Source of the DNA: Chryseobacterium sp. T16E-39 | GTDB taxonomy: Bacteria > Bacteroidota > Bacteroidia > Flavobacteriales > Weeksellaceae | Assembly: GCF_002216065.1 (NCBI RefSeq) | Contig: NZ_CP022282.1 | Location: 1,426,001-1,490,000, forward strand | Direction of reading: 5' to 3' | DNA length: 64,000 nucleotides | Translations under genes and position numbers: made by a program | In this document: positions 1-64,000 of the stretch, one piece after another | How positions within the stretch are numbered: position 1 is the stretch's first letter | Layout of the letters: each line of letters starts with the position of its first letter | Notes under the pieces: model-generated | Told to the model about the DNA's origin: nothing | Seen by the model: the letters and a program-made list of their open reading frames with translations, nothing else | The model's database searches: none

Positions 1-1626
1 ATTTTAAATCCAAGCCTTTATGATGGGATATGTGGGTCTATTTATTTAGGTTTGGAACTGTTCGGGGTTACCGGTAAGGAACTGTATCTTCAGCAGGCCT
101 TAGATCTCTATGAAATGTACAGGTCCAAAATACTCTCAGAAGAAACGGAAGATCTGCTGATTGGTATCTCAGGAATTTTAATCACCGTCTGCACTCTCTA
201 TCATTTTACGCAGGATCAGAAATTATATGATGATATAATCATACTAATCAATACCCTTCTGGAAAAGGCATTAGTTGCGGAATCGGGTATTAAATGGGGT
301 AAAAACCAACTTTCAATGGATTCACTTTGTGGTTTTTCACATGGTAATTCAGGTATAGCTTTCTGTCTGTTGCAGCTGGGTAAATACTTTAATAATGATG
401 AATTTATCTGGATGGCTGAACAGGCATTCCTCTATGAAGATCTTTACTATAATTCCTCAAAAAACAATTGGATGGACTTACGATGGGAGGAATCTAAAAA
501 TCAATTACCGGACCTATTTGAGTGGAATAAAAACACCTTTCTCCCTGAAGATTTTGATCTCAATGCATGGGCACACGGCGCCTGTGGTATTGGAACAGCA
601 AGAATTTCGGCATTCAATAGGACCCGTAATCCAGTGTATAAAAAAGATTGTATCAAAGTATTTGAACGATGCAAAAATGATATCATGACCAGAACTAAAC
701 GGAATCACATCCTCTTTAGTGGATATGGAGGACTTTCAGATTTTCTGTTGCAGTATAATCAGGTGTTTGCCAATAAAGAAGCTTTGCACCTTGCCACTGA
801 AATTGTTCTGGAAGGTTTAAACAAAAGCAGAGAGCACAATCATTCTGCATGGGGAATCCAAAACAATGAAGATTTAGGACTTATGACAGGTACAGCCGGA
901 ATTGGACTTTCTTTACTTATGATGATAAAAGGGAAAACCGTAAATTCAATTCTTCACCCGGAATTACCCGTGAATGAACCTGGAACAGGGAGAATCCTCA
1001 AAGCGTTTAAAGTCAAAAAAACTTTTTTTAATTTGTATTATCCTAAAACGCTGAAAGCTCTAAAGACCATTATACAGCTTAAGGACTCTATTTATGACTC
1101 TGAAGTCATAGAAGAATTTGGCAACACCTTATTGAATATCATTGAAGATCTGCCTAAAAAAGATCGGGTATATATTTCAGACATTCATCAGCTTGAAACC
1201 GCCCAAATCAAAATCAGGAAAAAACATAAAGGCGCTTTGTGCTTTCAAACGCGACTAATCATATTGAAAGAGGAATTGGCTGATCTATTAAAAAATGATA
1301 AAAGTGATCTTCAGGGAAAACGATTTATCGGTACTCCCTTCATTGAGGTTTACGAATCCAAATGGAACTGGAAGGAGGAAAACCATAAAGATTCGGATGC
1401 AGGAAAATACTATAATGTTTTGTATAGCACAGATCAGGAGATGTTCCATCTTGTATTAAACTCATTTTCTGCAACAATACTTCAGCTTTTGAAGAATCCT
1501 TTAAGTATTGAGGAACTAACAGAGTATTTCTATTATCCCGAAGGAGAAAAGGAAATAATGAAAAATAAAATAACGGAACAGGTCAGGGAGCTTTTAAACA
1601 ATTTCTTCATCAGGGTCAATCCTTAA
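1..1626 (+). CDS. LanM/LanC-like lanthipeptide synthetase, 3' part (5' end off window), degenerate zinc site
   Basis: The reading frame is already open at base 1 (it reads NPSLYDGICGS before the first TTG), so the gene starts outside the window; 541 residues are visible. Six Gly-rich repeats of the LanC alpha/alpha barrel are seen: LYDGICGS (about 6-13), LLIGISG, CGFSHGNSG (110-118), AWAHGACG (189-196), LFSGYGG (238-244) and GLMTGTAG (293-300). In active LanC/LanM cyclases repeats 4 and 5 carry the zinc ligands as WCxG and CHG. Here the Cys is Ala and the Cys-His pair is Phe-Ser, so the zinc site looks lost. About 240 further residues follow, ending in a winged-helix-like stretch (LSIEELTEYF to the end). 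It is convergent with a precursor peptide gene 57 bp away. Likely a peptide-modifying or peptide-binding partner; cyclase activity is doubtful. An N-terminal dehydratase domain may lie upstream. Confidence 0.75.
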   Translation: MLNPSLYDGICGSIYLGLELFGVTGKELYLQQALDLYEMYRSKILSEETEDLLIGISGILITVCTLYHFTQDQKLYDDIIILINTLLEKALVAESGIKWGKNQLSMDSLCGFSHGNSGIAFCLLQLGKYFNNDEFIWMAEQAFLYEDLYYNSSKNNWMDLRWEESKNQLPDLFEWNKNTFLPEDFDLNAWAHGACGIGTARISAFNRTRNPVYKKDCIKVFERCKNDIMTRTKRNHILFSGYGGLSDFLLQYNQVFANKEALHLATEIVLEGLNKSREHNHSAWGIQNNEDLGLMTGTAGIGLSLLMMIKGKTVNSILHPELPVNEPGTGRILKAFKVKKTFFNLYYPKTLKALKTIIQLKDSIYDSEVIEEFGNTLLNIIEDLPKKDRVYISDIHQLETAQIKIRKKHKGALCFQTRLIILKEELADLLKNDKSDLQGKRFIGTPFIEVYESKWNWKEENHKDSDAGKYYNVLYSTDQEMFHLVLNSFSATILQLLKNPLSIEELTEYFYYPEGEKEIMKNKITEQVRELLNNFFIRVNP

Positions 1627-1636
1627 AATAAAAAAA

Positions 1637-1660
1637 GCTGCTTTATTTACATAAAGCAGC
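1637..1660. terminator. Bidirectional hairpin terminator between synthetase and precursor
   Basis: A 10-bp perfect stem (GCTGCTTTAT / ATAAAGCAGC) with a TTAC loop. Read on the minus strand it is followed by six T, so it fits best as the terminator of the precursor peptide gene. It also lies just after the stop of the plus-strand synthetase gene. Confidence 0.75.
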
Positions 1661-1683
1661 CCTTAAATTGTTCGAGTCTATAA

Positions 1684-1878
1684 TTAACACTGAACAGTAC
1701 CACAAACGTGAAGTCTGTCCTGAGTTTTTATAGTGTGAGTCGGGTGATCATGATCTCCTGCAGGAGAAATTCCTAAACCACCTTGTAATTTTTTAGACAA
1801 ATCTTTGTCTAATGCCGTTACGAAGCTTTCGATCTTAAGATCATCGATGTTAAGCTTCATCTTTTTGTTGTTTTCCAT
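1684..1878 (-). CDS. Lanthipeptide-type precursor peptide (64 aa)
   Basis: A 64-residue peptide with a charged leader and a small core. The leader segment KLNIDDLKIESFVTALDK resembles the LxLDxLKVxSFVT leaders of Bacteroidota class I lanthipeptide (pinensin-like) precursors. A Gly-Gly at residues 33-34 is the likely cleavage site. The 30-residue core holds Ser38, Thr47, Thr49, Thr52, Thr61, and Cys59 and Cys64, which would allow up to two thioether rings; it is also His/Asp rich (42-45). An alternative start is Met7. It is transcribed alone behind an operator palindrome (1956-1968) and ends at a hairpin terminator. The modifying enzyme is probably the convergent LanC-like gene or others off the window. 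That the peptide is modified and exported is inference. Confidence 0.75.
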   Translation of the reverse strand: MENNKKMKLNIDDLKIESFVTALDKDLSKKLQGGLGISPAGDHDHPTHTIKTQDRLHVCGTVQC

Positions 1879-1955
1879 AATAAAACATTTTTTTAATTTG
1901 TGCCTACTGTTTAGGGTTTCGGCTTTCCCTCTTTTGTAAAGATACTTATTTTATC

Positions 1956-1968
1956 GCAACAAAGTTGC
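1956..1968. promoter_or_regulatory. Palindromic operator, copy A (upstream of precursor peptide)
   Basis: A perfect inverted repeat GCAAC-AAA-GTTGC lies 78 bp upstream of the precursor start. Its left arm, extended, is TTATCGCAAC, the reverse complement of the right arm of copy C. On the minus strand it overlaps a TTTG that could be a -33 element, with a weak -7 (TATCTTTA, top-strand 1937-1944) 15 nt further on. That placement would suit repression. Confidence 0.65.
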
Positions 1969-1977
1969 ATTTAAATG

Positions 1978-4167
1978 TTAAAATTTGATCCCTAGCTGTA
2001 ATTTAAAATTGAACGGATTACTTTCCTTGTACATCCACGTCTCTCCTACCACAGCAGTCCAGTCAGTATTATATCTGTTTGTTACATTACCATCAGTTAT
2101 ATATCGTTTATTGGCCAGATTATCAAATATTCCACGTATGAACCATTTCTTATATTGGTACATAATACTTGCGTCCAGTTTAATAAAATCCGGTATACGA
2201 ACTCCCGGTACATCCGTCTCCCTTACCATGGCAGCCGTTTCTCCTAAAGCCAGAGAAAGACCACGCAGTGCTCCTTTTTGAAATTTATACATTACCCACA
2301 TATTGAGCTGATGTCTTGGAACACTTGAAAATCTCTGCCCCACTAAATCTGATGCATAGGGATCTTTTGAGTATACAGAATTAATATATGAGTAGTTGGC
2401 TGTTAAAGTGATATTCGGGTAAATAGAACCGATCACATCAATCTCAATTCCTTTGTTCCTAACCTGATTAAGCTGGGTAAGCAAACCTGTAGCAGGATTT
2501 TGGGAGAATGAGTTATTTCTTATAATCCGATATACACTTACCGAAGTTGACAATAACCCATTAAACCAATCTTTTTTTAACCCTAACTCTGTGTTGTAGC
2601 TTTCCAAAGGTTTCCATTCCTTTCCCTGAGGGTCTGCTCCTGCCATTGGATCAAAACTTTGATCATATGAAAAGTATGCCGCAAAATCTTTTTGAATTAA
2701 ATAGCTTACACCAACCCTTGGGTTGAAGGCGTGATGCCTGTAGGTATTGCTCTCTCCCGCAGGAGAACTCGGACCCTTAAGGTAACGGTCCCGTTTATTC
2801 TTACTGTACCGAAAACCTGCATCTACAAATAGTCGGTTCCAAAATTTAAAATTGTTATATACATAGGCTCCCACTGTTTTATCTTCCGACATTGTGTAAT
2901 CGATCTGATCATCCGGTTCAGGCTGGATCAGGAGATCACGGTTAATGCCATAATTCAGCTGATATCGGTTAAAAACAAATTCATTAGCCCCCTGAATATG
3001 CTCAGTATCACTTTTGCTACTGTTAAAATCTACCCCTGCAAGTACGGTATGGATAATATTTGGTGTTATGTTATAACTTCCACTTACAAATAGCTGGGTA
3101 TTATAGGTAAGGTATTTTTGTTTATTCCTGAAACTGGAGCGGAGTGCATTCCCTGCATCATCAAACATGGGTGGATGATAACTTGCCGTTCCTCCCAGAA
3201 GGCTCCATTGATCTAATGGTGTACTTTTAATAGATGACTGGGAAACTATTTTCCATTTATCATTAAACTGATGATGAATCACAAATCTCCCGTAATGCTC
3301 ATCAAGCTTAGATGTCGGCAGGTTCGGATCCCCCTGATAATTTGCATTCCATGGATGCTTTTGAACTGTGGCTTCTGTTTCGTACTGTATGAAATTGCTT
3401 GACTCCAATGCTCTCCCCTGAATCATATTCCATTCAGCAAGCAAATAGGTATTTTTACTTATATTATACTGAATAACAGGTGCTAAAACGAACTTACGCC
3501 GTTTTGCATAATCAGCATAGTATCCCTGCGATTCATAAGCTGCATTGAATCGGAAAGAAAAACCTTTTTCCTTTACCGGACTGCCAAGGTCAACAGAAGC
3601 CCGATAGAAGTCAAAGCGTCCAATTGTTACATTAGCTTCACCAATTCTGCTTTTACCGGGAGCTTTTGTATTAATATTTAAGGATCCACCACCGGTCCCC
3701 ATTGAATTAATAAAGCCTGCAGGTCCCTTGATGACATCCACCTGTTCTATCAATGCAACATCTTCCTGAGAAAGCCCACCGGCAAAAGAAGGCAATCCGT
3801 TTCTAAATGTACTTACAGGATTGAAACCCCGCAGCTGAGCATTAAACGTTCCTGCAAAGATATTACCCGCTCCGGTAGCATCTCCTATGTAGACACCACT
3901 CACGTTACGGAGTACATCCTGTACGTCAAATGCTCCCTGAAGATTTAGTAAACTACTTTTAATGCTTACAATATTCTGAGGAATTTCCAATAATTTATCA
4001 TTCCTCTTCAGGTTCCCGGAAAGACTGTCTGTCTTGATTTGCCGCATAGCAGTCAATAGCACTTCGTCAATATTTTTTGTAGATATGGAATCTTTCTTTT
4101 CCTGCGCACATACTAAAGAAAACGATCCAAAAAAAGCAGTTGTCAGTAAGACGTAATTTCTCCTCAT
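1978..4167 (-). CDS. TonB-dependent outer-membrane receptor, siderophore-receptor type (729 aa)
   Basis: It begins with a signal peptide (MRRNYVLLTTAFFGSFSLVCAQ) and continues into a plug domain, roughly residues 50-170, with the sequence VLRNVSGVYIG and the receptor signature IEQVDVIKGPAGF. A 22-stranded barrel region follows, ending in LQLGIKF with a terminal Phe. Length and the EIPQNIVSIKSSLL stretch match FhuE/FpvA-type siderophore receptors. It lies 11 bp after the second ABC-2 permease gene and so is probably the last gene of that operon. In Bacteroidota such receptors move siderophores or other large ligands across the outer membrane using TonB energy. Next to a peptide precursor and exporters it could handle a metal-binding or modified peptide; that role is inference. 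Confidence 0.9.
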   Translation of the reverse strand: MRRNYVLLTTAFFGSFSLVCAQEKKDSISTKNIDEVLLTAMRQIKTDSLSGNLKRNDKLLEIPQNIVSIKSSLLNLQGAFDVQDVLRNVSGVYIGDATGAGNIFAGTFNAQLRGFNPVSTFRNGLPSFAGGLSQEDVALIEQVDVIKGPAGFINSMGTGGGSLNINTKAPGKSRIGEANVTIGRFDFYRASVDLGSPVKEKGFSFRFNAAYESQGYYADYAKRRKFVLAPVIQYNISKNTYLLAEWNMIQGRALESSNFIQYETEATVQKHPWNANYQGDPNLPTSKLDEHYGRFVIHHQFNDKWKIVSQSSIKSTPLDQWSLLGGTASYHPPMFDDAGNALRSSFRNKQKYLTYNTQLFVSGSYNITPNIIHTVLAGVDFNSSKSDTEHIQGANEFVFNRYQLNYGINRDLLIQPEPDDQIDYTMSEDKTVGAYVYNNFKFWNRLFVDAGFRYSKNKRDRYLKGPSSPAGESNTYRHHAFNPRVGVSYLIQKDFAAYFSYDQSFDPMAGADPQGKEWKPLESYNTELGLKKDWFNGLLSTSVSVYRIIRNNSFSQNPATGLLTQLNQVRNKGIEIDVIGSIYPNITLTANYSYINSVYSKDPYASDLVGQRFSSVPRHQLNMWVMYKFQKGALRGLSLALGETAAMVRETDVPGVRIPDFIKLDASIMYQYKKWFIRGIFDNLANKRYITDGNVTNRYNTDWTAVVGETWMYKESNPFNFKLQLGIKF

Positions 4168-4178
4168 TTTCTCGATAT

Positions 4179-5627
4179 TTATTGTTTAAATCTTCTAATT
4201 AATACAAGTCCGCCCGTAAAACATACCCAACTTATGATCCATAAAATCACGGTTTCATATACGAACTCTGATATTTTAACTTCATGATATTTAGTTTTGA
4301 ATACAGGCAGCTTAGACAATTCTTCAGGTGAAAATGAAGACAATATTCTTTTGCCATTTTTCATAGAAAAAACCTTGTCGTAAAAACTAATTTGCCATAC
4401 ATGCTGAAAATCCTTAATACCTTGTTTATATCCTATATAATCGGCTCGGCTCGTTCTTGCTAAAAGAGTAAACAGGTGTTCTGTATTTTGAACAGGATTA
4501 TATTTGATTAAATCATGAGCAGTTTCGTTAGCATGTACATCTCCCTTCCACAAAGAATCGATAATAGCTTTCATCCGTCTCTGTTTAATACAGTAATAGC
4601 CCGAAAAAAAAGCATCATTTTGATTATTAAGTGTATCTGAGAGAGTATAAGCCGATTTATATCTTGGAAAATTCTTATAGAAGCTATCGACCACGATTTT
4701 AGGTCTCATCGCCCAAACCTCATCGCTTATTAACCGGTCTTTTTCTTCAAGATCAAGGAGCTTAAGATCCGATGGATGCTTCATCTGTGCTACCTTATTA
4801 ATAACAATAGGTAATAGAAACAGAAAGAAAATCCACAATGCTATACACGAGAATAGATTGGATACACTGTTTCTATCCATTGAAATGATTACAAAGCAAA
4901 GGGAGATCCAAAACACACAATAGGAAAACAATAAGAAAAACCAAAGAAATACATCCTGAAATGATGGAAGTCCCGATGGAGACAGCAATATCCCTAAGGC
5001 ATTAATTAATAAAGCCGCAAAGAAAACAATCATTAAACGTGTCAGCAGTCTTATAAGCAGTATACGCCTTAATGTTCCGCCCTGAACTATTAATAGGGTA
5101 CTAATTCCTGTTTCCTTTTCAGAAGAGATCATATTGTAAACCAAAACAATAATCAACAGCGGAATTAAATATAAATTGACATATACAAGATCTAAACGCC
5201 CCTCAAAGAGTATGGAAGGATTTGTCATTTCTCTGTCAACAGAAGCATAATCCGTGTAATAATTAACTTTCTCTGTAACTGGAGTGATGTCTTTTATTCC
5301 AGTAGCCAGACCAGCCAGTGGATAAGGCTGGTCATAACCAATACGCGGATATCTGTAATCGATTACATAAGGGTTTCCCGCATTTTCTGCCTGTTGTTTT
5401 TTCTCAACAGTTAAAGTGTCTGTAAAAGCTAATAGTGTATTGTGAAAGTCTTTGGCCGATTCTTTTTTTGCTTCTTGAATAGCCTTTATTTTTTTTATCG
5501 TCAGTACATTACCGGAATAGATCGAATAGCCTCCAATAGCAAAGAAGAAAAATAGCAGCAGCCATACAGCCGGTTGCCGTGAAACATGTTTCCACTCGTA
5601 TAAAAACAACAACATCTTATCCTTCAT
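4179..5627 (-). CDS. ABC-2 type permease (482 aa), second of pair
   Basis: An integral membrane permease with an N-terminal transmembrane helix (PAVWLLLFFFFAIGGYSIYSG), a large extracytoplasmic insert of about 110 residues, then a membrane block containing the ABC-2 signature MISSEKETGISTLLIVQGG. A second soluble segment and a last helix (TVILWIISWVCFTGGLVLI) complete it. This layout is that of DUF3526/GldG-type ABC-2 permeases. Its start overlaps the preceding permease gene by 11 bp, so the two are translationally coupled and probably form a heterodimer. The ATPase gene at 7270-7971 is the obvious energy partner. Related modules serve as bacteriocin exporters or immunity transporters; the substrate here is unknown. 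Confidence 0.85.
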   Translation of the reverse strand: MKDKMLLFLYEWKHVSRQPAVWLLLFFFFAIGGYSIYSGNVLTIKKIKAIQEAKKESAKDFHNTLLAFTDTLTVEKKQQAENAGNPYVIDYRYPRIGYDQPYPLAGLATGIKDITPVTEKVNYYTDYASVDREMTNPSILFEGRLDLVYVNLYLIPLLIIVLVYNMISSEKETGISTLLIVQGGTLRRILLIRLLTRLMIVFFAALLINALGILLSPSGLPSFQDVFLWFFLLFSYCVFWISLCFVIISMDRNSVSNLFSCIALWIFFLFLLPIVINKVAQMKHPSDLKLLDLEEKDRLISDEVWAMRPKIVVDSFYKNFPRYKSAYTLSDTLNNQNDAFFSGYYCIKQRRMKAIIDSLWKGDVHANETAHDLIKYNPVQNTEHLFTLLARTSRADYIGYKQGIKDFQHVWQISFYDKVFSMKNGKRILSSFSPEELSKLPVFKTKYHEVKISEFVYETVILWIISWVCFTGGLVLIRRFKQ

Positions 5628-7050
5628 ATCTCAAAAAATAATTATGCTTGATAATAAACCTAAAGGACAAAATCAATACTATGATCCAGACCATCAACGA
5701 TAATATTGGCATTAAATGGTGCATTATAACTGATCCAACGGATGGATACTTATATTCAAAATCCGGAAGACTGTGATAGAACTCGCGATTGCTTCCCTTA
5801 TCTTTCCTGGAAATAGCAAGTCCTAATTCTCTTTTATTAAGCCTGTTCATTATATCATTTCTGTACAATTCTGCATGATTAAAAAAATCAATATGATGAT
5901 ATACATCCGTTCCGGCAAAAGCCATAGATAATTGACGTACGGCAATAAACGGATTAATGATTCCTATATATTCCATAAACTGCTGTTGCTTCTCAAACTT
6001 TTCTTCAACCTGTTTGGAATAAAAACGGTTCACTTTATTTTCATAAGCTTCGGCTTGTATAAGATCAAGTGCAAAATGGATGTTTTCTGGTAACTGATCG
6101 ATCCGGCTGACATTGAACCAGCTCAAGTGTTTTTTCAAATAAGCTTCAGACCTTGACGTATAAGTACCATCATTACCAAGTCCTCTATCAAATCCTGTTT
6201 TTACATTATGCTCAAATTCATGATAAGAGGGTAACGGGTATTTACCGTCTGCTGCCGAACTGCTGAATTTCGGGACCAGAAGGACACAAAGTATCCATAA
6301 CGTAATACTACCCATTAAAGAAGACCAGGAAGAGCGGCTGAGTGCAGATATCAACAGAACAACTCCGGATACAATAAAAAAGTAAACAGCATATACCCCA
6401 AACCAACAAATGGCTCTTACCAAATGACCAACAGGTTCATTTTCAAAAAACAATCCTGTAGTGATCACCACAAAGGGAGGAACTGTAAATATCAGGATGG
6501 CTGCATAAAGAGCAATAAACTTCCCTGTGATCAGCTGTCCAAAAGAGGCTCCCTGTACGGACAGTAATTTCAAAAAACCTTTTTCCCTTTCAGAAGAGAT
6601 TGATGAAAATCCCAAACCAATAATAAATAATGGCATGAGCCACTGGAAAAAAAATGCAGTATTCAGATCAGGTCTCCTCATAAAAGCTTCAAGATCCGGC
6701 AACCTGTAAGAATGTATTTGTGGGCGCTTGTGTGCTTCGACTCTGTAATAATTTTCGGAATAAATGCTTGTTCCTGATTCCAGGAGAGAAAGATAACTCA
6801 CAGGTTTGAAAAGAAAAGTTCCCCAATGTGCCGCACTATGGTTATTGCGATTTTGGTCTTTCCATTCCCGGTCTATAATTTCTTTAGCCTGATTATTTTT
6901 AATTGATGTCGCATTGAGCTGTGCATAATTGCTGGCCCAAACTCCGAGTAAAATAAGAATGTAAAACAGTACGGATACTTTAAGTCCATTTTCAAGAAAT
7001 TCCCTAAACTCATGCTTTGCTACTAAAAATGTTATTTTTAAATCAGTCAT
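5617..7050 (-). CDS. ABC-2 type permease (477 aa), first of pair
   Basis: The domain order matches its neighbour: an N-terminal helix (VSVLFYILILLGVWASNYAQ), an extracytoplasmic segment, then a membrane core with the ABC-2 motif SSISSEREKGFLKLLSVQGA and several hydrophobic helices. Another soluble region precedes a C-terminal helix pair. It is the first gene of a three-gene minus-strand operon (permease, permease, TonB-dependent receptor). Two operator-like palindromes stand upstream at 7163-7175 and 7201-7213. The paired permeases suggest a heterodimeric transporter of the LanEG or GldFG sort. Export of, or protection against, the neighbouring peptide is a reasonable but untested reading. 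Confidence 0.85.
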   Translation of the reverse strand: MTDLKITFLVAKHEFREFLENGLKVSVLFYILILLGVWASNYAQLNATSIKNNQAKEIIDREWKDQNRNNHSAAHWGTFLFKPVSYLSLLESGTSIYSENYYRVEAHKRPQIHSYRLPDLEAFMRRPDLNTAFFFQWLMPLFIIGLGFSSISSEREKGFLKLLSVQGASFGQLITGKFIALYAAILIFTVPPFVVITTGLFFENEPVGHLVRAICWFGVYAVYFFIVSGVVLLISALSRSSWSSLMGSITLWILCVLLVPKFSSSAADGKYPLPSYHEFEHNVKTGFDRGLGNDGTYTSRSEAYLKKHLSWFNVSRIDQLPENIHFALDLIQAEAYENKVNRFYSKQVEEKFEKQQQFMEYIGIINPFIAVRQLSMAFAGTDVYHHIDFFNHAELYRNDIMNRLNKRELGLAISRKDKGSNREFYHSLPDFEYKYPSVGSVIMHHLMPILSLMVWIIVLILSFRFIIKHNYFLRYEG

Positions 7051-7162
7051 TTATTCATATTTGATCATTTCAATTTCGGATAGCTTTCCTTATATGAAAA
7101 TTTAAACAAGATTCCGTATGTAGTATGAAACCTGCAAAAACAATCAGCTCCACAATATTATT

Positions 7163-7175
7163 GCAACACTGTAGC
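7163..7175. promoter_or_regulatory. Palindromic operator, copy B
   Basis: GCAAC-ACT-GTAGC, an inverted repeat with one mismatch, 113 bp upstream of the first permease start. It has the same 5-3-5 layout as copies A, C and D. Its centre lies 38 bp from the centre of copy C, so two dimers could bind cooperatively. Confidence 0.55.
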
Positions 7176-7200
7176 AAAAATAATATTTATTTTTAATAAC

Positions 7201-7213
7201 GCAATATTGTTGC
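7201..7213. promoter_or_regulatory. Palindromic operator, copy C
   Basis: GCAAT-ATT-GTTGC with one arm mismatch. The outer flanking bases C7200 and G7214 pair. Its right arm, extended, is GTTGCGATAA, the exact reverse complement of the left arm of copy A. It lies 151 bp upstream of the permease operon start. Confidence 0.6.
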
Positions 7214-7269
7214 GATAAAATATTTAACAAAATTTTTTATGTTAAAATAATGTGCTGCAACTCTCTGTA

Positions 7270-7971
7270 CTAGCCCTGCATATAATCAAGGTATATTTTT
7301 TCCAATTCATTTGCGGTGATTCCGGAAGTATTCATCTCCTTAACCAGTACTCCATTTTTAAGGATTCCAATCCGGCTACAGGTCTCTCTTACTCTGAAAA
7401 TATCATGCGAAGCCATCAGTATCGCAGCTCCTTCTTCGGCCAGTCTTTTAAGCAAAGCAGAAAGTTCATTACTAGCCAAAGGATCCAGGCCACTGGCAGG
7501 TTCATCTAATAAATATACTTTTGCTTTTTTCGCATAGGCTATAGCAATGCCTACCTTTTGTCTCATTCCCTTAGAATACGCCCCCGTTTTCTTGTGATGT
7601 GAATCCTCTTGCAGCCCGCAAGCAGTAAGAATATCAGAAAGTTCTTCGGGGCTGTAATTCTTTCCGGCAAGCTTGCAGAAATAATAAAGATTCTCAATAC
7701 CGGTTAAATAAGGATAAAGATTTACATTTTCAGGAATATATCCTGTTATTTTCCTTGCCTCTTTTGCATCAGTACTTGTATCCACATCGTTAAGATATGT
7801 AGCTCCGGTATCCGGTTTTAAAAATCCCAGAAGCATATTCAATGTTGTTGATTTTCCCGCTCCGTTTGGCCCGAGCAATCCATATATTTCCCCTTCAGCG
7901 ACTGATAAAGAAAGTCTTTTCACGGCCTCTTTACCATTATACGATTTACTGGTGTCTGCTATCTTTATCAT
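7270..7971 (-). CDS. ABC transporter ATP-binding protein (233 aa)
   Basis: A complete nucleotide-binding domain. Walker A is GPNGAGKST (34-42), the signature loop is YSKGMRQ (132-138), Walker B is YLLDE (153-157) and the H-loop is in MASHD (about 187-191). The length and CcmA/GldA-like sequence fit single-domain ATPases that serve ABC-2 permeases. The gene points the same way as the two permease genes, which start 219 bp downstream, and has its own operator copy (8047-8069). Separate but operator-sharing promoters suggest coordinated control with the permeases and the precursor peptide. Confidence 0.92.
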   Translation of the reverse strand: MIKIADTSKSYNGKEAVKRLSLSVAEGEIYGLLGPNGAGKSTTLNMLLGFLKPDTGATYLNDVDTSTDAKEARKITGYIPENVNLYPYLTGIENLYYFCKLAGKNYSPEELSDILTACGLQEDSHHKKTGAYSKGMRQKVGIAIAYAKKAKVYLLDEPASGLDPLASNELSALLKRLAEEGAAILMASHDIFRVRETCSRIGILKNGVLVKEMNTSGITANELEKIYLDYMQG

Positions 7972-8013
7972 ATCCTTTTTATATCTGGTTTAATTCCTTA
8001 AAGTTTCCTTAAT

Positions 8014-8026
8014 GCAATACAGTTTC
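8014..8026. promoter_or_regulatory. Degenerate operator half-site
   Basis: GCAAT-ACA-GTTTC keeps the left arm of the operator (extended TTAATGCAAT, identical to the left arm of copy D) with a poor right arm. It lies between copy D and the ATPase start and may be a weak secondary site. Confidence 0.35.
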
Positions 8027-8046
8027 AAAAATAAAAATAAAATTCA

Positions 8047-8069
8047 TTAATGCAATATAATTGCGTTAA
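8047..8069. promoter_or_regulatory. Palindromic operator, copy D (upstream of ABC ATPase)
   Basis: A 23-bp palindrome with one mismatched pair (T8051/G8065). The core is GCAAT-ATA-ATTGC (8052-8064) and both outer flanks are TTAA. It lies 76 bp upstream of the ATPase start and is the most symmetric of the copies. Confidence 0.65.
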
Positions 8070-8144
8070 ATACTTTATTTTTTTATTACAGCGTATTGTA
8101 AAGAAATAGAGCATAGTAAAAACCGAAGCCAGTACAAAAAAAAT

Positions 8145-8169
8145 CCCCAACAGTTAATTCCTGTTGAGG
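8145..8169 (-). terminator. Terminator of dgt
   Basis: A stem CCCCAACAG / CTGTTGAGG, eight of nine pairs, with a 7-nt loop. On the minus strand it is followed by a run of T, placed 56 bp after the dgt stop. Confidence 0.65.
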
Positions 8170-8224
8170 TATATTTAATAGGCGAAAAATTAAATTGTAT
8201 TTTAAAACATGATGTAGGACTATT

Positions 8225-9583
8225 CTACACCGTCATCCCTATATCAATTCCTTTTATTTTGCGGTAAAGATCAGTAGCAAAATTATCGGTCATTCCGGAA
8301 ACAAAATCAATAACTCCAAGTACTTTCTGGTAATCCGTTCCATCCTCATATAAAAACTGATTGGGAAGAAGCTTCAAAGCCATTTTATCATATGATTTCC
8401 TTTCATCTTTTGATTTTAAAACCGAAGGAATAAAATGATCTAGTAGTTCGTACATTACATTATATCCCGCATTTTCAATTTCTACAACGGCTTTATGGTT
8501 GTAGATTTTTGCAATAGAGAAAGTCTCTATATCCTGCAATGTTTTATTATTTGATTTAAAGATGTCCAGCAAAGCCTTATCCAGATTCCCCTGAAGAATG
8601 GTTTGAAAATTCTCTTTATAGGTCTCAATTGATTTATTGATCAATGCATTAATCACTTTTGCCCGTAAATAAGAAATCCTTTCATTATCATTTGAAATAG
8701 AGGTAAGCTTCTGCTCTACTCTTTTAGTATCCTGACTTTCGGATTTTATTAATTCAAGAAAAAGATTCTCACAGTCGGCAGTCGAAACAATTCCTAATCG
8801 GTGGGCATCTTCCATATCAATAATATTATAGCAGATATCATCCGCAGCTTCCACCAACCATACAAATGGATGCCTCTTGAAAATATGAGGTTCATTGCTC
8901 TCAGAAATCAAATTTGTTTTCTCAGCTATTTCTAAAAAAATATCTTTTTCATTCTGAAAGAAGCCAAACTTTTTCCTGTGAATAATTCCTTTTTGTCTGG
9001 CAATAGCTTCACAAGGATATTTTGCAATACTCGCCAAAGTTGTTAAAGTAAGCTGAATCCCTCCTTCATCTTTCCCCTGCTGTTGATGCGCTAAAACTCT
9101 AATGGCATTAGCATTACCTTCAAAATTCACAAGATCTGCCCATTCTTTCTCTGAGAACTTCGGCTTTAAATCTTTCTCATTCCTTTCAAAATAGCTTGCA
9201 ATAGCATCTTCTCCGGAATGCCCGAATGCAGGATTACCCACATCATGACATAAACAGGCAGCCGCAATTACGTTTCCTAAATTATGCAGATAGAAATTTT
9301 TAGAATCCTCAGTAAGATCACCGCTGAAACTCTCAGAAATGAATTCCCCAATAATACTTCCCAAACTTCTCCCTACTGATGAAACTTCCAATGAATGAGT
9401 CAGACGGTTATGAACAAAGACACTTCCCGGTAGTGGAAACACCTGTGTTTTATTTTGCAATCTCCTAAAGGCGGCTGAAAAGATAATTCTGTCAAAATCC
9501 CTCTGAAAATCGGTTCTGGATGCTATAGTATGTGGATTATTTCCGGTACGCTGATTGGTAAAAATCTGATTTAAATTCATCAT
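8225..9583 (-). CDS. dgt: Deoxyguanosinetriphosphate triphosphohydrolase (452 aa)
   Basis: A cytoplasmic HD-superfamily enzyme that cuts dGTP to deoxyguanosine and triphosphate. The metal-binding HD motif is intact: NRLTHSLEVSS gives His63, and CHDVGNPAFGHSGED gives His113-Asp114 followed by the GNPPFGHxGE-like signature of dGTPases. The N-terminal segment ASRTDFQRDFDRIIFSAAFRRLQ is the usual family start. Length 452 agrees with long-form bacterial dGTPases. Translation may begin at either of two adjacent Met codons. It is divergent from the glycosylase gene at 9651 across a 67-bp spacer and is terminated by its own hairpin. Confidence 0.93.
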   Translation of the reverse strand: MMNLNQIFTNQRTGNNPHTIASRTDFQRDFDRIIFSAAFRRLQNKTQVFPLPGSVFVHNRLTHSLEVSSVGRSLGSIIGEFISESFSGDLTEDSKNFYLHNLGNVIAAACLCHDVGNPAFGHSGEDAIASYFERNEKDLKPKFSEKEWADLVNFEGNANAIRVLAHQQQGKDEGGIQLTLTTLASIAKYPCEAIARQKGIIHRKKFGFFQNEKDIFLEIAEKTNLISESNEPHIFKRHPFVWLVEAADDICYNIIDMEDAHRLGIVSTADCENLFLELIKSESQDTKRVEQKLTSISNDNERISYLRAKVINALINKSIETYKENFQTILQGNLDKALLDIFKSNNKTLQDIETFSIAKIYNHKAVVEIENAGYNVMYELLDHFIPSVLKSKDERKSYDKMALKLLPNQFLYEDGTDYQKVLGVIDFVSGMTDNFATDLYRKIKGIDIGMTV

Positions 9584-9650
9584 TTTTCAAAATTACTTCA
9601 AATTTTACTTTTACGGAATACTATTTGGATTTTTATAAAAAATTAAAGCT

Positions 9651-10385
9651 ATGCCAGAAGGTCCATCTATACTCATCATGAAAGAAAGTTTGCAGGAATT
9701 CACAGGCAAAAAAATTACTGAAGCCCGGGGAAATGCCAAATTTGAAAAAGAACCTCTTGTAGGAAAAATCCTTTTGGAGATTAAAACCTTTGGAAAACAA
9801 ACCTATCTCGTTTTTGATACAATAAGTGTACGCATTCATCTGCTCATGTTTGGATCTTATAGCATCAATGAACAGACAAAACCAGATAAAAGTCTGCGTC
9901 TTGCCCTGCGGTTTAAAACCGGGGGAATGTATTTCTATACCTGCTCTGTAAAAATTGTAGATCCTGAATTTTTAAATACCATTGATTGGGAGGCAGATGT
10001 GATGAGTAATGAATGGAATCCTAGAAAAGCAGAAAAGAAACTGAAAACCAATCCACAAATGATGGTTTGTGATGCTTTAATGAACCAGGATATCTTTTCA
10101 GGAGTCGGAAATATTATTAAGAATGAAGTCCTTTTCAGAATTGGTGTACAGCCGGAAAGTCTGATTGGAAATCTTCCACCCAAAAAGCTCAAAGAACTTA
10201 TTCAGGAAGCACGGAATTATAGTTTTGAGTTTTTAAAGTGGAAAAAAGAATTTACCCTGAAAAAACATTGGCAGGTTCATACCAAAAGCACCTGTCCGAA
10301 ATGCGGACTTAAACTTATAAAGAAGCAAACCGGACTTGGAAAAAGACGTAGTTTCTATTGTGAAAAAGACCAAAAACTTTATTAA
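9651..10385 (+). CDS. Fpg/Nei-family DNA glycosylase with atypical zinc finger (244 aa)
   Basis: A base-excision repair glycosylase/AP lyase. The N-terminus MPEGPS supplies the Pro Schiff-base nucleophile and Glu after Met removal. The H2TH region reads DALMNQDIFSGVGNIIKNE. A C-terminal zinc-finger-like segment starts CPKCG and contains GKRRSFYCEKDQ. The fourth zinc ligand, normally Cys in a CxxC pair, appears as Asp (CEKD), and position 6 is Ser instead of the usual Glu of MPE[LG]PE. The protein is shorter than E. coli Nei or Fpg by 20-25 residues. It is probably an endonuclease VIII-like enzyme of a Bacteroidota subgroup; substrate range cannot be told from sequence. It stands alone, divergent from dgt. 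Confidence 0.85.
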   Translation: MPEGPSILIMKESLQEFTGKKITEARGNAKFEKEPLVGKILLEIKTFGKQTYLVFDTISVRIHLLMFGSYSINEQTKPDKSLRLALRFKTGGMYFYTCSVKIVDPEFLNTIDWEADVMSNEWNPRKAEKKLKTNPQMMVCDALMNQDIFSGVGNIIKNEVLFRIGVQPESLIGNLPPKKLKELIQEARNYSFEFLKWKKEFTLKKHWQVHTKSTCPKCGLKLIKKQTGLGKRRSFYCEKDQKLY

Positions 10386-10410
10386 AAAACAAATTCCACG
10401 AAAGAAGATC

Positions 10411-11136
10411 TTAAGTATCCGTGTTCAGTAAACCTCCTGCAAACTTTGAAAAAAAATCTGATTTGTAGACTTCCCCAATAGGAATTACGGAATCTCCAAT
10501 ATAAATATTGTGATTATCAAATGAATCAATATAATCGATATTGACAACGTACGATTTACTCACGCGTATAAAAGAATCGGATGAAATTTTCTGATGGATC
10601 GTTTTGAGATTCATTGCTGTAATCAGTTTTTGATTTTGAGTGTGGATGACTACATAATCTTTCAGACCTTCTATATATTTGATATCTGCAAAGCCTATTT
10701 TATAAAATCTCCGTTCTGATTTAATAAATAAAAAATCTGCGGTATTAGATTCCACCGTATTTTTTATGGTTCCGGTTGATAAAAGTTCAGTGTACAGAAC
10801 AGCTTTCTCAATCGCTTTCTTTAATCTTTGTTTATCTATCGGTTTTAATAAATAATCCACCGCCTCCAATTCGTAACTCTTTAAAGCATATTGTGAATAT
10901 GCGGTTGTAAAAATGATCAAAGTACGCTTCGGCAGCCTTTCTACAAATTCCAGTCCGGTCATCAGCGGCATCTCTATATCTAAAAATACCAAATCAACTG
11001 CATTGTTTTTAATAAAATCCAGTGCCGACGGTGCATTAGAAAATTCTCCAAGAATATCAATTTTTGAAATTTCATTAATTAAAGAATTCATTTCTGCCCT
11101 CGCTAAAGGTTCGTCATCTATAATAATACAATTCAT
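10411..11136 (-). CDS. LytTR response regulator (241 aa)
   Basis: An N-terminal receiver domain with the acidic pair at the start (IIDDEP), phospho-acceptor Asp53 in FLDIEMP, and the switch Lys in LLKPIDK. A C-terminal LytTR DNA-binding domain follows (about residues 140-238) with the family phrases FIRVSKSYVVNIDYI and IPIGEVYK. The gene overlaps the upstream histidine kinase by 4 bp (ATGA), so the pair is translationally coupled. LytTR regulators usually bind direct repeats near their targets; no target can be named here. Confidence 0.93.
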   Translation of the reverse strand: MNCIIIDDEPLARAEMNSLINEISKIDILGEFSNAPSALDFIKNNAVDLVFLDIEMPLMTGLEFVERLPKRTLIIFTTAYSQYALKSYELEAVDYLLKPIDKQRLKKAIEKAVLYTELLSTGTIKNTVESNTADFLFIKSERRFYKIGFADIKYIEGLKDYVVIHTQNQKLITAMNLKTIHQKISSDSFIRVSKSYVVNIDYIDSFDNHNIYIGDSVIPIGEVYKSDFFSKFAGGLLNTDT

Positions 11137-12206
11137 ATGGGAATAATTAAATCAATGGTATATTCTTTTTCGGTAGAGGTTATATTTAAATGATGGGTAT
11201 CATTATACAAAAGTTCTAACCTCCGCCTTATATTGGCTAGCCCTAGCCCACTATAGCTTCTATTAGAAATAGGAAAATCAGGATTTTGAGAATTACAGCA
11301 GACAAAATGAAGTTTCTGGTTCTCAATTTCAACGGTTATTTTAACCCAGGACGGTTTGCCACTAATATCTACACTATGTTTTACTGCATTTTCTACAAAA
11401 GAAGTAAATAAATTAGGCGGAATAAATGTACTGTTTAAAAGCCGCTTGTCCGTAGTACTCTCAATTTCAAACGAAAAATTTTCCCGTCTTATTTTTTCAA
11501 GATTAAGAAAGTTTGACAAAAAGTCAATCTCCGAAACCAACAGGGTCTTTTCTTCACCATTTTCATACAGCTGATATCTTAAAAACTCTGATAATTTTAC
11601 AATAACTGTAGATGCTTTTTCAGGATCAGTTCTTATTAAAGCCTTCACATTATTCAGCATATTGAATAAAAAATGAGGATTCATCTGGTTGCGAAGCTCA
11701 TTCAATTCCATATTCAATGTAAGATTACTGAGCTCCACAATTCTCCTGTTATCTTTCGTCCATTTCTGAAGGAGCTTTACTGTCGTGGTCGTCAGTATAA
11801 TAGGAATACACATCATTACTCCCTCATAAAGGCTGCCCTTATTATTCTTAGGTGCATCAACGATTCTGTATTGTAAAAAATAATGATTAAACCCATACCC
11901 AATCACTTTCAATCCAGCTACCCCGAGTATAATCAACAAAATTAAATAGGTTATATAACGGGTTTTAAAGAAGAATAAAGGAACCAAAATGTAAATATTG
12001 ACATATACCATAATTAACAGGCAGACATAAATATAACATAAAACATAAAACTGGTAGTCCTCAGCAAACATATGCCAGAAACTCGCATTGTATAGTAATC
12101 CAAAAAAGAATAACAGGAAAACCAAATGCCTCCAGAATTTATATCGATCTTCTACCAGAAAATCGATAACCAAAACATTTTTCAACTCTTGTGAACTGTA
12201 TTTCAT
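11133..12206 (-). CDS. LytS-type sensor histidine kinase (357 aa)
   Basis: Four hydrophobic helices occupy the first 145 residues (for example LVFLLFFFGLLYNASFW and TYLILLIILGVAGLKVIGYG). The His_kinase domain follows with NQMNPHFLFNMLNNVKALI (phospho-acceptor His178), and then an ATPase domain with N-box FVENAVKHS and G-box SGLGLANIRRRLE. I start at Met 12206 (MKYSSQEL) because the 20 codons upstream read as non-conserved AT-rich sequence; an upstream start at 12266 is possible. It is coupled to the LytTR regulator by a 4-bp overlap. Confidence 0.9.
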   Translation of the reverse strand: MKYSSQELKNVLVIDFLVEDRYKFWRHLVFLLFFFGLLYNASFWHMFAEDYQFYVLCYIYVCLLIMVYVNIYILVPLFFFKTRYITYLILLIILGVAGLKVIGYGFNHYFLQYRIVDAPKNNKGSLYEGVMMCIPIILTTTTVKLLQKWTKDNRRIVELSNLTLNMELNELRNQMNPHFLFNMLNNVKALIRTDPEKASTVIVKLSEFLRYQLYENGEEKTLLVSEIDFLSNFLNLEKIRRENFSFEIESTTDKRLLNSTFIPPNLFTSFVENAVKHSVDISGKPSWVKITVEIENQKLHFVCCNSQNPDFPISNRSYSGLGLANIRRRLELLYNDTHHLNITSTEKEYTIDLIIPI

Positions 12207-12389
12207 TTTATTCCAACGAATAACAAAAGTAGTATTATTAAGTACAAGGTGCAGAAAATTATACAAAATCCGGAGTTTATTATACCAATTTTCTCATCGG
12301 GATTTGGTATAAAATCTACAGGATTTCGTATAAAAAAATCAAAGCCCTTTCCTATTCTATATTTCTTTGTCCTCTCTAATTTATTATTT

Positions 12390-12818
12390 ATGGATCTAAA
12401 TGTTTTTCAAGAGCTAACAGAGCAGATAACACTGGAATGTTTCTTTATGACTGATTCGCAACAGGAGGAGAAAGTGATTCAGCTAATTGATTTACATCAT
12501 TTTATAGAATGTTACAATCCGGATATAAAAATCATCAATAACATCCACCATTCAGTAAATATTATAGAAGAAAATAACATAAAAAACGGCATTCTCTTCT
12601 ATGACCTCAAACATTCATCATCCCTTGATCTATACCATTGTGAAGCATTTAAGCAACAACATCAGTTACAGGAAATGTGGTTTGTTTTCGTAGAAGAAGA
12701 TCATAGGATCAATACTAATCACCGTATTGATTTCATCATTGAAAATAGCCTGGAAATATTTTATGACCGCTTATTTATTTTCAATTTTTTCCAGTCAACC
12801 ATCAAACAACTAAAATAA
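12390..12818 (+). CDS. Unknown protein, 142 aa
   Basis: I do not recognise this protein. From the Met at 12390 it is soluble-looking, acidic and rich in His, Ile and aromatic residues, with short alternating hydrophobic segments (IKNGILFYDLKH, EMWFVFVEED). That may indicate a small alpha/beta fold resembling a receiver domain without its key Asp. The open frame extends to 12249, but that part overlaps the divergent kinase gene and reads as AT-rich spacer. Only 3 bp separate it from the next gene, a beta-barrel protein, so the two are probably cotranscribed. It lies head to head with the LytS/LytTR pair, which may control it. Confidence 0.6.
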   Translation: MDLNVFQELTEQITLECFFMTDSQQEEKVIQLIDLHHFIECYNPDIKIINNIHHSVNIIEENNIKNGILFYDLKHSSSLDLYHCEAFKQQHQLQEMWFVFVEEDHRINTNHRIDFIIENSLEIFYDRLFIFNFFQSTIKQLK

Positions 12819-12821
12819 ACT

Positions 12822-13787
12822 ATGAAAAACTTTCGAAGGGCCCTTATTCCACTTGCTATGTTTCCTTTTAAAAATATTGTTTACGCTCAGAAAAAAGACA
12901 GTATTCCACACAGGGTACTTGCTTTTGTTACCGATAAATTCCCGCAAACCAGGGATTTTAATCTGGAATATACCGTTGCGACGCCTTATAAATACACTTC
13001 CTCATTACAGGGAATCAATCAGCCGGATAACAAAGTCCAAAGCTTTCAGCAGGTAAAAGCGAATGCCAATATTTATTTTATCAAACAAAAAAGATGGATT
13101 TTAAATGCTGCGCTCAATTACCGGTATACTTCCATGAATACGGAAAACAATTCTTTCTTTTTTCCTGAAGAAAATACAAAGGGGGATTTCCATTACCATT
13201 CTGAAGCCTTAAGCGTTACTCATATCTCAAAATTATTCAACAAAATAGCTTTGTATTCGGCCACCGCATCTATCGACGGAAGTGAGCAGCATTTTGAAAG
13301 GGTCCGAGGAATGCTGACAGGAGCACTGATATTAAAAGCCAACGCAAAAACTAAAATGACTTTAGGAGTTGCCATTATGATTGATCCAAGTACACAAGTC
13401 CCTGCCCTTCCCATTTTCACCTATGAACATCACTTCAACAATGGCTGGGTAGCTGATGTTATTCTCCCTAAAAAGGTGATGATGAGAAAAGATGTTTTTT
13501 CCAATGGAAGAATATCTTTGGGTACTGAAATGGATAACAATTCTTTTTATCTCTATCGTACAGACAGGAGATACGAGTTCAGGCAACTTGAAATTAATTC
13601 GGGAGTTATTTATGAACACAACCTTGGATCCAATCTTATCGGATCATTAAAAACCGGACTTAGGGTAATGCCCCGTGCCAGGATATTTGATAAAGAAGAA
13701 TCATTTAAAAATTATATTTTTGAAACCACTTCAAAGCCTTCTTTTTACTTTAATGTAGGAATTTCTTACAACCCTTTTCGGAAGTAG
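12822..13787 (+). CDS. Outer-membrane beta-barrel protein, DUF6268-like (321 aa)
   Basis: A short N-terminal signal (ALIPLAMFPFKNIVYAQ) is followed by alternating amphipathic strands through the whole protein (for example NLEYTVATPYKYTSS, NANIYFIKQKRWILNAALNYRY, SLKTGLRVMPRARIF). The C-terminus, SFYFNVGISYNPF, is a typical barrel closing strand. The pattern resembles Bacteroidota DUF6268 outer-membrane proteins of unknown function. It follows the 142-aa unknown gene by 3 bp. No substrate can be inferred; the family assignment is by eye. Confidence 0.7.
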   Translation: MKNFRRALIPLAMFPFKNIVYAQKKDSIPHRVLAFVTDKFPQTRDFNLEYTVATPYKYTSSLQGINQPDNKVQSFQQVKANANIYFIKQKRWILNAALNYRYTSMNTENNSFFFPEENTKGDFHYHSEALSVTHISKLFNKIALYSATASIDGSEQHFERVRGMLTGALILKANAKTKMTLGVAIMIDPSTQVPALPIFTYEHHFNNGWVADVILPKKVMMRKDVFSNGRISLGTEMDNNSFYLYRTDRRYEFRQLEINSGVIYEHNLGSNLIGSLKTGLRVMPRARIFDKEESFKNYIFETTSKPSFYFNVGISYNPFRK

Positions 13788-13952
13788 AAAACAAAATAAT
13801 AAAAATTTTAGGAGACCTCATTTAACTTAACAGGTAAATTGGTATCAAACCTCCAACGCAGCTTAATTTTCACAGTAAATATTTGAATGACCACTAAATT
13901 ATAGTGGTTAGGTGAACTATTATGTATTGTCTAAACCTGTAATAATTTAATT

Positions 13953-14663
13953 ATGTCCATTCCAAAACAGATCTTTCAAACGTTTAAGTCTAAAAAACTT
14001 CCGTTACTTACTCAATGGTATATTTGGCGGATGAAGAAAAAAAATCCGGAATACCAATATCATTTCTACGATGATAATGATATTCAAAAATTCATCACTG
14101 AAGAGTTCCCCCCCAGGTACATTGAAAATTACAATAAGCTCACTATTGGTGCCGCAAAAGCTGACTTTTTCAGATATGCGATCCTGTATAAAAAAGGAGG
14201 AATTTACTTAGATGTGGACAGTGCCGTTAAAAAACCTCTCAAATATTTAGTAAAAGACGATGACGAAGCGGTAATAAGTAAAGAAAGACATGATGGTCTA
14301 TTTGTTCAATGGGCTCTTATATTTAATAAAAACCATCCTTTTCTGAAAAAAACACTGGATCTGATGCTTGACAATATCGAAACCCATCGATATCCCCATA
14401 ACATTCACTCTACTACCGGCCCAACAGTATACAGCAATGCAATCAAGCAAAGCCTGGAAGAAAATCCCAATATATCACACCGGATATTTAACGGGATAGA
14501 ATTTCGGGGATACCTGCAGTTCAAATACAAACTAGGAAAATTTTTCCTGTATGAAAAGAGAGCCGAACACTGGAAACTAAAGCAGACCACTCAGGATATT
14601 ATTAAACAAAATCAGGTAACCCTATTCCTTATTATGCATGCCGTTATAGAATCTTTGATTTAG
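13953..14663 (+). CDS. Glycosyltransferase with DXD motif, GT32-like (236 aa)
   Basis: It starts with MSIPKQIFQTFKSKKLP, typical of the Gly_transf_sug (DXD) family, where the motif IPKxIHQ/IFQT opens the nucleotide-sugar fold. The DXD is seen as GGIYLDVDSAVKKP (Asp87, Asp89), preceded by AAKADFFRYAILYKKGG, the conserved helix of GT32 enzymes. Conserved TTGPTVYSNAI follows around residue 150. Such enzymes transfer a sugar onto capsule, LPS or mannose-type acceptors at the cytoplasmic side. The next gene, a hexapeptide acyltransferase, may work on the same surface glycan. Acceptor and donor are unknown. Confidence 0.85.
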   Translation: MSIPKQIFQTFKSKKLPLLTQWYIWRMKKKNPEYQYHFYDDNDIQKFITEEFPPRYIENYNKLTIGAAKADFFRYAILYKKGGIYLDVDSAVKKPLKYLVKDDDEAVISKERHDGLFVQWALIFNKNHPFLKKTLDLMLDNIETHRYPHNIHSTTGPTVYSNAIKQSLEENPNISHRIFNGIEFRGYLQFKYKLGKFFLYEKRAEHWKLKQTTQDIIKQNQVTLFLIMHAVIESLI

Positions 14664-14785
14664 CAGTCTATTCATCATCATAAAAGCCAAAAATAATTCA
14701 CCAATTATCACTCAGAATCCCAGATTTTGATCAGATTAATGCTTAAATTTGTTTTAGAATTTATTTTAAAACAACCTTCTCACCT

Positions 14786-15388
14786 ATGATCAATATCACG
14801 GATTTCATTGATAATTTTTTTGATTTTAATTCCAACCCTGATCTTCTTCCCTGGGACATTATCAATAATCTGGATGATCTTCTGAAAGAGAAATTCGACC
14901 GTCTTGGCAGTGAGTATGAAATTTCCGGCGATGTTGCAATCCACAAAACAGCAACGATAGAACAGCATGTCATTTTCAAAGGCAGGATCATTATCGGTGA
15001 AAATTCTTTCATTGGTGCCAATGCGTATTTAAGAGGTCCTATATTTATTGGAAAAGATTCTAAAATAGGTCCCGGAAGTGAAATCAAACAAAGTATTATT
15101 TTCAATGATACCGCTGTAGCTCATTTTAATTATATAGGAAATAGTATTCTGGGAAACCGAATCAATTTTGAAGCGGGATCAATCTGTGCCAATCATTACA
15201 ATGAAAGAAAAGACAAGGAAATTTCAGTTCTTTTTAATCATGAACTTATCAAAACCCAAACTCATAAATTTGGTTCTCTCGTTGGTGACGACTCACGGAT
15301 AGGGGCAAATGCTGTATTGTCTCCCGGAACTTTACTCCCGAAGGAAAGTATTGTAAAAAGGCTGGAACTTATTGAGCAAGTGAAATAA
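14786..15388 (+). CDS. Left-handed beta-helix (hexapeptide repeat) acyltransferase-like protein (200 aa)
   Basis: After an N-terminal helical part of about 45 residues, hexapeptide repeats run from about residue 48 to 185 (for example ISGDVAIHKTATIEQHVIF, IIIGENSFIGANAYLRG, IFIGKDSKIGPGSEI, RIGANAVLSPGTLL). This is the trimeric beta-helix of the GlmU C-terminus and related nucleotidyl/acyl transferases. An insert NHYNERKDKEISVLFNHELIKTQTHKFGSLVGD matches the GlmU-like loop that carries acetyl-CoA and substrate contacts. The nucleotidyltransferase half of GlmU is absent. It is a plausible sugar acetyltransferase; the substrate is unknown. Confidence 0.8.
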   Translation: MINITDFIDNFFDFNSNPDLLPWDIINNLDDLLKEKFDRLGSEYEISGDVAIHKTATIEQHVIFKGRIIIGENSFIGANAYLRGPIFIGKDSKIGPGSEIKQSIIFNDTAVAHFNYIGNSILGNRINFEAGSICANHYNERKDKEISVLFNHELIKTQTHKFGSLVGDDSRIGANAVLSPGTLLPKESIVKRLELIEQVK

Positions 15389-15610
15389 GACCATTAATTT
15401 CACGTTTTCATATCGCTTTAATTTGCTTGCAAACAAACGTAAGCATTCTCAATTTAGAAGTATACATAAGCTCTCTAAAAATCTTTGATTTTTATATATC
15501 AAACAAACTTTATCAGCAAAGGCAATCTCACCAATCAGTAAGGCTACATTTTTGTACGTTTACTATCTAACTGTAAGAAATATTTATAAATCTTTCAAAA
15601 ATCAACCCTG

Positions 15611-15946
15611 CTAATGTGTTCCCATCTTTGAAAAAAGATTAATGATAATTACTCCTATCACGATCAATGCAATACCAATAATAGCTGGCAAATCAGGAAC
15701 CTGCTTGAATGCTACAATTCCAATGATTGAAATGCATATAATGCCTACACCCGACCAGATCGCATAAGTAATTCCGATCGGAATATGGCGAAGGGTGAGA
15801 CTGAGAAAATAAAAAGCTGCGGAATATCCTGCAATAGTAACTAAAGATGGGATTAACCGCGAAAATTCTTCAGATTTCTTGAGAAATGTTGTAGCAATGA
15901 TTTCAAAAACAATGGCTAAAATAAGATAGATATAACTGCGTCCCAT
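15611..15946 (-). CDS. Small multidrug resistance (SMR/EmrE-type) transporter (111 aa)
   Basis: Four transmembrane helices in about 110 residues. The first helix holds the essential membrane Glu (YLILAIVFEIIATTFLKKS, Glu15, equivalent to EmrE Glu14). Helix 3 begins AIWSGVGI with the conserved Trp. SMR proteins are dual-topology homodimers exporting cationic drugs or guanidinium in exchange for protons. I place the start at MGRSYIY, which gives the family length; an upstream Met at 15964 adds six residues. The EmrE/Qac branch looks likelier than the guanidinium exporter branch because of FEIIATTFLK, but this is a judgement by eye. Confidence 0.88.
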   Translation of the reverse strand: MGRSYIYLILAIVFEIIATTFLKKSEEFSRLIPSLVTIAGYSAAFYFLSLTLRHIPIGITYAIWSGVGIICISIIGIVAFKQVPDLPAIIGIALIVIGVIIINLFSKMGTH

Positions 15947-15964
15947 CAAAAAGATCTTTAACAC

Positions 15965-16401
15965 AAAAATAGTAAAAGTGACAGTATTTTTTTTCCTGAA
16001 CTTCTGTCATTTATTAAATCTTCTTAATGGTCTATTTTCCATGAAGTTTGAAGAATAATTTTTATTAATATTCTATTTTCAATTTATCACTTTAAAGTGG
16101 CTTATCTGATTTTACAATTTACAGTAATATGCATTGCATTCCTTTTATCAATCTTTAAATGCAGAATAGAAATCTTTTATCAACTTAATAATTATTACGA
16201 ATAAGATAATAATAATACACATATTTTTTCAAAAATATATTAAATTAATGTAAACAAATAATCACTAAAACCACACCATAACAACACCTAAATACCTGAT
16301 AAACATCACGATTATTCTATTTGGCATGTCATTTGAAAGTTGTAATATTGCAATTAGAAAATTAGCAAAGAAAGTATAATTAAAATTCAAAAAAAACAAA
16401 A
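15965..16401. other. AT-rich spacer without recognised gene
   Basis: 437 bp of very AT-rich sequence. It likely holds the promoters for the SMR gene (minus) and the 26-codon gene (plus). No recognisable RNA or repeat was seen. Confidence 0.5.
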
Positions 16402-16482
16402 ATGGTAACTTACGCTTTTATCGCAACATGTATAGTAGTATTCGCTTCTTATTTCACAACAGTTAGAAGAGAAAGAAATTAA
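16402..16482 (+). CDS. Tiny single-helix membrane peptide (26 aa)
   Basis: ATG to TAA encodes MVTYAFIATCIVVFASYFTT followed by VRRERN. It is one hydrophobic helix of about 18 residues with a positively charged C-terminal tail, the layout of small inner-membrane proteins (N-out/C-in by the positive-inside rule). It is preceded by an A-rich stretch (AAAAAACAAAAATGG) like other Flavobacteriia start sites. It stands alone in a 645-bp interval between the SMR and MepB-like genes, and a strong hairpin lies 82 bp downstream. Function unknown; coding status is supported only by the clean hydrophobic/charged pattern and isolation. Confidence 0.45.
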   Translation: MVTYAFIATCIVVFASYFTTVRRERN

Positions 16483-16564
16483 TAAAAAATCGCTGGACTG
16501 TAATCAGTTCATCCTATTTATATTAATTGTATTGTTTATGTTTGCCATCTGATATCAGATCGCT

Positions 16565-16593
16565 GCTCTTTTACTCGCACAGAGTAAAAGAGC
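16565..16593 (+). terminator. 12-bp perfect hairpin upstream of MepB-like gene
   Basis: GCTCTTTTACTC / GAGTAAAAGAGC with a 5-nt loop. No T-run follows, and the stem ends 16 bp before the next start codon. It may terminate the 26-codon transcript, or act as a leader hairpin limiting translation of the gene at 16610. Confidence 0.5.
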
Positions 16594-16609
16594 CCAAAAC
16601 ATAAATTCA

Positions 16610-17110
16610 ATGATTCAAGAACTTAGTCTTATTCAAAATTCAGTTTTCACTAAGCTGAACCACACAATTTCCAACATACATCCCGATTTAGAATGCGAAG
16701 AATACTTTGGGTATACCTTCCATCTTAATCATTATCTTATCAAATTCAGAAAGGCTAAAATCACTCCGAAGAAAATCGGACAATTTGTTACGTTATGGAA
16801 AAGAAACCACAACACGCTACAAACCGAGCCGTTCACTATTTTCGATCCTTTTGATTTTTATATCATTTATTCTGAAGACACCGGTAAATCTAGCTTTTTT
16901 CTTTTCCCAAAACATATTCTTGCGCTACAACATATTATCACGAGTCCTTTAAAAGAGGGAAAACGGGGGTTCAGAGTATATCCTCACTGGGATACTCCAC
17001 AAAACAGGCAGGCAGAAAAAACAAAGAGCTGGCAGGAAAAATTTTTTATTGATCTTTCAAGTCCTGATCATCTTAAGAAGTTTGAAGAAATCTTACATCT
17101 TAAACCTTAA
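16610..17110 (+). CDS. MepB-like protein (166 aa)
   Basis: The sequence matches the MepB family (named from the Staphylococcus aureus mepRAB locus): ECEEYFGYTFHLNHYLIKFRKAKITPKKIGQFVTLWKR near the N-terminus, then FDPFDFYIIYSED and FLFPKHIL, and the C-terminal KEGKRGFRVYPHWDTP. The family's biochemical role is not established; it is a soluble protein of about 150-170 residues, as here. No MATE pump or MarR repressor gene is adjacent, unlike in Staphylococcus. A strong hairpin sits immediately upstream of the start. Confidence 0.8.
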   Translation: MIQELSLIQNSVFTKLNHTISNIHPDLECEEYFGYTFHLNHYLIKFRKAKITPKKIGQFVTLWKRNHNTLQTEPFTIFDPFDFYIIYSEDTGKSSFFLFPKHILALQHIITSPLKEGKRGFRVYPHWDTPQNRQAEKTKSWQEKFFIDLSSPDHLKKFEEILHLKP

Positions 17111-17194
17111 TCCATATTTTAAAGATTCCGAAATCTTTATCTTTGTATATTCATTGATGTTCTATAAGAATCATCCTAAAAAAATTCAAAAAAT

Positions 17195-17917
17195 ATGAAT
17201 CTGTACAATCTTATTATCCAGGACAAAGAAGAAGTCACCCTTAATGATGTATTCCTTGAAGATACCAATAGAAAGCATTTTGTACAGCTGATCAAAGAGC
17301 ACACCTACCTCAAAGAACTTCAGGAATATGGTCTTCCTGTCAATAATAAAGTTTTGCTTCAGGGAAGTTCAGGATGCGGAAAAACGATGACTGCAAAAGC
17401 TATTGCCAACGCGCTTGGTAAAAATATTATCATTTTAAACCTCAGCAATATAGTATCATCCCGAATTGGAGAAACCTCTCAGAACATCAAAATGATCTTT
17501 GATAAAGCAAGCCGGGAAAGATCAGTTCTTTTTCTTGATGAGCTCGATCAGATCGGCAAAGCAAGGGGCAGCGATGATAAAGACGTGGGAGAAATGAGAA
17601 GACTTGTTAATACTTTACTTCAGCTTATTGACTATTACCCCGAAAATTCACTGTTGCTTTGCGCAACAAACCATCCGGAAATTATTGACACCGCATTGTT
17701 GAGACGTTTTCAATTGAAGATCAATTACGAAATGCCTTCTAAAGAATCCCTGGATCATTTCTATGACAGCCTCTTATCTAAATTTCCAGATGATTTAAAG
17801 TCTGTTGAGCGCCACTACAACATTTCTTTTGCTGAAGCTAAAGATCACGCATTTACTATTGTGAAGGGAAATTTGATAAAAAAACTGGAAATGGAAACAC
17901 AATCAGCTCAATTATGA
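17195..17917 (+). CDS. AAA-family ATPase (240 aa)
   Basis: A single AAA module. Walker A is QGSSGCGKT (56-64), Walker B is VLFLDE (111-116), and sensor 1 is in LLLCATNHPEI. The arginine-finger region is DTALLRRFQLK. The first 45 residues form a short N-terminal region, and after the module about 50 residues form a small C-terminal lid. The arrangement resembles small FtsH/CbbX-like AAA proteins with no protease or membrane segment. It overlaps the following yggS gene by 4 bp and is probably cotranscribed with it. Substrate unknown. Confidence 0.85.
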   Translation: MNLYNLIIQDKEEVTLNDVFLEDTNRKHFVQLIKEHTYLKELQEYGLPVNNKVLLQGSSGCGKTMTAKAIANALGKNIIILNLSNIVSSRIGETSQNIKMIFDKASRERSVLFLDELDQIGKARGSDDKDVGEMRRLVNTLLQLIDYYPENSLLLCATNHPEIIDTALLRRFQLKINYEMPSKESLDHFYDSLLSKFPDDLKSVERHYNISFAEAKDHAFTIVKGNLIKKLEMETQSAQL

Positions 17918-18648
17918 AAGAAGACCTTCTCCATAATTTAGAAATCATTCAGAACAGGATAAGAAATGCCTGTGTAAAATCAGGCAGGAACCCCAATGAG
18001 GTAAAATTATTATTAGCAACAAAAACAGTATCTGCCGATCGGATAAAAACAGCACTGGAAAACGGTCAGACCTTAATCGGTGAAAACAAAGTTCAGGAGC
18101 TCAAAGAAAAATATGAAGATCTAAAAGAAGTTCCACACACAAACCATTTTATCGGCCATCTGCAAACCAATAAAATCAAAGATATTTTAAAATATGATGT
18201 TTCCTGTATACAGTCTGTAGACCGCCTGGAACTGGCAGAAAAACTACACGAAAGACTCCTCTTTGAAAATAAAACCATAGAGGTCTTAATTCAGGTAAAT
18301 ACTTCTAACGAAGACAGCAAATTTGGAGTTCATCCTGATCATGCAATTGAATTGATAAAAAAGGTGTCCGGATTGAATACAATAAAAATAAAAGGACTGA
18401 TGACAATCGGCCTGTTCAGTGCAGAAACGGAGAAAGTAAGACAATGCTTTAAAATCCTTAAAAACCTGCAACAGGAAATTATCCTTCAAACTATTCCACA
18501 TGTTGAAATGAAAGAGCTTTCTATGGGAATGAGCGGAGATCTGGAGACTGCCATTGAAGAAGGGTCTACTATCGTCCGTGTAGGAACTGCTGTTTTTGGA
18601 ACCAGGATCTATCCTGACAGCCATTACTGGAATGAAGGAACAATCTAA
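17914..18648 (+). CDS. yggS: YggS-family PLP homeostasis protein (244 aa)
   Basis: An alanine-racemase-like TIM barrel without the C-terminal domain. The PLP-binding Lys is expected in LLLATKTVSADRI (Lys37). Conserved YggS/PLPBP signatures follow: IGENKVQELKEKYE, HFIGHLQTNKIKDI, LIQVNTSNEDSKFGV, GLMTIGLF and LSMGMSGDLETAIEEGSTIVRVGTAVFG. The protein buffers pyridoxal 5'-phosphate and affects amino-acid metabolism rather than acting as an enzyme. It begins inside the last codons of the AAA ATPase gene (ATGA overlap). Confidence 0.93.
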   Translation: MKEDLLHNLEIIQNRIRNACVKSGRNPNEVKLLLATKTVSADRIKTALENGQTLIGENKVQELKEKYEDLKEVPHTNHFIGHLQTNKIKDILKYDVSCIQSVDRLELAEKLHERLLFENKTIEVLIQVNTSNEDSKFGVHPDHAIELIKKVSGLNTIKIKGLMTIGLFSAETEKVRQCFKILKNLQQEIILQTIPHVEMKELSMGMSGDLETAIEEGSTIVRVGTAVFGTRIYPDSHYWNEGTI

Positions 18649-18656
18649 AAAATAAG

Positions 18657-18722
18657 ACCTTCTCCCACTACCTGAAATTCATTTCATAAAAACAATATTT
18701 TTCTTTCCGAAATCGAGAAGGT
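18657..18722 (+). terminator. Possible terminator after yggS
   Basis: ACCTTCTC / GAGAAGGT, 8 bp perfect arms separated by about 50 nt, followed by seven T. The long loop makes this weaker than the others in the window. Confidence 0.45.
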
Positions 18723-18861
18723 GTTTTTTTAATTATAAAAAGTATCTGAACAGCTATAGTTTTGAGCGATGTACTATTCAAGGCATATAACTCTAAAATA
18801 TTTCACGCACAATCGGCATATTTATTGCTGATAATTCACTAATAACCAAACATATATACAC

Positions 18862-19047
18862 ATGATAAAAAAACTACTCCCTATTTGCTTATTTATAGCA
18901 ACGTTATTTCTGTTTTCTTGCGAAAAAAGTAATAGAAATTATCAAGTCAATGAAAGTCAAACTGCAATTGAAACCACATCAATAATCACCTTTGTTGTAG
19001 TGGCAGTCATACTTCTCATAGCATACACATCAAAAAGAAGACATTAG
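18862..19047 (+). CDS. Small lipoprotein with C-terminal membrane helix (61 aa)
   Basis: Its signal peptide ends in a lipobox: MIKKLLPICLFIATLFLFSC, with Cys20 as the lipidated residue. A 22-residue polar stretch (EKSNRNYQVNESQTAIETTS) follows, then a hydrophobic helix IITFVVVAVILLIAYTS and a basic tail KRRH. The protein may be anchored twice, by lipid and by helix, in the inner membrane. No family was recognised. It stands alone and is convergent with gcvP across a shared hairpin terminator. Confidence 0.6.
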   Translation: MIKKLLPICLFIATLFLFSCEKSNRNYQVNESQTAIETTSIITFVVVAVILLIAYTSKRRH

Positions 19048-19068
19048 AGGAAATAAACCCAAACAAAA

Positions 19069-19091
19069 ACCCACTCAGCAACTGAGTGGGT
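19069..19091. terminator. Bidirectional terminator between small lipoprotein gene and gcvP
   Basis: A 10-bp perfect stem (ACCCACTCAG / CTGAGTGGGT) with a CAA loop. A T-rich tract follows on the minus strand (TTTTTG), serving gcvP, which ends 33 bp away. Confidence 0.75.
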
Positions 19092-19123
19092 GATTATTTT
19101 ATGGTATCCGGAAAAGATTCCGA

Positions 19124-21982
19124 TTACATATAAGCTTCAATAGGCTCACAAGTACATACTAAGTTTCTATCTCCATAAGCTTCATCAACTCTTGAAACGG
19201 AAGCAAAGAACTTATGGTCTCTCACCCAATCTAATGGATAAGCTGCTTTTTCTCTGCTGTATGGTTTGTCCCAAGCATCAGAAATAACAAGCTGCTCTGT
19301 ATGTGGAGCATTTTTAAGTACATTGTTCGCTGCATCAGCTTCACCATTAGCAATCTCATCGATTTCTTTTTTAATAGCAATTAATGCCTCTGCAAAACGA
19401 TCGATCTCTGACTTACTTTCAGATTCTGTAGGCTCGATCATTAATGTACCTGCAACAGGGAAAGATACTGTAGGAGCATGGAAACCATAGTCCATTAATC
19501 TTTTCGCCACATCAGCCACTTCAATTCCTAATGACTTGAACTGACGGAAATCTACGATACATTCGTGAGCCACTTTTCCATTTTCATTTGAATATAAAAT
19601 AGGGAAATGCTCTGCTAAGATTTCTTTCAGGTAATTCGCATTTAAAATAGCGTGCTCTGTAGCCTTTTTCAATCCTGATGTTCCCAACATTTTAATATAT
19701 GCATAAGAAATATTCAAAATCAATCCTGAACCGTAAGGAGCTGCAGAAATACCTTCAATAGCTTCTTTAGAACCTATTTTAATATTAGCATTGGTAGGCA
19801 GGAATGGTACCAGGTGTTTAGCAACACAGATCGGACCCACTCCAGGACCTCCTCCTCCATGAGGAATAGCAAAAGTTTTATGAAGGTTTAAGTGGCAAAC
19901 ATCTGCTCCGATGTTTCCAGGACTTGTATATCCTACCTGAGCATTCATGTTGGCTCCGTCCATATACACCTGTCCACCGTGCTGGTGAATCAAATTGGTA
20001 ATCTCAATGATATTCGCATCAAAGAATCCGTAAGTAGACGGATAAGTGATCATTACACAAGATAGGTTTTCAGAATGCTGCTCTGTTTTTGCTTTTAAAT
20101 CTTCGAAATCGATTTCTCCGTTTTCAAGATTTTTAACAACTACAATTTTCATCCCGGCCATCGCTGCAGAAGCTGGATTGGTTCCGTGTGCAGACTGAGG
20201 AATCAATACTACATTTCTGTGGCCTTCACCTCTCGAAATATGGTATTCTCTGATCACCATTAATCCTGCATATTCTCCCTGAGCACCTGAATTAGGCTGA
20301 AGAGAGGTTCCTGCAAAGCCAGTGATTTTAGCAAGGTCTTTCTCCAGTTCACGGATCATTTCCTGATAACCTCCAGCCTGATCAACTGGTACAAATGGGT
20401 GAACACTTCCCCAATTATCCCATGAAAGTGGCAACATTTGGGTAGCAGCATTTAACTTCATCGTACAAGAACCAAGAGAGATCATTGAATGCGTTAATGA
20501 TAAATCTTTTCTTTCCAGACGCTTGATGTAACGCATCAATTCTGTTTCCGTATGATATTTATTGAATACTTCTTCCGTAAGAATTTCATCTTTTCTTAAA
20601 TTCTCTTCAGGAATACTGTATCCTTCTTTTATTTCTAATTTAAAAGTCTGCTTGTCTTTAAACTGAGCGAAAGAGGCCATTAGTGTATTCAATTTTTCTA
20701 ATGTTGTACTCTCGTTGATCGCAATACTTACAATTCCTTCTGTAAAATAGTTCAGATTAAGTTTATGATCAAGCATCATTCTTGATAATCTTCCTTTTTC
20801 ATCTTCACTCATGGTAATCTTTACCGTATCAAAGATCGGCTCCTCAACTGTCTGATAACCTAAAGCCTTAAGACCTCCTTTCAAAGCATTTGCTTTAAAG
20901 TGAATCTGATCAGCAATATAGTTCAATCCTTTAGGACCATGATAAACAGCATACATCCCTGCCATTACAGCCAAAAGAACCTGAGCTGTACAAATATTTG
21001 AAGTTGCTCTTTCTCTCTTGATGTGCTGCTCTCTTGTCTGCAAAGCCATTCTCAATGCACGTTTTCCGTACATATCCTGAGAAACTCCGATAATTCTTCC
21101 CGGAATATCTCTTTTATAATCTTCTTTACAAGAGAAGAATGCTGCGTGAGGGCCACCATAACCTAATGGAATACCGAATCTTTGTGAAGTTCCCACTGCA
21201 CAGTCTGCACCCATTGAAGCCGGAGACTTCAGTTTAACCAAAGCCATAGGATCACAAGCAACTGCTACCTGAAGATCTAATTTTTTATATTCTACGATAT
21301 CTTCAGTATAATCTAAGACGATACCATTTTTACCTGGATATTGCAATAAAACACCATAGTAAGAACCATCAAATTCGTGAGTTTTATGATCACCTACTAC
21401 AATCTCTATTTCCAGACCTTCTGCCTTTGTTTTTAATACGGAAATAGTTTGAGGTAAAACAAGGTCAGAAATAAAGAATTTATTAGCATTTACTTTTTTC
21501 TGATCTTTTGTTCTGTTATTAAAGAACATATGCATCGCCTCTGCTGCTGCTGTAGATTCATCCAACAATGAAGCATTAGCCAGTGCAAAACCGGTAAGAT
21601 CACACACAACAGTCTGGAAATTCAGAAGAGCTTCTAATCTTCCCTGTGCGATTTCCGCCTGATAAGGAGTGTAAGCTGTATACCAGCTTGGATTTTCAAA
21701 AATATTTCTTTGAATCGCCGATGGTAAAAGCGTATTATGATACCCAAAACCAATATAACTGGTATAATCAGTATTTTTCGATGCCAATTCTTTAGAATGA
21801 ATAAGCATCTGATATTCTGAAAGTGGTTCTGAGATATCAAGGTCTTTTTCTAAACGGATAGAAGAAGGAATGGTTTGAGAAATTAACTCTTCGATACTTG
21901 AAACGCCGACTCTTTCTAACATCGCCTGTTTATCGGCTTCATTTAGAGAAATGTGACGGCTCACAAACTGTTCTGTATTCAT
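19124..21982 (-). CDS. gcvP: Glycine dehydrogenase (decarboxylating), P protein (952 aa)
   Basis: The P protein of the glycine cleavage system. With PLP it decarboxylates glycine and passes the aminomethyl group to lipoyl-H protein. Length 952 fits the single-chain form, in which an N-terminal half (SYIGFGYHNTLLPSAIQRNIFENP...YTPYQAEIAQGR) is fused to the catalytic C-terminal half. The PLP-binding Lys lies in LNLHKTFAIPHGGGGPGVG, preceded by AHGTNPASAAMAGM. No other gcv gene (gcvT, gcvH) is adjacent, which is common in Flavobacteriia. The gene is single, ended by a hairpin, with a 458-bp upstream spacer shared with the porin gene. Confidence 0.97.
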   Translation of the reverse strand: MNTEQFVSRHISLNEADKQAMLERVGVSSIEELISQTIPSSIRLEKDLDISEPLSEYQMLIHSKELASKNTDYTSYIGFGYHNTLLPSAIQRNIFENPSWYTAYTPYQAEIAQGRLEALLNFQTVVCDLTGFALANASLLDESTAAAEAMHMFFNNRTKDQKKVNANKFFISDLVLPQTISVLKTKAEGLEIEIVVGDHKTHEFDGSYYGVLLQYPGKNGIVLDYTEDIVEYKKLDLQVAVACDPMALVKLKSPASMGADCAVGTSQRFGIPLGYGGPHAAFFSCKEDYKRDIPGRIIGVSQDMYGKRALRMALQTREQHIKRERATSNICTAQVLLAVMAGMYAVYHGPKGLNYIADQIHFKANALKGGLKALGYQTVEEPIFDTVKITMSEDEKGRLSRMMLDHKLNLNYFTEGIVSIAINESTTLEKLNTLMASFAQFKDKQTFKLEIKEGYSIPEENLRKDEILTEEVFNKYHTETELMRYIKRLERKDLSLTHSMISLGSCTMKLNAATQMLPLSWDNWGSVHPFVPVDQAGGYQEMIRELEKDLAKITGFAGTSLQPNSGAQGEYAGLMVIREYHISRGEGHRNVVLIPQSAHGTNPASAAMAGMKIVVVKNLENGEIDFEDLKAKTEQHSENLSCVMITYPSTYGFFDANIIEITNLIHQHGGQVYMDGANMNAQVGYTSPGNIGADVCHLNLHKTFAIPHGGGGPGVGPICVAKHLVPFLPTNANIKIGSKEAIEGISAAPYGSGLILNISYAYIKMLGTSGLKKATEHAILNANYLKEILAEHFPILYSNENGKVAHECIVDFRQFKSLGIEVADVAKRLMDYGFHAPTVSFPVAGTLMIEPTESESKSEIDRFAEALIAIKKEIDEIANGEADAANNVLKNAPHTEQLVISDAWDKPYSREKAAYPLDWVRDHKFFASVSRVDEAYGDRNLVCTCEPIEAYM

Positions 21983-22440
21983 TTTTTTTATTAGATTTTG
22001 TTTGTAAAAAAGATGGGTAAAATTACATTTTTTTAAGGGATTCTACAACAGTCAAAAATTAGTGATCAATATTGACAAATACTATAATTCAATAAACAGG
22101 TGTTTAAAATAAATTGGCATGAAATTTAAAAAATGTAAAAAATATTTATACCCTCAATTTTCTGATTTTTATTTCATATTTCCCAAAGAATATTGAACTT
22201 TTAATTAGTCATCTCCCATTTTATACCTTATTTATTCTTTTCGTTTTCTTATAAAATTAAATTTTTAAAGAAATAACCTCAGAAAATAATTCTGTAGTTT
22301 CATAAAAAAATAAAAGTTAGGTAGCAGGCGCTGCTGTGAAGTAACAGCTACAAAATGATTATTTGAAAGACACAAATAAATCCTACCTCTATTCAATTCA
22401 GGAGGAGATAGGTTCTAAATGATATTAAAGAACACAGCAC
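21983..22440. other. Divergent promoter region between gcvP and porin gene
   Basis: 458 bp without a gene. Most is AT-rich. From about 22310 a less AT-rich block with paired short complementary segments (GTAGC at 22322 and GCTAC about 25 nt on; GGAGGAGATAGG at about 22400) leads into the porin start and could be a structured 5' leader. No known riboswitch class was recognised. Confidence 0.35.
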
Positions 22441-23628
22441 ATGATGAAAAAACCCCAAAAAGGGCTTATGTCCTTATGCACTCTTGCATGCCTGCTTGCA
22501 ATTAATAATGTACAAGCACAGACCAAGCCAATAAGTCAATATTCAGACACAACAAACGATACATGGTCGGTATACATTAAAGGTTTTATCCAGACCGATG
22601 CAATGCTTGATTTCCAGAAAATGAAATTTAAAGACGGATTTAGAACTCCCTCTATTCTTATTCCGCAAGAAAATTCCATGAACAGCAATTTTAGCGTTAA
22701 ACAGTCTCAAATCAGACTGAGTATAAAACAGACTGATTCTGAGGGAAATTCAGATTTATCAGCCTATGTAGAAGTTGATTTTTTAGGATCCAACGGAACA
22801 ACAGCTCCCAGATTCAGACAGGGCTATCTCAAATGGAAAAACCTTCTGGTAGGACAAACATGGAGTAATTTCAGTGATTTTGATTTTTTCCCTAATATCA
22901 TTGATTTTGTAGGTCCTAATGGCAGCATGCTGATAAGAACCATCCAGGTCCGTTACTCAATACCCATTTCTAAAAAAGAGGTTTTGTCCCTATCATTAGA
23001 AGATCCGAATACAACAAACATTTTCCTTCGTGAAGGAAATACAAACTGGATCAAAAAATCCATTATCCCCATTATGACAGCGGTCTACAGATATGGCAAC
23101 GCTAAGGATTACGTTAAGGTAGGCGGAATATTGTCCCCTATAAGCTATGAAATAAAAGACGAAGTACTGCAACAGGCGAGCAATAAAACGGTTTTAGGAT
23201 ATGGAGGAATGATTTCAGCAAGGCTTTACAGCAATGAGGTAGATAACATCAGGGTTCAAAGCTCTTACGGAAAAGGTTATTCCAGCTATAACACTGTTTT
23301 GGGTGGAGAGAAATATGATGCGGTACCTGATTTGCAAAACAATAGATTAGAAACCCTTAAGCTGTTCAATATTCTTGGAGCATATGAGCATTGGTGGGCA
23401 TCCCAATGGAGCTCAACAGTTTATTACAGCTACTCTGAATTAGGAAAAAAAGATTTTATTCCGGAAAACATGATCCAGAATTTCCAAAACCTGGGAGTCA
23501 ATCTGATTTATCATCCTTATAAAAAGTTAAAGTTTGGTACAGAAGGAAGCTATGGGAAACTCAGTAATTTTGGCCGGCAGAAAGCAGAAGCTTTCAGGTT
23601 ACAATTCTCCTCTGTTCTTTCTTTCTAA
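22441..23628 (+). CDS. DcaP-like outer-membrane porin (395 aa)
   Basis: The signal peptide ends NNVQA before QTKPISQY. The mature protein opens with TWSVYIKGFIQTDAMLDF, typical of DcaP/trimeric porin-like proteins. FSVKQSQIRLSIK, then YVEVDFLGSNGTTAPRFRQGYLKWKNLLVGQTWSNFSD, follow as conserved porin phrases of this family. It ends with a classical closing strand FRLQFSSVLSF with a C-terminal Phe. DcaP porins admit small carboxylic acids and similar solutes; the solute is unknown here. Single gene behind a long leader, with two Met codons at the start. Confidence 0.85.
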   Translation: MMKKPQKGLMSLCTLACLLAINNVQAQTKPISQYSDTTNDTWSVYIKGFIQTDAMLDFQKMKFKDGFRTPSILIPQENSMNSNFSVKQSQIRLSIKQTDSEGNSDLSAYVEVDFLGSNGTTAPRFRQGYLKWKNLLVGQTWSNFSDFDFFPNIIDFVGPNGSMLIRTIQVRYSIPISKKEVLSLSLEDPNTTNIFLREGNTNWIKKSIIPIMTAVYRYGNAKDYVKVGGILSPISYEIKDEVLQQASNKTVLGYGGMISARLYSNEVDNIRVQSSYGKGYSSYNTVLGGEKYDAVPDLQNNRLETLKLFNILGAYEHWWASQWSSTVYYSYSELGKKDFIPENMIQNFQNLGVNLIYHPYKKLKFGTEGSYGKLSNFGRQKAEAFRLQFSSVLSF

Positions 23629-23739
23629 CCCTCTTAAATTGGGGTATATCAAAAGGTTGTACGTATAATAGATTCAAAATTTGGTTATATGAATAAATAG
23701 ATTTATGAAAAATTATTAATTATATTTATTCTAAATTAA

Positions 23740-23747
23740 TATATTTG
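23740..23747 (+). promoter_or_regulatory. -7 box (TATATTTG) directly before the 50-aa Cys-rich gene
   Basis: TATATTTG fits the Bacteroidota TAnnTTTG -7 consensus. It ends only 4 nt before the ATG at 23752, so transcription would begin at or next to the start codon (leaderless mRNA), unless the true start is the Met two codons later. No clear -33 box is visible. Confidence 0.4.
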
Positions 23748-23751
23748 CACC

Positions 23752-23904
23752 ATGAATATGATTACCCCATTTAAAGTACCTCCTCTTACACCTGTGTACT
23801 TCTTTAATAATGAAGATATGTACTGTGAAAAGAAATCTTGCTGCAAGAAATTTAAGAAAGGAAAAAGATGTAAAAAGTGTCCTGGAAGGAAAAAAATGGC
23901 TTAA
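23752..23904 (+). CDS. Small basic Cys-rich protein (50 aa)
   Basis: Fifty codons from ATG to TAA. The N-terminal half is neutral and Pro-rich (MNMITPFKVPPLTPVYFFNN). The C-terminal half is strongly basic with five Cys (Cys29, Cys34-like pair in KSCCKK, then RCKKC), ending CPGRKKMA. The Cys and Lys pattern suggests metal or nucleic-acid binding, but no family was recognised. A -7-like box lies immediately upstream. The gene is convergent with the J-domain gene and their stop codons are 1 bp apart. Confidence 0.55.
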   Translation: MNMITPFKVPPLTPVYFFNNEDMYCEKKSCCKKFKKGKRCKKCPGRKKMA

Positions 23905-23905
23905 T

Positions 23906-24553
23906 CTAAGCAAAACTTTTCATCAGAAAATAAACAGCCATTATTAAAAGTAATAATGCTGCCATAATCCAGATAATTTTTGGCTGACCTTTTGGGTTTG
24001 TTGGCGTTTTTGGCTGGCTTTTAAAAAGATCTTCCGCATTACTTCTAAATTTTTCTGAGCTGCTCTCAAAGACTTCTGTAATGGTAATCCCCTGTACTAC
24101 CGTTTTATGTAACAGCGAATTCGTTGCATGAAGCAAAAGTTGAAATTTACCCTCTTTAAATTCTGTGATCTTAAAAACCCTTTCCCCATATGCTTTTTCC
24201 AGACCGAAAGGAAGAACCTTTACGATGTCTGCATTGGTAGTCTGCCAGTTAATAATGATTTCCTCTCCCTTTTTTGCATGAATTTTATTAGACGTAAAAG
24301 TTTTAATCGCAGGTGGCGTATTATATCTGAAACTTTTCTGGTGATTCTCTAAATTCTGATCATAACTTTTTCTCATGCCTGAATCACTCAGCGTTTCATA
24401 AGCTTCCTGAATTTCCCGGAAACGGTCGGCAAAAAAATGGTCATTATCATTTTTATCAGGATGATATTTCAATGATAATTTTCTATAGGCCTTTTTGATG
24501 TCTTCTTCCGAAGCATCGTGAGGAACACCGAGAAAATAGTAGTAATCTTTCAT
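23906..24553 (-). CDS. J-domain protein with C-terminal membrane anchor (215 aa)
   Basis: The N-terminal 65 residues are a J domain ([32 protein letters not shown]) with the HPD tripeptide at 31-33, which stimulates DnaK ATPase. There is no Gly/Phe region or zinc domain. The middle segment (about 85-150) resembles an immunoglobulin-like beta sandwich ([27 protein letters not shown]). The C-terminus holds one hydrophobic helix, [19 protein letters not shown]. It would tether DnaK activity to the membrane. Single gene, separated from the sigma-factor operon upstream by a very strong hairpin. Confidence 0.85.
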
Positions 24554-24779
24554 GTAGAACCTTACAAAAGTAAGAATTTATTTTTCTAAATAATTGGAAA
24601 CGATATAAGATTTTTATCATTGACCATCGACGACTTATCGTTCTATGGCAATAGTAGAAGCTATTAAGACCAAGCGGATTGGACATCCAATTAAAATATA
24701 TGAAATCCGCCTGATCTGCAAAATCTGCGGGAAATAGCATTCGTATATCATCCAAGTTTTCAGCTTGACTTATATAAAA

Positions 24780-24818
24780 AATTACGGCGCGGGAAGCATA
24801 GCTTCCCGCGCCGTAATT
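24780..24818. terminator. Very strong bidirectional hairpin terminator
   Basis: An 18-bp perfect stem around an ATA loop, with a GC-rich core (GGCGCGGGAAGC). Top-strand A-runs at 24775-24780 supply the T-tract for minus-strand transcripts, so it should end the sigma-factor operon 27 bp after its last stop codon. Confidence 0.85.
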
Positions 24819-24844
24819 AAACAATTTCAATTTAGTTATGAAGA

Positions 24845-25105
24845 TTAAGCTTCAGCTGCTTCCCTTCTTCTATTATGGCATCTTGATTTGAATTCTTTTT
24901 TGAATTTCCCTTTCAATTCCTGATATTGCTCATCGTTCATTTCTCTGATTTTATCTGCAAGACCAAAAGGTGATTTTTCTTTAATTCCATACTCATCAAA
25001 AATACCTCTGATAAATCTTTTTCTTTCTGCCATTTTTTTAACAGCTAATGCTACGCCTACTACAGCTAATGCTCCCAGAGCACCTTTTAATACTGAATTT
25101 TTCAT
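24845..25105 (-). CDS. Small membrane-anchored basic protein (86 aa), sigma operon
   Basis: The N-terminus is a hydrophobic helix (VLKGALGALAVVGVALAVK), followed by a charged helical region (EMNDEQYQELKGKFKKEFKSR). No family was recognised. The acidic/basic 'NDEQYQELKGKFKKEF' stretch is loosely like the Spy/CpxP-type LxxEQ helices seen in proteins next to ECF sigma factors, but this is weak. It is the last gene of a three-gene operon: sigma factor, 113-aa membrane protein, this. It may be an envelope-stress target of the sigma factor. Confidence 0.65.
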   Translation of the reverse strand: MKNSVLKGALGALAVVGVALAVKKMAERKRFIRGIFDEYGIKEKSPFGLADKIREMNDEQYQELKGKFKKEFKSRCHNRRREAAEA

Positions 25106-25196
25106 TTTTTCAAAATTTTAAATTTTACTACTTCTTGTTTTTTATATAGACGAATGAATTTTAATTTTACTTTACTACTTCTTTAAAAATTTCAAA

Positions 25197-25538
25197 CTAT
25201 TCGTTATTTCTATTGTGTCTGTTAAAGAATCCATTTTCACATTTACTTCTCCATATTTCTTTGAATTTTTCTCTTTCCTCAGGAGATAAATGCTGCATTC
25301 TTTCTCTCATTTTTCGTTCTTTAAAGTCCCTCATTCCCTTTCCAAAATGAAAACCTCCAAAAAGAATTTTACTTAGGATCAATATTCCCATTGCCTGCCA
25401 GTAGGTAATTGATTTCACCCCTAAAATATCAGGTAAAAGACAGTTCCAAAGCGACATGACAATCCATGTAACGGCTAAGAGGATTAATGGTGGACATAGT
25501 ATTAAAAAAATCCAACCTTTTTTATGTTTATGATTCAT
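25197..25538 (-). CDS. Membrane protein of sigma-factor operon (113 aa)
   Basis: Two predicted helices (GWIFLILCPPLILLAVTWIVMSLW and YWQAMGILILSKILFGGFHFG) are followed by a charged cytoplasmic tail: FKERKMRERMQHLSPEEREKFKEIWRSKC. The tail phrase LSPEEREKFKE resembles the LTPEQ/LSPEER helices of Spy/CpxP and of periplasmic heavy-metal sensors. The gene starts 18 bp after the sigma-factor stop. In Bacteroidota this position is often occupied by a protein tuning the sigma factor, so an anti-sigma or sensor role is possible but not shown. Confidence 0.7.
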   Translation of the reverse strand: MNHKHKKGWIFLILCPPLILLAVTWIVMSLWNCLLPDILGVKSITYWQAMGILILSKILFGGFHFGKGMRDFKERKMRERMQHLSPEEREKFKEIWRSKCENGFFNRHNRNNE

Positions 25539-25556
25539 AATATCTTTTTTCTATTT

Positions 25557-26111
25557 CTAACTGTTTAAATCTTCGTATAATGCTCTCAATCTGTTTCTCA
25601 GATGCTTTACAGCATAATTTTTTCTGCTGATAATGGTCTTTATATTTTCGCCCTGTTCATCAGCAATTTCCTGAAGGGTCTTATCATTTAATTCATTTTC
25701 CATATACACCAGTTTCTGTTTTTCAGGAAGTTCTTCTAAGGCCTCAAATAATTTCTTCCAGATTTCATCCTGAAACATCTTCACTTCAGGTCCGGCACTG
25801 TCATCCATTAATAAAATATCCTTGATTGAAAAGTCACCGTCTTCATCTTCATATACAAAATCTTCAAGATTTTCTGTTTTCTTCTTACGATAACGGTCTG
25901 TAATTTTATTAGCAGTCACCCGGTATAACCATCCCCCAACATTTACAATCTCAGATATATTGGTGATGTTACTGAACTGATACCAGACTTCCTGCAGAAT
26001 ATCTTCAGCATCTTCCGTATTTTTCACTTTCGGACGAATGAAAGACATCAATTTTCCTCCGTAGTTCGAAACGGTTTGTGAGATGATGTTTTCTTTCTCT
26101 TTCTGTGGCAT
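25557..26111 (-). CDS. ECF-type RNA polymerase sigma factor (184 aa)
   Basis: Region 2 is seen as MSFIRPKVKNTEDAEDILQEVWYQFSN and GGWLYRVTANKITDRYRKKK. After an acidic linker (EDFVYEDEDGD), region 4 reads LEELPEKQKLVYMENELNDKTLQEIADEQGENIKTIISRKNYAVKHLRNRLRALYED. This is a typical extracytoplasmic-function sigma-70. I start at MPQKEKEN, where family similarity begins; an upstream start at 26156 adds 15 residues. It heads an operon with two small membrane proteins and a very strong terminator. It probably responds to envelope signals and may autoregulate. Confidence 0.9.
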   Translation of the reverse strand: MPQKEKENIISQTVSNYGGKLMSFIRPKVKNTEDAEDILQEVWYQFSNITNISEIVNVGGWLYRVTANKITDRYRKKKTENLEDFVYEDEDGDFSIKDILLMDDSAGPEVKMFQDEIWKKLFEALEELPEKQKLVYMENELNDKTLQEIADEQGENIKTIISRKNYAVKHLRNRLRALYEDLNS

Positions 26112-26156
26112 TGTTATTTTTTCGACAACCTCCATATTACCATGACGATTGTACAT

Positions 26157-26600
26157 TTTATTTTACTTTAATAAATTTAAAATATTTTTTATCAAATATT
26201 CATTTTTCTTTTATTAATCCTATTTGGACGCTCTTAAATTTTTATTGATGCAAGCCTCACTATACACTCATACTTCCATTCCATGCTTTCTAAGTGTTAA
26301 CCACTGCTATAGAGATTAGGATTCGTCATTGCAAGCAAAGCGAAGCATCTTTTTAAAGACTTACTCCATTATCTATCACAATCTTCATACATTTTGTCAT
26401 TTCGTAGGAATCCAAATTCTAACTTTTATAGAGAGTGTTTAGATTCCTACGGAATGACAAAGTCGTTATTTACATTTAGATCCGTAAAATTGAAAATCAA
26501 AAATGATCGAATGCTCGCACGAACACACAGATATTAACAGGAAGAAACGAAAAGCAAAATACTTTCCGTTTCTCTTAAATATATTGAAAATTTGTGTCTG
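26157..26600. other. Gene-free spacer with degenerate repeat
   Basis: 444 bp with no gene seen. It contains an inverted pair of about 20 bp (26393-26412 and 26442-26461) and fragments such as TTGCAAGCAAAGCGAAGCA that recur as debris in other spacers of this window (around 47.0 and 53.2 kb). Confidence 0.5.
26393..26461. repeat. Inverted repeat, 20-bp arms with one mismatch
   Basis: The left arm is TTTGTCATTTCGTAGGAATC; the right arm, 29 bp further on, is its complement with one change. It resembles the palindromic intergenic repeats found scattered in Flavobacteriia genomes. It is not followed by a T-run and does not adjoin a gene end. Confidence 0.6.
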
Positions 26601-27569
26601 TTATTTTTTGATCAAAAAATCATAGAACGGCGAATACATTAAATCATTAGGTTCTAAATACACAACATTTTTTTTCAAATCCAATGTCATATTAAAACGT
26701 TTTAGAAAATTATTCCCTAAAACGCCGTCCATTTCATCGCTGCCCTGAACTCCTCCAATAACAGTAGAAAATGCACCTGGAATCAGTGGTAAAGAGTACC
26801 TTCCTATATCTACTTTATCAAATCTTACATTGTATAATTTACCTATTTCCTGGGAAGAACCACTGACAGAAGATGTCGCAAAGGATTTTAATGTATGTAA
26901 AAGCGAATGTTTTTTAACAAAAGGAGTATTAAGATCCATAACACGATCTGAGCCAGTATCAATTTCGACACATACATGATATGATTTCTTGCTTACTGTA
27001 AGAGGAATATTAACCGTTGGCACCCCTAATACATACTTTATCTTGAGTGCTATACTTCTTTTTGAAGGTTTAAAATGATCAGAATAAAAAAATATTTTTT
27101 TCTTATTATAATCAATTTTAGTAATGTTTCTTTTAATAAAGTTTAATCCAATCACTCCATCCCAAAAATCAGCCGGATATGCAATCTCTAAGAAAGAGAT
27201 ATCATTAATTATTTGATTACCTATTTGCAGTTTGTTTTTGGAACTTACTCCTACCTCGCTCGAACCTGTTGTACCATTATTTAAAACCTTATCGTTGAAC
27301 TCCATTTTAATTTTATGGAAAGAATTTGGATTAAACACCATCGAAGTTGCTCCGGTATCAAACAAAAATTTAAGGTCCTCACTATCATTAATTTTACCCT
27401 TAACATAGATCCTGCTATCAGCTCCAAGTTCAAAATCAACGGAGTCAATAGGAAAATTCAGAGATTCTTTGGTATTATTACTGTAGAGTGCTTTCGTGTT
27501 TTTATTTTGTCCCGGGATTGTCAGTAAACACACAAAAAATAGAATTGCAGTTATATTTTTTAATTTCAT
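26601..27569 (-). CDS. Retropepsin-like aspartic protease, two DTG motifs (322 aa)
   Basis: It starts at MKLKNITAILFFVCLLTIPGQ, a signal peptide, in preference to an upstream Met at 27617 that would place 16 charged residues before it. Two catalytic-type triads are visible in one chain: FLFDTGATSMVFNP near residue 90 and VCVEIDTGSDRVMDL near 200. Each is followed by a later hydrophobic-Gly motif (GVIGLNFIKR, GVLGNNFLKRFNMTLDL). The chain therefore looks like a two-lobed pepsin-type duplication, which is common for Bacteroidota 'aspartyl protease family' proteins of the periplasm. It is divergent from the two-component system, with an OmpR-like box between them. Confidence 0.82.
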   Translation of the reverse strand: MKLKNITAILFFVCLLTIPGQNKNTKALYSNNTKESLNFPIDSVDFELGADSRIYVKGKINDSEDLKFLFDTGATSMVFNPNSFHKIKMEFNDKVLNNGTTGSSEVGVSSKNKLQIGNQIINDISFLEIAYPADFWDGVIGLNFIKRNITKIDYNKKKIFFYSDHFKPSKRSIALKIKYVLGVPTVNIPLTVSKKSYHVCVEIDTGSDRVMDLNTPFVKKHSLLHTLKSFATSSVSGSSQEIGKLYNVRFDKVDIGRYSLPLIPGAFSTVIGGVQGSDEMDGVLGNNFLKRFNMTLDLKKNVVYLEPNDLMYSPFYDFLIKK

Positions 27570-27638
27570 TGATGTCTTTTTTTTCCTGGTACAAATTTCA
27601 TTAAGATCCGACAACATTTGAGTTATCCCATTGTTATC

Positions 27639-27658
27639 TAGTGTTAAATAGTGTTATC
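27639..27658. promoter_or_regulatory. OmpR-like direct-repeat box, copy 1
   Basis: TAGTGTTAAATAGTGTTATC holds two GTGTTA units 10 bp apart, the spacing used by OmpR/PhoB-type dimers, preceded by a partial third unit GTTATC. It lies 59 bp before the histidine kinase start and 70 bp before the divergent protease start. A near-identical copy is at 30001-30020. Confidence 0.6.
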
Positions 27659-27716
27659 GAAATATTTTTGTATGTTTCTTAATTCGTAAATTCGATAAGC
27701 TTCTAATTAAAATACC

Positions 27717-29087
27717 ATGTATAATTTCTTAATTCGCTTTGGAAAACCTTTATTTATACTCACCACGATAGTTATTCTTGTGTTTCAGGGGTATTGGATC
27801 TATAACAGCTTTCAAAGTAAAAAGAAAGAATTTCTTGAGAGAACTAAGTTTGAAATGACTCAAATTCTATTTAATAATATTGTAAGACATGGCAATGTAG
27901 ATTCTAAAAAAATAGACTCGATTTTTGGACAAGGAAAAATAACCTTTGATCTATATCCTTCTCTTAATTCTAAAAATTTTGTTGCACAAACGGTACGAAA
28001 GAGCAAAAACACTAATGGTGCACTTAAAATTGAAATTAAAAAAGATACTCTTTATAAGGGTATCTCTTTTGATATCAACGGCAAAAGTATGGACAGTATA
28101 TTATACAAAAATATAAAAACCTCTATTCCAGAACTTTCCGATGAAGACGTGGTCGTTTATCACGAAAATCCCACTTTTAAACGCACATATCCGGTCAAGC
28201 TTCCTATCGAAGATAAAAATACGACTGAGAAAGTGACTCCCTCCAACGACGAAAATACTTACCGCATTCATATTAATGATTTAACGCGCATCATCGTAAT
28301 TCACAAAATGCCTGGCGTTATCATTTTTTCCATCCTTTATATCATCCTTTTCATTGGTACTTTCTTTATTCTTTATAGTACTTTAGTGTTTTACCAGAAG
28401 CTATTAAAAAATAAAGAAGTCTTTACCCGAAATATGACTCACGAATTAAAAATTCCTATTTCTACGCTCCTTATTACTGCTGAAGGTCTTGAAAAGTATG
28501 ATATTGCCAGTGAACCTCAAGGCGCCCGAAAATATGCTCAAATTATCCAAAAGGCTACCCAGCAACTTTCATTTCTTGTAGAATCAATTCTCCAAAATGC
28601 AAGGACTGATCATAAAGAAAAACTTTCTATCAACCGCGTCAATTTATTAACTTTACTTGAAAAGGTGACAGAGGTACTTTCAAGCATCATTATTCAACAA
28701 AAAGGGAGTATTGTATTCGATGAAATTAATGGAGATATTGATATTAAAGGAAACTATGAACAGCTAAAACAAGTTTTTTTGAACATCGTTGATAATTCTT
28801 TAAAATATTCAGAAAAGGAACCTGTTGTCGTTATATCAGCAGAACAAAAAAGTCACAAAGTAATTATAAGGATAAAGGATAATGGAATTGGAATTTCAGA
28901 AAAGTATCATACCGAAGTTTTTGATCCATACTTTAGAATAAATAATGGAGACCTGCATGATGTAAAAGGTTTTGGACTAGGCTTAAGTTTTGTGAAAAAA
29001 TCACTAAAAAATCAAGGCGGAAGTATAAAAATACTAAAATCAGAGGAAGGCACTCTTATTGAAATAAATATACCATCATATGAGTAA
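27717..29087 (+). CDS. Sensor histidine kinase (456 aa)
   Basis: TM1 is at about 11-30. A periplasmic sensor region of about 170 residues follows, then TM2 (VIIFSILYIILFIGTFFILYSTLVFY). The HisKA motif is NMTHELKIPIS with His242, followed by the HATPase N-box QVFLNIVDNSLKYSE, G1 IKDNGIGIS and G2 GFGLGLSFVKK. It overlaps the response regulator gene by 8 bp. The periplasmic domain is rich in charged residues and has no recognised fold. It is the Bacteroidota RprX/RprY-like architecture. An OmpR-like box upstream suggests autoregulation. Confidence 0.92.
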   Translation: MYNFLIRFGKPLFILTTIVILVFQGYWIYNSFQSKKKEFLERTKFEMTQILFNNIVRHGNVDSKKIDSIFGQGKITFDLYPSLNSKNFVAQTVRKSKNTNGALKIEIKKDTLYKGISFDINGKSMDSILYKNIKTSIPELSDEDVVVYHENPTFKRTYPVKLPIEDKNTTEKVTPSNDENTYRIHINDLTRIIVIHKMPGVIIFSILYIILFIGTFFILYSTLVFYQKLLKNKEVFTRNMTHELKIPISTLLITAEGLEKYDIASEPQGARKYAQIIQKATQQLSFLVESILQNARTDHKEKLSINRVNLLTLLEKVTEVLSSIIIQQKGSIVFDEINGDIDIKGNYEQLKQVFLNIVDNSLKYSEKEPVVVISAEQKSHKVIIRIKDNGIGISEKYHTEVFDPYFRINNGDLHDVKGFGLGLSFVKKSLKNQGGSIKILKSEEGTLIEINIPSYE

Positions 29088-29775
29088 TAAAATAAAATTG
29101 TTGTACCTGGAAGATGATGCGCTGTTAGGTGAGGTTACTACAGATATGCTTACAAGAGATGGGTTTGCCGTAAAATGGGTAACCAATGGCGTTGAGGGTC
29201 TGGAAATAACGAATGATGAATCTTTTGATATTGTTGTGGCAGATATTATGATGCCCAAATTAGATGGTTATACTTTTCTAAAAACTCTGAGAGACAGCGG
29301 AAATGATATACCAATAATTCTGCTTTCTGCCCGTGTTCTTACAGAAGATGTTTTAAAAGGTTTTGAAATCGGAGCAGATGATTATATCCGTAAACCATTT
29401 AGTATTGAAGAACTTATTGCAAGAATTCACAGAATCTTAAGAAACTCCTCTACAGCTTCTTCCGGTTTAAATGAAAAGAATACAATATCCATTGGTGAAT
29501 ATGAATACAGTCCTCATTCCTACAAATTGAAACACAAAGAAGAATCTTTCAATCTTTCTCCGAGAGCAGGGGAAATTCTTTATCTTTTAGCAACCAGTAA
29601 GGACAATCTCCTTCCACGCAAAGAAACCCTTATAAACCTTTGGGGCGACGACAACTTTTTCAATGGCAGAAGTTTAGACGTCTTTATTTCTAAATTGAGG
29701 AAACAACTTTCACGAGATCCGAGAATTAGCATCATCAATATCAGAGCTACTGGATATCGATTAGTAATCTCATAA
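29080..29775 (+). CDS. OmpR-family response regulator (231 aa)
   Basis: The receiver domain has acidic residues EDD at 11-13, phospho-acceptor Asp55 (VVADIMMPKLDG) and switch Lys in YIRKPFS. The C-terminal winged helix (Trans_reg_C, about 130-231) includes LSPRAGEILYLLATSKDNLLPRKE, GRSLDVFISKLRKQL and INIRATGYRLV. It overlaps its kinase gene by 8 bp. It is the natural candidate to bind the matching boxes at 27639-27658 and 30001-30020. Confidence 0.94.
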   Translation: MSNKIKLLYLEDDALLGEVTTDMLTRDGFAVKWVTNGVEGLEITNDESFDIVVADIMMPKLDGYTFLKTLRDSGNDIPIILLSARVLTEDVLKGFEIGADDYIRKPFSIEELIARIHRILRNSSTASSGLNEKNTISIGEYEYSPHSYKLKHKEESFNLSPRAGEILYLLATSKDNLLPRKETLINLWGDDNFFNGRSLDVFISKLRKQLSRDPRISIINIRATGYRLVIS

Positions 29776-30000
29776 AAAAGTAATATTTGTCAGGTGTTTT
29801 ATAAATACTACTGGAGATATCATCGCCTTTTCCTCAAAACGATCAACCCTTTTTTCGTCTTTAAGTTGGGCTATAAAAGATTTAAAATTGCAGTAATAAC
29901 TAATAATAAGAATAAAAATAATCTGTAGATCATAATAGATGTTTTTTGATACCGCAAAGTTCTAAAAGAAATACTCTATTCTTAGTTATTAGAAGTTACA

Positions 30001-30020
30001 TAGTGTTAAATACTGTTATC
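30001..30020. promoter_or_regulatory. OmpR-like direct-repeat box, copy 2
   Basis: TAGTGTTAAATACTGTTATC differs from copy 1 (27639-27658) at one base out of 20, and the upstream flank GTTAC also matches. It is placed between two convergent genes, not at an obvious promoter. Confidence 0.55.
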
Positions 30021-30027
30021 ACAAAAT

Positions 30028-30055
30028 AAAAAGGAAGACGATGGTCTTCCTTTTT
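30028..30055. terminator. Bidirectional terminator between response regulator and S9 peptidase
   Basis: A 12-bp stem (AAAAAGGAAGAC / GTCTTCCTTTTT) with a GATG loop and T-runs on both strands. Confidence 0.8.
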
Positions 30056-30078
30056 TGTATGATAGATATTTATTGAAA

Positions 30079-32082
30079 TTATTTATTGAAATTTTCTGCG
30101 AAAAAGCCTAACATATATTTATACAATTCCAATCGGTTGGGTTCTTTTCCAAAACCATGCCCCTCATCATATTTTACCATATACGGTGTTTCAAAACCTT
30201 TAGCCCGCATTGCTTTTACAATCTGATCAGATTCATTGATATTTACTCTTGGATCATTGGCTCCCTGTACAACAAAAAGCGGTTTTTTAATCTTGTCGAT
30301 CTGATAAACCGGGGAAACTTCTTTAGCAATTTTTGCCTCTTCTGGATTATCAAGATCGTACCAGATCTGTTTTACCATTTCCTTATAAGGCTTCCAATAT
30401 TCCGGGAATGAATCAAAGAATGTAAAGATGTTGGAAACTCCAACATAATCCACACCACATGTATATAAATCTGGAGTTTTAATCAATCCCATGAGGGTTG
30501 CATAACCTCCGTGACTTCCTCCGTAAATGGCAATTTTATCTTTATCAATCCATCCTTGCGCTATGGCATACTTTACTCCATCTTCTACGTCATCCATTGC
30601 TTTTCTGCCAATTTGTTTGTATCCGGATTTCTGAAACTCTTTTCCATAACCCCCAGAAATCCTGAAATTCACCTGTAATGTGGCATATCCTCTACTGGCA
30701 AACAATTGTGATTCAGGGTTGAATCCCCATTGGTCTCTCACTCCTTGTGGCCCTCCGTGAGGGTTTACGACCATAGGCACTTTTTTACCTTCCAAAGCAG
30801 CTTTAGGCAAAGTAATATATCCACGAATAGTTAGCCCATCTCTGCTTTTGAATTCAATAGGCCTCATTTCAGCCATATCCTCTTCTTTCAATTGAGGCAT
30901 CAGGTTGTAAAGGAGCTTTGTCTGCTTGGTTTTAGTATCATACTCATAATAGGTTCCATACAATTTATCACTGCCAACAACGACCAAAAGCTTCTCATTA
31001 TGATCATCTGACGATACAACACCAAACTCCTTATCTCCAAACTGAGATTTTAATTGATCATCAACTTCTTTGTAGAATTTACTTACCGGAACAATTTCAC
31101 TTTTCACCCCATTATAACTGATGTAATCTAATTCATAATTCCTGTTTTTCCCGGCAACCTGGATGGAGCTTACATCATAAACAGGGTTTGAATAGACTTC
31201 TTTTATGACTGAATTTTTCTTAAGATCATACAGCACTATTTTAGTCTTATCACTATCCAGATTGGAAACAACATAAGCCTCATCTTTGTTTTTAGAGTTG
31301 TCATTAAATCTGATAATACCAAAAGTATCAGACCAATCCGCCTTTTTAATAAGATTAAATTTACCGGTCTGCAAATCCTTATAATAGGTATGAGTGGTCA
31401 GACCATTAACGAGAACAGTATATCCTCTCAAATTACCATCCTTATCAAAAATAAAATCATCAATAGGGTTTTTAGAATCTTTATTTTCATACAGCTGAAT
31501 CATTTCACCTGTGACAAAATTGATTTTATAAGGTTCAAAGATCTGCTTATTATTCTTATTCATTGTAACAACAACAAAATCTGTGTCTTTTATTAAATTT
31601 ACAGAACCTAATGTTACGCCCTCAAACGGGGTAAGATCTTTCAGATTAGTTCCGTCAATGTCAGCAGCGTACAGATGTAGATTTTCATTTCCCCCTTTAT
31701 CCTGAGTGAAAAACAAGCGGCTTTTGTTTAACCAGCCATAGCTTTTGATGAGATCTTCCTTCTCCTCAATAGCCTTGGTCACTTTACCTGTTTTTAAGTT
31801 TTTAACGTAGACATGATTCTTACTGTCTTTATCCTTTTCTTTGTAGGAAAGGAAACTTCCATCCGGAGAAATTTTAAATTGGGAAGCCTTAGGTCTTGCA
31901 AAATAATCTTCTACCTTATACTTATAAGTTCCTTTATCGTAGGAAAGAAGTTTATCCAAAGTGGCTTTGGTAGATGGCAGAGTGGCATCACCCGGTAATT
32001 GAGCTGTTGTGTTTTGTGCATTCATGATAATCGTTGACATGGCAACCTGAGCGGTTATTATAAATTTAGTTTTTAGATTCAT
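30079..32082 (-). CDS. S9-family prolyl oligopeptidase-like serine peptidase (667 aa)
   Basis: A signal peptide (LKTKFIITAQVAMSTIIMNA) precedes a beta-propeller of about 400 residues with repeated blades (SPDGSFLSYKEKDKDSKNHVYVKNLKTGK). The C-terminal alpha/beta-hydrolase peptidase domain follows. The nucleophile elbow is YGGSHGGYATL, the Asp lies in VQGANDPRVN and the His in YDEGHGF. HGGPQGVRDQWGFNPESQLFASRGYATLQVNFRISGGYG is the conserved family block. Periplasmic S9C/D acylaminoacyl or dipeptidyl-type peptidases degrade peptides for uptake. Single gene, convergent with the two-component system. Confidence 0.92.
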   Translation of the reverse strand: MNLKTKFIITAQVAMSTIIMNAQNTTAQLPGDATLPSTKATLDKLLSYDKGTYKYKVEDYFARPKASQFKISPDGSFLSYKEKDKDSKNHVYVKNLKTGKVTKAIEEKEDLIKSYGWLNKSRLFFTQDKGGNENLHLYAADIDGTNLKDLTPFEGVTLGSVNLIKDTDFVVVTMNKNNKQIFEPYKINFVTGEMIQLYENKDSKNPIDDFIFDKDGNLRGYTVLVNGLTTHTYYKDLQTGKFNLIKKADWSDTFGIIRFNDNSKNKDEAYVVSNLDSDKTKIVLYDLKKNSVIKEVYSNPVYDVSSIQVAGKNRNYELDYISYNGVKSEIVPVSKFYKEVDDQLKSQFGDKEFGVVSSDDHNEKLLVVVGSDKLYGTYYEYDTKTKQTKLLYNLMPQLKEEDMAEMRPIEFKSRDGLTIRGYITLPKAALEGKKVPMVVNPHGGPQGVRDQWGFNPESQLFASRGYATLQVNFRISGGYGKEFQKSGYKQIGRKAMDDVEDGVKYAIAQGWIDKDKIAIYGGSHGGYATLMGLIKTPDLYTCGVDYVGVSNIFTFFDSFPEYWKPYKEMVKQIWYDLDNPEEAKIAKEVSPVYQIDKIKKPLFVVQGANDPRVNINESDQIVKAMRAKGFETPYMVKYDEGHGFGKEPNRLELYKYMLGFFAENFNK

Positions 32083-32190
32083 AGTATTGTGTTTTGGATT
32101 GGATTAAAAACTATTACAAAAAATGCTTTTGCATATTAGACGTTTATACATTCTAAAATGTTACATTTTTCTCTCCTGAATGTGAAAAAA

Positions 32191-32220
32191 AAGAACGAAA
32201 AGCAATCACTAATCGTTCTT
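32191..32220 (-). terminator. Terminator downstream of DoxX-like gene
   Basis: AAGAACGA / TCGTTCTT stem with a 14-nt loop. On the minus strand it is followed by a T-run, 20 bp after the DoxX-like gene stop. Confidence 0.6.
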
Positions 32221-32240
32221 TTTATATGAAAATTTTTTTT

Positions 32241-32699
32241 TTAACTTAAGTAAATCCCAAAATACCAGGTCCATGCGATTAATACAATCTGCATCGGAAG
32301 TCTTTCTTTATACAAATAAACCATTCCCGGACCAGTATAGTCTCCTTTGAAAATATTAACCTTTTTTCTGGATGAATTGATATTGGCAACAAACACCAGA
32401 ATAAAGAAAATGATCAGCAAAATAGCTGTCATTTCTCGCAGTGAAGGAATCATCAAACCGATCCCCGCTGCAATTTCAATAATCCCGGTGATATATACCC
32501 AAAACATTTTGCCAGGAATAAAATCTGGAATCATCATAGCCATGCCTTTTTGAAATTTAAAATGAGCAAATCCGGTAAATAAAATGAAAACGGCCATTCC
32601 AAGATTTCCTGAAAACAAAAAATTCCAATCTCCCTGAAATAGTTTTGTACCGATCAACGCCAGAATAAATGTGGCAAAAAGAATGACTAATAATTTCAC
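32241..32699 (-). CDS. DoxX-like membrane protein (152 aa)
   Basis: Four transmembrane helices in the DoxX-like arrangement: LLVILFATFILALIGTKLF, GMAVFILFTGFAHFKFQKGM, ITGIIEIAAGIGLMIPS and TAILLIIFFILVFVANI. The phrases FTGFAHF and PGKMFWVYITGIIEIAAGIGLMIP are typical of DoxX family proteins such as those at the membrane of thiol-redox or oxidase partners. The biochemical role is not established. It is the last gene before the S9 peptidase and points the same way as the long minus-strand accessory run upstream. Confidence 0.82.
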   Translation of the reverse strand: MKLLVILFATFILALIGTKLFQGDWNFLFSGNLGMAVFILFTGFAHFKFQKGMAMMIPDFIPGKMFWVYITGIIEIAAGIGLMIPSLREMTAILLIIFFILVFVANINSSRKKVNIFKGDYTGPGMVYLYKERLPMQIVLIAWTWYFGIYLS

Positions 32700-32786
32700 A
32701 AATAATTGTATTGAGTTGAATATTAAAGTTATAATAAAAACTATGAGTATGCTTAAAATAGGTTGGAGAAAACTATTTGTTTCATA

Positions 32787-33227
32787 TTAATTTCTTTCGG
32801 CAAGTTCTTTAACCATTTGCAGTCCTTTCGTAAATCCCATATTGATATGTTCTTCCCAACTTTTTTCCGTCTGCACCTCAGCGTGAAGCTTTGTCTTTCC
32901 ATCAAAATCAATAAGAAAATATTTTTCAAAGGAGCCGCTCCATTCCTTCACTTCTTTACTCTCAGTATCTTCTACTCCATCTTTCACCATACCCAAATGT
33001 TTAAAAACAATTTCAGTTGGTTCGTTTAGGCTGTCTATGGTAGAAACCATCCCCTCACTGTCTGAACCCATAAAATAGGTTTTCCCGCCAACTTTCCAGT
33101 CAGATTTCATTTTAGACCCGGAACCGAAAAATTGAGTCCATTCACTATAGGTTTCAGGTCCCCATAAAATGTCCCACACCTTTTGTAAAGGAGCATCAAT
33201 TATTATTTCATAAGATAATGTTTCCAT
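32787..33227 (-). CDS. SRPBCC (AHSA1-type) domain protein (146 aa)
   Basis: The whole chain is one START/Bet v1-like domain. It opens SYEIIIDAPLQKVWDILWGPETYSEWTQFFGSGSKMKSDWKVGGKTYF, the hallmark of AHSA1/SRPBCC proteins, and ends in a long amphipathic helix (GFTKGLQMVKELAE). These domains bind small hydrophobic ligands in a deep pocket; the ligand is unknown. A near relative follows directly upstream (33256-33684), with about 40 percent of positions alike at the N-terminus by eye, suggesting tandem duplication. Confidence 0.85.
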   Translation of the reverse strand: METLSYEIIIDAPLQKVWDILWGPETYSEWTQFFGSGSKMKSDWKVGGKTYFMGSDSEGMVSTIDSLNEPTEIVFKHLGMVKDGVEDTESKEVKEWSGSFEKYFLIDFDGKTKLHAEVQTEKSWEEHINMGFTKGLQMVKELAERN

Positions 33228-33255
33228 ATTTTTATATTTTGTGGTTTAAAGAAAA

Positions 33256-33684
33256 TCAAAGTTGATTTTGGGAAAGATTTTTTACAATCTCTAAAGCTTT
33301 GGGAAACTTTTCTTCAAAAAAGCTTTTAAACTCGGAAGGAGTCTGGATCTCGCTTTTTAGAGTGGTTCCACTTTCTGTCTCTGTTAAAACATAAGATTCA
33401 GTTGCTTCACCCCAATCCATTGGAGTTTCTACACCTGCAAGAATTTCTCCTAAATGAAGAAATTTAATTTCTTTGTTGGGTATATTTTTTTCTACCCTAC
33501 TAAACATCCCGTTATTATTAGGATCTAAAAATTTTACGATACTCCCTTCTTCCAGATTTCCCTGATAAAAGGAACCTTCCATGAAGGCAGCTGTCCATTG
33601 TCTGTAAGTCATTTCACTCCAAAGTACGGTCCATACTTTTTCAGGGGTGGCATTAATCTGTATTTCGTACGATAACTTTTCCAT
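33256..33684 (-). CDS. SRPBCC (AHSA1-type) domain protein (142 aa)
   Basis: I start at MEKLSYEIQINATPEKVWTVLWSEMTYRQWTAAFMEGSFYQGNLEEGSIV, where the domain begins; the open frame continues 38 codons into the SDR gene upstream without similarity. It is a single ligand-binding SRPBCC domain ending in helix FFEEKFPKALEIVKNL. It resembles its downstream neighbour (32787-33227) in the opening motif and in length, so the two probably arose by duplication. Function unknown. Confidence 0.83.
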   Translation of the reverse strand: MEKLSYEIQINATPEKVWTVLWSEMTYRQWTAAFMEGSFYQGNLEEGSIVKFLDPNNNGMFSRVEKNIPNKEIKFLHLGEILAGVETPMDWGEATESYVLTETESGTTLKSEIQTPSEFKSFFEEKFPKALEIVKNLSQNQL

Positions 33685-33736
33685 GCTATATATATTATTT
33701 AAATGATTAGTGTAATTTTTATGTAATATAAACGAT

Positions 33737-34570
33737 CTACCCTCCAACAAAATCCCCTCCATTAATATGAATAATCTCTCCTGTAATAAAACTGGCATCC
33801 TCAGAAGCCAGAAAAACGTAAGCTGGAGCCACCTCAGAAGGTTGACCGGCCCTTTTTAAAGGATTGTCTTTTCCAAATGTTGAAAGATCATCAAAAGTTT
33901 CTTTTACCAAAGGAGTCCAAATAGGTCCCGGAGCCACTCCATTTACCAAAATTTTCTTATCTGCCAGATTGGTAGCCAGCGACCGGATAAATGTAGCAAT
34001 AGCTCCCTTTGTCGCGGAATAATCGATTAAGTGATCACTTCCTCTATACGCTGTGACTGAAGTTGTGCAAATAATCCGGGAACCCTTTTGCATTAAAGGT
34101 AAAAAATCCCTGGTCAGAGCGATCATTGAAATGATGTTTACATTAAAAGTTTCCAGGATTTGTTTATCCGATATCTTTTCAATATCATTCTTTGGAAACT
34201 GTATACCTGCATTATTAACAAGGATGTCCAGGGTCTTCCATTCTTTTTTTACTGTATTCAAGCATTTTGTACGAAACACCTTTTTAGCGACATCACCTTT
34301 TAGCAAAATACACTTCTTACCTTCTTTCTCTACAAGTTTCAAGGTTTCTTTAGCATCCCTATCACTCTCTTTATAAATAATAGCGATATCTGCTCCTTCT
34401 CTGGCAAAATGTACCGCAACTGCCTGCCCAATTCCGCTGTCACCACCAGAGATCACTGCCGTTTTATTCAAAAGCTTTTTACTTCCGATATAATTTTTAC
34501 GGATAATTTCTGGAAACAGCCCTTCCTTAGGAACTTTTGATTTAGATTGTGACTTGTTCTGTGTTCTCAT
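33737..34570 (-). CDS. SDR-family oxidoreductase, glucose-dehydrogenase-like (277 aa)
   Basis: The Rossmann motif is GGDSGIGQAVAVHFA. NNAGIQ marks the adenine ring-binding strand, and the catalytic triad is Ser in TTSVTAYRG with YSATK (YxxxK). The C-terminal motif PGPIWTPLV and GGDFVGG complete the classical SDR. An N-terminal extension of about 40 residues (SKVPKEGLFPEIIRKNYIGSKKL) is typical of the YhdF/YhxC/GsiB-associated general-stress SDR group. I start at MRTQNKSQ, since 15 upstream codons look non-coding. Substrate unknown. Confidence 0.88.
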   Translation of the reverse strand: MRTQNKSQSKSKVPKEGLFPEIIRKNYIGSKKLLNKTAVISGGDSGIGQAVAVHFAREGADIAIIYKESDRDAKETLKLVEKEGKKCILLKGDVAKKVFRTKCLNTVKKEWKTLDILVNNAGIQFPKNDIEKISDKQILETFNVNIISMIALTRDFLPLMQKGSRIICTTSVTAYRGSDHLIDYSATKGAIATFIRSLATNLADKKILVNGVAPGPIWTPLVKETFDDLSTFGKDNPLKRAGQPSEVAPAYVFLASEDASFITGEIIHINGGDFVGG

Positions 34571-34616
34571 AAGCAAATCTTTTTTAAGAACCATCAAACA
34601 ATAAGCCGAAAACACT

Positions 34617-35474
34617 TTATGATTTATAAGCTTCTTCTAAATCCTTTATAATAATTTTCTGCATTTGCATCATTGCCTGCACTACTTTTTGAGCTTTGCC
34701 CTGATCAGAATCATTCATTAATTCAATCAGTCTTTTCGGTACGATCTGCCAGCTGACACCAAACTTATCCTTTAACCAGCCACACATACTTTCCCTTCCG
34801 CCATCTGAAGTGAGGGTATTCCACAAATGATCTGTTTGATTTTGATCATCAGTCATGATCACCATAGAAACTCCTTCATTGAAATCAAATTTATGATCAT
34901 ACGAAGAATCCATACAATACAGGTTGTATCCGTCTATGATAAAACTGGCATGCTGAATATTTTCCTGAGCTTCGTCTGCGTTACCGCCGTCTTGATATTT
35001 AGAAATATTTTTAATTTTAGAATTGGGAAACGTCTGAGTATAAAATTCCATTGCCTTCATTGCTTTTCCATTATTCCCATGTATAAACATCAAGGTTGGA
35101 ACTATCTTCTGATCATCATCTTTTTCTCCAAAAAATAACTGCCAATTGACACCATAACGGTCACTTACCCATCCGAATTTTCTGCTCCACGGGTAAGAAT
35201 CCAGCTCCATTAATGCTGATCCACCATCTATTAAATGATCCCAGTATCTTTGCACCTCATCTTCTGTATCACAGATTACCATAAAAGAAATGGAAGGATT
35301 TTTTTCAAATTGAGGTCCTCCATTGAGAAGCATCAGCTTTTGTCCAAACAGCTCAATATTCATGACAACAGGAGTGTCTGCAGTAATTCGTCCATTAAAG
35401 ACTTTAGAATAGAATTCTGAAGCCTGTTTTGCATCTCCGTCACACCAGAGACAAGGAAAAATATTATTATTCAT
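34617..35474 (-). CDS. Two-domain PhnB-like VOC protein (285 aa)
   Basis: Two copies of the PhnB-like (3-demethylubiquinone methyltransferase-type) VOC fold. The first has FPCLWCDGDAKQASEFYSKVFNGRI and DRYGVNWQLFFGEK; the second has TLMFIHGNNGKAMKAMEFYTQTFPNSKI and DKFGVSWQIVPKRL. These proteins lack the enzymatic activity their old name implies and most have no known substrate. It lies in a run of small ligand-binding folds on the minus strand. Both halves keep the terminal GVNWQ/GVSWQ strand, which argues for an intact duplication. Confidence 0.88.
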   Translation of the reverse strand: MNNNIFPCLWCDGDAKQASEFYSKVFNGRITADTPVVMNIELFGQKLMLLNGGPQFEKNPSISFMVICDTEDEVQRYWDHLIDGGSALMELDSYPWSRKFGWVSDRYGVNWQLFFGEKDDDQKIVPTLMFIHGNNGKAMKAMEFYTQTFPNSKIKNISKYQDGGNADEAQENIQHASFIIDGYNLYCMDSSYDHKFDFNEGVSMVIMTDDQNQTDHLWNTLTSDGGRESMCGWLKDKFGVSWQIVPKRLIELMNDSDQGKAQKVVQAMMQMQKIIIKDLEEAYKS

Positions 35475-35690
35475 GACTTATTTTTTTAGGTGAGAAATAT
35501 CGTTTTATTAGTCTGATTATACATCAATTGAACCCAATCAGGTTGGGGAGTTGTATACCAATTGATGTTTATAATTCAAAATGTGGTAGTAAGATTGTAG
35601 ATGATAAAAGCAATTGATTTTTAACATGAATCTGCTGCTTTTTTATCCAATACGGAATACAAGGCATACAGCGCCTGAACCCTTTAAATT

Positions 35691-35948
35691 CTAATTTTTA
35701 AAAGAAATCTGGTGCTCTTTCATATGGATCTTAAGTTTTTCCATTGCATTTTTTCCTATGCCATGAAGCTGTCTGATTTCATCTTCAGAATAGTCCGACA
35801 GTTTTTCAAGAGAGTCAATTTTTTCTTTTTGTAAAGCACGCCTTGCAGGCATAGCAATAACACCCTGCAAAAAAGTTCCGTGAACAACAACATGATTAAC
35901 AGCACAAATGGAACTTAAACATTTTGCCATTATTAATAGATTGATCAT
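35691..35948 (-). CDS. Helix-hairpin-helix small protein (about 53-85 aa)
   Basis: The C-terminal 53 residues, MPARRALQKEKIDSLEKLSDYSEDEIRQLHGIGKNAMEKL and so on, match the HhH/RNA-polymerase-alpha-CTD-like fold common in short DNA-binding proteins ('PARRAL...LSxYSExExLxLHGxG'). The first 32 codons (MINLLIMAKCLSSICAVNHVVVHGTFLQGVIA) do not look like the usual N-terminus, which ends IGAPARRAL. Either translation starts at the Met at 35852, or the N-terminal part has diverged. Function unknown; single-strand or double-strand DNA contact through the HhH is inferred. Confidence 0.65.
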   Translation of the reverse strand: MINLLIMAKCLSSICAVNHVVVHGTFLQGVIAMPARRALQKEKIDSLEKLSDYSEDEIRQLHGIGKNAMEKLKIHMKEHQISFKN

Positions 35949-35963
35949 GATTGTAAAAATAGT

Positions 35964-36377
35964 TTAGTGTTTTTCTACATATTTATGGAAATTATCCAAA
36001 ATGGCATACCATCCATCTCTTTGCATTTCCACAGAATTTTGTTTTTCAGGATCGAATATTTCTGTAACTTTTGTTGTATTAGAATCAATACGGTCAAAAA
36101 TCACTTCCACATTCCTGCCATCTTCCAGGTGATATTTTATTCTTTGGTTGGGAATAACGGCATCATAAACGCCTTCAAAATCGAACCCGAAACTTTTATC
36201 TTTAGCTTCCATCCTGTTTTTGAATTTCCCTCCTACTCTCAGATCATTTTCGGAACTTGGACATTGCCAGCTTTCATGAGCAAAATTCCATTTTGTAATA
36301 TGATTTGGGGTATTAAAATAATCCCACACCTTCTCAACCGGAGCTAAAATTGTAATATCTATTTTGATCGGATCCAT
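35964..36377 (-). CDS. SRPBCC (AHSA1-type) domain protein (137 aa)
   Basis: It opens IDITILAPVEKVWDYFNTPNHITKWNFAHESWQCPSSENDLRVGGKFKNRMEAKD, a textbook AHSA1 start, and ends in the amphipathic helix QRDGWYAILDNFHKYVEKH. It is one ligand-binding domain with no extra segment. It sits next to VOC and HhH genes in the same direction, and proteins of this type in Chryseobacterium are usually of unknown function. Members are often annotated as 'activator of Hsp90 ATPase 1-like', which is a fold name only. Confidence 0.86.
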   Translation of the reverse strand: MDPIKIDITILAPVEKVWDYFNTPNHITKWNFAHESWQCPSSENDLRVGGKFKNRMEAKDKSFGFDFEGVYDAVIPNQRIKYHLEDGRNVEVIFDRIDSNTTKVTEIFDPEKQNSVEMQRDGWYAILDNFHKYVEKH

Positions 36378-36406
36378 AGTTTTTAATTTCTGTGATTGGT
36401 TAAAAC

Positions 36407-36433
36407 AAGGGCAACCAATCTGCAGCTGCCCTT
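36407..36433 (-). terminator. Possible terminator of VOC gene at 36457
   Basis: AAGGGCA / TGCCCTT stem with a 13-nt loop; on the minus strand it is followed by GTTTT. Weak to moderate. Confidence 0.45.
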
Positions 36434-36456
36434 TAATAATTGAGTTAAATATAAGA

Positions 36457-36888
36457 TTATTTTGCAGATTCTTCGTTATAGTTTACCATCCAATGCACAC
36501 CATATTTGTCCTGAAAGCTTCCAAAGTAATCGCCCCAGAACTGATCTTCAATGGGCATTTCCACATTTCCGCCAGCGGAAAGTCCCTTGAAAAGCCGGTC
36601 TGCTTCTTCTTTTGATTCCGGAAATATAGAAACATAATTATTGTTTCCAACCGTCAGAGTCTGACCAAATCCGGGAACAATATCAGATGCCATCAGTAAG
36701 TCATCTCCAATAGGCAGTGCAATATGCATTACCCTGTTTTTCTCTTCTTCAGAGAGATTTTCTGTCCCGGGAGCATTTCCCATTTTATGAACCTCCCCGC
36801 GGAATTCTCCACCAAAAACTGATTTGTAAAAGTTGAATGCTTCTTCAGCTGTACCATTAAAATTAAGGTACGGATTTAATTTTGCCAT
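36457..36888 (-). CDS. PhnB-like VOC family protein (143 aa)
   Basis: A single VOC domain of the PhnB type. It opens LNPYLNFNGTAEEAFNFYKSVFGGEF and closes DQFWGDYFGSFQDKYGVHWMVNYNEE, the standard family ends. There is no second copy here, unlike 34617-35474. Metal-binding residues are not conserved clearly. It is one of five VOC proteins within 8 kb, all on the same strand. Confidence 0.88.
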   Translation of the reverse strand: MAKLNPYLNFNGTAEEAFNFYKSVFGGEFRGEVHKMGNAPGTENLSEEEKNRVMHIALPIGDDLLMASDIVPGFGQTLTVGNNNYVSIFPESKEEADRLFKGLSAGGNVEMPIEDQFWGDYFGSFQDKYGVHWMVNYNEESAK

Positions 36889-36961
36889 GATATTCGGGTT
36901 TTAAAGTTATTATTAATTGTTATCGAGTAGCTGCTTACGGGTTTTGAATTTTCGTAGAGCC

Positions 36962-37738
36962 TTAATTATTTAAAAATTTTACAACTTCATTCATAGTCAG
37001 ATCTATTAAGTTTTTATCTACATTTCCTTCGAAATCGGCCATCAAATAAGAGCCATGAGTCGCCGGAAGGATCATTACCTGGGATTTTGGAGCCAGACGC
37101 CACATTTCAATAACATGTTCTGGTTTCATGACATCCTTATCTCCGGAAATAAATAATGTAGGAAAATGCAGCGATCTTATAACATCTTCGTCCCAATCTT
37201 TAAAAGTCTGCATCCTTTTGCTGTCTTTCTCAAACATATTTTCAAGTTTTGAAAAATCAGGATTCAATTCTAAAAAATTAATTTTAAGAGGTTCTGGCAT
37301 GGAATCTAAGGTAGCTTCATCCATAGCTTCAAAAAAACCATCTATCATCCCGGTTCTTTTGAAAAATGATGATGCTATAATCAGTTTTTCTACCATTCCC
37401 GGATAAAGATGTCCGATCTGCATTACGGTATTTCCCCCGTTACTGAATCCAAGAAAGAAAGCTTTTTCAATTTTTAATTCTTTTAAAAGAGCAGCTACAT
37501 CATGAGCATCCTGTTCGAAAGTTTCAGGAGTATCCCGGTGTTCACTCAGTCCATGATTCTGTAAATCAATTCCTATAAGCTGAAATTGGGATTCCAGTCT
37601 TGAAATAACTTCCTTGAAATCAAATAAAATTGAAGATCCGCCACCATGGATTAAAACCAGAGGTTTTCCGGAACCATAAATCTCATAATACATCTCGATT
37701 CCATTGACTGTTTTATAGCCTTTTTCTCTAGGATTCAT
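36962..37738 (-). CDS. Alpha/beta hydrolase (258 aa)
   Basis: An alpha/beta-hydrolase fold. The oxyanion-hole motif is LVLIHGGGS. The nucleophile elbow is FFLGFSNGGNTV (Ser in GFSNG), the Asp is in LFISGDKDVMKPEH, and the His is in LPATHGSYL. It is about the length of esterase or haloperoxidase-like members. Its start overlaps the stop of the DinB gene (1 bp shared at 37738), so the pair is translationally coupled. Substrate unknown. Confidence 0.88.
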   Translation of the reverse strand: MNPREKGYKTVNGIEMYYEIYGSGKPLVLIHGGGSSILFDFKEVISRLESQFQLIGIDLQNHGLSEHRDTPETFEQDAHDVAALLKELKIEKAFFLGFSNGGNTVMQIGHLYPGMVEKLIIASSFFKRTGMIDGFFEAMDEATLDSMPEPLKINFLELNPDFSKLENMFEKDSKRMQTFKDWDEDVIRSLHFPTLFISGDKDVMKPEHVIEMWRLAPKSQVMILPATHGSYLMADFEGNVDKNLIDLTMNEVVKFLNN

Positions 37739-38262
37739 CAGTATTCCAAATTTTCGTGAGTATCATATTTCATTCCTGGGTACCCCAATATTTTCCGCAT
37801 CAGTCCCATTTGTCCACATAAATAGTCTTCCCTTCCCATGCACATTCCTGTGAAGTTGAGTTTATTTTCAATAAAATAAGGTGCATTCATTCCAATTTCA
37901 AAGATCTCATCAAGCTCTTCGTCTTTCGCTTCCAAAAGCTTTTGATATACTTTTGGTGAGATCGCATGAAAATTTTTCTTAAGTTCTTCCAGGCTTGGAT
38001 AATTAAAGCTTTCATCTAATGCCTTTCCCTGAAAGAAAAGTTCAGTGTAAGGATCTTCTTCCTGAAGTCCTAACACCCATCCCAGACCGTAACGCATATT
38101 GAGAAAGTTACCAGCCATCCAAACCACATGGTTTGTCTTACCGTCAATTCTTTTCATTGCATCTTCTTCCGAAATACCATCCAAAACATTTAAAAAGCTT
38201 TGGGAATGCATTCTGTAGGCAGGAATAATGACGTCTAATTTTTTTGATTTTGGTGTGTCCAT
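37738..38262 (-). CDS. DinB-family protein (174 aa)
   Basis: A four-helix bundle of the DinB/YfiT type. The first helix is IIPAYRMHSQSFLNVLDGISEEDAMKRIDGKTNHVVWMAGNFLNMRYGLGWVLG and the last is NFTGMCMGREDYLCGQMGLMRKILGYPG. In metal-dependent members His residues from helices 1 and 4 bind a divalent cation; here the expected H in the last helix is replaced (MCMGREDYLCGQMG), so the metal site is probably incomplete. These folds include thiol transferases. It is coupled to the alpha/beta hydrolase gene by a 1-bp overlap. Confidence 0.75.
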   Translation of the reverse strand: MDTPKSKKLDVIIPAYRMHSQSFLNVLDGISEEDAMKRIDGKTNHVVWMAGNFLNMRYGLGWVLGLQEEDPYTELFFQGKALDESFNYPSLEELKKNFHAISPKVYQKLLEAKDEELDEIFEIGMNAPYFIENKLNFTGMCMGREDYLCGQMGLMRKILGYPGMKYDTHENLEY

Positions 38263-38325
38263 TTTAAATGGTTTTAATTTTAATTTTTTTGAGATCCCTA
38301 TACCGGCGAAGTCTTTGAAACAGTA

Positions 38326-38787
38326 TTATTTTATTACTCCCGGTTTTCCAAGGATTCTCCTGAGATAGCCGAACTGGCCACTATGATAAATTTCATGAAG
38401 ACATAAAGTGGCAATGTCATCAATGTTCTCAGGATTTATTTTTTCGAGAGCATCAATTTTCTTTTCAAGTTTCTCCTGAGTTTTATTCAAATAGGATTTC
38501 AGGTCTTCGAAGTCTATGAATTCATCTTTCCGGTTTAAAGGAATTTCCCCTCTGTTGTAACACGAGAATTTCTCTGCGTCCCAAACCGATTCTTCCCCAA
38601 GAATATTTAAAAAGGCATTTCTGATATAGATCAGGTGACCTAAAATCCAGTTCATACAGTTGGCATCACCATTTGGAAAAATCATAGATTCCTCATGACT
38701 AATTCCTTCGATATTCATTGAAATAACTTTGTAGTTGCTGACAACTTGTAGTTTTATAATTTCAATGTCATTTGATTTTCTTTCCAT
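38326..38787 (-). CDS. DinB-family protein (153 aa)
   Basis: I start at MERKSNDIEIIKLQ, which gives a normal DinB length; the frame runs 23 codons further into the VOC gene upstream but that part is not conserved. Helix 2 shows ANCMNWILGHLIYIRNAFL (His in GHL) and the last helix shows ATLCLHEIYHSGQFGYLRRILGKPG, with His-x3-His as in metal-binding DinB proteins. The metal site therefore looks better kept than in the neighbour at 37738-38262. Function unknown. Confidence 0.78.
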   Translation of the reverse strand: MERKSNDIEIIKLQVVSNYKVISMNIEGISHEESMIFPNGDANCMNWILGHLIYIRNAFLNILGEESVWDAEKFSCYNRGEIPLNRKDEFIDFEDLKSYLNKTQEKLEKKIDALEKINPENIDDIATLCLHEIYHSGQFGYLRRILGKPGVIK

Positions 38788-38810
38788 AATAGTATATCTA
38801 GGGTGATCAA

Positions 38811-39221
38811 CTATTCCGTTGGAAATTTGGACATGTCTGCAAACATAACTTCCCATTGATGACCGTTCAGATCAGCAAAAGCACTCTGATACATCCATCC
38901 GTGATCCATAGAATCGCTGTACTTTGAACCTCCGTTGGCCAGTGCTGTGTTCACCATATGGTCTACCTCTTCCCGGCTATTGACACCTATTGCAAGAAGC
39001 ACCTGGGTGGTATCACCTTTTGCAACCGGTCTGTCGGTAAAGGTTTTTAAAAATTCTTCGGCTAAGAACATAACATAGATATTATCTTCTTTCATCACCA
39101 CACAAACTGCTTTTTCATCTGTAAACTGCTCGTTGATTTCAAAACCCAGTTTGGTCCAGAATGCTCTTGTCTCTTCAACGTTTTTTACCGGAAGGTTGAC
39201 ATAAATTTGATTGACTTTCAT
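38811..39221 (-). CDS. Glyoxalase/VOC family protein (136 aa)
   Basis: A single VOC domain. It starts KVNQIYVNLPVKNVEETRAFWTKLGFEINEQFTDEKAVCVVM and ends DLNGHQWEVMFADMS, with a Gln-Trp-Glu near the end that could bind metal with the N-terminal region. This is the lactoylglutathione-lyase-like group often called 'glyoxalase/bleomycin resistance'. It is the first gene of a compact minus-strand run (38811 down to 32241). The adjacent Crp/Fnr gene points the same way and may regulate the run. Confidence 0.88.
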   Translation of the reverse strand: MKVNQIYVNLPVKNVEETRAFWTKLGFEINEQFTDEKAVCVVMKEDNIYVMFLAEEFLKTFTDRPVAKGDTTQVLLAIGVNSREEVDHMVNTALANGGSKYSDSMDHGWMYQSAFADLNGHQWEVMFADMSKFPTE

Positions 39222-39298
39222 TTTTTGTAATTTTAGTGTTAAACTTTAAACCAAAATTACAGAGTCGATATCAGAATCATCTTGCCATAAGGCAAGAT

Positions 39299-39889
39299 TT
39301 AATTTTTCTTTGAATGGGAAACCAATTCTTTACGAATTCTGCTTAAGGAAGTGTCTGTTACTCCCAGATAGGAAGCAATCTGTTTTAGGGGGGCATATTG
39401 TATAACCTGGCATTTTTCTTCAAGAAGATTAAGGTATCTTCTAGTCGCGGATAGGGTAAACATCTCTACAGAACGCTGTTTATAAGCAAAAAGCTGCTGA
39501 GACATCCATGATCTTCCCCATTCCCTCAGATTGGGAATTTTATGAAACAGATCCTGAAAAGTATCATAATCTAATTTCCAACATTCACAATCTGTAATAC
39601 AAATGATATTTTCCTGAGAGGAAATTCTTTGAAAAAGAGAAAGTACTTCTATAATTATTTCATTTTCTGTGAAAAAATGAGTGGTTACTTCATTACCATT
39701 AAAATCATTAACAAATGATCTTGCAAGGCCTTTATCTAAAATATAATATTCATTGGCCATTTTTCCTTCTTCAAGAATAAAATCTCCTTTTTGAAAACTT
39801 ACTTTTTCATGCGCCTGAAAGATCTCATCCAGTTCTTCATGCATAAAAAACGGGAAATCATATGAAATTTCTAAAGATTTACTGCCCAT
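39299..39889 (-). CDS. Crp/Fnr-family transcriptional regulator (196 aa)
   Basis: The N-terminal cyclic-nucleotide-like sensor domain spans 1-120 (VSFQKGDFILEEGKMANEYYILDKGLARSFVNDFNGNEVTTHFFTENEIIIE). A linker helix and a C-terminal HTH follow, seen as PLKQIASYLGVTDTSLSRIRKELVSH. No Cys cluster for an iron-sulfur centre is present. It probably regulates the small-fold genes on the same strand downstream, but no binding motif was identified. Length is typical of short Bacteroidota Crp-like regulators. Confidence 0.88.
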   Translation of the reverse strand: MGSKSLEISYDFPFFMHEELDEIFQAHEKVSFQKGDFILEEGKMANEYYILDKGLARSFVNDFNGNEVTTHFFTENEIIIEVLSLFQRISSQENIICITDCECWKLDYDTFQDLFHKIPNLREWGRSWMSQQLFAYKQRSVEMFTLSATRRYLNLLEEKCQVIQYAPLKQIASYLGVTDTSLSRIRKELVSHSKKN

Positions 39890-40010
39890 GATATGAATAT
39901 TTTTTTAGAATTCTAAAATTAGAATTTTTATTGGAATTGGTTTAATAAGTTTTTAAAAATATAAAACACTCATCATATTATTGATTATAAATAAGCTCTA
40001 TCCTTCACTT

Positions 40011-40114
40011 GAGTAGGCTTTCCGAAGAAAGGCGTATCGAGAAGTTTCAGCACGGGTTCTCGATACAAAATTATTTTCCACTACGCTGCAAATGATTTCA
40101 CTCGAACTAACGAC
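40011..40114. repeat. Approximately 103-bp direct repeat, copy 1
   Basis: It begins GAGTAGGCTT and ends CTCGAACTAACGACC. Inside, GTATCGAGAA and TTCTCGATAC form a 10-bp inverted pair about 14 bp apart. Copy 2 (40165-40267) differs at only a handful of bases. It is probably a dispersed palindromic element. Confidence 0.75.
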
Positions 40115-40164
40115 CTTTAAACGATTAGCTAAAGTGACAAAAAACAATTCTCATCCATCATTTC

Positions 40165-40267
40165 GAGTAGGCTTTCGAAGAAAGACGTATCGAGAAGTTT
40201 CAGCACAGGTTCTCGATACAAAATCATTTTCCACTACATTGCAAATGATTTCACTCGAACTGACGAC
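40165..40267. repeat. Approximately 103-bp direct repeat, copy 2
   Basis: Same direction and content as copy 1, with the same internal inverted pair around GTTTCAGCAC. It ends 7 bp from the stop codon of the DUF763 gene, so it may serve as its terminator region. Confidence 0.75.
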
Positions 40268-40274
40268 TATTACT

Positions 40275-41486
40275 CTAGAACAGCGAAAGTTGAATATCGT
40301 TAGGTTTTGTCGGTTTTTTAGCGTCTCCAAAAACCGTTTTACCCCCATACTTCCATGAATTATTTCTTTCCTCTTCAATAACCTGTTGAATATCAAAATC
40401 CGGTGTAAAATCTTTTTCAGTAGTGGTTACGATCTGATGTAACTTATTTAACGTTTTAAGTTTATCAGAATTTCCTAATTTGGATTTTTCGATCCCTTTT
40501 CTAAGAATACTGATACTTTCATCATATACTTTAGTTGGAACCGGAAAAGGATGGCCATCCTTACCTCCATGAGCAAAAGAAAATCTTGCTGGATCCGAAA
40601 ATCTGGATGGCGCTCCGTGAATCACTTCGCTTACCAAAGCCAGAGACTGCATAGTCCTTGGCCCTACTCCCTCTAACATCAGCAGATCTTCAAAATTTTG
40701 TGGCTGCTGTTCGCGGGTAACATATAAGAGAGCCCCTAATCTTTTCAGATCTACATCAGAAGCCCGGACATCATGATGATCAGGAAGGATCAATCTCGAA
40801 AAGTCATTCATTATTTCAGCGGAGTCCGTATGTGAAATTTCCAGAATACCTTTTCTATTTTCTGAAGCATGTGCATCGGTAAGATTAAGAATCTTTCCTC
40901 TGTGAACGCCATTAATCCCCGTGTGCGGTTCTTCAATAAAAGATTTTATATTTCCGGAATGCCAATGATAACGCCTGGCAGTTCCGTCTGATTCATGCAT
41001 TCCCTGCTGAACAACACTCCAGCTTCCATTATCAGCCAGAATAAAATTATGCAGATACAATTGATAACCATCATGGATAGCTGTATTATCCACTTTAGCG
41101 GAGAGTTTACTTGCCTTTACCAGCTCGCTACCGTCCAAGCCCGTTTTATCAGCAATTTCGATTAGTTCTGAAGGTGTATTCCTCGAAAATTTACCTTTCC
41201 CGCCACAAATATAAATTCCAAGAGATTGAGAATTGGGATTAATAGAACGTTTTAAAGCCCCCATAACGGAAGTTGTAATCCCTGATGAATGCCAATCCAT
41301 TCCCATAACAGCTCCAAAACTTTGAAACCAAAACGGGTCTGCTAACCGGCGAAGTACCTCATCTTTACCATAATCCATCAGTATAACTTCAATCATTGAA
41401 AGTCCAAGTATAGACATCCGTTCGTATAACCATGGCGGTACTTTGCCATAGTGTAAAGGTAGATCTGCTGTTCCTGAACGTTTCAT
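40275..41486 (-). CDS. DUF763 protein with HhH motif and C-terminal clamp-binding motif (403 aa)
   Basis: The N-terminus MKRSGTADLPLHYGKVPPWLYERM is the DUF763 signature, followed by LADPFWFQSFGAVMGMDWHSSGITTSVMGALK. Mid-protein a helix-hairpin-helix-like stretch appears, EDLLMLEGVGPRTMQSLALVSEVI (about 273-296), of the type that binds DNA backbones. The last eight residues end QLSLF. This exactly matches the consensus pentapeptide (QL[SD]LF) used by polymerases and repair proteins to dock on the bacterial beta sliding clamp. DUF763 has no established function and is best known in archaea and thermophiles; the features together suggest a replication- or repair-linked DNA enzyme. It stands alone in this region with no operon partner; codon use gives no clear sign of transfer. 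Confidence 0.88.
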   Translation of the reverse strand: MKRSGTADLPLHYGKVPPWLYERMSILGLSMIEVILMDYGKDEVLRRLADPFWFQSFGAVMGMDWHSSGITTSVMGALKRSINPNSQSLGIYICGGKGKFSRNTPSELIEIADKTGLDGSELVKASKLSAKVDNTAIHDGYQLYLHNFILADNGSWSVVQQGMHESDGTARRYHWHSGNIKSFIEEPHTGINGVHRGKILNLTDAHASENRKGILEISHTDSAEIMNDFSRLILPDHHDVRASDVDLKRLGALLYVTREQQPQNFEDLLMLEGVGPRTMQSLALVSEVIHGAPSRFSDPARFSFAHGGKDGHPFPVPTKVYDESISILRKGIEKSKLGNSDKLKTLNKLHQIVTTTEKDFTPDFDIQQVIEEERNNSWKYGGKTVFGDAKKPTKPNDIQLSLF

Positions 41487-41616
41487 GTTGAAATTAAAAA
41501 TGTAAAGTTAAGGGTTATATAATAAGATTTTGATGATCAGGATCATTATTGAACGACTCATCATCTAAATGTTTAATATTAGTTTTCCCAAATAGAATTA
41601 GCCAAGGCTATTGGTT

Positions 41617-42021
41617 TCAATCAACTGAATAAAATTCAATGTCCCTATGTCTTTCTTCATTATATTTCTCATTAAAAATAATCTTATTTCCAAAAGGATC
41701 ATTAACAGTGAATGACACGGCGTCATAAAATGTCTTTTCCAGCCCGGGTCTGTTGTACTTGTATTTCTTATCAATCAGTTCTTTATGATATTCTGCTACT
41801 CCTTCTCCCCAGATGAAAACACTACTTCCAGGGGTTGAGTCTCCATGATGTTCATTTAAATGAAGAATAATATTTTCTTTTTTCACTTCCATATAAACAG
41901 GAGTATGATCTTCAAAACGATGTTCAAATGTGATCTCAAAGCCCAGCCAATCGACATAAAATTCTATGGTTTTCCGATAATCAAAAATTCTCAGAATGGG
42001 TATAATTTGTTCTGCTTTCAT
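41617..42021 (-). CDS. Bleomycin-resistance-like VOC protein (134 aa)
   Basis: A single VOC domain starting EQIIPILRIFDYRKTIEFYVDWLGFEITFEHRF and ending FTVNDPFGNKIIFNEK. It also shows IILHLNEHHGDSTPGSSVFIWGEGV, the arrangement of glyoxalase superfamily proteins that sequester bleomycin-type drugs, with length near 130 as usual. Ligand binding is not proven. The gene lies 13 bp after the neighbouring VOC gene (42034-42381) on the same strand, so the two are likely cotranscribed. Confidence 0.87.
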   Translation of the reverse strand: MKAEQIIPILRIFDYRKTIEFYVDWLGFEITFEHRFEDHTPVYMEVKKENIILHLNEHHGDSTPGSSVFIWGEGVAEYHKELIDKKYKYNRPGLEKTFYDAVSFTVNDPFGNKIIFNEKYNEERHRDIEFYSVD

Positions 42022-42033
42022 TATTTAATTTAA

Positions 42034-42381
42034 TTATTGGTGTGAAAGGATATTAATTAATTTTCCAAATGGATCTCTGACAAAGAACCTGCGTACCCCC
42101 CAGTCTTCATCCTTTAGGTCATAAGTAATTTCAAATCCGGATTTTTTGATTTTCTCATAGATAGTATCCACATCATCTACCTCAATAGAAAGATCTGGAA
42201 CCGGAGTATCATTTCCGCCCTGTACTGCAAAACTGATCTGAACTTTCGACTCTTCATCATTTCCAAATGTTTTGATCCAGCCATGATCCATGATAATCTC
42301 AAGACCTAAAATATCATGATAAAAATGATCTGCGTGAGACAGATCTTCTGTTTTGATGTTAGCGACAATTCTTCTGACCAT
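42034..42381 (-). CDS. VOC family protein (115 aa)
   Basis: A short single VOC domain: ANIKTEDLSHADHFYHDILGLEIIMDHGWIKTFG at the start and RRFFVRDPFGKLINILSHQ at the end. The DLSIEVDDVDTIYEKIKKSGFEI stretch is the middle beta-alpha unit of the fold. At 115 residues it is close to the smallest intact form. It is the upstream gene of a two-gene VOC pair and follows the alpha/beta-hydrolase gene's terminator hairpin. Confidence 0.86.
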   Translation of the reverse strand: MVRRIVANIKTEDLSHADHFYHDILGLEIIMDHGWIKTFGNDEESKVQISFAVQGGNDTPVPDLSIEVDDVDTIYEKIKKSGFEITYDLKDEDWGVRRFFVRDPFGKLINILSHQ

Positions 42382-42403
42382 ATGACATTATTATAAGCAA
42401 AAA

Positions 42404-42436
42404 GCCTTGTGAAGATACGTAGAATCATCACAAGGC
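42404..42436 (-). terminator. Terminator of alpha/beta hydrolase gene at 42462
   Basis: GCCTTGTGA / TCACAAGGC with a 15-nt loop; on the minus strand a TTTTT follows. It separates the hydrolase gene from the two VOC genes downstream. Confidence 0.7.
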
Positions 42437-42461
42437 ATACAAGTATTTTTTACAATTTATG

Positions 42462-43151
42462 TTAAAGTGCTGCCGCAGCCTCTAAGATCAATTGTGTAAC
42501 TTCATTTGGATGGGATGCTAATGAAGCATGTCCCGCATCTAAAGAAATTATTTTTTTTGGATTCATGCGTTCTGCCATTTCCTTTTCTGTTTCAGCAGGT
42601 ATCATCCGATCCTGTTGTGAAATCTGATACCAGCTGGGTTTTGTTTTCCAGGCAGGCTCACCCGCTGTATCTCCGAAACATTGACTATGAATTGGCTTTT
42701 GAGACAATGACATTACCAAAGCTTTTTCATCATCTAAATCCTGACAAAAAGCAGATTGGAATTCATCATACTTAATCCATAAAAAGCCTTTGCTGTCTGG
42801 ATAGATACTTGCTCCTCCCGGGGATTCCCTTCTTCCTAACAAAGAACCTAAACTGTCTCCGGCATCTGGCGCAAAAGCCGCAATATAAACCAACCCTACA
42901 ACTTTATCATGATTTCCAGCTCCTGAAATTACAGCGCCTCCATAGGAATGTCCTACCAATAACACTTTCCCTTCCTGGGCATCTATTAAATCTTTTGTTT
43001 TATCAATATCATCCTGGAGGGTAGTCAGCGGATTTTGAACACTTCTTACTTTATATCCCGCTTTCGCAAGAGAAGGGATAACATACTGCCAATGAGAACC
43101 GTCTCCCCAGGCTCCGTGTACCAAAATAATGGTTAAATCTTTTTGATCCAT
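42462..43151 (-). CDS. Alpha/beta hydrolase, AB_hydrolase_6 type (229 aa)
   Basis: The oxyanion-hole motif reads IILVHGAWGDGSHW. The nucleophile elbow is VLLVGHSYGGAVISGAGN (Ser in GHSYG). FLWIKYDEFQSAFCQDLDDEKALVMSLSQKPI and the final LDAGHASLASHPNEV with His complete the triad pattern. This is the EstC-like lineage of small esterases. Single gene, preceded by a Crp/Fnr gene on the same strand that may control it. Substrate unknown. Confidence 0.88.
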   Translation of the reverse strand: MDQKDLTIILVHGAWGDGSHWQYVIPSLAKAGYKVRSVQNPLTTLQDDIDKTKDLIDAQEGKVLLVGHSYGGAVISGAGNHDKVVGLVYIAAFAPDAGDSLGSLLGRRESPGGASIYPDSKGFLWIKYDEFQSAFCQDLDDEKALVMSLSQKPIHSQCFGDTAGEPAWKTKPSWYQISQQDRMIPAETEKEMAERMNPKKIISLDAGHASLASHPNEVTQLILEAAAAL

Positions 43152-43217
43152 AATTGTAATTTTAAGTTTGACATGAGTAAAACTACATCGTTAAAATCCA
43201 AAAGACGTTAACTTAAG

Positions 43218-43793
43218 TTAATTAATAATTCTGCTTCTTATCCGGCTCAAAGATTGTTCAGTAACCCCAAGATAACTTGCAATATGTTTCTGTGCTATTT
43301 TCTGTACTAAAAAAGGTTCTCTCTTAATAAGGTTCAGGTATCTGTTTTCCGGTGAATAGCATATCAGATCGTCAATTCTTTTTTTGGCATCGAGATAGAT
43401 CTTTTCAGTCATCACCCGTCCAAACTTTTGCCAGTATGCATCTTTTTCATATAATCCCTGTAAATCCTCCTTACTCAAAAGCAAAATTTCACAGTTTCCT
43501 ATCGCCTGGATATTCATGTTCGATACGGTATCACACAGAATACTTTCATAGTCTGTGAAAAATTCATTTTCAAAGTAAAAACCAAAGTTGATCTCACGTC
43601 CCTGATCATTGATGTAAAAGCATCTTATCGTTCCACTTTTAATAAAACCAAGGTACTTGCATTTATCGCCCTGTTTAAGAAAAAAATCAGATTTTAGAAG
43701 TTGGGTATCCTTAAGTAGAGAATAAAATTCGTCAAAATGTTCCTGATCTACCTGGAACTGCTCACCATACTTATTATAATTATTGGACATCAT
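43218..43793 (-). CDS. Crp/Fnr-family transcriptional regulator (191 aa)
   Basis: The sensor domain is at about residues 15-120 (LLKSDFFLKQGDKCKYLGFIKSGTIRCFYINDQGREINFGFYFENEFFTDYESIL). A dimer helix follows, then the HTH QKIAQKHIASYLGVTEQSLSRIRSRI. No Cys cluster is visible. It lies directly upstream of the alpha/beta hydrolase gene on the same strand (67 bp apart), which is the most likely target besides itself. It is a paralogue of the regulator at 39299-39889. Confidence 0.88.
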   Translation of the reverse strand: MMSNNYNKYGEQFQVDQEHFDEFYSLLKDTQLLKSDFFLKQGDKCKYLGFIKSGTIRCFYINDQGREINFGFYFENEFFTDYESILCDTVSNMNIQAIGNCEILLLSKEDLQGLYEKDAYWQKFGRVMTEKIYLDAKKRIDDLICYSPENRYLNLIKREPFLVQKIAQKHIASYLGVTEQSLSRIRSRIIN

Positions 43794-43833
43794 TTTTTTT
43801 CATTTTTGTTATTTGTGTATTTTGAATTCAAAA

Positions 43834-43863
43834 AAGCCTTGCAAAAAAAATTCCACAAGGCTT
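43834..43863 (-). terminator. Terminator of tpx
   Basis: AAGCCTTG / CAAGGCTT with a 14-nt loop; on the minus strand a TTTTTT run follows, 23 bp after the tpx stop. Confidence 0.7.
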
Positions 43864-43885
43864 ATAAAAAAAATTTATTTCGAAA

Positions 43886-44383
43886 TTATTTTAATGCCTC
43901 CAGAGCAGCATTATAATTTGGTTCATCAACAATTTCAGAAACCTGTTCCGTGTATATTACTTTATTATTTTCATCCGCAACGATTACCGCGCGACTTAAA
44001 AGACCTTTCAAAGGAGAATCTGTAATGGTTACTTCATAATCATCTCCAAAACTGCTTCTGAAGTCAGAAAGTGTCTCTACATTATTTAAACCTTCTGCAG
44101 CACAAAACCTTCCTAATGCAAATGGTAGATCTTTAGAAACATTGATCACAACCGTATTGTCTAAATTGGATGCCTCTTCATTGAATTTTCTTGCTGAGGC
44201 AGCACAGGTACCCGTATCAATACTAGGAAAAATATTAAATACTTTTTTCTTTCCTTCAAAATCTGACAATGTTTTAATACCCAACCCTGAATCCACTAAA
44301 GCAAAATCTTTGATGGTATTTCCAACTGCCGGTAAATTACCTAATGTATGAACTTCGTTTCCTTTTAATGTTATATTTGACAT
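43886..44383 (-). CDS. tpx: Thiol peroxidase, Tpx-type peroxiredoxin (165 aa)
   Basis: An atypical 2-Cys peroxiredoxin reducing peroxides with thioredoxin. The active-site signature is [20 protein letters not shown] with peroxidatic Cys60. The resolving Cys94 lies in [21 protein letters not shown], the spacing expected for Tpx. The N-terminus [28 protein letters not shown] matches the family. Length 165 is standard. Single gene on the minus strand, back to back with icd, whose promoter region it shares. Confidence 0.96.
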
Positions 44384-44506
44384 AATCTATTTTTTATGGT
44401 TTTTCAAATTTACTGAAATCAAGTATTTTTTGGTTCAAATAAAGGTTAAATAATTCTTAAAGTGCAAAAACTTATTTAGGTTTAATCTAAAAAAATTAAA
44501 TTTTAA

Positions 44507-46771
<2,265 letters not shown>

Positions 46772-46793
46772 TTTCCACAATTGATTATAATTA

Positions 46794-46818
46794 AAAGCTC
46801 CTTTTTTTAAGGAGCTTT
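46794..46818 (+). terminator. Terminator of icd
   Basis: AAAGCTCCTT / AAGGAGCTTT stem with a T5 loop, followed by TTTTA on the plus strand. Confidence 0.85.
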
Positions 46819-46845
46819 TTTATTGGGGAAAAAATAATTTATGTT

Positions 46846-46898
46846 TTGGCTAAAGCCAATTGAAGATATCTTAAATTAAAGACGGGCTAAAGCCCGTC
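46846..46898. repeat. Pair of GGCTAAAGCC palindromes
   Basis: TTGGC-TAAA-GCCAA (46846-46859) and GACGGGC-TAAA-GCCCGTC (46881-46898) share the core GGCTAAAGCC, 21 bp apart. Such paired palindromes are familiar in Flavobacteriia intergenic regions. No gene function is evident. Confidence 0.65.
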
Positions 46899-47096
46899 CC
46901 TATTGATCGTAATTAATAGACAAATACGCTCAACCAATTCAAATCATTTAATTTTTGATTTTTTTAATTTCCAGATAAAACACGTTGAAATTTTTCACTT
47001 CGCCTGCGCTTTGTTCTGAATGACTAGGGAAGATTCGCTCAACCAATTCCCATCTTTCAATTTTTTAATCCTTAAATCTTTTAATCAATTCTTAAA

Positions 47097-47432
47097 TCAA
47101 TCACCTTCCACAATCACCTTCCTATGTTCCCTACCCCAATTGATCATCTCCATAATAATCTTACCAAACGTTCTGCAGTAATCTGTCGGTATATATTCTA
47201 TTAAAACCGGAGTATCCGGATATACATTTCTGGTCACCAGCTTATTCATCTCCATATCTTTTAGTTCTTTTGAAAGCATTCTTGTCGTTATACCCGGAAT
47301 ACTTCGTTCAATTTCACGGAAACGCCTGTTACCATTACAAATGGCATTGATAATCGGAATCCGCCATTTTCCGCCTATAAAATACAAGGTATCCTGTAAT
47401 GCCCTAAGTTCTTCTGTCTGATCTCTTTCCAT
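47097..47432 (-). CDS. HxlR-family transcriptional regulator (111 aa)
   Basis: A winged-helix HxlR protein. I start at MERDQTEELRALQDTLYFIGGKWRIPII; the frame extends 20 codons further into the intergenic operator region. The DNA-binding core reads FREIERSIPGITTRMLSKELKDMEMNKLVTRNVYPDTPVLIEYIPTD and is followed by a dimerisation helix IMEMINWGREHRK. It lacks the N-terminal Cys of redox-sensing HxlR proteins. It is divergent from an SDR gene, the usual HxlR target arrangement. A 9-bp inverted repeat lies between them. Confidence 0.92.
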   Translation of the reverse strand: MERDQTEELRALQDTLYFIGGKWRIPIINAICNGNRRFREIERSIPGITTRMLSKELKDMEMNKLVTRNVYPDTPVLIEYIPTDYCRTFGKIIMEMINWGREHRKVIVEGD

Positions 47433-47448
47433 GTTGTCAAAATTAAGT

Positions 47449-47485
47449 TGATATACTCTGTGATACTGATTACAAAAGTATATCA
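47449..47485. promoter_or_regulatory. Candidate HxlR operator in divergent promoter
   Basis: A perfect 9-bp inverted repeat TGATATACT / AGTATATCA with 19 bp between the arms, centred in the 87-bp spacer between the HxlR and SDR starts. HxlR proteins bind ATACT-type palindromes next to divergent target genes. Confidence 0.6.
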
Positions 47486-47494
47486 TTTTCACTA

Positions 47495-47502
47495 TAACTT
47501 TG
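47495..47502 (+). promoter_or_regulatory. -7 box (TAACTTTG) of SDR gene
   Basis: TAACTTTG fits TAnnTTTG and lies 17 bp before the SDR ATG and 9 bp after the operator arm. A bound HxlR would probably occlude the upstream promoter element. Confidence 0.5.
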
Positions 47503-47519
47503 TCAAAAATTTTAAGAAA

Positions 47520-48266
47520 ATGAATAAATTTAACAACAAACTGGCGATCGTAACCGGTGGAAATAGCGGGATCGGATATGCCACAGCAAAGGAATTAATT
47601 TCGGAAGGAGCACAGGTAATTATTACAGGAAGAAGAAAAGAAGCCATAGAAAAAGCAGCAGCAGAACTGGGTGCAATACCTTTTACAGCTGATCAGGGGA
47701 AACTGGAGGATATTGATTTATTGAAAAAAGAAATTGAAGATCAGTACGGAAAAGTTGATATTTTATTTATCAATGCCGGAATTACCGGAACACTTACTTC
47801 TATTGAAAATATGAATGCTGACAATTTTGACAGTGTTATGGATATTAATTTCAGAGGAGCCTACTTCACACTTAGTAAGTTGATCCCATTATTGAATGAT
47901 GGGGCATCAGTGGTATTTTTATCATCTAATGTTGCAACTACCTACAAACCTAACAGCTCAGTTTACCAAGCAAGTAAAGCCGCTTTAAATTCCATTGCTA
48001 AAACCGCTGCTGCAGAGTTAGCTCCAAGAAAAATCAGGGTAAATATGGTAAGTCCGGGACCAACCAAAACAGAAATTATGACCAAGGCAGGTCTCGATGA
48101 AGATACATTAAAAGGTATTAATGAATGGTTAATTGATGCCATCCCTTTAAAGAAAATGGGAACCGCAGAGGATGTTGCTAAATTAGTCGTTTATCTATCT
48201 GATAGCAATGTTGCCAGCTTTATGACAGGTACTGAAATTATTGTTGATGGCGGGATGATCCTGTAG
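47520..48266 (+). CDS. SDR-family NAD(P)-dependent oxidoreductase (248 aa)
   Basis: A classical SDR starting at MNKFNNKLAIVTGGNSGIGYATAKEL, with the dinucleotide motif TGGNSGIG. INAGIT is the NNAG-type motif. The catalytic Ser lies in VFLSSNVATTYK and YQASK forms the YxxxK pair. The C-terminal PGPTKTEIM and GGMIL complete the fold. The GR and R after strand beta2 (ITGRRKEA) favour NADP. Divergent from HxlR, which probably represses it; substrate unknown, although such pairs often answer to quinones or aldehydes. Confidence 0.92.
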   Translation: MNKFNNKLAIVTGGNSGIGYATAKELISEGAQVIITGRRKEAIEKAAAELGAIPFTADQGKLEDIDLLKKEIEDQYGKVDILFINAGITGTLTSIENMNADNFDSVMDINFRGAYFTLSKLIPLLNDGASVVFLSSNVATTYKPNSSVYQASKAALNSIAKTAAAELAPRKIRVNMVSPGPTKTEIMTKAGLDEDTLKGINEWLIDAIPLKKMGTAEDVAKLVVYLSDSNVASFMTGTEIIVDGGMIL

Positions 48267-48285
48267 TACCCCATCTTTTAAACTT

Positions 48286-48313
48286 AAAATACCGGAATAG
48301 CTTCCGGTATTTT
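48286..48313 (+). terminator. Terminator of SDR gene
   Basis: A 12-bp perfect stem, AAAATACCGGAA / TTCCGGTATTTT, with a TAGC loop, 20 bp after the stop codon. Confidence 0.85.
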
Positions 48314-48432
48314 GCATTTTCATATTCACGAGTTAAAATTCTATTTCAACCTTTAAATTGTCCGGTTCAACCTTTTTTACATTTTATTCCTCCTAGCCGC
48401 TCTCTATTTTTGAACCATAAAAATAATTGATT

Positions 48433-49425
48433 ATGGATTCAGTAAAGAAAAAGAGAACAGTAAAACCCCTGGCAATACTACTTATAGCCATTCTGGGAAC
48501 CTTTGCAGGGTTACAGCTTTATAACCCACCAATTGAAGGCAAACCGGTAACCGGTACTATAGAAGCACCTCATGAGGTCGTCGAAATTCTGGAAAGATCT
48601 TGCTTCAACTGTCATTCTAATGAGCAAAAATTAAGCTGGTATGATCAGCTGGCTCCTCTATCATGGGCAGTGAAAAAAGACGTTGACAGAGCAAGAGAAG
48701 TAATGAATTTTTCAGAGTGGTCACAAGTATCTCCCGGAGAGCATAAAGGCAGAATGTATTCGATATTGAATATGATGCAGGCCGGTAAAATGCCTCTGCA
48801 TGAGTATACTTTACTGCACGCATCAGCAAAAATTTCAGCGAAAGATATTGAAGTTATCAGAAAATATACGCTATCACTTTCAGGAAAGGGCCCGGCTTCT
48901 GTAAATAAAGAAATAAAAGATGCCCATCAGGAAATAAAGTTTGCTTCTTCAGCTTCTAAAACTTTTCCTGTATCACCTAATGGAGTGCAATACACCCCGG
49001 AATTTAAAAACTGGAAAGTGATCAGCATGAGTACATTATTTGACAATTCTATCCGTGTAATTTACGGAAATGATACAGCTGTAAAAGCTGTTGAAACCGA
49101 AAATTTTCATCCGTGGCCTGATGGCAGTATTGTAGTAAAAGCAGTATGGAAACAAAGCGAATCTCCTGATGGAGAAATCAGACCGGGTGAATTTATCAAT
49201 GCCCAGTTTATGGTAAAAGATTCAAAAAAATATACAGATACCGAAGGTTGGGGATTTGCTAAATTTTCCGGTAAGGATCTTCATCCCACAGGAAAAACCG
49301 CATCATTTGCAAAAGAATCATGCATTGCCTGTCATCGTCAGCTGGCAGAGCCTACCGGATATTTATTTGATGTCCCAATGAAAGTAAACACAAAAAGTCT
49401 AATCGAAAAATTACAGAAAAAATGA
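48433..49425 (+). CDS. Haem-binding plus cytochrome P460-like protein (330 aa)
   Basis: An inner-membrane-anchored protein with helix LAILLIAILGTFAGLQLY at the N-terminus. The Haem_bd-like half follows with CFNCH (57-61) and HSNEQKLSWYDQLAPLSWAVKKDV. The C-terminal half resembles cytochrome P460, with WKVISMSTLFDNSIRVIYGNDTAV, EGWGFAKFSG and a second CIACH (297-301). Both are c-type haem attachment motifs, so it is likely a periplasmic dihaem protein. I start at the ATG rather than the TTG two codons upstream. It overlaps the lipoprotein gene by 4 bp and heads a run containing a LytS/LytTR pair. Confidence 0.83.
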   Translation: MDSVKKKRTVKPLAILLIAILGTFAGLQLYNPPIEGKPVTGTIEAPHEVVEILERSCFNCHSNEQKLSWYDQLAPLSWAVKKDVDRAREVMNFSEWSQVSPGEHKGRMYSILNMMQAGKMPLHEYTLLHASAKISAKDIEVIRKYTLSLSGKGPASVNKEIKDAHQEIKFASSASKTFPVSPNGVQYTPEFKNWKVISMSTLFDNSIRVIYGNDTAVKAVETENFHPWPDGSIVVKAVWKQSESPDGEIRPGEFINAQFMVKDSKKYTDTEGWGFAKFSGKDLHPTGKTASFAKESCIACHRQLAEPTGYLFDVPMKVNTKSLIEKLQKK

Positions 49426-49859
49426 GCAAAATAATTGTAGCCATTATAGCAAGCTTCCTCTTTTTAACTTCATGCAGTAATGAAAATTCTAAAAATCAGG
49501 ACACGGTTCGCTTAGTATTTGATGCCGGCCAGCTGAAATTCATTGCCTCATCATTAAATAAGAAAAAACAGACAATGTCTGCCCTTTATGGAAATAATCA
49601 GGCCTTGCAATCCTTATCAAAGAAAAATGATCAGCCAGAATCGGGAACACAAATGAAACTTGTCACCTGGAAATATCATGAAAACCCTCAATATGTTGGT
49701 GGTACCATTACTGGCGAGTTACTTAGCATAGAAACTATTGAAACCAATATGAATGGAGCAACATCTTACAGCGTAAATAGCAGTTCTGCCAATACATATA
49801 AAAATAAGGAAGAAAGAATACAGTATATGCTCGGTTACCAACCGGTAGTAATGCCATAG
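49422..49859 (+). CDS. Small lipoprotein of unknown function (145 aa)
   Basis: The signal ends in a lipobox: MSKIIVAIIASFLFLTSC (Cys18). The rest is polar with no recognised domain. Its N-terminal mature part NENSKNQDTVRLVFDAGQLKFIASSLNKKKQTMSALYGNNQAL is followed by GTQMKLVTWKYHENPQYVGGTITGELLSIE, predicted beta. It is coupled to the haem protein by an ATGA overlap and probably acts with it in the periplasm. In this group 'cytochrome P460 plus small lipoprotein' pairs are seen, but no function is established for the lipoprotein. Confidence 0.75.
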   Translation: MSKIIVAIIASFLFLTSCSNENSKNQDTVRLVFDAGQLKFIASSLNKKKQTMSALYGNNQALQSLSKKNDQPESGTQMKLVTWKYHENPQYVGGTITGELLSIETIETNMNGATSYSVNSSSANTYKNKEERIQYMLGYQPVVMP

Positions 49860-49879
49860 TAAAAAATAAAAGTTATCTT

Positions 49880-49913
49880 GTAATCTGGGGCTGAAATATC
49901 AGTCTCAGATTAC
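49880..49913 (+). terminator. Probable terminator after the lipoprotein gene
   Basis: GTAATCTG / CAGATTAC arms with an 18-nt loop; it precedes an AT-rich stretch with short T-runs. Moderate strength. Confidence 0.5.
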
Positions 49914-49975
49914 ATTTATTAAAATATTATCATTAAAAAATATTAATTTAACATTTTTAAATTCCTCCCTTCTTA

Positions 49976-50989
49976 ATGCAACAAAAAAAAATAAAAATAT
50001 CGCAGGCTGTCATCTGGGTAAGCTCTATTGTATTAGGCGTATTATCCTCAGTACCCCAGCTTGCCTCCCATGATTTTAACGTCATGGAAGCTGTCGTTAA
50101 TGCAGCGATTACTTCAGCCTTTGCAGTCGTCATGTGGTATCTCAATATCTTTTTACTGAACCGTAACACCAAAAGGCGTCAGGGAATTTCATATTCCAGA
50201 CTTTTAGTCATACTTGCTTTGGGTATGCTGGTGATGTTTGTACTGGCCTGGGTTCAACAGCTCATTTTATCCCATATCAATTTTGGACCTGTCATGCTGA
50301 TGGTGGAAGTAAGAGGAATTCTGATCAACCTGATCTTTTATATGTTTTTAAATTTGGTTCAACATAATTATACTGGTCAGCAGGTTCATTTAGAGTTGGA
50401 AAAGGTCAAAAGTGATAACCTCGGAGCTCAATATGAATTACTGAAACAGCAGGTAAATCCTCATTTTCTTTTTAACAGTTTAAATACTCTTAAGTCCATG
50501 GTGGAAACACATGATGAAGAAACTGTTGATTTTATTATCAAGCTTTCCGATTTTTATCGATTCACCTTGGAAAGTAGAAAACTTGACCTCATCACTGTAG
50601 AAGAAGAAATGAAAATACTCAATTCGTATTTATTTTTGCAGAAAGCGCGTTTTGGTGATGGTTTTACTTTTACCGATACCCTGAACCCGGAAACTTTAAA
50701 AACATTAATTCCTCCTTTTACGTTACAATTATTGGTAGAAAACTGTATAAAACATAATGTGGTATCACAGAGTAAACCTTTACATATTAAAATCTATGAG
50801 GCTAACCATAAGATCATTGTAGAAAATCCTATTCAGCGCAAAATGATTCCTGAAGATTCTTTAGGAGTGGGCCTCAATAATGTCAATATGCGTTACAAAC
50901 ATCTACTGGAACAGGAAATTGACATCTCCGACAACAATCAAATTTTCCAAATAAAACTACCCTTTATCCATGAATATCATCATCATTGA
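49976..50989 (+). CDS. LytS-type sensor histidine kinase (337 aa)
   Basis: Four helices in the first 130 residues (AVIWVSSIVLGVLSSV, VVNAAITSAFAVVMWYLNIFLL, LLVILALGMLVMFVLAWVQQLIL, GILINLIFYMFLNLVQ). His_kinase follows: LLKQQVNPHFLFNSLNTLKSMV with His163. The ATPase N-box LLVENCIKHN and G-box LGVGLNNVNMRY are intact. It overlaps the LytTR regulator by 20 bp. It follows the haem protein and lipoprotein genes by about 120 bp behind a hairpin, so it may be a separate transcript. Confidence 0.92.
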   Translation: MQQKKIKISQAVIWVSSIVLGVLSSVPQLASHDFNVMEAVVNAAITSAFAVVMWYLNIFLLNRNTKRRQGISYSRLLVILALGMLVMFVLAWVQQLILSHINFGPVMLMVEVRGILINLIFYMFLNLVQHNYTGQQVHLELEKVKSDNLGAQYELLKQQVNPHFLFNSLNTLKSMVETHDEETVDFIIKLSDFYRFTLESRKLDLITVEEEMKILNSYLFLQKARFGDGFTFTDTLNPETLKTLIPPFTLQLLVENCIKHNVVSQSKPLHIKIYEANHKIIVENPIQRKMIPEDSLGVGLNNVNMRYKHLLEQEIDISDNNQIFQIKLPFIHEYHHH

Positions 50990-51737
50990 AGACGAATTCA
51001 GAGCAGCAAAATCATTGCAGAATTTAATTAAAGAACTAAAACCTGAATCTATTATAACCGGAGTTTATGACAGTATAGAAGCCAGTGTAGAAGCCTTAAA
51101 CAAAGATAATAAACCCGATCTTATCTTTATGGATATCCATTTGTCTGACGGTTTATCTTTTGAAATTTTCAAGCAGGTCGAAATTACCTGTCCGGTAGTT
51201 TTCTGTACGGCATTTGACCAATATATGCTGGATGCTTTTAAAAGTAAGGGGGTAGATTATGTTTTGAAACCTTTTTCACGTGAAGACATTGGTGAGGCCT
51301 TAAGAAAGGTAGATGAGCTCAAAAAGTTTTTCCAGAAAACGGAAATTCCGGAATTAGAAGCCCTCTTACAAAAAATAGCCCAACCTCAGGCCGCTACAAA
51401 AAGCAGCTTCCTTGTTTTTAAAAATCAAAAATACACGACAGTCCTCACGGAAAATATTGCGTATTTCTACATTCACAATGAAATGACCCACCTTGTTACT
51501 TTTGATAAACAACAGTTTTCACTCACCCAGTCATTAGGACAGGTAGCAGAACTTGTAGATCCTAAACAGTTTTTCAGAGTCAACAGGCAGTATATAGTCA
51601 ATTTCTCCGCTATTAAAGAAATGGAGCATTATTTCCAGCGTAAAATATATGTAAAACTAGTGATTGACACTCCGGAAAAGCTTTTAATTAATAAAGAAAA
51701 AACTCATAGTTTCTTCTCCTGGCTGGAAGAACGTTAG
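50970..51737 (+). CDS. LytTR response regulator (255 aa)
   Basis: The receiver has acidic residues EDE at 7-9 and phospho-acceptor Asp55 (LIFMDIHLSDG), with switch Lys in VLKPFSRED. The LytTR domain (about 150-252) contains the conserved FFRVNRQYIVNFSAIKEMEHYFQRKIYVKL. It starts inside the kinase gene (20-bp overlap), so it is tightly coupled to it. Targets probably include the flanking DUF1223 and DoxX-like genes, but no binding repeats were found. Confidence 0.93.
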   Translation: MNIIIIEDEFRAAKSLQNLIKELKPESIITGVYDSIEASVEALNKDNKPDLIFMDIHLSDGLSFEIFKQVEITCPVVFCTAFDQYMLDAFKSKGVDYVLKPFSREDIGEALRKVDELKKFFQKTEIPELEALLQKIAQPQAATKSSFLVFKNQKYTTVLTENIAYFYIHNEMTHLVTFDKQQFSLTQSLGQVAELVDPKQFFRVNRQYIVNFSAIKEMEHYFQRKIYVKLVIDTPEKLLINKEKTHSFFSWLEER

Positions 51738-51765
51738 GAGTTGATTTTTTAAACTTATATTTTTC

Positions 51766-51799
51766 AGGGTTCACCTTTCGATTTGTCTGGTTGAGCCCT
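51766..51799 (+). terminator. Terminator after LytTR regulator
   Basis: AGGGTTCA / TGAGCCCT (one G-T pair) with an 18-nt loop, followed by TTTTTT. Confidence 0.7.
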
Positions 51800-51854
51800 T
51801 TTTTCATTTTTTAGCATCCCTCAGGTATCTACTTTTGAATAAAAATTAAAAGAA

Positions 51855-52634
51855 ATGATATCTAAAAAACTTCTTATAGTAACAGCATTTGTAGCATTAC
51901 TATTTACAGTTTCTGCCTTTGTGCAGAAAGACAAAACCGACGAAAGTCTTACCACGATACCAACCGGTACAAACAATGGCTTTGCAGTTCTCGAACTCTT
52001 TACCTCTGAAGGATGCTCCAGCTGCCCGCCAGCAGATGCTTTGATGGGGCAAATTAAAGAAAGCAGTAAAGATCAGCCTGTCTACATCCTTGCTTATCAT
52101 GTTGACTATTGGAACCGTCTTGGTTGGAGAGACCGCTTTAGCACTCCCGAAAACTCAGAACGTCAGCAACAGTATAGCAGAACACTCGGATCTCAGGTTT
52201 ATACACCACAACTTGTGGTAAACGGAAAACAACAGTTTGTAGGATCAGACAAAGAAGCTGTAGAAAACTCTGTTATCAGCTCTTTAAGCCATGAAGCTAA
52301 AAGTACAGTGGATCTGAAAGCACAGTCTAATTCTAAACAAATTACCGTCAACTATAAGGTTACAGGAAATGATACTCAAAATAAACTTTTAATCACACTG
52401 GTACAGAAAAAAGCTTCTACCAACGTAGCTAAAGGAGAAAATGAAGGCCGCCATTTACAACATTGGCAAATCGTTCACAAGCAGGTTCAGGTCTCTTTAA
52501 AAAACAGTCTGGAAGGCAGTACAAGCTTTTCAATCCCTGAAAACTTTACTACTACTGATTGGGAAATTATAGGATTTATTCAGAATGTAAAAACCGGACA
52601 GATCACCGGAGCATCAAAAGCAATATTCAATTAA
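51855..52634 (+). CDS. DUF1223 thioredoxin-fold secreted protein (259 aa)
   Basis: A signal segment (KKLLIVTAFVALLFTVSAFVQ) is followed by the DUF1223 core. GFAVLELFTSEGCSSCPPADALMGQI carries the redox-like Cys54-x2-Cys57. Then come YILAYHVDYWNRLGWRDRFSTPENSERQQQYSRTLGSQVYTPQLVVNGKQQFVGSD, all diagnostic of DUF1223. The C-terminal third is beta-rich. DUF1223 proteins have a thioredoxin-like fold, are often found next to DoxX genes, and no function has been established. It precedes a DoxX-like gene by 58 bp. Confidence 0.9.
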   Translation: MISKKLLIVTAFVALLFTVSAFVQKDKTDESLTTIPTGTNNGFAVLELFTSEGCSSCPPADALMGQIKESSKDQPVYILAYHVDYWNRLGWRDRFSTPENSERQQQYSRTLGSQVYTPQLVVNGKQQFVGSDKEAVENSVISSLSHEAKSTVDLKAQSNSKQITVNYKVTGNDTQNKLLITLVQKKASTNVAKGENEGRHLQHWQIVHKQVQVSLKNSLEGSTSFSIPENFTTTDWEIIGFIQNVKTGQITGASKAIFN

Positions 52635-52692
52635 ATAAACAGTTACACATCAACTTCAAACAATTACAACAACAATTTAAAACAATAAAAAA

Positions 52693-53091
52693 ATGAAAAC
52701 AAAAACAACAAAAATCATCTATTGGTCAGGCGTTATCTTTATGTCATTATGGTTCGGAGCAAGCGGCTTCTTTGAATTGACAAAAAATCCTGTAGTGTGG
52801 GACATCACCCAACAGTTAGGCTACCCACCGCACTTTATCTATATACTGGGTGTCTTTAAACTTGCGGGAGTTCTTGTGCTTTTACTTCCAAATAAACTCT
52901 TACGATTGAAAGAATGGGTGTTTGCAGGCATGTTTTTCGATATTACTTTTGCCTTCTTCTCCAAGGTCGCAGTTCTCGGACTTCCATCAACAATTGATGC
53001 GGTTGTAGCATTTACAGTACTTTCCGTTACCTATTTTATGTTCAGAAAAAGATACACTCCAGAGCTGATCTTTGATGAAGAATCATTTTAA
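52693..53091 (+). CDS. DoxX-like membrane protein (132 aa)
   Basis: Four helices: IIYWSGVIFMSLWFGASGFFELTKN, HFIYILGVFKLAGVLVLLLP, EWVFAGMFFDITFAFFSKV and TIDAVVAFTVLSVTYFMF. The pattern GASGFFELTKNPVVWDITQQLGYPPHFIYILGVFKLAG is typical of DoxX-like proteins in Bacteroidota. It follows the DUF1223 gene on the same strand and probably forms a membrane partner for it. Transport or redox role unknown. Confidence 0.85.
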   Translation: MKTKTTKIIYWSGVIFMSLWFGASGFFELTKNPVVWDITQQLGYPPHFIYILGVFKLAGVLVLLLPNKLLRLKEWVFAGMFFDITFAFFSKVAVLGLPSTIDAVVAFTVLSVTYFMFRKRYTPELIFDEESF

Positions 53092-53118
53092 TTAAATAGT
53101 AAACAGTTCTTATTAAGC

Positions 53119-53148
53119 ATAAATCCTCTCATTTTTGAGAGGATTTAT
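53119..53148 (+). terminator. Terminator after DoxX-like gene
   Basis: A 13-bp stem (AAATCCTCTCA / TGAGAGGATTT core) with a TTTT loop. Confidence 0.8.
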
Positions 53149-53375
53149 TATTGAAAATTGATCGTTTCACTAATTGAGATTCTTCGCTCCGTTAGAAATT
53201 TAAGACTGGAAGAAGCAATAACAAAGACTGTAAATTAAAAATGAGATAAATAAAAAATTCTTCGATTATTAAAGAACTTAAGTGTACTTCTTAATTGAAA
53301 TTGCTTCATATTCGTTCGCAATGACAAAGTGTTTAAAAACTTTTGTGCCTTTTGTGGTTTAAATCTCATTCCATT

Positions 53376-54371
53376 TTAATTCATAAAAGCTTCCGGGATC
53401 CATTCAAATGCATCTGCTTTCTCTTTTGTAAATCCCAAACCCGGCCATGGGAGATGGTATGCAAAAGCCCGAGTTCTTGTTTCAGCCAATTGCTTAAGTA
53501 TTTTTTTTCGGGAAGCAATTGCAATATCCAGATCAGTATCTCCGAAATATCCCCAATCAGGATGAGGAAATAAGATCACATCAGAATGCATCAGGTCTGC
53601 AATATACAGAAGCTTCTCATTTCCCGATGAAATTGTAACCAGTGTAAGCCCTGGTGTATGTCCGGGTGCAAGCTGGAAATTAAAATTCCCATATAAGCTT
53701 TTATCCAGGTCATAGAATTTCAATTTTGGCTTTATCACTTTCAAAATATTCTGAATTCCAGGAATAACCTGGTTAAGAAATTCCGGTTGATTCTTTAATG
53801 CACTGTTGCTGAAATCCTTAATCGTTGCTTTCATCCAAAAATCATGTTCAACTTTTGAGATAAATAACTGAGCATTCGGAAAAACAAGCTGATTCTGCTT
53901 ATCTACTACGCCTCCGATATGATCCGGATGGGCATGGGAAAGGAATACATCCGTAATATCGGAAGCTGAGAAGCCTGCTCTTTTCAAGCTCTTCAGTAAA
54001 AATCCAGTTCTGGAATCTGCAAAAATGCCCATTCCACTATCCATTAAAATCAACCTGTCTTTTGTTTTAACGAGTAAAACATTCATGCCCATATCGATCG
54101 AGTTTTCGGCACGGAAATTATCTTTAAGAATCGTTTTTAATTCTGATGTGTCTCCCCTCGGAGCAAAAGAGTCAAGGTTTTCTTCATGAATAAATCCATC
54201 ACTAAGAATATACAGATCCAGATCACCCAGTTTTATTTTTTTAACACCAGAAAGATCATCCTCTGTAGTTGTGCTGAACACCGTTCTTTCATTTGCCAAC
54301 AAGCCGGAAAAAGGGATCATCGTTAAAGTTCCGGCTAAAATTCCATTTTTTAAAAGTTCTCTTCTATTCAT
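53376..54371 (-). CDS. Metallo-beta-lactamase-fold hydrolase with Tat-like signal (331 aa)
   Basis: The N-terminus MNRRELLKNGILAGTLTMIPFSGLLA looks like a twin-arginine signal, suggesting export folded with metal. The MBL motif is FLSHAHPDHIGGVVDKQN (HxHxDH). Downstream metal ligands lie in LAPGHTPGLTLVTIS (His) and YIADLMHSDVILFPHPDWG (Asp and His). It resembles the SdsA/QQ-type lactonase-like periplasmic hydrolases, but the substrate is unknown. It is cotranscribed with the MFS gene, whose stop is 2 bp from this start. Confidence 0.86.
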   Translation of the reverse strand: MNRRELLKNGILAGTLTMIPFSGLLANERTVFSTTTEDDLSGVKKIKLGDLDLYILSDGFIHEENLDSFAPRGDTSELKTILKDNFRAENSIDMGMNVLLVKTKDRLILMDSGMGIFADSRTGFLLKSLKRAGFSASDITDVFLSHAHPDHIGGVVDKQNQLVFPNAQLFISKVEHDFWMKATIKDFSNSALKNQPEFLNQVIPGIQNILKVIKPKLKFYDLDKSLYGNFNFQLAPGHTPGLTLVTISSGNEKLLYIADLMHSDVILFPHPDWGYFGDTDLDIAIASRKKILKQLAETRTRAFAYHLPWPGLGFTKEKADAFEWIPEAFMN

Positions 54372-54373
54372 AA

Positions 54374-55564
54374 TTATATATGTGCTTTTCTTATTTTGAT
54401 CATATTTAAGATAAACAAACCCAGAATTCCCAATACAAAATAACCTTCCGCCACCTGTAGTTGGAACTGAGGTTTTATCAGGCTTGCAATACCATAGCTT
54501 ATCGCTGAAGTGATAATGAATGCAACACCTCCTGTTAACCCGCCGGCAATTCCGGCAGAATCAGGAAATCTTCCGATACAATAAGAGAAATAATTATTGA
54601 AAATAAATCCTGCTGTTACATGAATCGCGAAGGCAAAAACAACCAAACTGTAAAGGTTACTTACGTAGTAAGAAAAAATGAACATCAAAATAATCAGAAT
54701 GAGCTGGATAAAATTAGCATAGCGAATTTTAGGCAGGAATGCTTTGTTGATCAAAGCTTTTCCTAAAAAGCCACCTGTCATCCATGCTAATCCAAGGATA
54801 AGCGAGACATATCCTGCAACGACTTCTGAATAGCCCATTTTGTGTTCGATAATGAATGCCCCACAGAGGTTGAAAAATATCACCATTGCATAACTCAGCC
54901 CACACATCAGCATTCCATAGAAAAAGTCTTTGGCTTTAAACATAGAATTGTATTCTTTGATCAGGAAACTGATACGAAACGGATTTCTTCTCTTTAAAGT
55001 TTCTCCCGAAAATAGCAGCTCAAAAATGAGAAGGAGTAAACTGTAGCCAGCTAAAACATAGAAATTGGACTGCCATCCAAAACTCTTTTGCAGATAACCA
55101 CCAATAAATGGTGCCACAATAGGACCTACCGACCATACAATCGTCATAATACTTAAATAGTGCTTCCTTCTCTCCCCTTCATAGACATCCACAAAAAAGG
55201 CACGTTTTGAAACTACCGCAAAACCGGACAGCATCCCATGGAGAACACGCATCGCATAGATAACCATAATATTTTCTGTGGTTGCGGTAATCAGAAAAGT
55301 AACGACGAACAACGCCAAAGAAAAAACAGATACCGGGTACCGCCCAAATGAGTCTACAACACTTCCGGCAAAAAACTGTGTGACTCCATAGCTTATTAAA
55401 AATATAGACAGGGTTAGCTGTATACTACTTTCAGGCAAATGAAGCTCAGTAGCCATACTTGGCATTGAGGGTAAATAAATATCCGTTGCCAGGCCTGACA
55501 TCGGAATTACTGCAAAAGCTAAAATGGTAGCTATAAATTGATTCTTTTCTTTAAGAGCCTTCAT
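54374..55564 (-). CDS. Bcr/CflA-type multidrug MFS exporter (396 aa)
   Basis: Twelve predicted helices. The N-terminus FIATILAFAVIPMSGLATDIYLPSMPSMATELHLPESSIQLTLSIFLISYGVTQFFAGSVVDSFGRYPV is the Bcr/CflA signature, with motif A-like DSFGRYPV. A second half repeat follows with QLILIILMFIFSYYVSNLY. Such pumps export bicyclomycin, chloramphenicol and related compounds. It precedes the MBL hydrolase gene with a 2-bp gap, so the two are probably a drug-modification plus efflux pair. The aldo/keto reductase and AraC genes upstream are on the same strand. Confidence 0.88.
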   Translation of the reverse strand: MKALKEKNQFIATILAFAVIPMSGLATDIYLPSMPSMATELHLPESSIQLTLSIFLISYGVTQFFAGSVVDSFGRYPVSVFSLALFVVTFLITATTENIMVIYAMRVLHGMLSGFAVVSKRAFFVDVYEGERRKHYLSIMTIVWSVGPIVAPFIGGYLQKSFGWQSNFYVLAGYSLLLLIFELLFSGETLKRRNPFRISFLIKEYNSMFKAKDFFYGMLMCGLSYAMVIFFNLCGAFIIEHKMGYSEVVAGYVSLILGLAWMTGGFLGKALINKAFLPKIRYANFIQLILIILMFIFSYYVSNLYSLVVFAFAIHVTAGFIFNNYFSYCIGRFPDSAGIAGGLTGGVAFIITSAISYGIASLIKPQFQLQVAEGYFVLGILGLFILNMIKIRKAHI

Positions 55565-55596
55565 TTCCTCTCCTTATTTTCTTTCATAAAAAAATC

Positions 55597-55623
55597 TGGA
55601 TTTCTGAGTATTTCAGAAATCCA
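55597..55623 (-). terminator. Terminator of aldo/keto reductase gene
   Basis: TGGATTTCTGA / TCAGAAATCCA, 11 bp perfect, GTATT loop; on the minus strand a T7 run follows. Confidence 0.8.
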
Positions 55624-55637
55624 AACTTAAATTTTCA

Positions 55638-56639
55638 TTAATTATTGACCAGTTTCATTGATCCTTCACTATATCTTTCTCCCACATTAGGATATTTCTT
55701 CAAGATAGCATCTACTGCATCGAGATCAGATTGGGAAAGCTCGACATTAATGGCTGCGATATTTTCTTCGAGATACTTAATCCGTTTTGTTCCGGGAATA
55801 GGAATTATATCATCACCCTGATTAAGTACCCAGGCTAATGCCAACTGTGTTCCTTTAATTCCCTTAGAACTTGCAAGTTCATTAAATTCCTGAACCAGCT
55901 TTCGGTTGTTTTCAAGGCTTTCCTCCTGATAACGTGGTAATGATTTTCTGAAATCATCATCTCCAAAATTCTGAACTTCATTGATGTTGGCAAAAAGTCC
56001 TCTGGCTAATGGAGAATATGGAACTAAAGAGATGCCTAATTCTCTTATCGTAGGTAAGATCTCTTTTTCAACATCTTTTGTCAGAATAGAGTATTCCGAT
56101 TGTAAAGCAGTAATAGGATGGATTTTATTTGCTTTTTTAATAGATTCTGCGGAAGCTTCTGATAACCCTATATATTTTACCTTCCCCGCTTTTACAAGAT
56201 CGGCCATTGCTCCTACAGTCTCTTCAACAGGAATGTTCGGGTCAACTCTATGTGCATAATACAAATCTATTGTATCAATTTTCAAGCGTTGAAGACTCAG
56301 ATCTACAGCCTGCTTTATCCATTCCGGAGAACCGTCAAAATATGTTCCGGGAGCACCACTGTGGCTCGCTTTACCATCCTTAAACCTGAATCCGAATTTT
56401 GTAGCGATAAAGATTTTATCACGGTTCGGAACCAGTACTTTGGAAATCAGTTTCTCATTTTCACCATTGGCATACATATCGGCAGTGTCCCAGAAATTAA
56501 CCCCCAGGTCCAAAGCTTTGTGTAGTGTATTGATGCTTTCCTGCTCATCAGCGGGTCCGTAGGCAAAGCTCATTCCCATACATCCTAAACCAATAGCAGA
56601 TAACTGCTCTCCTGTGTTTCCTAATTTTCTAAATTTCAT
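55638..56639 (-). CDS. Aldo/keto reductase (333 aa)
   Basis: A TIM-barrel NADPH-dependent reductase. It opens MKFRKLGNTGEQLSAIGLGCMGMSFAYGPADEQESINTLHKALDLGVNFWDTADMYANGENEKLI, with Asp and Tyr of the catalytic tetrad in DTADMY, Lys in IATKFGF and His in YYAHRVDP. The C-terminal NADP site is PIPGTKRIKYLEENI. This is the AKR13-like 'aldo/keto reductase YakC' branch. It is preceded on the same strand by an AraC gene that probably activates it. Confidence 0.94.
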   Translation of the reverse strand: MKFRKLGNTGEQLSAIGLGCMGMSFAYGPADEQESINTLHKALDLGVNFWDTADMYANGENEKLISKVLVPNRDKIFIATKFGFRFKDGKASHSGAPGTYFDGSPEWIKQAVDLSLQRLKIDTIDLYYAHRVDPNIPVEETVGAMADLVKAGKVKYIGLSEASAESIKKANKIHPITALQSEYSILTKDVEKEILPTIRELGISLVPYSPLARGLFANINEVQNFGDDDFRKSLPRYQEESLENNRKLVQEFNELASSKGIKGTQLALAWVLNQGDDIIPIPGTKRIKYLEENIAAINVELSQSDLDAVDAILKKYPNVGERYSEGSMKLVNN

Positions 56640-56727
56640 GATTGCTTGTGATTTTAAATTATAAGAACAAAATTATAACAACCTGAATGATTACTTTATA
56701 TAGAATTCAAACTAAGAATTATAAAAT

Positions 56728-57633
56728 TCAAACAAGATCACTTCTTAAAGCGTTGGGCGTATTTCCGGTTTGTTTTTTAAAATAATTGGTAAAATACGCC
56801 GGTTCTTCAAATCCAAGCCCGTAAGCTATTTCAGAAATATTCCAATCGGTGTGTTTTAATAAGGCATTAGCCTCCTGAATAATTCTCGAAGTAATCTGCT
56901 GACTGGTGGTTTTCCCTGTAACCTCTTTTACAGATCTGTTAAGGGAGTTAACATGAATAGAAAGGCTTTCAGCATAATCATTAGGCGATCTTAGCTTCAG
57001 ATAGGCATCCGGGCTGTCTATGGGAAACTGTCTCTCTAAAAGCTCCATGAATAATGAAGCCACTCTTTGAGAAGCATTCTGATAATGTTCAAAATTCTCA
57101 GCAGGATGCATCTTCATCGTTTCATGAATTAAAAGATGAAGATAATTTCTGAGCATATCATATTTGTGGATATAATCAGATTCAATTTCTGCCATCATCT
57201 TCTCAAAGATGCCGGAAACTGTTTTTTGCTGCTCGTCATTAACAAAGAATACCGGTGTTCCTCCTATCCTGAATAGGGGTGAATCCTGGAGATTTCCTAA
57301 GCGGGTGCCATTTTGCAAAAACTGATCCGTAAACAAACAGAACCATCCTTTCTGATCATCATCATCGGCTTCCCATGAATAAGGTACGACAGGATTGGAA
57401 AATAATAGGGCTGGTTTATCTACGCGGATCCATTTATCAGCATAATGAAGCTTTCCTTTTCCAACAATTAGTGATACTTTATAAAAATCTCTTCTGCTGT
57501 ATGGAGTAACCAATGCACAGTTATCCCGGGAAAACACATTAAAGTGCCCCAAACCTGAATCGGAATGGCAGGAAGGAAAGACTCTAACCTGAGTACGACG
57601 ATAAAATTCTTGTAATGATTCTGATGATTCCAT
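56728..57633 (-). CDS. AraC-family transcriptional regulator (301 aa)
   Basis: An N-terminal cupin-like effector domain (about 20-150, DFYKVSLIVGKGKLHYADKWIRVDKPALLFSNPVVPYSWEADDDD) and a C-terminal two-HTH AraC domain: ESLSIHVNSLNRSVKEVTGKTTSQQITSRIIQEANALLKHTDWNISEIAYGLGFEEPAYFTNYFKKQTGNTPNALR. It lies 88 bp upstream of the aldo/keto reductase gene on the same strand and is probably its activator. A 544-bp gene-free region with tandem repeats lies upstream. Confidence 0.92.
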   Translation of the reverse strand: MESSESLQEFYRRTQVRVFPSCHSDSGLGHFNVFSRDNCALVTPYSRRDFYKVSLIVGKGKLHYADKWIRVDKPALLFSNPVVPYSWEADDDDQKGWFCLFTDQFLQNGTRLGNLQDSPLFRIGGTPVFFVNDEQQKTVSGIFEKMMAEIESDYIHKYDMLRNYLHLLIHETMKMHPAENFEHYQNASQRVASLFMELLERQFPIDSPDAYLKLRSPNDYAESLSIHVNSLNRSVKEVTGKTTSQQITSRIIQEANALLKHTDWNISEIAYGLGFEEPAYFTNYFKKQTGNTPNALRSDLV

Positions 57634-57892
57634 AACACAAAGTTATAAAATTCAAACACAATTAAGAATATATAATTTCAAATAACCATTGGAACAAAAA
57701 AAAATGACTGATCTTACGAACAGCCATCAAAAAAAATTTGAATATATAGTGAAATGTGATTCATTACGGTGCTCATGTCCTTTCAATTAAAATGCCAAAT
57801 TACAGGAGTCGATTATTAATCTTTATTAAACTTTTGTAAGGAGTTGAAAATGTAGGGAATAAATTATTGGGGGAGAGAGGGGTTCGGGATTC

Positions 57893-57930
57893 GAGTTGCG
57901 AGTTATGGGTTATGAGTTATGAGTTATGAG
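57893..57930. repeat. 7-bp tandem repeat
   Basis: Five units in a row: GAGTTGC, GAGTTAT, GGGTTAT, GAGTTAT, GAGTTAT, then GAG. Confidence 0.7.
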
Positions 57931-57952
57931 ACAATAATACCCTTATCTCTTT

Positions 57953-58016
57953 TTCACACCCTCATACTCTCATACTCTCTTACTCTCTTACTTTCACACC
58001 CTCTAACCCTCTAACT
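57953..58016. repeat. 8-bp tandem repeat
   Basis: Eight successive units: TTCACACC, CTCATACT twice, CTCTTACT twice, TTCACACC, CTCTAACC, CTCTAACT. Pyrimidine-rich on this strand. Confidence 0.7.
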
Positions 58017-58177
58017 TCTATCCTCAAATCCCAATAATTGCTTAATTTAAAAGAATATAAATTACGGACAACTTCTTAAAATTAACTCATTGTATGATTT
58101 TAATTTGTAATTTTAAAGAAGAGATCTGATTATAAGCTCTCGAAAATCATTTATCATCCAACCTAATCTCAATAATT

Positions 58178-58465
58178 ATGGAAAATATAAAATTTGAAAT
58201 ATCTCCATATCAAGATGAATTGCAGATATTAATCGATGAAAAGAAAGCCGGATACATGTCCATGGCAATTGATGGCAGACAATTAATTGTATACTACACA
58301 AAACTCAACGAAGAACTTGAAGGGCATGGATATGCTAAAATGCTTTTAGACGAACTGGTACGGTATGCAGAGGAAAAAGATTTACTGATAGACCCTGAAT
58401 GCGATTTTGTAAGACAGCAATTTGAAAATCATCCGAAAAGATACAAAGACATCTGGCACGCCTAA
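58178..58465 (+). CDS. YidJ-like GNAT family N-acetyltransferase (95 aa)
   Basis: A short GNAT: YLSMAIDGRQLIVYYTKLNEELEGHGYAKMLLDELVRYAEEKDLLIDPECDFVRQQF. The acetyl-CoA loop is GHGYAKML and the final strand ends DFVRQQF, matching the GNAT-like domain of Bacillus YjdJ/E. coli YidJ-type proteins (about 90 residues). It is not a full-length N-acetyltransferase and substrates are unknown. Convergent with the MBL gene that follows 2 bp away. Confidence 0.87.
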   Translation: MENIKFEISPYQDELQILIDEKKAGYMSMAIDGRQLIVYYTKLNEELEGHGYAKMLLDELVRYAEEKDLLIDPECDFVRQQFENHPKRYKDIWHA

Positions 58466-58467
58466 GG

Positions 58468-59565
58468 CTAATCCTCCCACCACGTCTTGAATTGAGTATC
58501 CGATTGATTCAAATCAACTATTTCGCCAATCATAGGAGTAAGAATATGTAATTTTTTCTCTTTACCCAAACTTGATATTTTTTTAAGCGGCTCATTCCAG
58601 GGATGAAGAGCCAGAGCAAATTTTGAGGAATGAACAGGAATTATGTTTTGGGCATTAACTTCTATACTTGCCTGTATAACCTCCTGAGGAAGTGCATGAA
58701 TATATTTCCAGGCTTCATTATATTGCCCGTTCTCCATAATAGCATAATCAAAAGGACCATACTTTTCACCAATCATTTTAAAATGAGTATCATAACCACT
58801 GTCACCACCTAGGAAGAGCTTTTTCGTAGGCGTTTCCAGAACATACGAGGTCCATAATGTTCCGTTTCTTTTTATTTTTCTTCCTGAAAAATGCCTTGCC
58901 GGAGTAAAGGTTATTTTAATATTATTTTTTAAATCAGCAATACCACCCCATTCTTCTTCAATAAGCTGATCTTCCCTGTAGCCCCATTTTTCAAAATGTG
59001 CACCCACTCCCAGAGGTAAAATAACAGTTCCTACCCTATCTTTTATATTTTTAACCGTAGGATAGTCTAAATGGTCAAAATGATCATGAGTAATAATAAG
59101 ATAATCAAGATTGGGAACATCTTCAGGTTTGAAAATATCAGAACCCGTAAATGCTTTATTGAAAAATTTGAACGGAGATCCGTAAGTACTTAGAACAGGG
59201 TCTATTAAAAAAGAAACTCCATCCGTCTGTATAAAATAGGAAGAATGCCCCAACCAGATAAAAACATCCTGATCTTTTGGAATATCTTTTAAACTGGTAT
59301 GTATGGAAGGAATCCTCTTTAATGGCTTTAAAAGGGGATCTTTTTTAGCCAGAAAAAAATTATAGAGAACTTCAGACATGCTATGTCCTTCGGCAAGTGA
59401 CGGAGTGTGACTAATATTCTGAAACTGCCCATCCCTATAATGTTTTGACTGTTTCATTCGCTCCAATCTTTTCCCTGCAGGATCAGAACCAAAAACATCC
59501 TGACTCATTATTAAATAATACGCCAACACCAACAGAATAACAACTGCAATAAGTAAATACATCAT
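58468..59565 (-). CDS. Membrane-anchored metallo-hydrolase, NAPE-PLD/UlaG-like (365 aa)
   Basis: I start at MMYLLIAVVILLVLAYYLIMSQ, a membrane anchor; the frame extends 18 codons upstream without a hydrophobic signal. The metal site is YLIITHDHFDHLDYPTVKNI (HxHxDH); further ligands are expected in FTPARHFSGR (His), LGGDSGYDTHF (Asp) and IIPVHSSKFALALHPW (His). WLGHSSYFIQTDGVSFLIDPVLS is the classical UlaG/NAPE-PLD opening. It is a periplasmic or cytoplasmic phosphodiesterase/lactonase-like enzyme; the substrate is unknown. Confidence 0.85.
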   Translation of the reverse strand: MMYLLIAVVILLVLAYYLIMSQDVFGSDPAGKRLERMKQSKHYRDGQFQNISHTPSLAEGHSMSEVLYNFFLAKKDPLLKPLKRIPSIHTSLKDIPKDQDVFIWLGHSSYFIQTDGVSFLIDPVLSTYGSPFKFFNKAFTGSDIFKPEDVPNLDYLIITHDHFDHLDYPTVKNIKDRVGTVILPLGVGAHFEKWGYREDQLIEEEWGGIADLKNNIKITFTPARHFSGRKIKRNGTLWTSYVLETPTKKLFLGGDSGYDTHFKMIGEKYGPFDYAIMENGQYNEAWKYIHALPQEVIQASIEVNAQNIIPVHSSKFALALHPWNEPLKKISSLGKEKKLHILTPMIGEIVDLNQSDTQFKTWWED

Positions 59566-59709
59566 TTGATAAAAATAAGCATCAAATGTATTAACTTTTG
59601 CCCTTAAATGGTATACCAAACCGGGAAATAAGCAATTTATTTAACGAAATATTATAACACTTATTTAAAAAATTATCATTATTTTAATATTCTGATCATT
59701 TTAAACAAT

Positions 59710-59717
59710 TAAATTTG
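59710..59717 (+). promoter_or_regulatory. -7 box (TAAATTTG) supporting a TTG start for the S41 peptidase
   Basis: TAAATTTG fits TAnnTTTG and ends 21 bp before the TTG start codon at 59739. No ATG is available in that frame near the N-terminus, so a TTG start and this short leader are consistent. Confidence 0.5.
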
Positions 59718-59738
59718 TAGGTTTTAAACACAAAGACA

Positions 59739-61238
59739 TTGAAAATTTCATTAATTCTATTTGGATTCTTTTTTTTATGGTCCTGCTCTTCGGTCGCCAA
59801 TAGCGAACAGCAGGATGCGGCGCTTATAGAACCTGATCAACTTAAAAAAGATGTGGATTATGCCTACAGTAAATTAAAAGAGATGCATCCTCAGCTTTAC
59901 AGGTACACCACAAGAAAAGATCTGGATTATAGAATCGACAGCCTTAAACAGACCATTAACAAACCTCTTACCCCCATTGAGTTTTATTTCAAATTACAAC
60001 CAGTAATTACAACGATTCGGGAAGGGCATCTCTCACTGATGATCCCTTTTGAGAAACTAAAAAAGGAGTATGGCGGAAGAAAATTATTCAACTATTTTAA
60101 ATATGCGATAAAGGATAACCATTTATATATTATAGAAAATAAAGATTCTATTTATAATATAAAACCGGGTACCGAAATAGTAAGCATTGATGATGTCCCT
60201 GTTATTTCCTATATCAACAGATACAAAAACCTGATCAGCAGTGACGGCCGGAATAAAACTTTTATCCCTTACTATCTTAAAGACATGATTTTCATCTTTT
60301 TTTGTATGGAAAATGGCTTCCTGGATCATGTGAGAATTGAAACATTATATAATAATGAAAAGAAAAGTTATACGCTTGAGAGACAAAAGCAGAGCGATCA
60401 GGAAAGAGAAAAGCTTAAAGGCCTGACCGCCTCAAAAAGCAGTCGTTCTCAATGTTCAGGCACCCGTAATTTTCAGTTTTTAGATGATGATAATTCCATT
60501 GCTTATATCAATATAAAAAGATTTTCAGACAACCATTCAGATAAATTTTACCGGGATACTTTTGAAAGAATTAAAGAAGCAAAATCATCTTATCTTATAC
60601 TGGATATAAGGGATAACTATGGAGGTTCCCTGCAGGAAATCAATACTCTTTATTCGTATCTTGTGTCCGAGCCTTTTACCTTGATAAAACCCTCAAGACT
60701 TAATTCAGGCTTTACTCCATTAAAGACCAATTATTTTAAAAAAAGCAGCCCTCTGGAATATGCATTGAAAGGGATTACTTATCCTACTTATTTTTTCCTT
60801 AAAACCTTCCATACATACAAAGGAACTGATGGTAAATTCTATTATAAAATAAAAGCAGATAATGTAACCAAGCCCAGTAAAAATGCTTTTCAGGGGAAAA
60901 TTTTTGTACTGGTAAATGGAGGAAGTTATTCAGCATCTTCTATTATCAGTTCTAAATTAAAGTTTGATAAAAAGGCGCTGTTAGTAGGTGAAGAAACCGG
61001 AGGAGCAAATGATGGAACTGTAGCAGGTTTTTATTCTTATCAGGTGTTGCCAAATTCCAAACTCACTTTACCGATTGGATTGTTATTGGTAAACCCAAAT
61101 ATTACACTCACCAACTCGCAAAGAGGAGTAATTCCTGATGTAGCCATCCCTGAAACTTTACAAGATATCATTAATAAAAATGATGTTCAATTAAATTGGG
61201 TGAAGAGCGAGATTGAAAAAGAGAAAAAAAAGCCATAA
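59739..61238 (+). CDS. S41-family peptidase lipoprotein, TTG start (499 aa)
   Basis: It begins at TTG, giving MKISLILFGFFFLWSCSS with a lipobox Cys. The N-terminal domain (about 30-180) precedes a PDZ-like segment and the S41 catalytic domain: NFQFLDDDNSIAYINIKRFSDN, YLILDIRDNYGGS, then the nucleophile in VLVNGGSYSASSIISSKL and LVGEETGGANDG. The family cleaves C-terminal regions of proteins in the periplasm. Being a lipoprotein, it faces the outer membrane or inner-membrane periplasmic side. It is 12 bp ahead of the YdcF-like gene, so probably in one transcript. Confidence 0.87.
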   Translation: MKISLILFGFFFLWSCSSVANSEQQDAALIEPDQLKKDVDYAYSKLKEMHPQLYRYTTRKDLDYRIDSLKQTINKPLTPIEFYFKLQPVITTIREGHLSLMIPFEKLKKEYGGRKLFNYFKYAIKDNHLYIIENKDSIYNIKPGTEIVSIDDVPVISYINRYKNLISSDGRNKTFIPYYLKDMIFIFFCMENGFLDHVRIETLYNNEKKSYTLERQKQSDQEREKLKGLTASKSSRSQCSGTRNFQFLDDDNSIAYINIKRFSDNHSDKFYRDTFERIKEAKSSYLILDIRDNYGGSLQEINTLYSYLVSEPFTLIKPSRLNSGFTPLKTNYFKKSSPLEYALKGITYPTYFFLKTFHTYKGTDGKFYYKIKADNVTKPSKNAFQGKIFVLVNGGSYSASSIISSKLKFDKKALLVGEETGGANDGTVAGFYSYQVLPNSKLTLPIGLLLVNPNITLTNSQRGVIPDVAIPETLQDIINKNDVQLNWVKSEIEKEKKKP

Positions 61239-61250
61239 AAAAACATTATA

Positions 61251-61811
61251 ATGAAAAAAATTCTATTTTTTTTAAAAGCCATTTTCTATGTTTTCATCCT
61301 ATGGTTTGTGATACATTCATTGTACATTATTGCAGATGGCTTATACGATACTAAACAAAAATCTGATCTAGCTGTTATTCTGGGAAATAAAGTTAATGAA
61401 GATGGTACATTATCCAAAAGACTGGAAAAGCGATTAGAAACAGGAATTGAGCTTTATAAGAACCATAGAATCAAAAAAATTCTAGTAAGTGGGGGCTTTG
61501 GAAAAGAAGGTTATTTTGAAGGAGACAAAATGAAAGATTTTTTAATTTCGAATGGAATTCCCGACTCTCTGATAATTGTCGATAATCATGGTGATAATAC
61601 AAGAGCAACTGTTGAAAATACTTTACAATTGAAAAAGCAATTGGATTTCAATAGCGTGATTGTTATTTCACAATACTTTCATGTTACAAGAACAAAAAAA
61701 CTTTTTAAAGATAGCGGTTTCACGAATGTGACAAGTGCAAGCCCCCGGTATTTTGAAGTAAGAGATTTATATTCGATTATCAGGGAATTTCCAGCTTATT
61801 ACACCCAGTAA
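61251..61811 (+). CDS. YdcF/SanA-family (DUF218) protein (186 aa)
   Basis: One N-terminal helix (LFFLKAIFYVFILWFVIHSLYII) anchors the protein; the DUF218 domain follows with DLAVILGNKVNEDGTLSKRLEKRLETGIELYKNHRIKKILVSGG and DNHGDNTRATVENT. VIVISQYFHVTRTKKLFKDSGF near the end is diagnostic. SanA/YdcF proteins affect envelope permeability and may bind nucleotide-like ligands; no enzymatic role is proven. It follows the S41 gene by 12 bp. Confidence 0.88.
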   Translation: MKKILFFLKAIFYVFILWFVIHSLYIIADGLYDTKQKSDLAVILGNKVNEDGTLSKRLEKRLETGIELYKNHRIKKILVSGGFGKEGYFEGDKMKDFLISNGIPDSLIIVDNHGDNTRATVENTLQLKKQLDFNSVIVISQYFHVTRTKKLFKDSGFTNVTSASPRYFEVRDLYSIIREFPAYYTQ

Positions 61812-61852
61812 TAATTTTTAGCTAAAATAAAACCATAAACTTAACTTTGGTA

Positions 61853-62685
61853 ATGGAGAAGACATTTTTTTCAGTCCGGAAACGAGATTCGGAATATTAT
61901 AAAAGTATTCTCAGTGATTCTTTTTATCATATCTTTTATTTGAAGGAAGTGGAAAAATTATAGTTGATTTTACTGAATATAATTTCGATGGTAGAATTGT
62001 TTTTTTCTCATCACCATTTCAGAACATCCAGATCATATGTGATTCAACTATCGATATTGAAGACTTAAGCTTTCACAGCGATTTTTACTGTATAGAATTT
62101 CACAAAAAAGAAGTGGCTTGTAACGGGTTGCTTTTTAATAATATTTACCTCTTCCCCTATTTTAAATTAGATCAGGAAGTTTTCAACGAGATAGCGGAAT
62201 ATTTTTCAAAAATCCAAAGAGTAAATCTCCAGGAAGATTTCTCACAAGCCATTTCACAATCCTACCTTCAGCTTATTCTGGCTATTTGCAGTAAAGAAAA
62301 AAATAAAATACTTCCCGATAAGGAACTCATTCAGGATGATTTTAAAGAATTAAAATCTTTTCAGAATCTTGTGGAAATTCATTTTCTCACAGAAAAAAAT
62401 CTATCATTTTATGCGGATCTTTTACATATTGCACCAAATACTTTAAGTAAAAAGATCAAGTCCCGTTTTAATAAAACACCTTCTCAGATCATTCAGGAAA
62501 GAGTGATCCTTGAATCGAAAAAACAAATTCACCTCACCCGAAAATCAATTAAAGAGATTGCTGTAGCGCTTAATTTTAGTGACGAGTTTTACTTTAGCAA
62601 ATATTTTAAAAAACACACAGGGATCTCTCCAAGTCATTTTAGAAGAGAAGCCGGAATTTCGATTGTTGCAGATTTGTACAAGTAA
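61853..62685 (+). pseudogene. AraC-family regulator broken by a one-base frameshift
   Basis: From the ATG at 61853 the first 29 codons read through MEKTFFSVRKRDSEYYKSIL and end ...HIFY. Adding one base near 61940 joins this to a second frame that reads EGSGKIIVDFTEYNF and continues unbroken to 62685, carrying an AraC HTH pair (FYADLLHIAPNTLSKKIKSRFNKTPSQII and IAVALNFSDEFYFSKYFKKHTGISPSHFRRE). Without the correction the first frame stops at 61962. The break lies next to a run of T, so it could be a true mutation, programmed slippage or sequencing error. The intact C-terminal half (62113-62685, from a GTG) would still fold as a DNA-binding domain. It is upstream of the DUF417 gene, its probable target. 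Confidence 0.8.
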
Positions 62686-62746
62686 AGTCCATAATTCTCC
62701 ATTCTATTGAGTAAGCATTCATTCTAATTTTGTAAAAAAAAATAAT

Positions 62747-63310
62747 ATGATTGAATTCTTAGCACACTCCCAGAAAAACTTTATTCATATTTTAAGGATA
62801 AGTGTTTTTATCGTTATGGCATGGATTGGTGGATTAAAAGCTTTTCACTACGAAGCTGAAGGCATTATCCCTTTTGTTGCCAATTCCCCTTTTATGAGCT
62901 TTTTCCTCAATAAGAAAGCCTCAGATACGGATAGTTATAAAGTCCATAAAAACAAGGAAGGCGAAGTTATTCCTAACAATATAAAGTGGCATGAAGCCAA
63001 CGGCACTTACGTTTTTTCCTATGCATTGGGAAGTTTCATCGTCGGAATTGGTATTCTCGTGATTCTTGGAATTTTCTATCCAAAGATTGGACTATTATCC
63101 GGAATTTTAACTGCCGGAATGTCCTTTGTGACACTTTCTTTTCTAATAACGACCTCTGAAGCATGGGTCCCCGATTTGGGCGGCACTGAACATGGATTCC
63201 CTTATCTTTCGGGAGCAGGAAGATTGGTGATCAAAGATATTATTATGTTTGGAGCAGGTTTGGTTATCGCTTCAGACTCAGCAAAAAGCATTTTAAACAA
63301 AGCTTCATAA
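62747..63310 (+). CDS. DUF417 (RclC/YkgB-like) membrane protein (187 aa)
   Basis: Four helices: ILRISVFIVMAWIGGLKAF, SYALGSFIVGIGILVILGIFY, GLLSGILTAGMSFVTLSFLITT and VIKDIIMFGAGLVIAS. The segment KAFHYEAEGIIPFVANSPFMSFF and LGGTEHGFPYLSGAGRLVIKDIIMFGAG are the YkgB signatures. In E. coli the relative RclC belongs to a reactive-chlorine response controlled by an AraC regulator (RclR). The adjacent frameshifted AraC gene is placed like such a regulator, which makes a link plausible here but unproven. Confidence 0.87.
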   Translation: MIEFLAHSQKNFIHILRISVFIVMAWIGGLKAFHYEAEGIIPFVANSPFMSFFLNKKASDTDSYKVHKNKEGEVIPNNIKWHEANGTYVFSYALGSFIVGIGILVILGIFYPKIGLLSGILTAGMSFVTLSFLITTSEAWVPDLGGTEHGFPYLSGAGRLVIKDIIMFGAGLVIASDSAKSILNKAS

Positions 63311-63317
63311 TGGAATA

Positions 63318-63346
63318 ATTTCGGCGGGCATTCTGCCCGCCGAAAT
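63318..63346. terminator. Bidirectional terminator
   Basis: A 13-bp perfect GC-rich stem (ATTTCGGCGGGCA / TGCCCGCCGAAAT) with a TTC loop between the convergent DUF417 and 63348 genes, followed by a T5 run. Confidence 0.85.
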
Positions 63347-63347
63347 A

Positions 63348-63941
63348 TTATTTTTGAAATTCCATAACAAGTGTTTCTATTGTTGTTATGTATTTGCCAT
63401 AAAATTTTTGAAACCAGTATTTTCCTAAAAGATATAAAAAGAACAATCCAATTAAAACTGCACTTATTAGAATGGTAGCGATCCTAAGATCACTTAACGG
63501 TTCTGGTCTCGGAATAAATTCTAAGACAATAATGATCTCACAAACCAAAAAGGGAATAAAACTGAGGTAAAATGAGAGGTAATATTGTTTATTCAGCTCA
63601 AACTGGTGAAGCAAATCCTTTAATCCATCATACGTTTTCATCCCCGGATCACTCATATCTTTATAAAGCTTAAAGAATTTTTTAAAAAAGAAAAAGGTTA
63701 CTATAGCCATAGAGGCTAAAAGTATGGTGAGATAAAATTTAAATTTAAAAGGGGCTCCACAAAGCCAGACAACAGCAAACCCAAAAATGAAAATTCCAAT
63801 AGTAGAAAGGAATTCATGCTTCATATTTCTGCGAATCCTTTCTAAAGGAAGGTTGATCTTATTTTTATTTTCAATACTGATTTCAGGTGTCTTTTCAAAG
63901 ACATCTTCATTCCATGTATTTTTTAGTTCATCTATATTCAT
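63348..63941 (-). CDS. Four-helix membrane protein of unknown function (197 aa)
   Basis: The N-terminal 40 residues are soluble (MNIDELKNTWNEDVFEKTPEIS). Two helix pairs follow: FLSTIGIFIFGFAVVWLCG / YLTILLASMAIVTFFFFKKF, then FYLSFIPFLVCEIIIVLEF / IATILISAVLIGLFFLYLLGKYW. The opening MNIDELKNTWNE is common to Bacteroidota membrane proteins encoded next to ECF sigma factors, where they may act as anti-sigma-like partners. The upstream gene is beyond the window, so this cannot be tested here. Confidence 0.7.
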   Translation of the reverse strand: MNIDELKNTWNEDVFEKTPEISIENKNKINLPLERIRRNMKHEFLSTIGIFIFGFAVVWLCGAPFKFKFYLTILLASMAIVTFFFFKKFFKLYKDMSDPGMKTYDGLKDLLHQFELNKQYYLSFYLSFIPFLVCEIIIVLEFIPRPEPLSDLRIATILISAVLIGLFFLYLLGKYWFQKFYGKYITTIETLVMEFQK

Positions 63942-64000
63942 TGTTATTGATTTAAAATTAGTATTTATTTGAGTTTAAGATATCTTTCAACTTATTTTTA

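Follow-up and report, generated by a model that had tools for sequence, protein, structure and literature searches.

A probable sliding-clamp client of the DUF763 family in Chryseobacterium sp. T16E-39, with docking-type peptides that vary by lineage

The DUF763 protein of Chryseobacterium sp. T16E-39 ends in QLSLF, a docking-type peptide that is strictly conserved within a drifting tail predicted to be disordered. The tail motif is missing from those relatives that carry a peptide in the interdomain linker instead, PIP-like in archaea and QxxLPHL or QxDLF in other bacteria. Judged from these sequence patterns and from repair genes beside it in some lineages, the protein is probably a sliding-clamp client whose tail would dock on DnaN, while a helix-hairpin-helix (HhH) segment would grip DNA and the N-terminal domain would process a lesion. 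Taken singly, docking to the clamp is highly likely and a role in DNA repair fairly likely, and the putative lesion-processing catalysis has about even chances.

The DUF763 gene and its protein

The gene lies in a window of 64,000 nucleotides (contig NZ_CP022282.1, positions 1,426,001 to 1,490,000), which is the whole stretch of DNA that was analysed. Its open reading frame of 403 aa is on the minus strand, with the start codon at 41484-41486 and the stop codon at 40275-40277. The Pfam DUF763 model matches residues 5-316 over its whole length (1-319 of 319, E 4e-133), and the score of 444 bits against a gathering score of 35.5 places the protein in the family. The C-terminus of the protein reads ...GGKTVFGDAKKPTKPNDIQLSLF, and the last residues are ...AKKPTKPNDIQLSLF. 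An earlier note on this DNA had given the coordinates, the QLSLF C-terminus and an HhH-like LEGVGPRTM, all of which agree with the translation. The features are as follows.

40275..41486, minus strand: DUF763 (PF05559) gene, 403 aa (ORF list, translation, Pfam match)
40947..41486, minus strand: N-terminal alpha/beta domain, residues 1-180 (columns without variation across 127 sequences; secondary structure of the model)
40875..40937, minus strand: start of the flexible interdomain linker, residues 184-204 (pLDDT <50 at 192-203)
40617..40694, minus strand: helix-hairpin-helix-like segment, residues 265-290, LEGVGPRTMQSL (alignment and model)
40320..40391, minus strand: bacterial C-terminal extension, residues 366-389, VIEEERNNSWKYGGKTVFG (homologue comparison)
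40293..40319, minus strand: variable Lys/Pro-rich linker, residues 390-398 (column entropies of 2.4-3.6 bits)
40278..40292, minus strand: terminal QLSLF motif of clamp-binding type, residues 399-403 (translation, genome scan, homologue conservation)

An alignment of 127 archaeal and bacterial sequences has 41 invariant columns, acidic and basic residues among them, and this pattern would be typical of an active site. In the N-terminal domain, the invariant residues are F54, Q55, D64, W65, S67-G69 and T72, followed by D133, D139, Y144, H146, W156, Q160-G162 and A170-W175; together they form a putative active site. In the HhH-like segment, where LEGVGPRTM covers residues 271-279, G273 and G275 are invariant in the same 127 sequences. 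The C-terminal extension is common to the Bacteroidota-type and alphaproteobacterial-type proteins and missing from the archaeal proteins seen. At 40320-40391, directly after the core, it carries the pattern ExxxxSxxYGGR[ST]VFG.

The terminal motif in the host genome

The consensus of beta-clamp clients is given as QL[S/D]LF or QxxLF in the available part of PMC12309361, according to which B. subtilis PolC ends in QLSLF and its peptide binds DnaN with a KD of 3.8 uM. DUF763 shares the C-terminal QLSLF (residues 399-403) with PolC, which is otherwise an unrelated protein, namely a replicative polymerase. The exact match to QL[SD]LF that had been proposed is real, and so is the free, disordered-looking end, as both predicted models give pLDDT <50 at residues 399-403, which places the motif in a segment predicted to be flexible.

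With the amino-acid make-up of the open frames of at least 200 aa in the window, chance would yield about 0.01 C-terminal QL[SD]LF and about 0.08 QLxLF in an assumed 4,400 genes. Across the whole genome (4.87 Mb, one contig), codons for Q[LF]x[LF]F stand directly before a stop in 56 DNA matches (41 + 15), only three of which terminate open frames of at least 100 aa. These three are DUF763 (QLSLF), a radical-SAM protein of TIGR03916 (QLSLF) and a DNA methyltransferase-like protein (QLQLF), the last a family call below curated cut-offs; it is a 288-aa open frame (L152).

In an alignment of the host DnaN with that of E. coli (25% identity overall), the peptide-pocket residues T172, H175, R176, L177, P242, V247 and M364 are kept, and the changes are G174 to S, R246 to A and VMPMR to MLSMP.

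Conservation of the tail in Bacteroidota

Homologues were collected from two protein searches (the best 120 of 7998 scored in each), 80 genome-contig loci, genome searches and plasmids. The resulting 372 distinct sequences were grouped by their best BLAST match to reference sequences into 321 Bacteroidota-type, 50 alphaproteobacterial-type and one haloarchaeal sequence. A Devosia gene broken into several frames (L140) was left out of all counts, and the alphaproteobacterial loci L212-L217 served for inspection of context or tail only. Defined as Q[LM]x[LIMF][FW] at most four residues from the end, the tail motif occurs in 312 of the 321 Bacteroidota-type sequences (299 with QLxLF, 183 with QL[SD]LF), in 0/50 alphaproteobacterial-type sequences and in 0/1 haloarchaeal sequences. 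Conservation among close homologues, on which the earlier note had let its proposal stand or fall, is present in these 312 of 321 distinct sequences. Among the bacterial DUF763 proteins, the terminal motif belongs to the Bacteroidota type and is absent from the alphaproteobacterial type and from one further bacterial genus (0/6).

Within the Bacteroidota-type members, the motif is conserved beyond its surroundings, also when sequences are clustered at 80% core identity (42 of 44 clusters). Its column entropies, taken from the 42 matching rows only, are 0.00/0.28/2.58/0.71/0.16 bits, as against 2.4-3.6 bits in the 14 preceding residues. Positions 1, 2, 4 and 5 are nearly constant, position 3 varies freely (S, K, R and other residues), and all six Leu codons are used in the motif across the loci. 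It forms the exact C-terminus in 300/312 sequences and is followed by one or two extra residues in the other 12/312. The nine misses consist of one change of Q to H and eight sequences that stop before the motif. No clear internal substitute motif was seen in these eight; one of them has QLSLP at residue 26, within the folded domain.

A maximum-likelihood tree built from 84 chosen rows accounts for the motif label with two changes, against a mean of 28.0 when labels are shuffled. The tree includes five of the eight tail-less sequences, which form one clade, and leaves out the other three and a bacterial genus, g190, described below. With its midpoint root, the tree suggests that the motif arose once, at the fork from which the Bacteroidota group descends (support 84/75), and was lost once.

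Docking-type motifs in other lineages

The consensus for PCNA binding is Qxx[I/L]xxFF, as stated in the available text of PMC9690074. The suggestion that archaeal members might have PIP-like ends fails at the protein end, where none of 120 archaeal proteins has a terminal PIP box, but succeeds in the interdomain linker, where QxxLxxF occurs in 113/117. The archaeal set came from a fragment query with a length limit of about 373 aa (seven proteins under 330 aa may be fragments), and Thermoproteota such as Sulfolobus are not identified by name in it. The only longer members, four haloarchaeal plasmid copies of 382-386 aa, likewise lack a tail, and in the archaeal proteins seen little sequence follows the last core helix. 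The 117 linkers, 43-75 residues as cut, come from the 120 proteins plus the four plasmid copies minus the seven short ones. The reversed pattern matches 0/117 linkers, shuffled linkers give a mean of 1.9 and a maximum of 7, and upstream of the linker the pattern matches in 5/117 proteins. By cluster, the linker motif is found in 56/60 (80% identity) and 30/33 (70%). Entropies in the matching rows are 0.00 for Q, 0.29 for L and 0.66 for F, and the commonest form is Q-R-S-L-x-D-F. The Q, the aliphatic residue and the first aromatic thus stand in PIP register in 113 of 117 members, four having no motif; since the second aromatic of the canonical box is present in only 3/117, the motif is PIP-like and not canonical.

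In the alphaproteobacterial type, this linker closes with QxxLP[HF]L in 50/50 sequences (the linker pattern search dropped eight of these rows, and this count took in all 50), with invariant Q, L, P and L after a variable linker; the final Leu may be structural. The genus g190 (six genomes, from the class of G329) has a DUF763 protein of archaeal length that lacks the tail in 6/6 and bears Q[GI]DLF in the linker in 6/6. The Bacteroidota-type linker, shorter than in archaea and other bacteria, contains neither QxxLxxF nor QxxLF (0/329). From these lineage-by-lineage counts, nearly every DUF763 protein examined appears to bear one docking-type peptide suiting the clamp of its domain, and we consider this lineage matching the strongest evidence in the analysis.

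Distribution and neighbouring genes

DUF763 is patchily distributed and often carried on plasmids. In one genome search, each of the 35 other genomes of the same genus has a match. In G020, this match consists of two overlapping pieces of the gene (G020:C1:1514363-1515297) that look like the result of a frameshift. A second genome search lists matches in 5/6 other genomes of the genus, and in a sample of the phylum DUF763 occurs in 28/395 genomes and 11/170 genera. In Pedobacter terrae (L030), two short frames just downstream repeat parts of DUF763, as if from a decayed second copy. No relatives were found in phages or, by peptide patterns, in viral contigs, and an origin from phages or viruses was rejected on these grounds.

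Repair genes recur beside DUF763 in several lineages. AlkB lies directly upstream on a Rhodopseudomonas plasmid and an AlkA-like gene directly upstream in G329; endonuclease V lies directly downstream in Pedobacter boryungensis, and Ogt is convergent with DUF763 at locus L078. In Bosea, a 3-methyladenine glycosylase gene is followed by Ku, Ku and LigD; LigD is also found about 2.5 kb away in Shinella, and UdgX about 3 kb away in Sinorhizobium meliloti. Two photolyases (G119) and a DnaE-type polymerase (L081) are further neighbours. Genes of Fpg/Nei type stand beside DUF763 in six loci of Chitinophagaceae or similar bacteria, two of the six being confirmed by Pfam and the other four by BLAST to one of these. 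With repair genes as BLAST queries, 17 of 107 loci have one in their flanks, 16 of them within 3 kb; such counts are suggestive only, because the query families were picked after the neighbours had been viewed and many matches are self-hits. Repair neighbours are missing in most loci, including the genes around DUF763 in the window, and the other plasmid contexts read had no nearby repair gene or weak candidates only. No conserved operon was seen in Bacteroidota, where neighbourhoods are largely genus-specific. The placement of the family at repair sites, as the earlier note had it, gains support from these recurrent, non-universal neighbours and from the HhH-type segment.

In g190 (L257, L260), genes resembling those for archease, RtcB, PrmC and D-Tyr-tRNA deacylase, all named by eye, form a run with the archaeal-length DUF763 gene. 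The run is perhaps a cassette gained from archaea.

Comparison with known systems

The mismatch endonuclease EndoMS/NucS is the nearest precedent for an enzyme whose archaeal members have a PIP motif and whose bacterial members have one for DnaN. In the available part of PMC8228993, it is described as using a PIP motif towards PCNA in archaea and a C-terminal [E/K]-[L/Y]-[T/R]-L-F towards DnaN in Actinobacteria. Like DUF763, it occurs in both domains with a motif of the matching type; in DUF763, however, a terminal position is confined to the Bacteroidota motif, the archaeal one being internal. The docking peptide of Hda, QLSLPL (PMC3836487, available text), resembles the QxxLPHL of the alphaproteobacterial type, but Hda is a DnaA regulator and carries it in its N-terminal region.

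The TIGR03916 protein (rSAM_link_UDG) is, like DUF763, putatively linked to DNA modification or repair, has an HhH-like segment and ends in QLSLF in the host genome (L163:259-1515, that is G000:C1:2417276-2418517), but it is a radical-SAM protein, and profile comparison of the two gave no support for kinship. TIGR03916 scores over its cut-off in 33/118 genomes, and a pattern search showed this type of ending in 14 of the 30 Bacteroidota loci read, the other 16 being mostly QLxLPGLF-like. On these endings, it is likely a second clamp client of unassigned function.

HhH-GPD glycosylases of the AlkA type share with DUF763 a GVG-type HhH and a conserved Asp about 23 residues further on (D298 in DUF763). 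The Pfam HhH-GPD model has no match in the protein at E up to 1, and hhalign against the single AlkA-like sequence of G329 gave a probability of 0.1 and E 0.41, so that kinship found no support in this comparison.

The COG number of the family, presumably COG1415, does not occur in the literature searched. A link between DUF763 and the clamp, of which the earlier note was not aware either, was not found in that literature, whose scope mostly excludes subscription journals. DUF763 or PF05559 was found there in a domain census of 2005 only, the available part of which lists it in thermophilic and other archaea (Pyrococcus, Sulfolobus), rhizobia and Xanthomonas (PMC554113).

Proposed mode of action and alternatives

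In the proposed mechanism, the flexible C-terminal tail of this protein, and of Bacteroidota-type members in general, would place its QLxLF in the DnaN peptide pocket and so keep the protein on DNA newly made by replication or repair synthesis. The backbone of the DNA would be held by the HhH-type segment. The activity would reside in the highly conserved N-terminal domain, which would most likely process base or backbone lesions in a nuclease- or glycosylase-like manner; this is the weakest step. More broadly, we lean towards an unnamed, widespread repair enzyme that works on the clamp, with a fold unrecognised among solved structures (in a comparison that barely covered residues 235-403) and a docking peptide rebuilt at least three times to fit the host clamp. 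This peptide would be PIP-like in archaea, QxxLPHL or QxDLF in the bacterial linker, and QLxLF moved to the C-terminus in Bacteroidota.

The tail might instead be kept for packing on the protein or as a stability signal, its likeness to clamp peptides being a coincidence. Degradation signals also sit at the very C-terminus, where the motif ends in 300/312 sequences, but the low pLDDT at residues 399-403 speaks against packing; the free third position, the variable linker length and the one or two extra residues in 12/312 fit a docking peptide, and tail-less lineages bear clamp-type motifs elsewhere, all of which makes this explanation very improbable. An action on RNA ends or tRNA, with motifs that recruit elsewhere or are incidental, is hardly less improbable. 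In its favour are the archease- and RtcB-like genes near DUF763 in one genus, where the D-Tyr-tRNA deacylase-like gene also lies (again named by eye). The g190 copies nevertheless still carry Q[GI]DLF in 6/6, the genes may have arrived together as an archaeal cassette, and elsewhere the neighbours with a recognised role in nucleic acids are mostly DNA repair genes.

That docking is real and DUF763 is a replisome regulator or structural accessory, and no repair enzyme, is unlikely. The charged residues among the 41 invariant columns of the 127 sequences look more like those of an active site, and an accessory repair enzyme would agree with the patchy, often plasmid-borne distribution and with the repair neighbours.

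Significance

DUF763 has no assigned function, and the lineage-matched docking peptides make its status as a clamp client directly testable in archaea and bacteria. Under the preferred reading, that of a clamp-docked repair protein, the family offers a natural series of exchanges between docking peptides of PCNA and DnaN type, for which NucS is a known precedent. It is also a candidate for an unrecognised lesion-repair activity, among other hosts in the thermophilic archaea Pyrococcus and Sulfolobus, as far as the available part of the 2005 census (PMC554113) records them.
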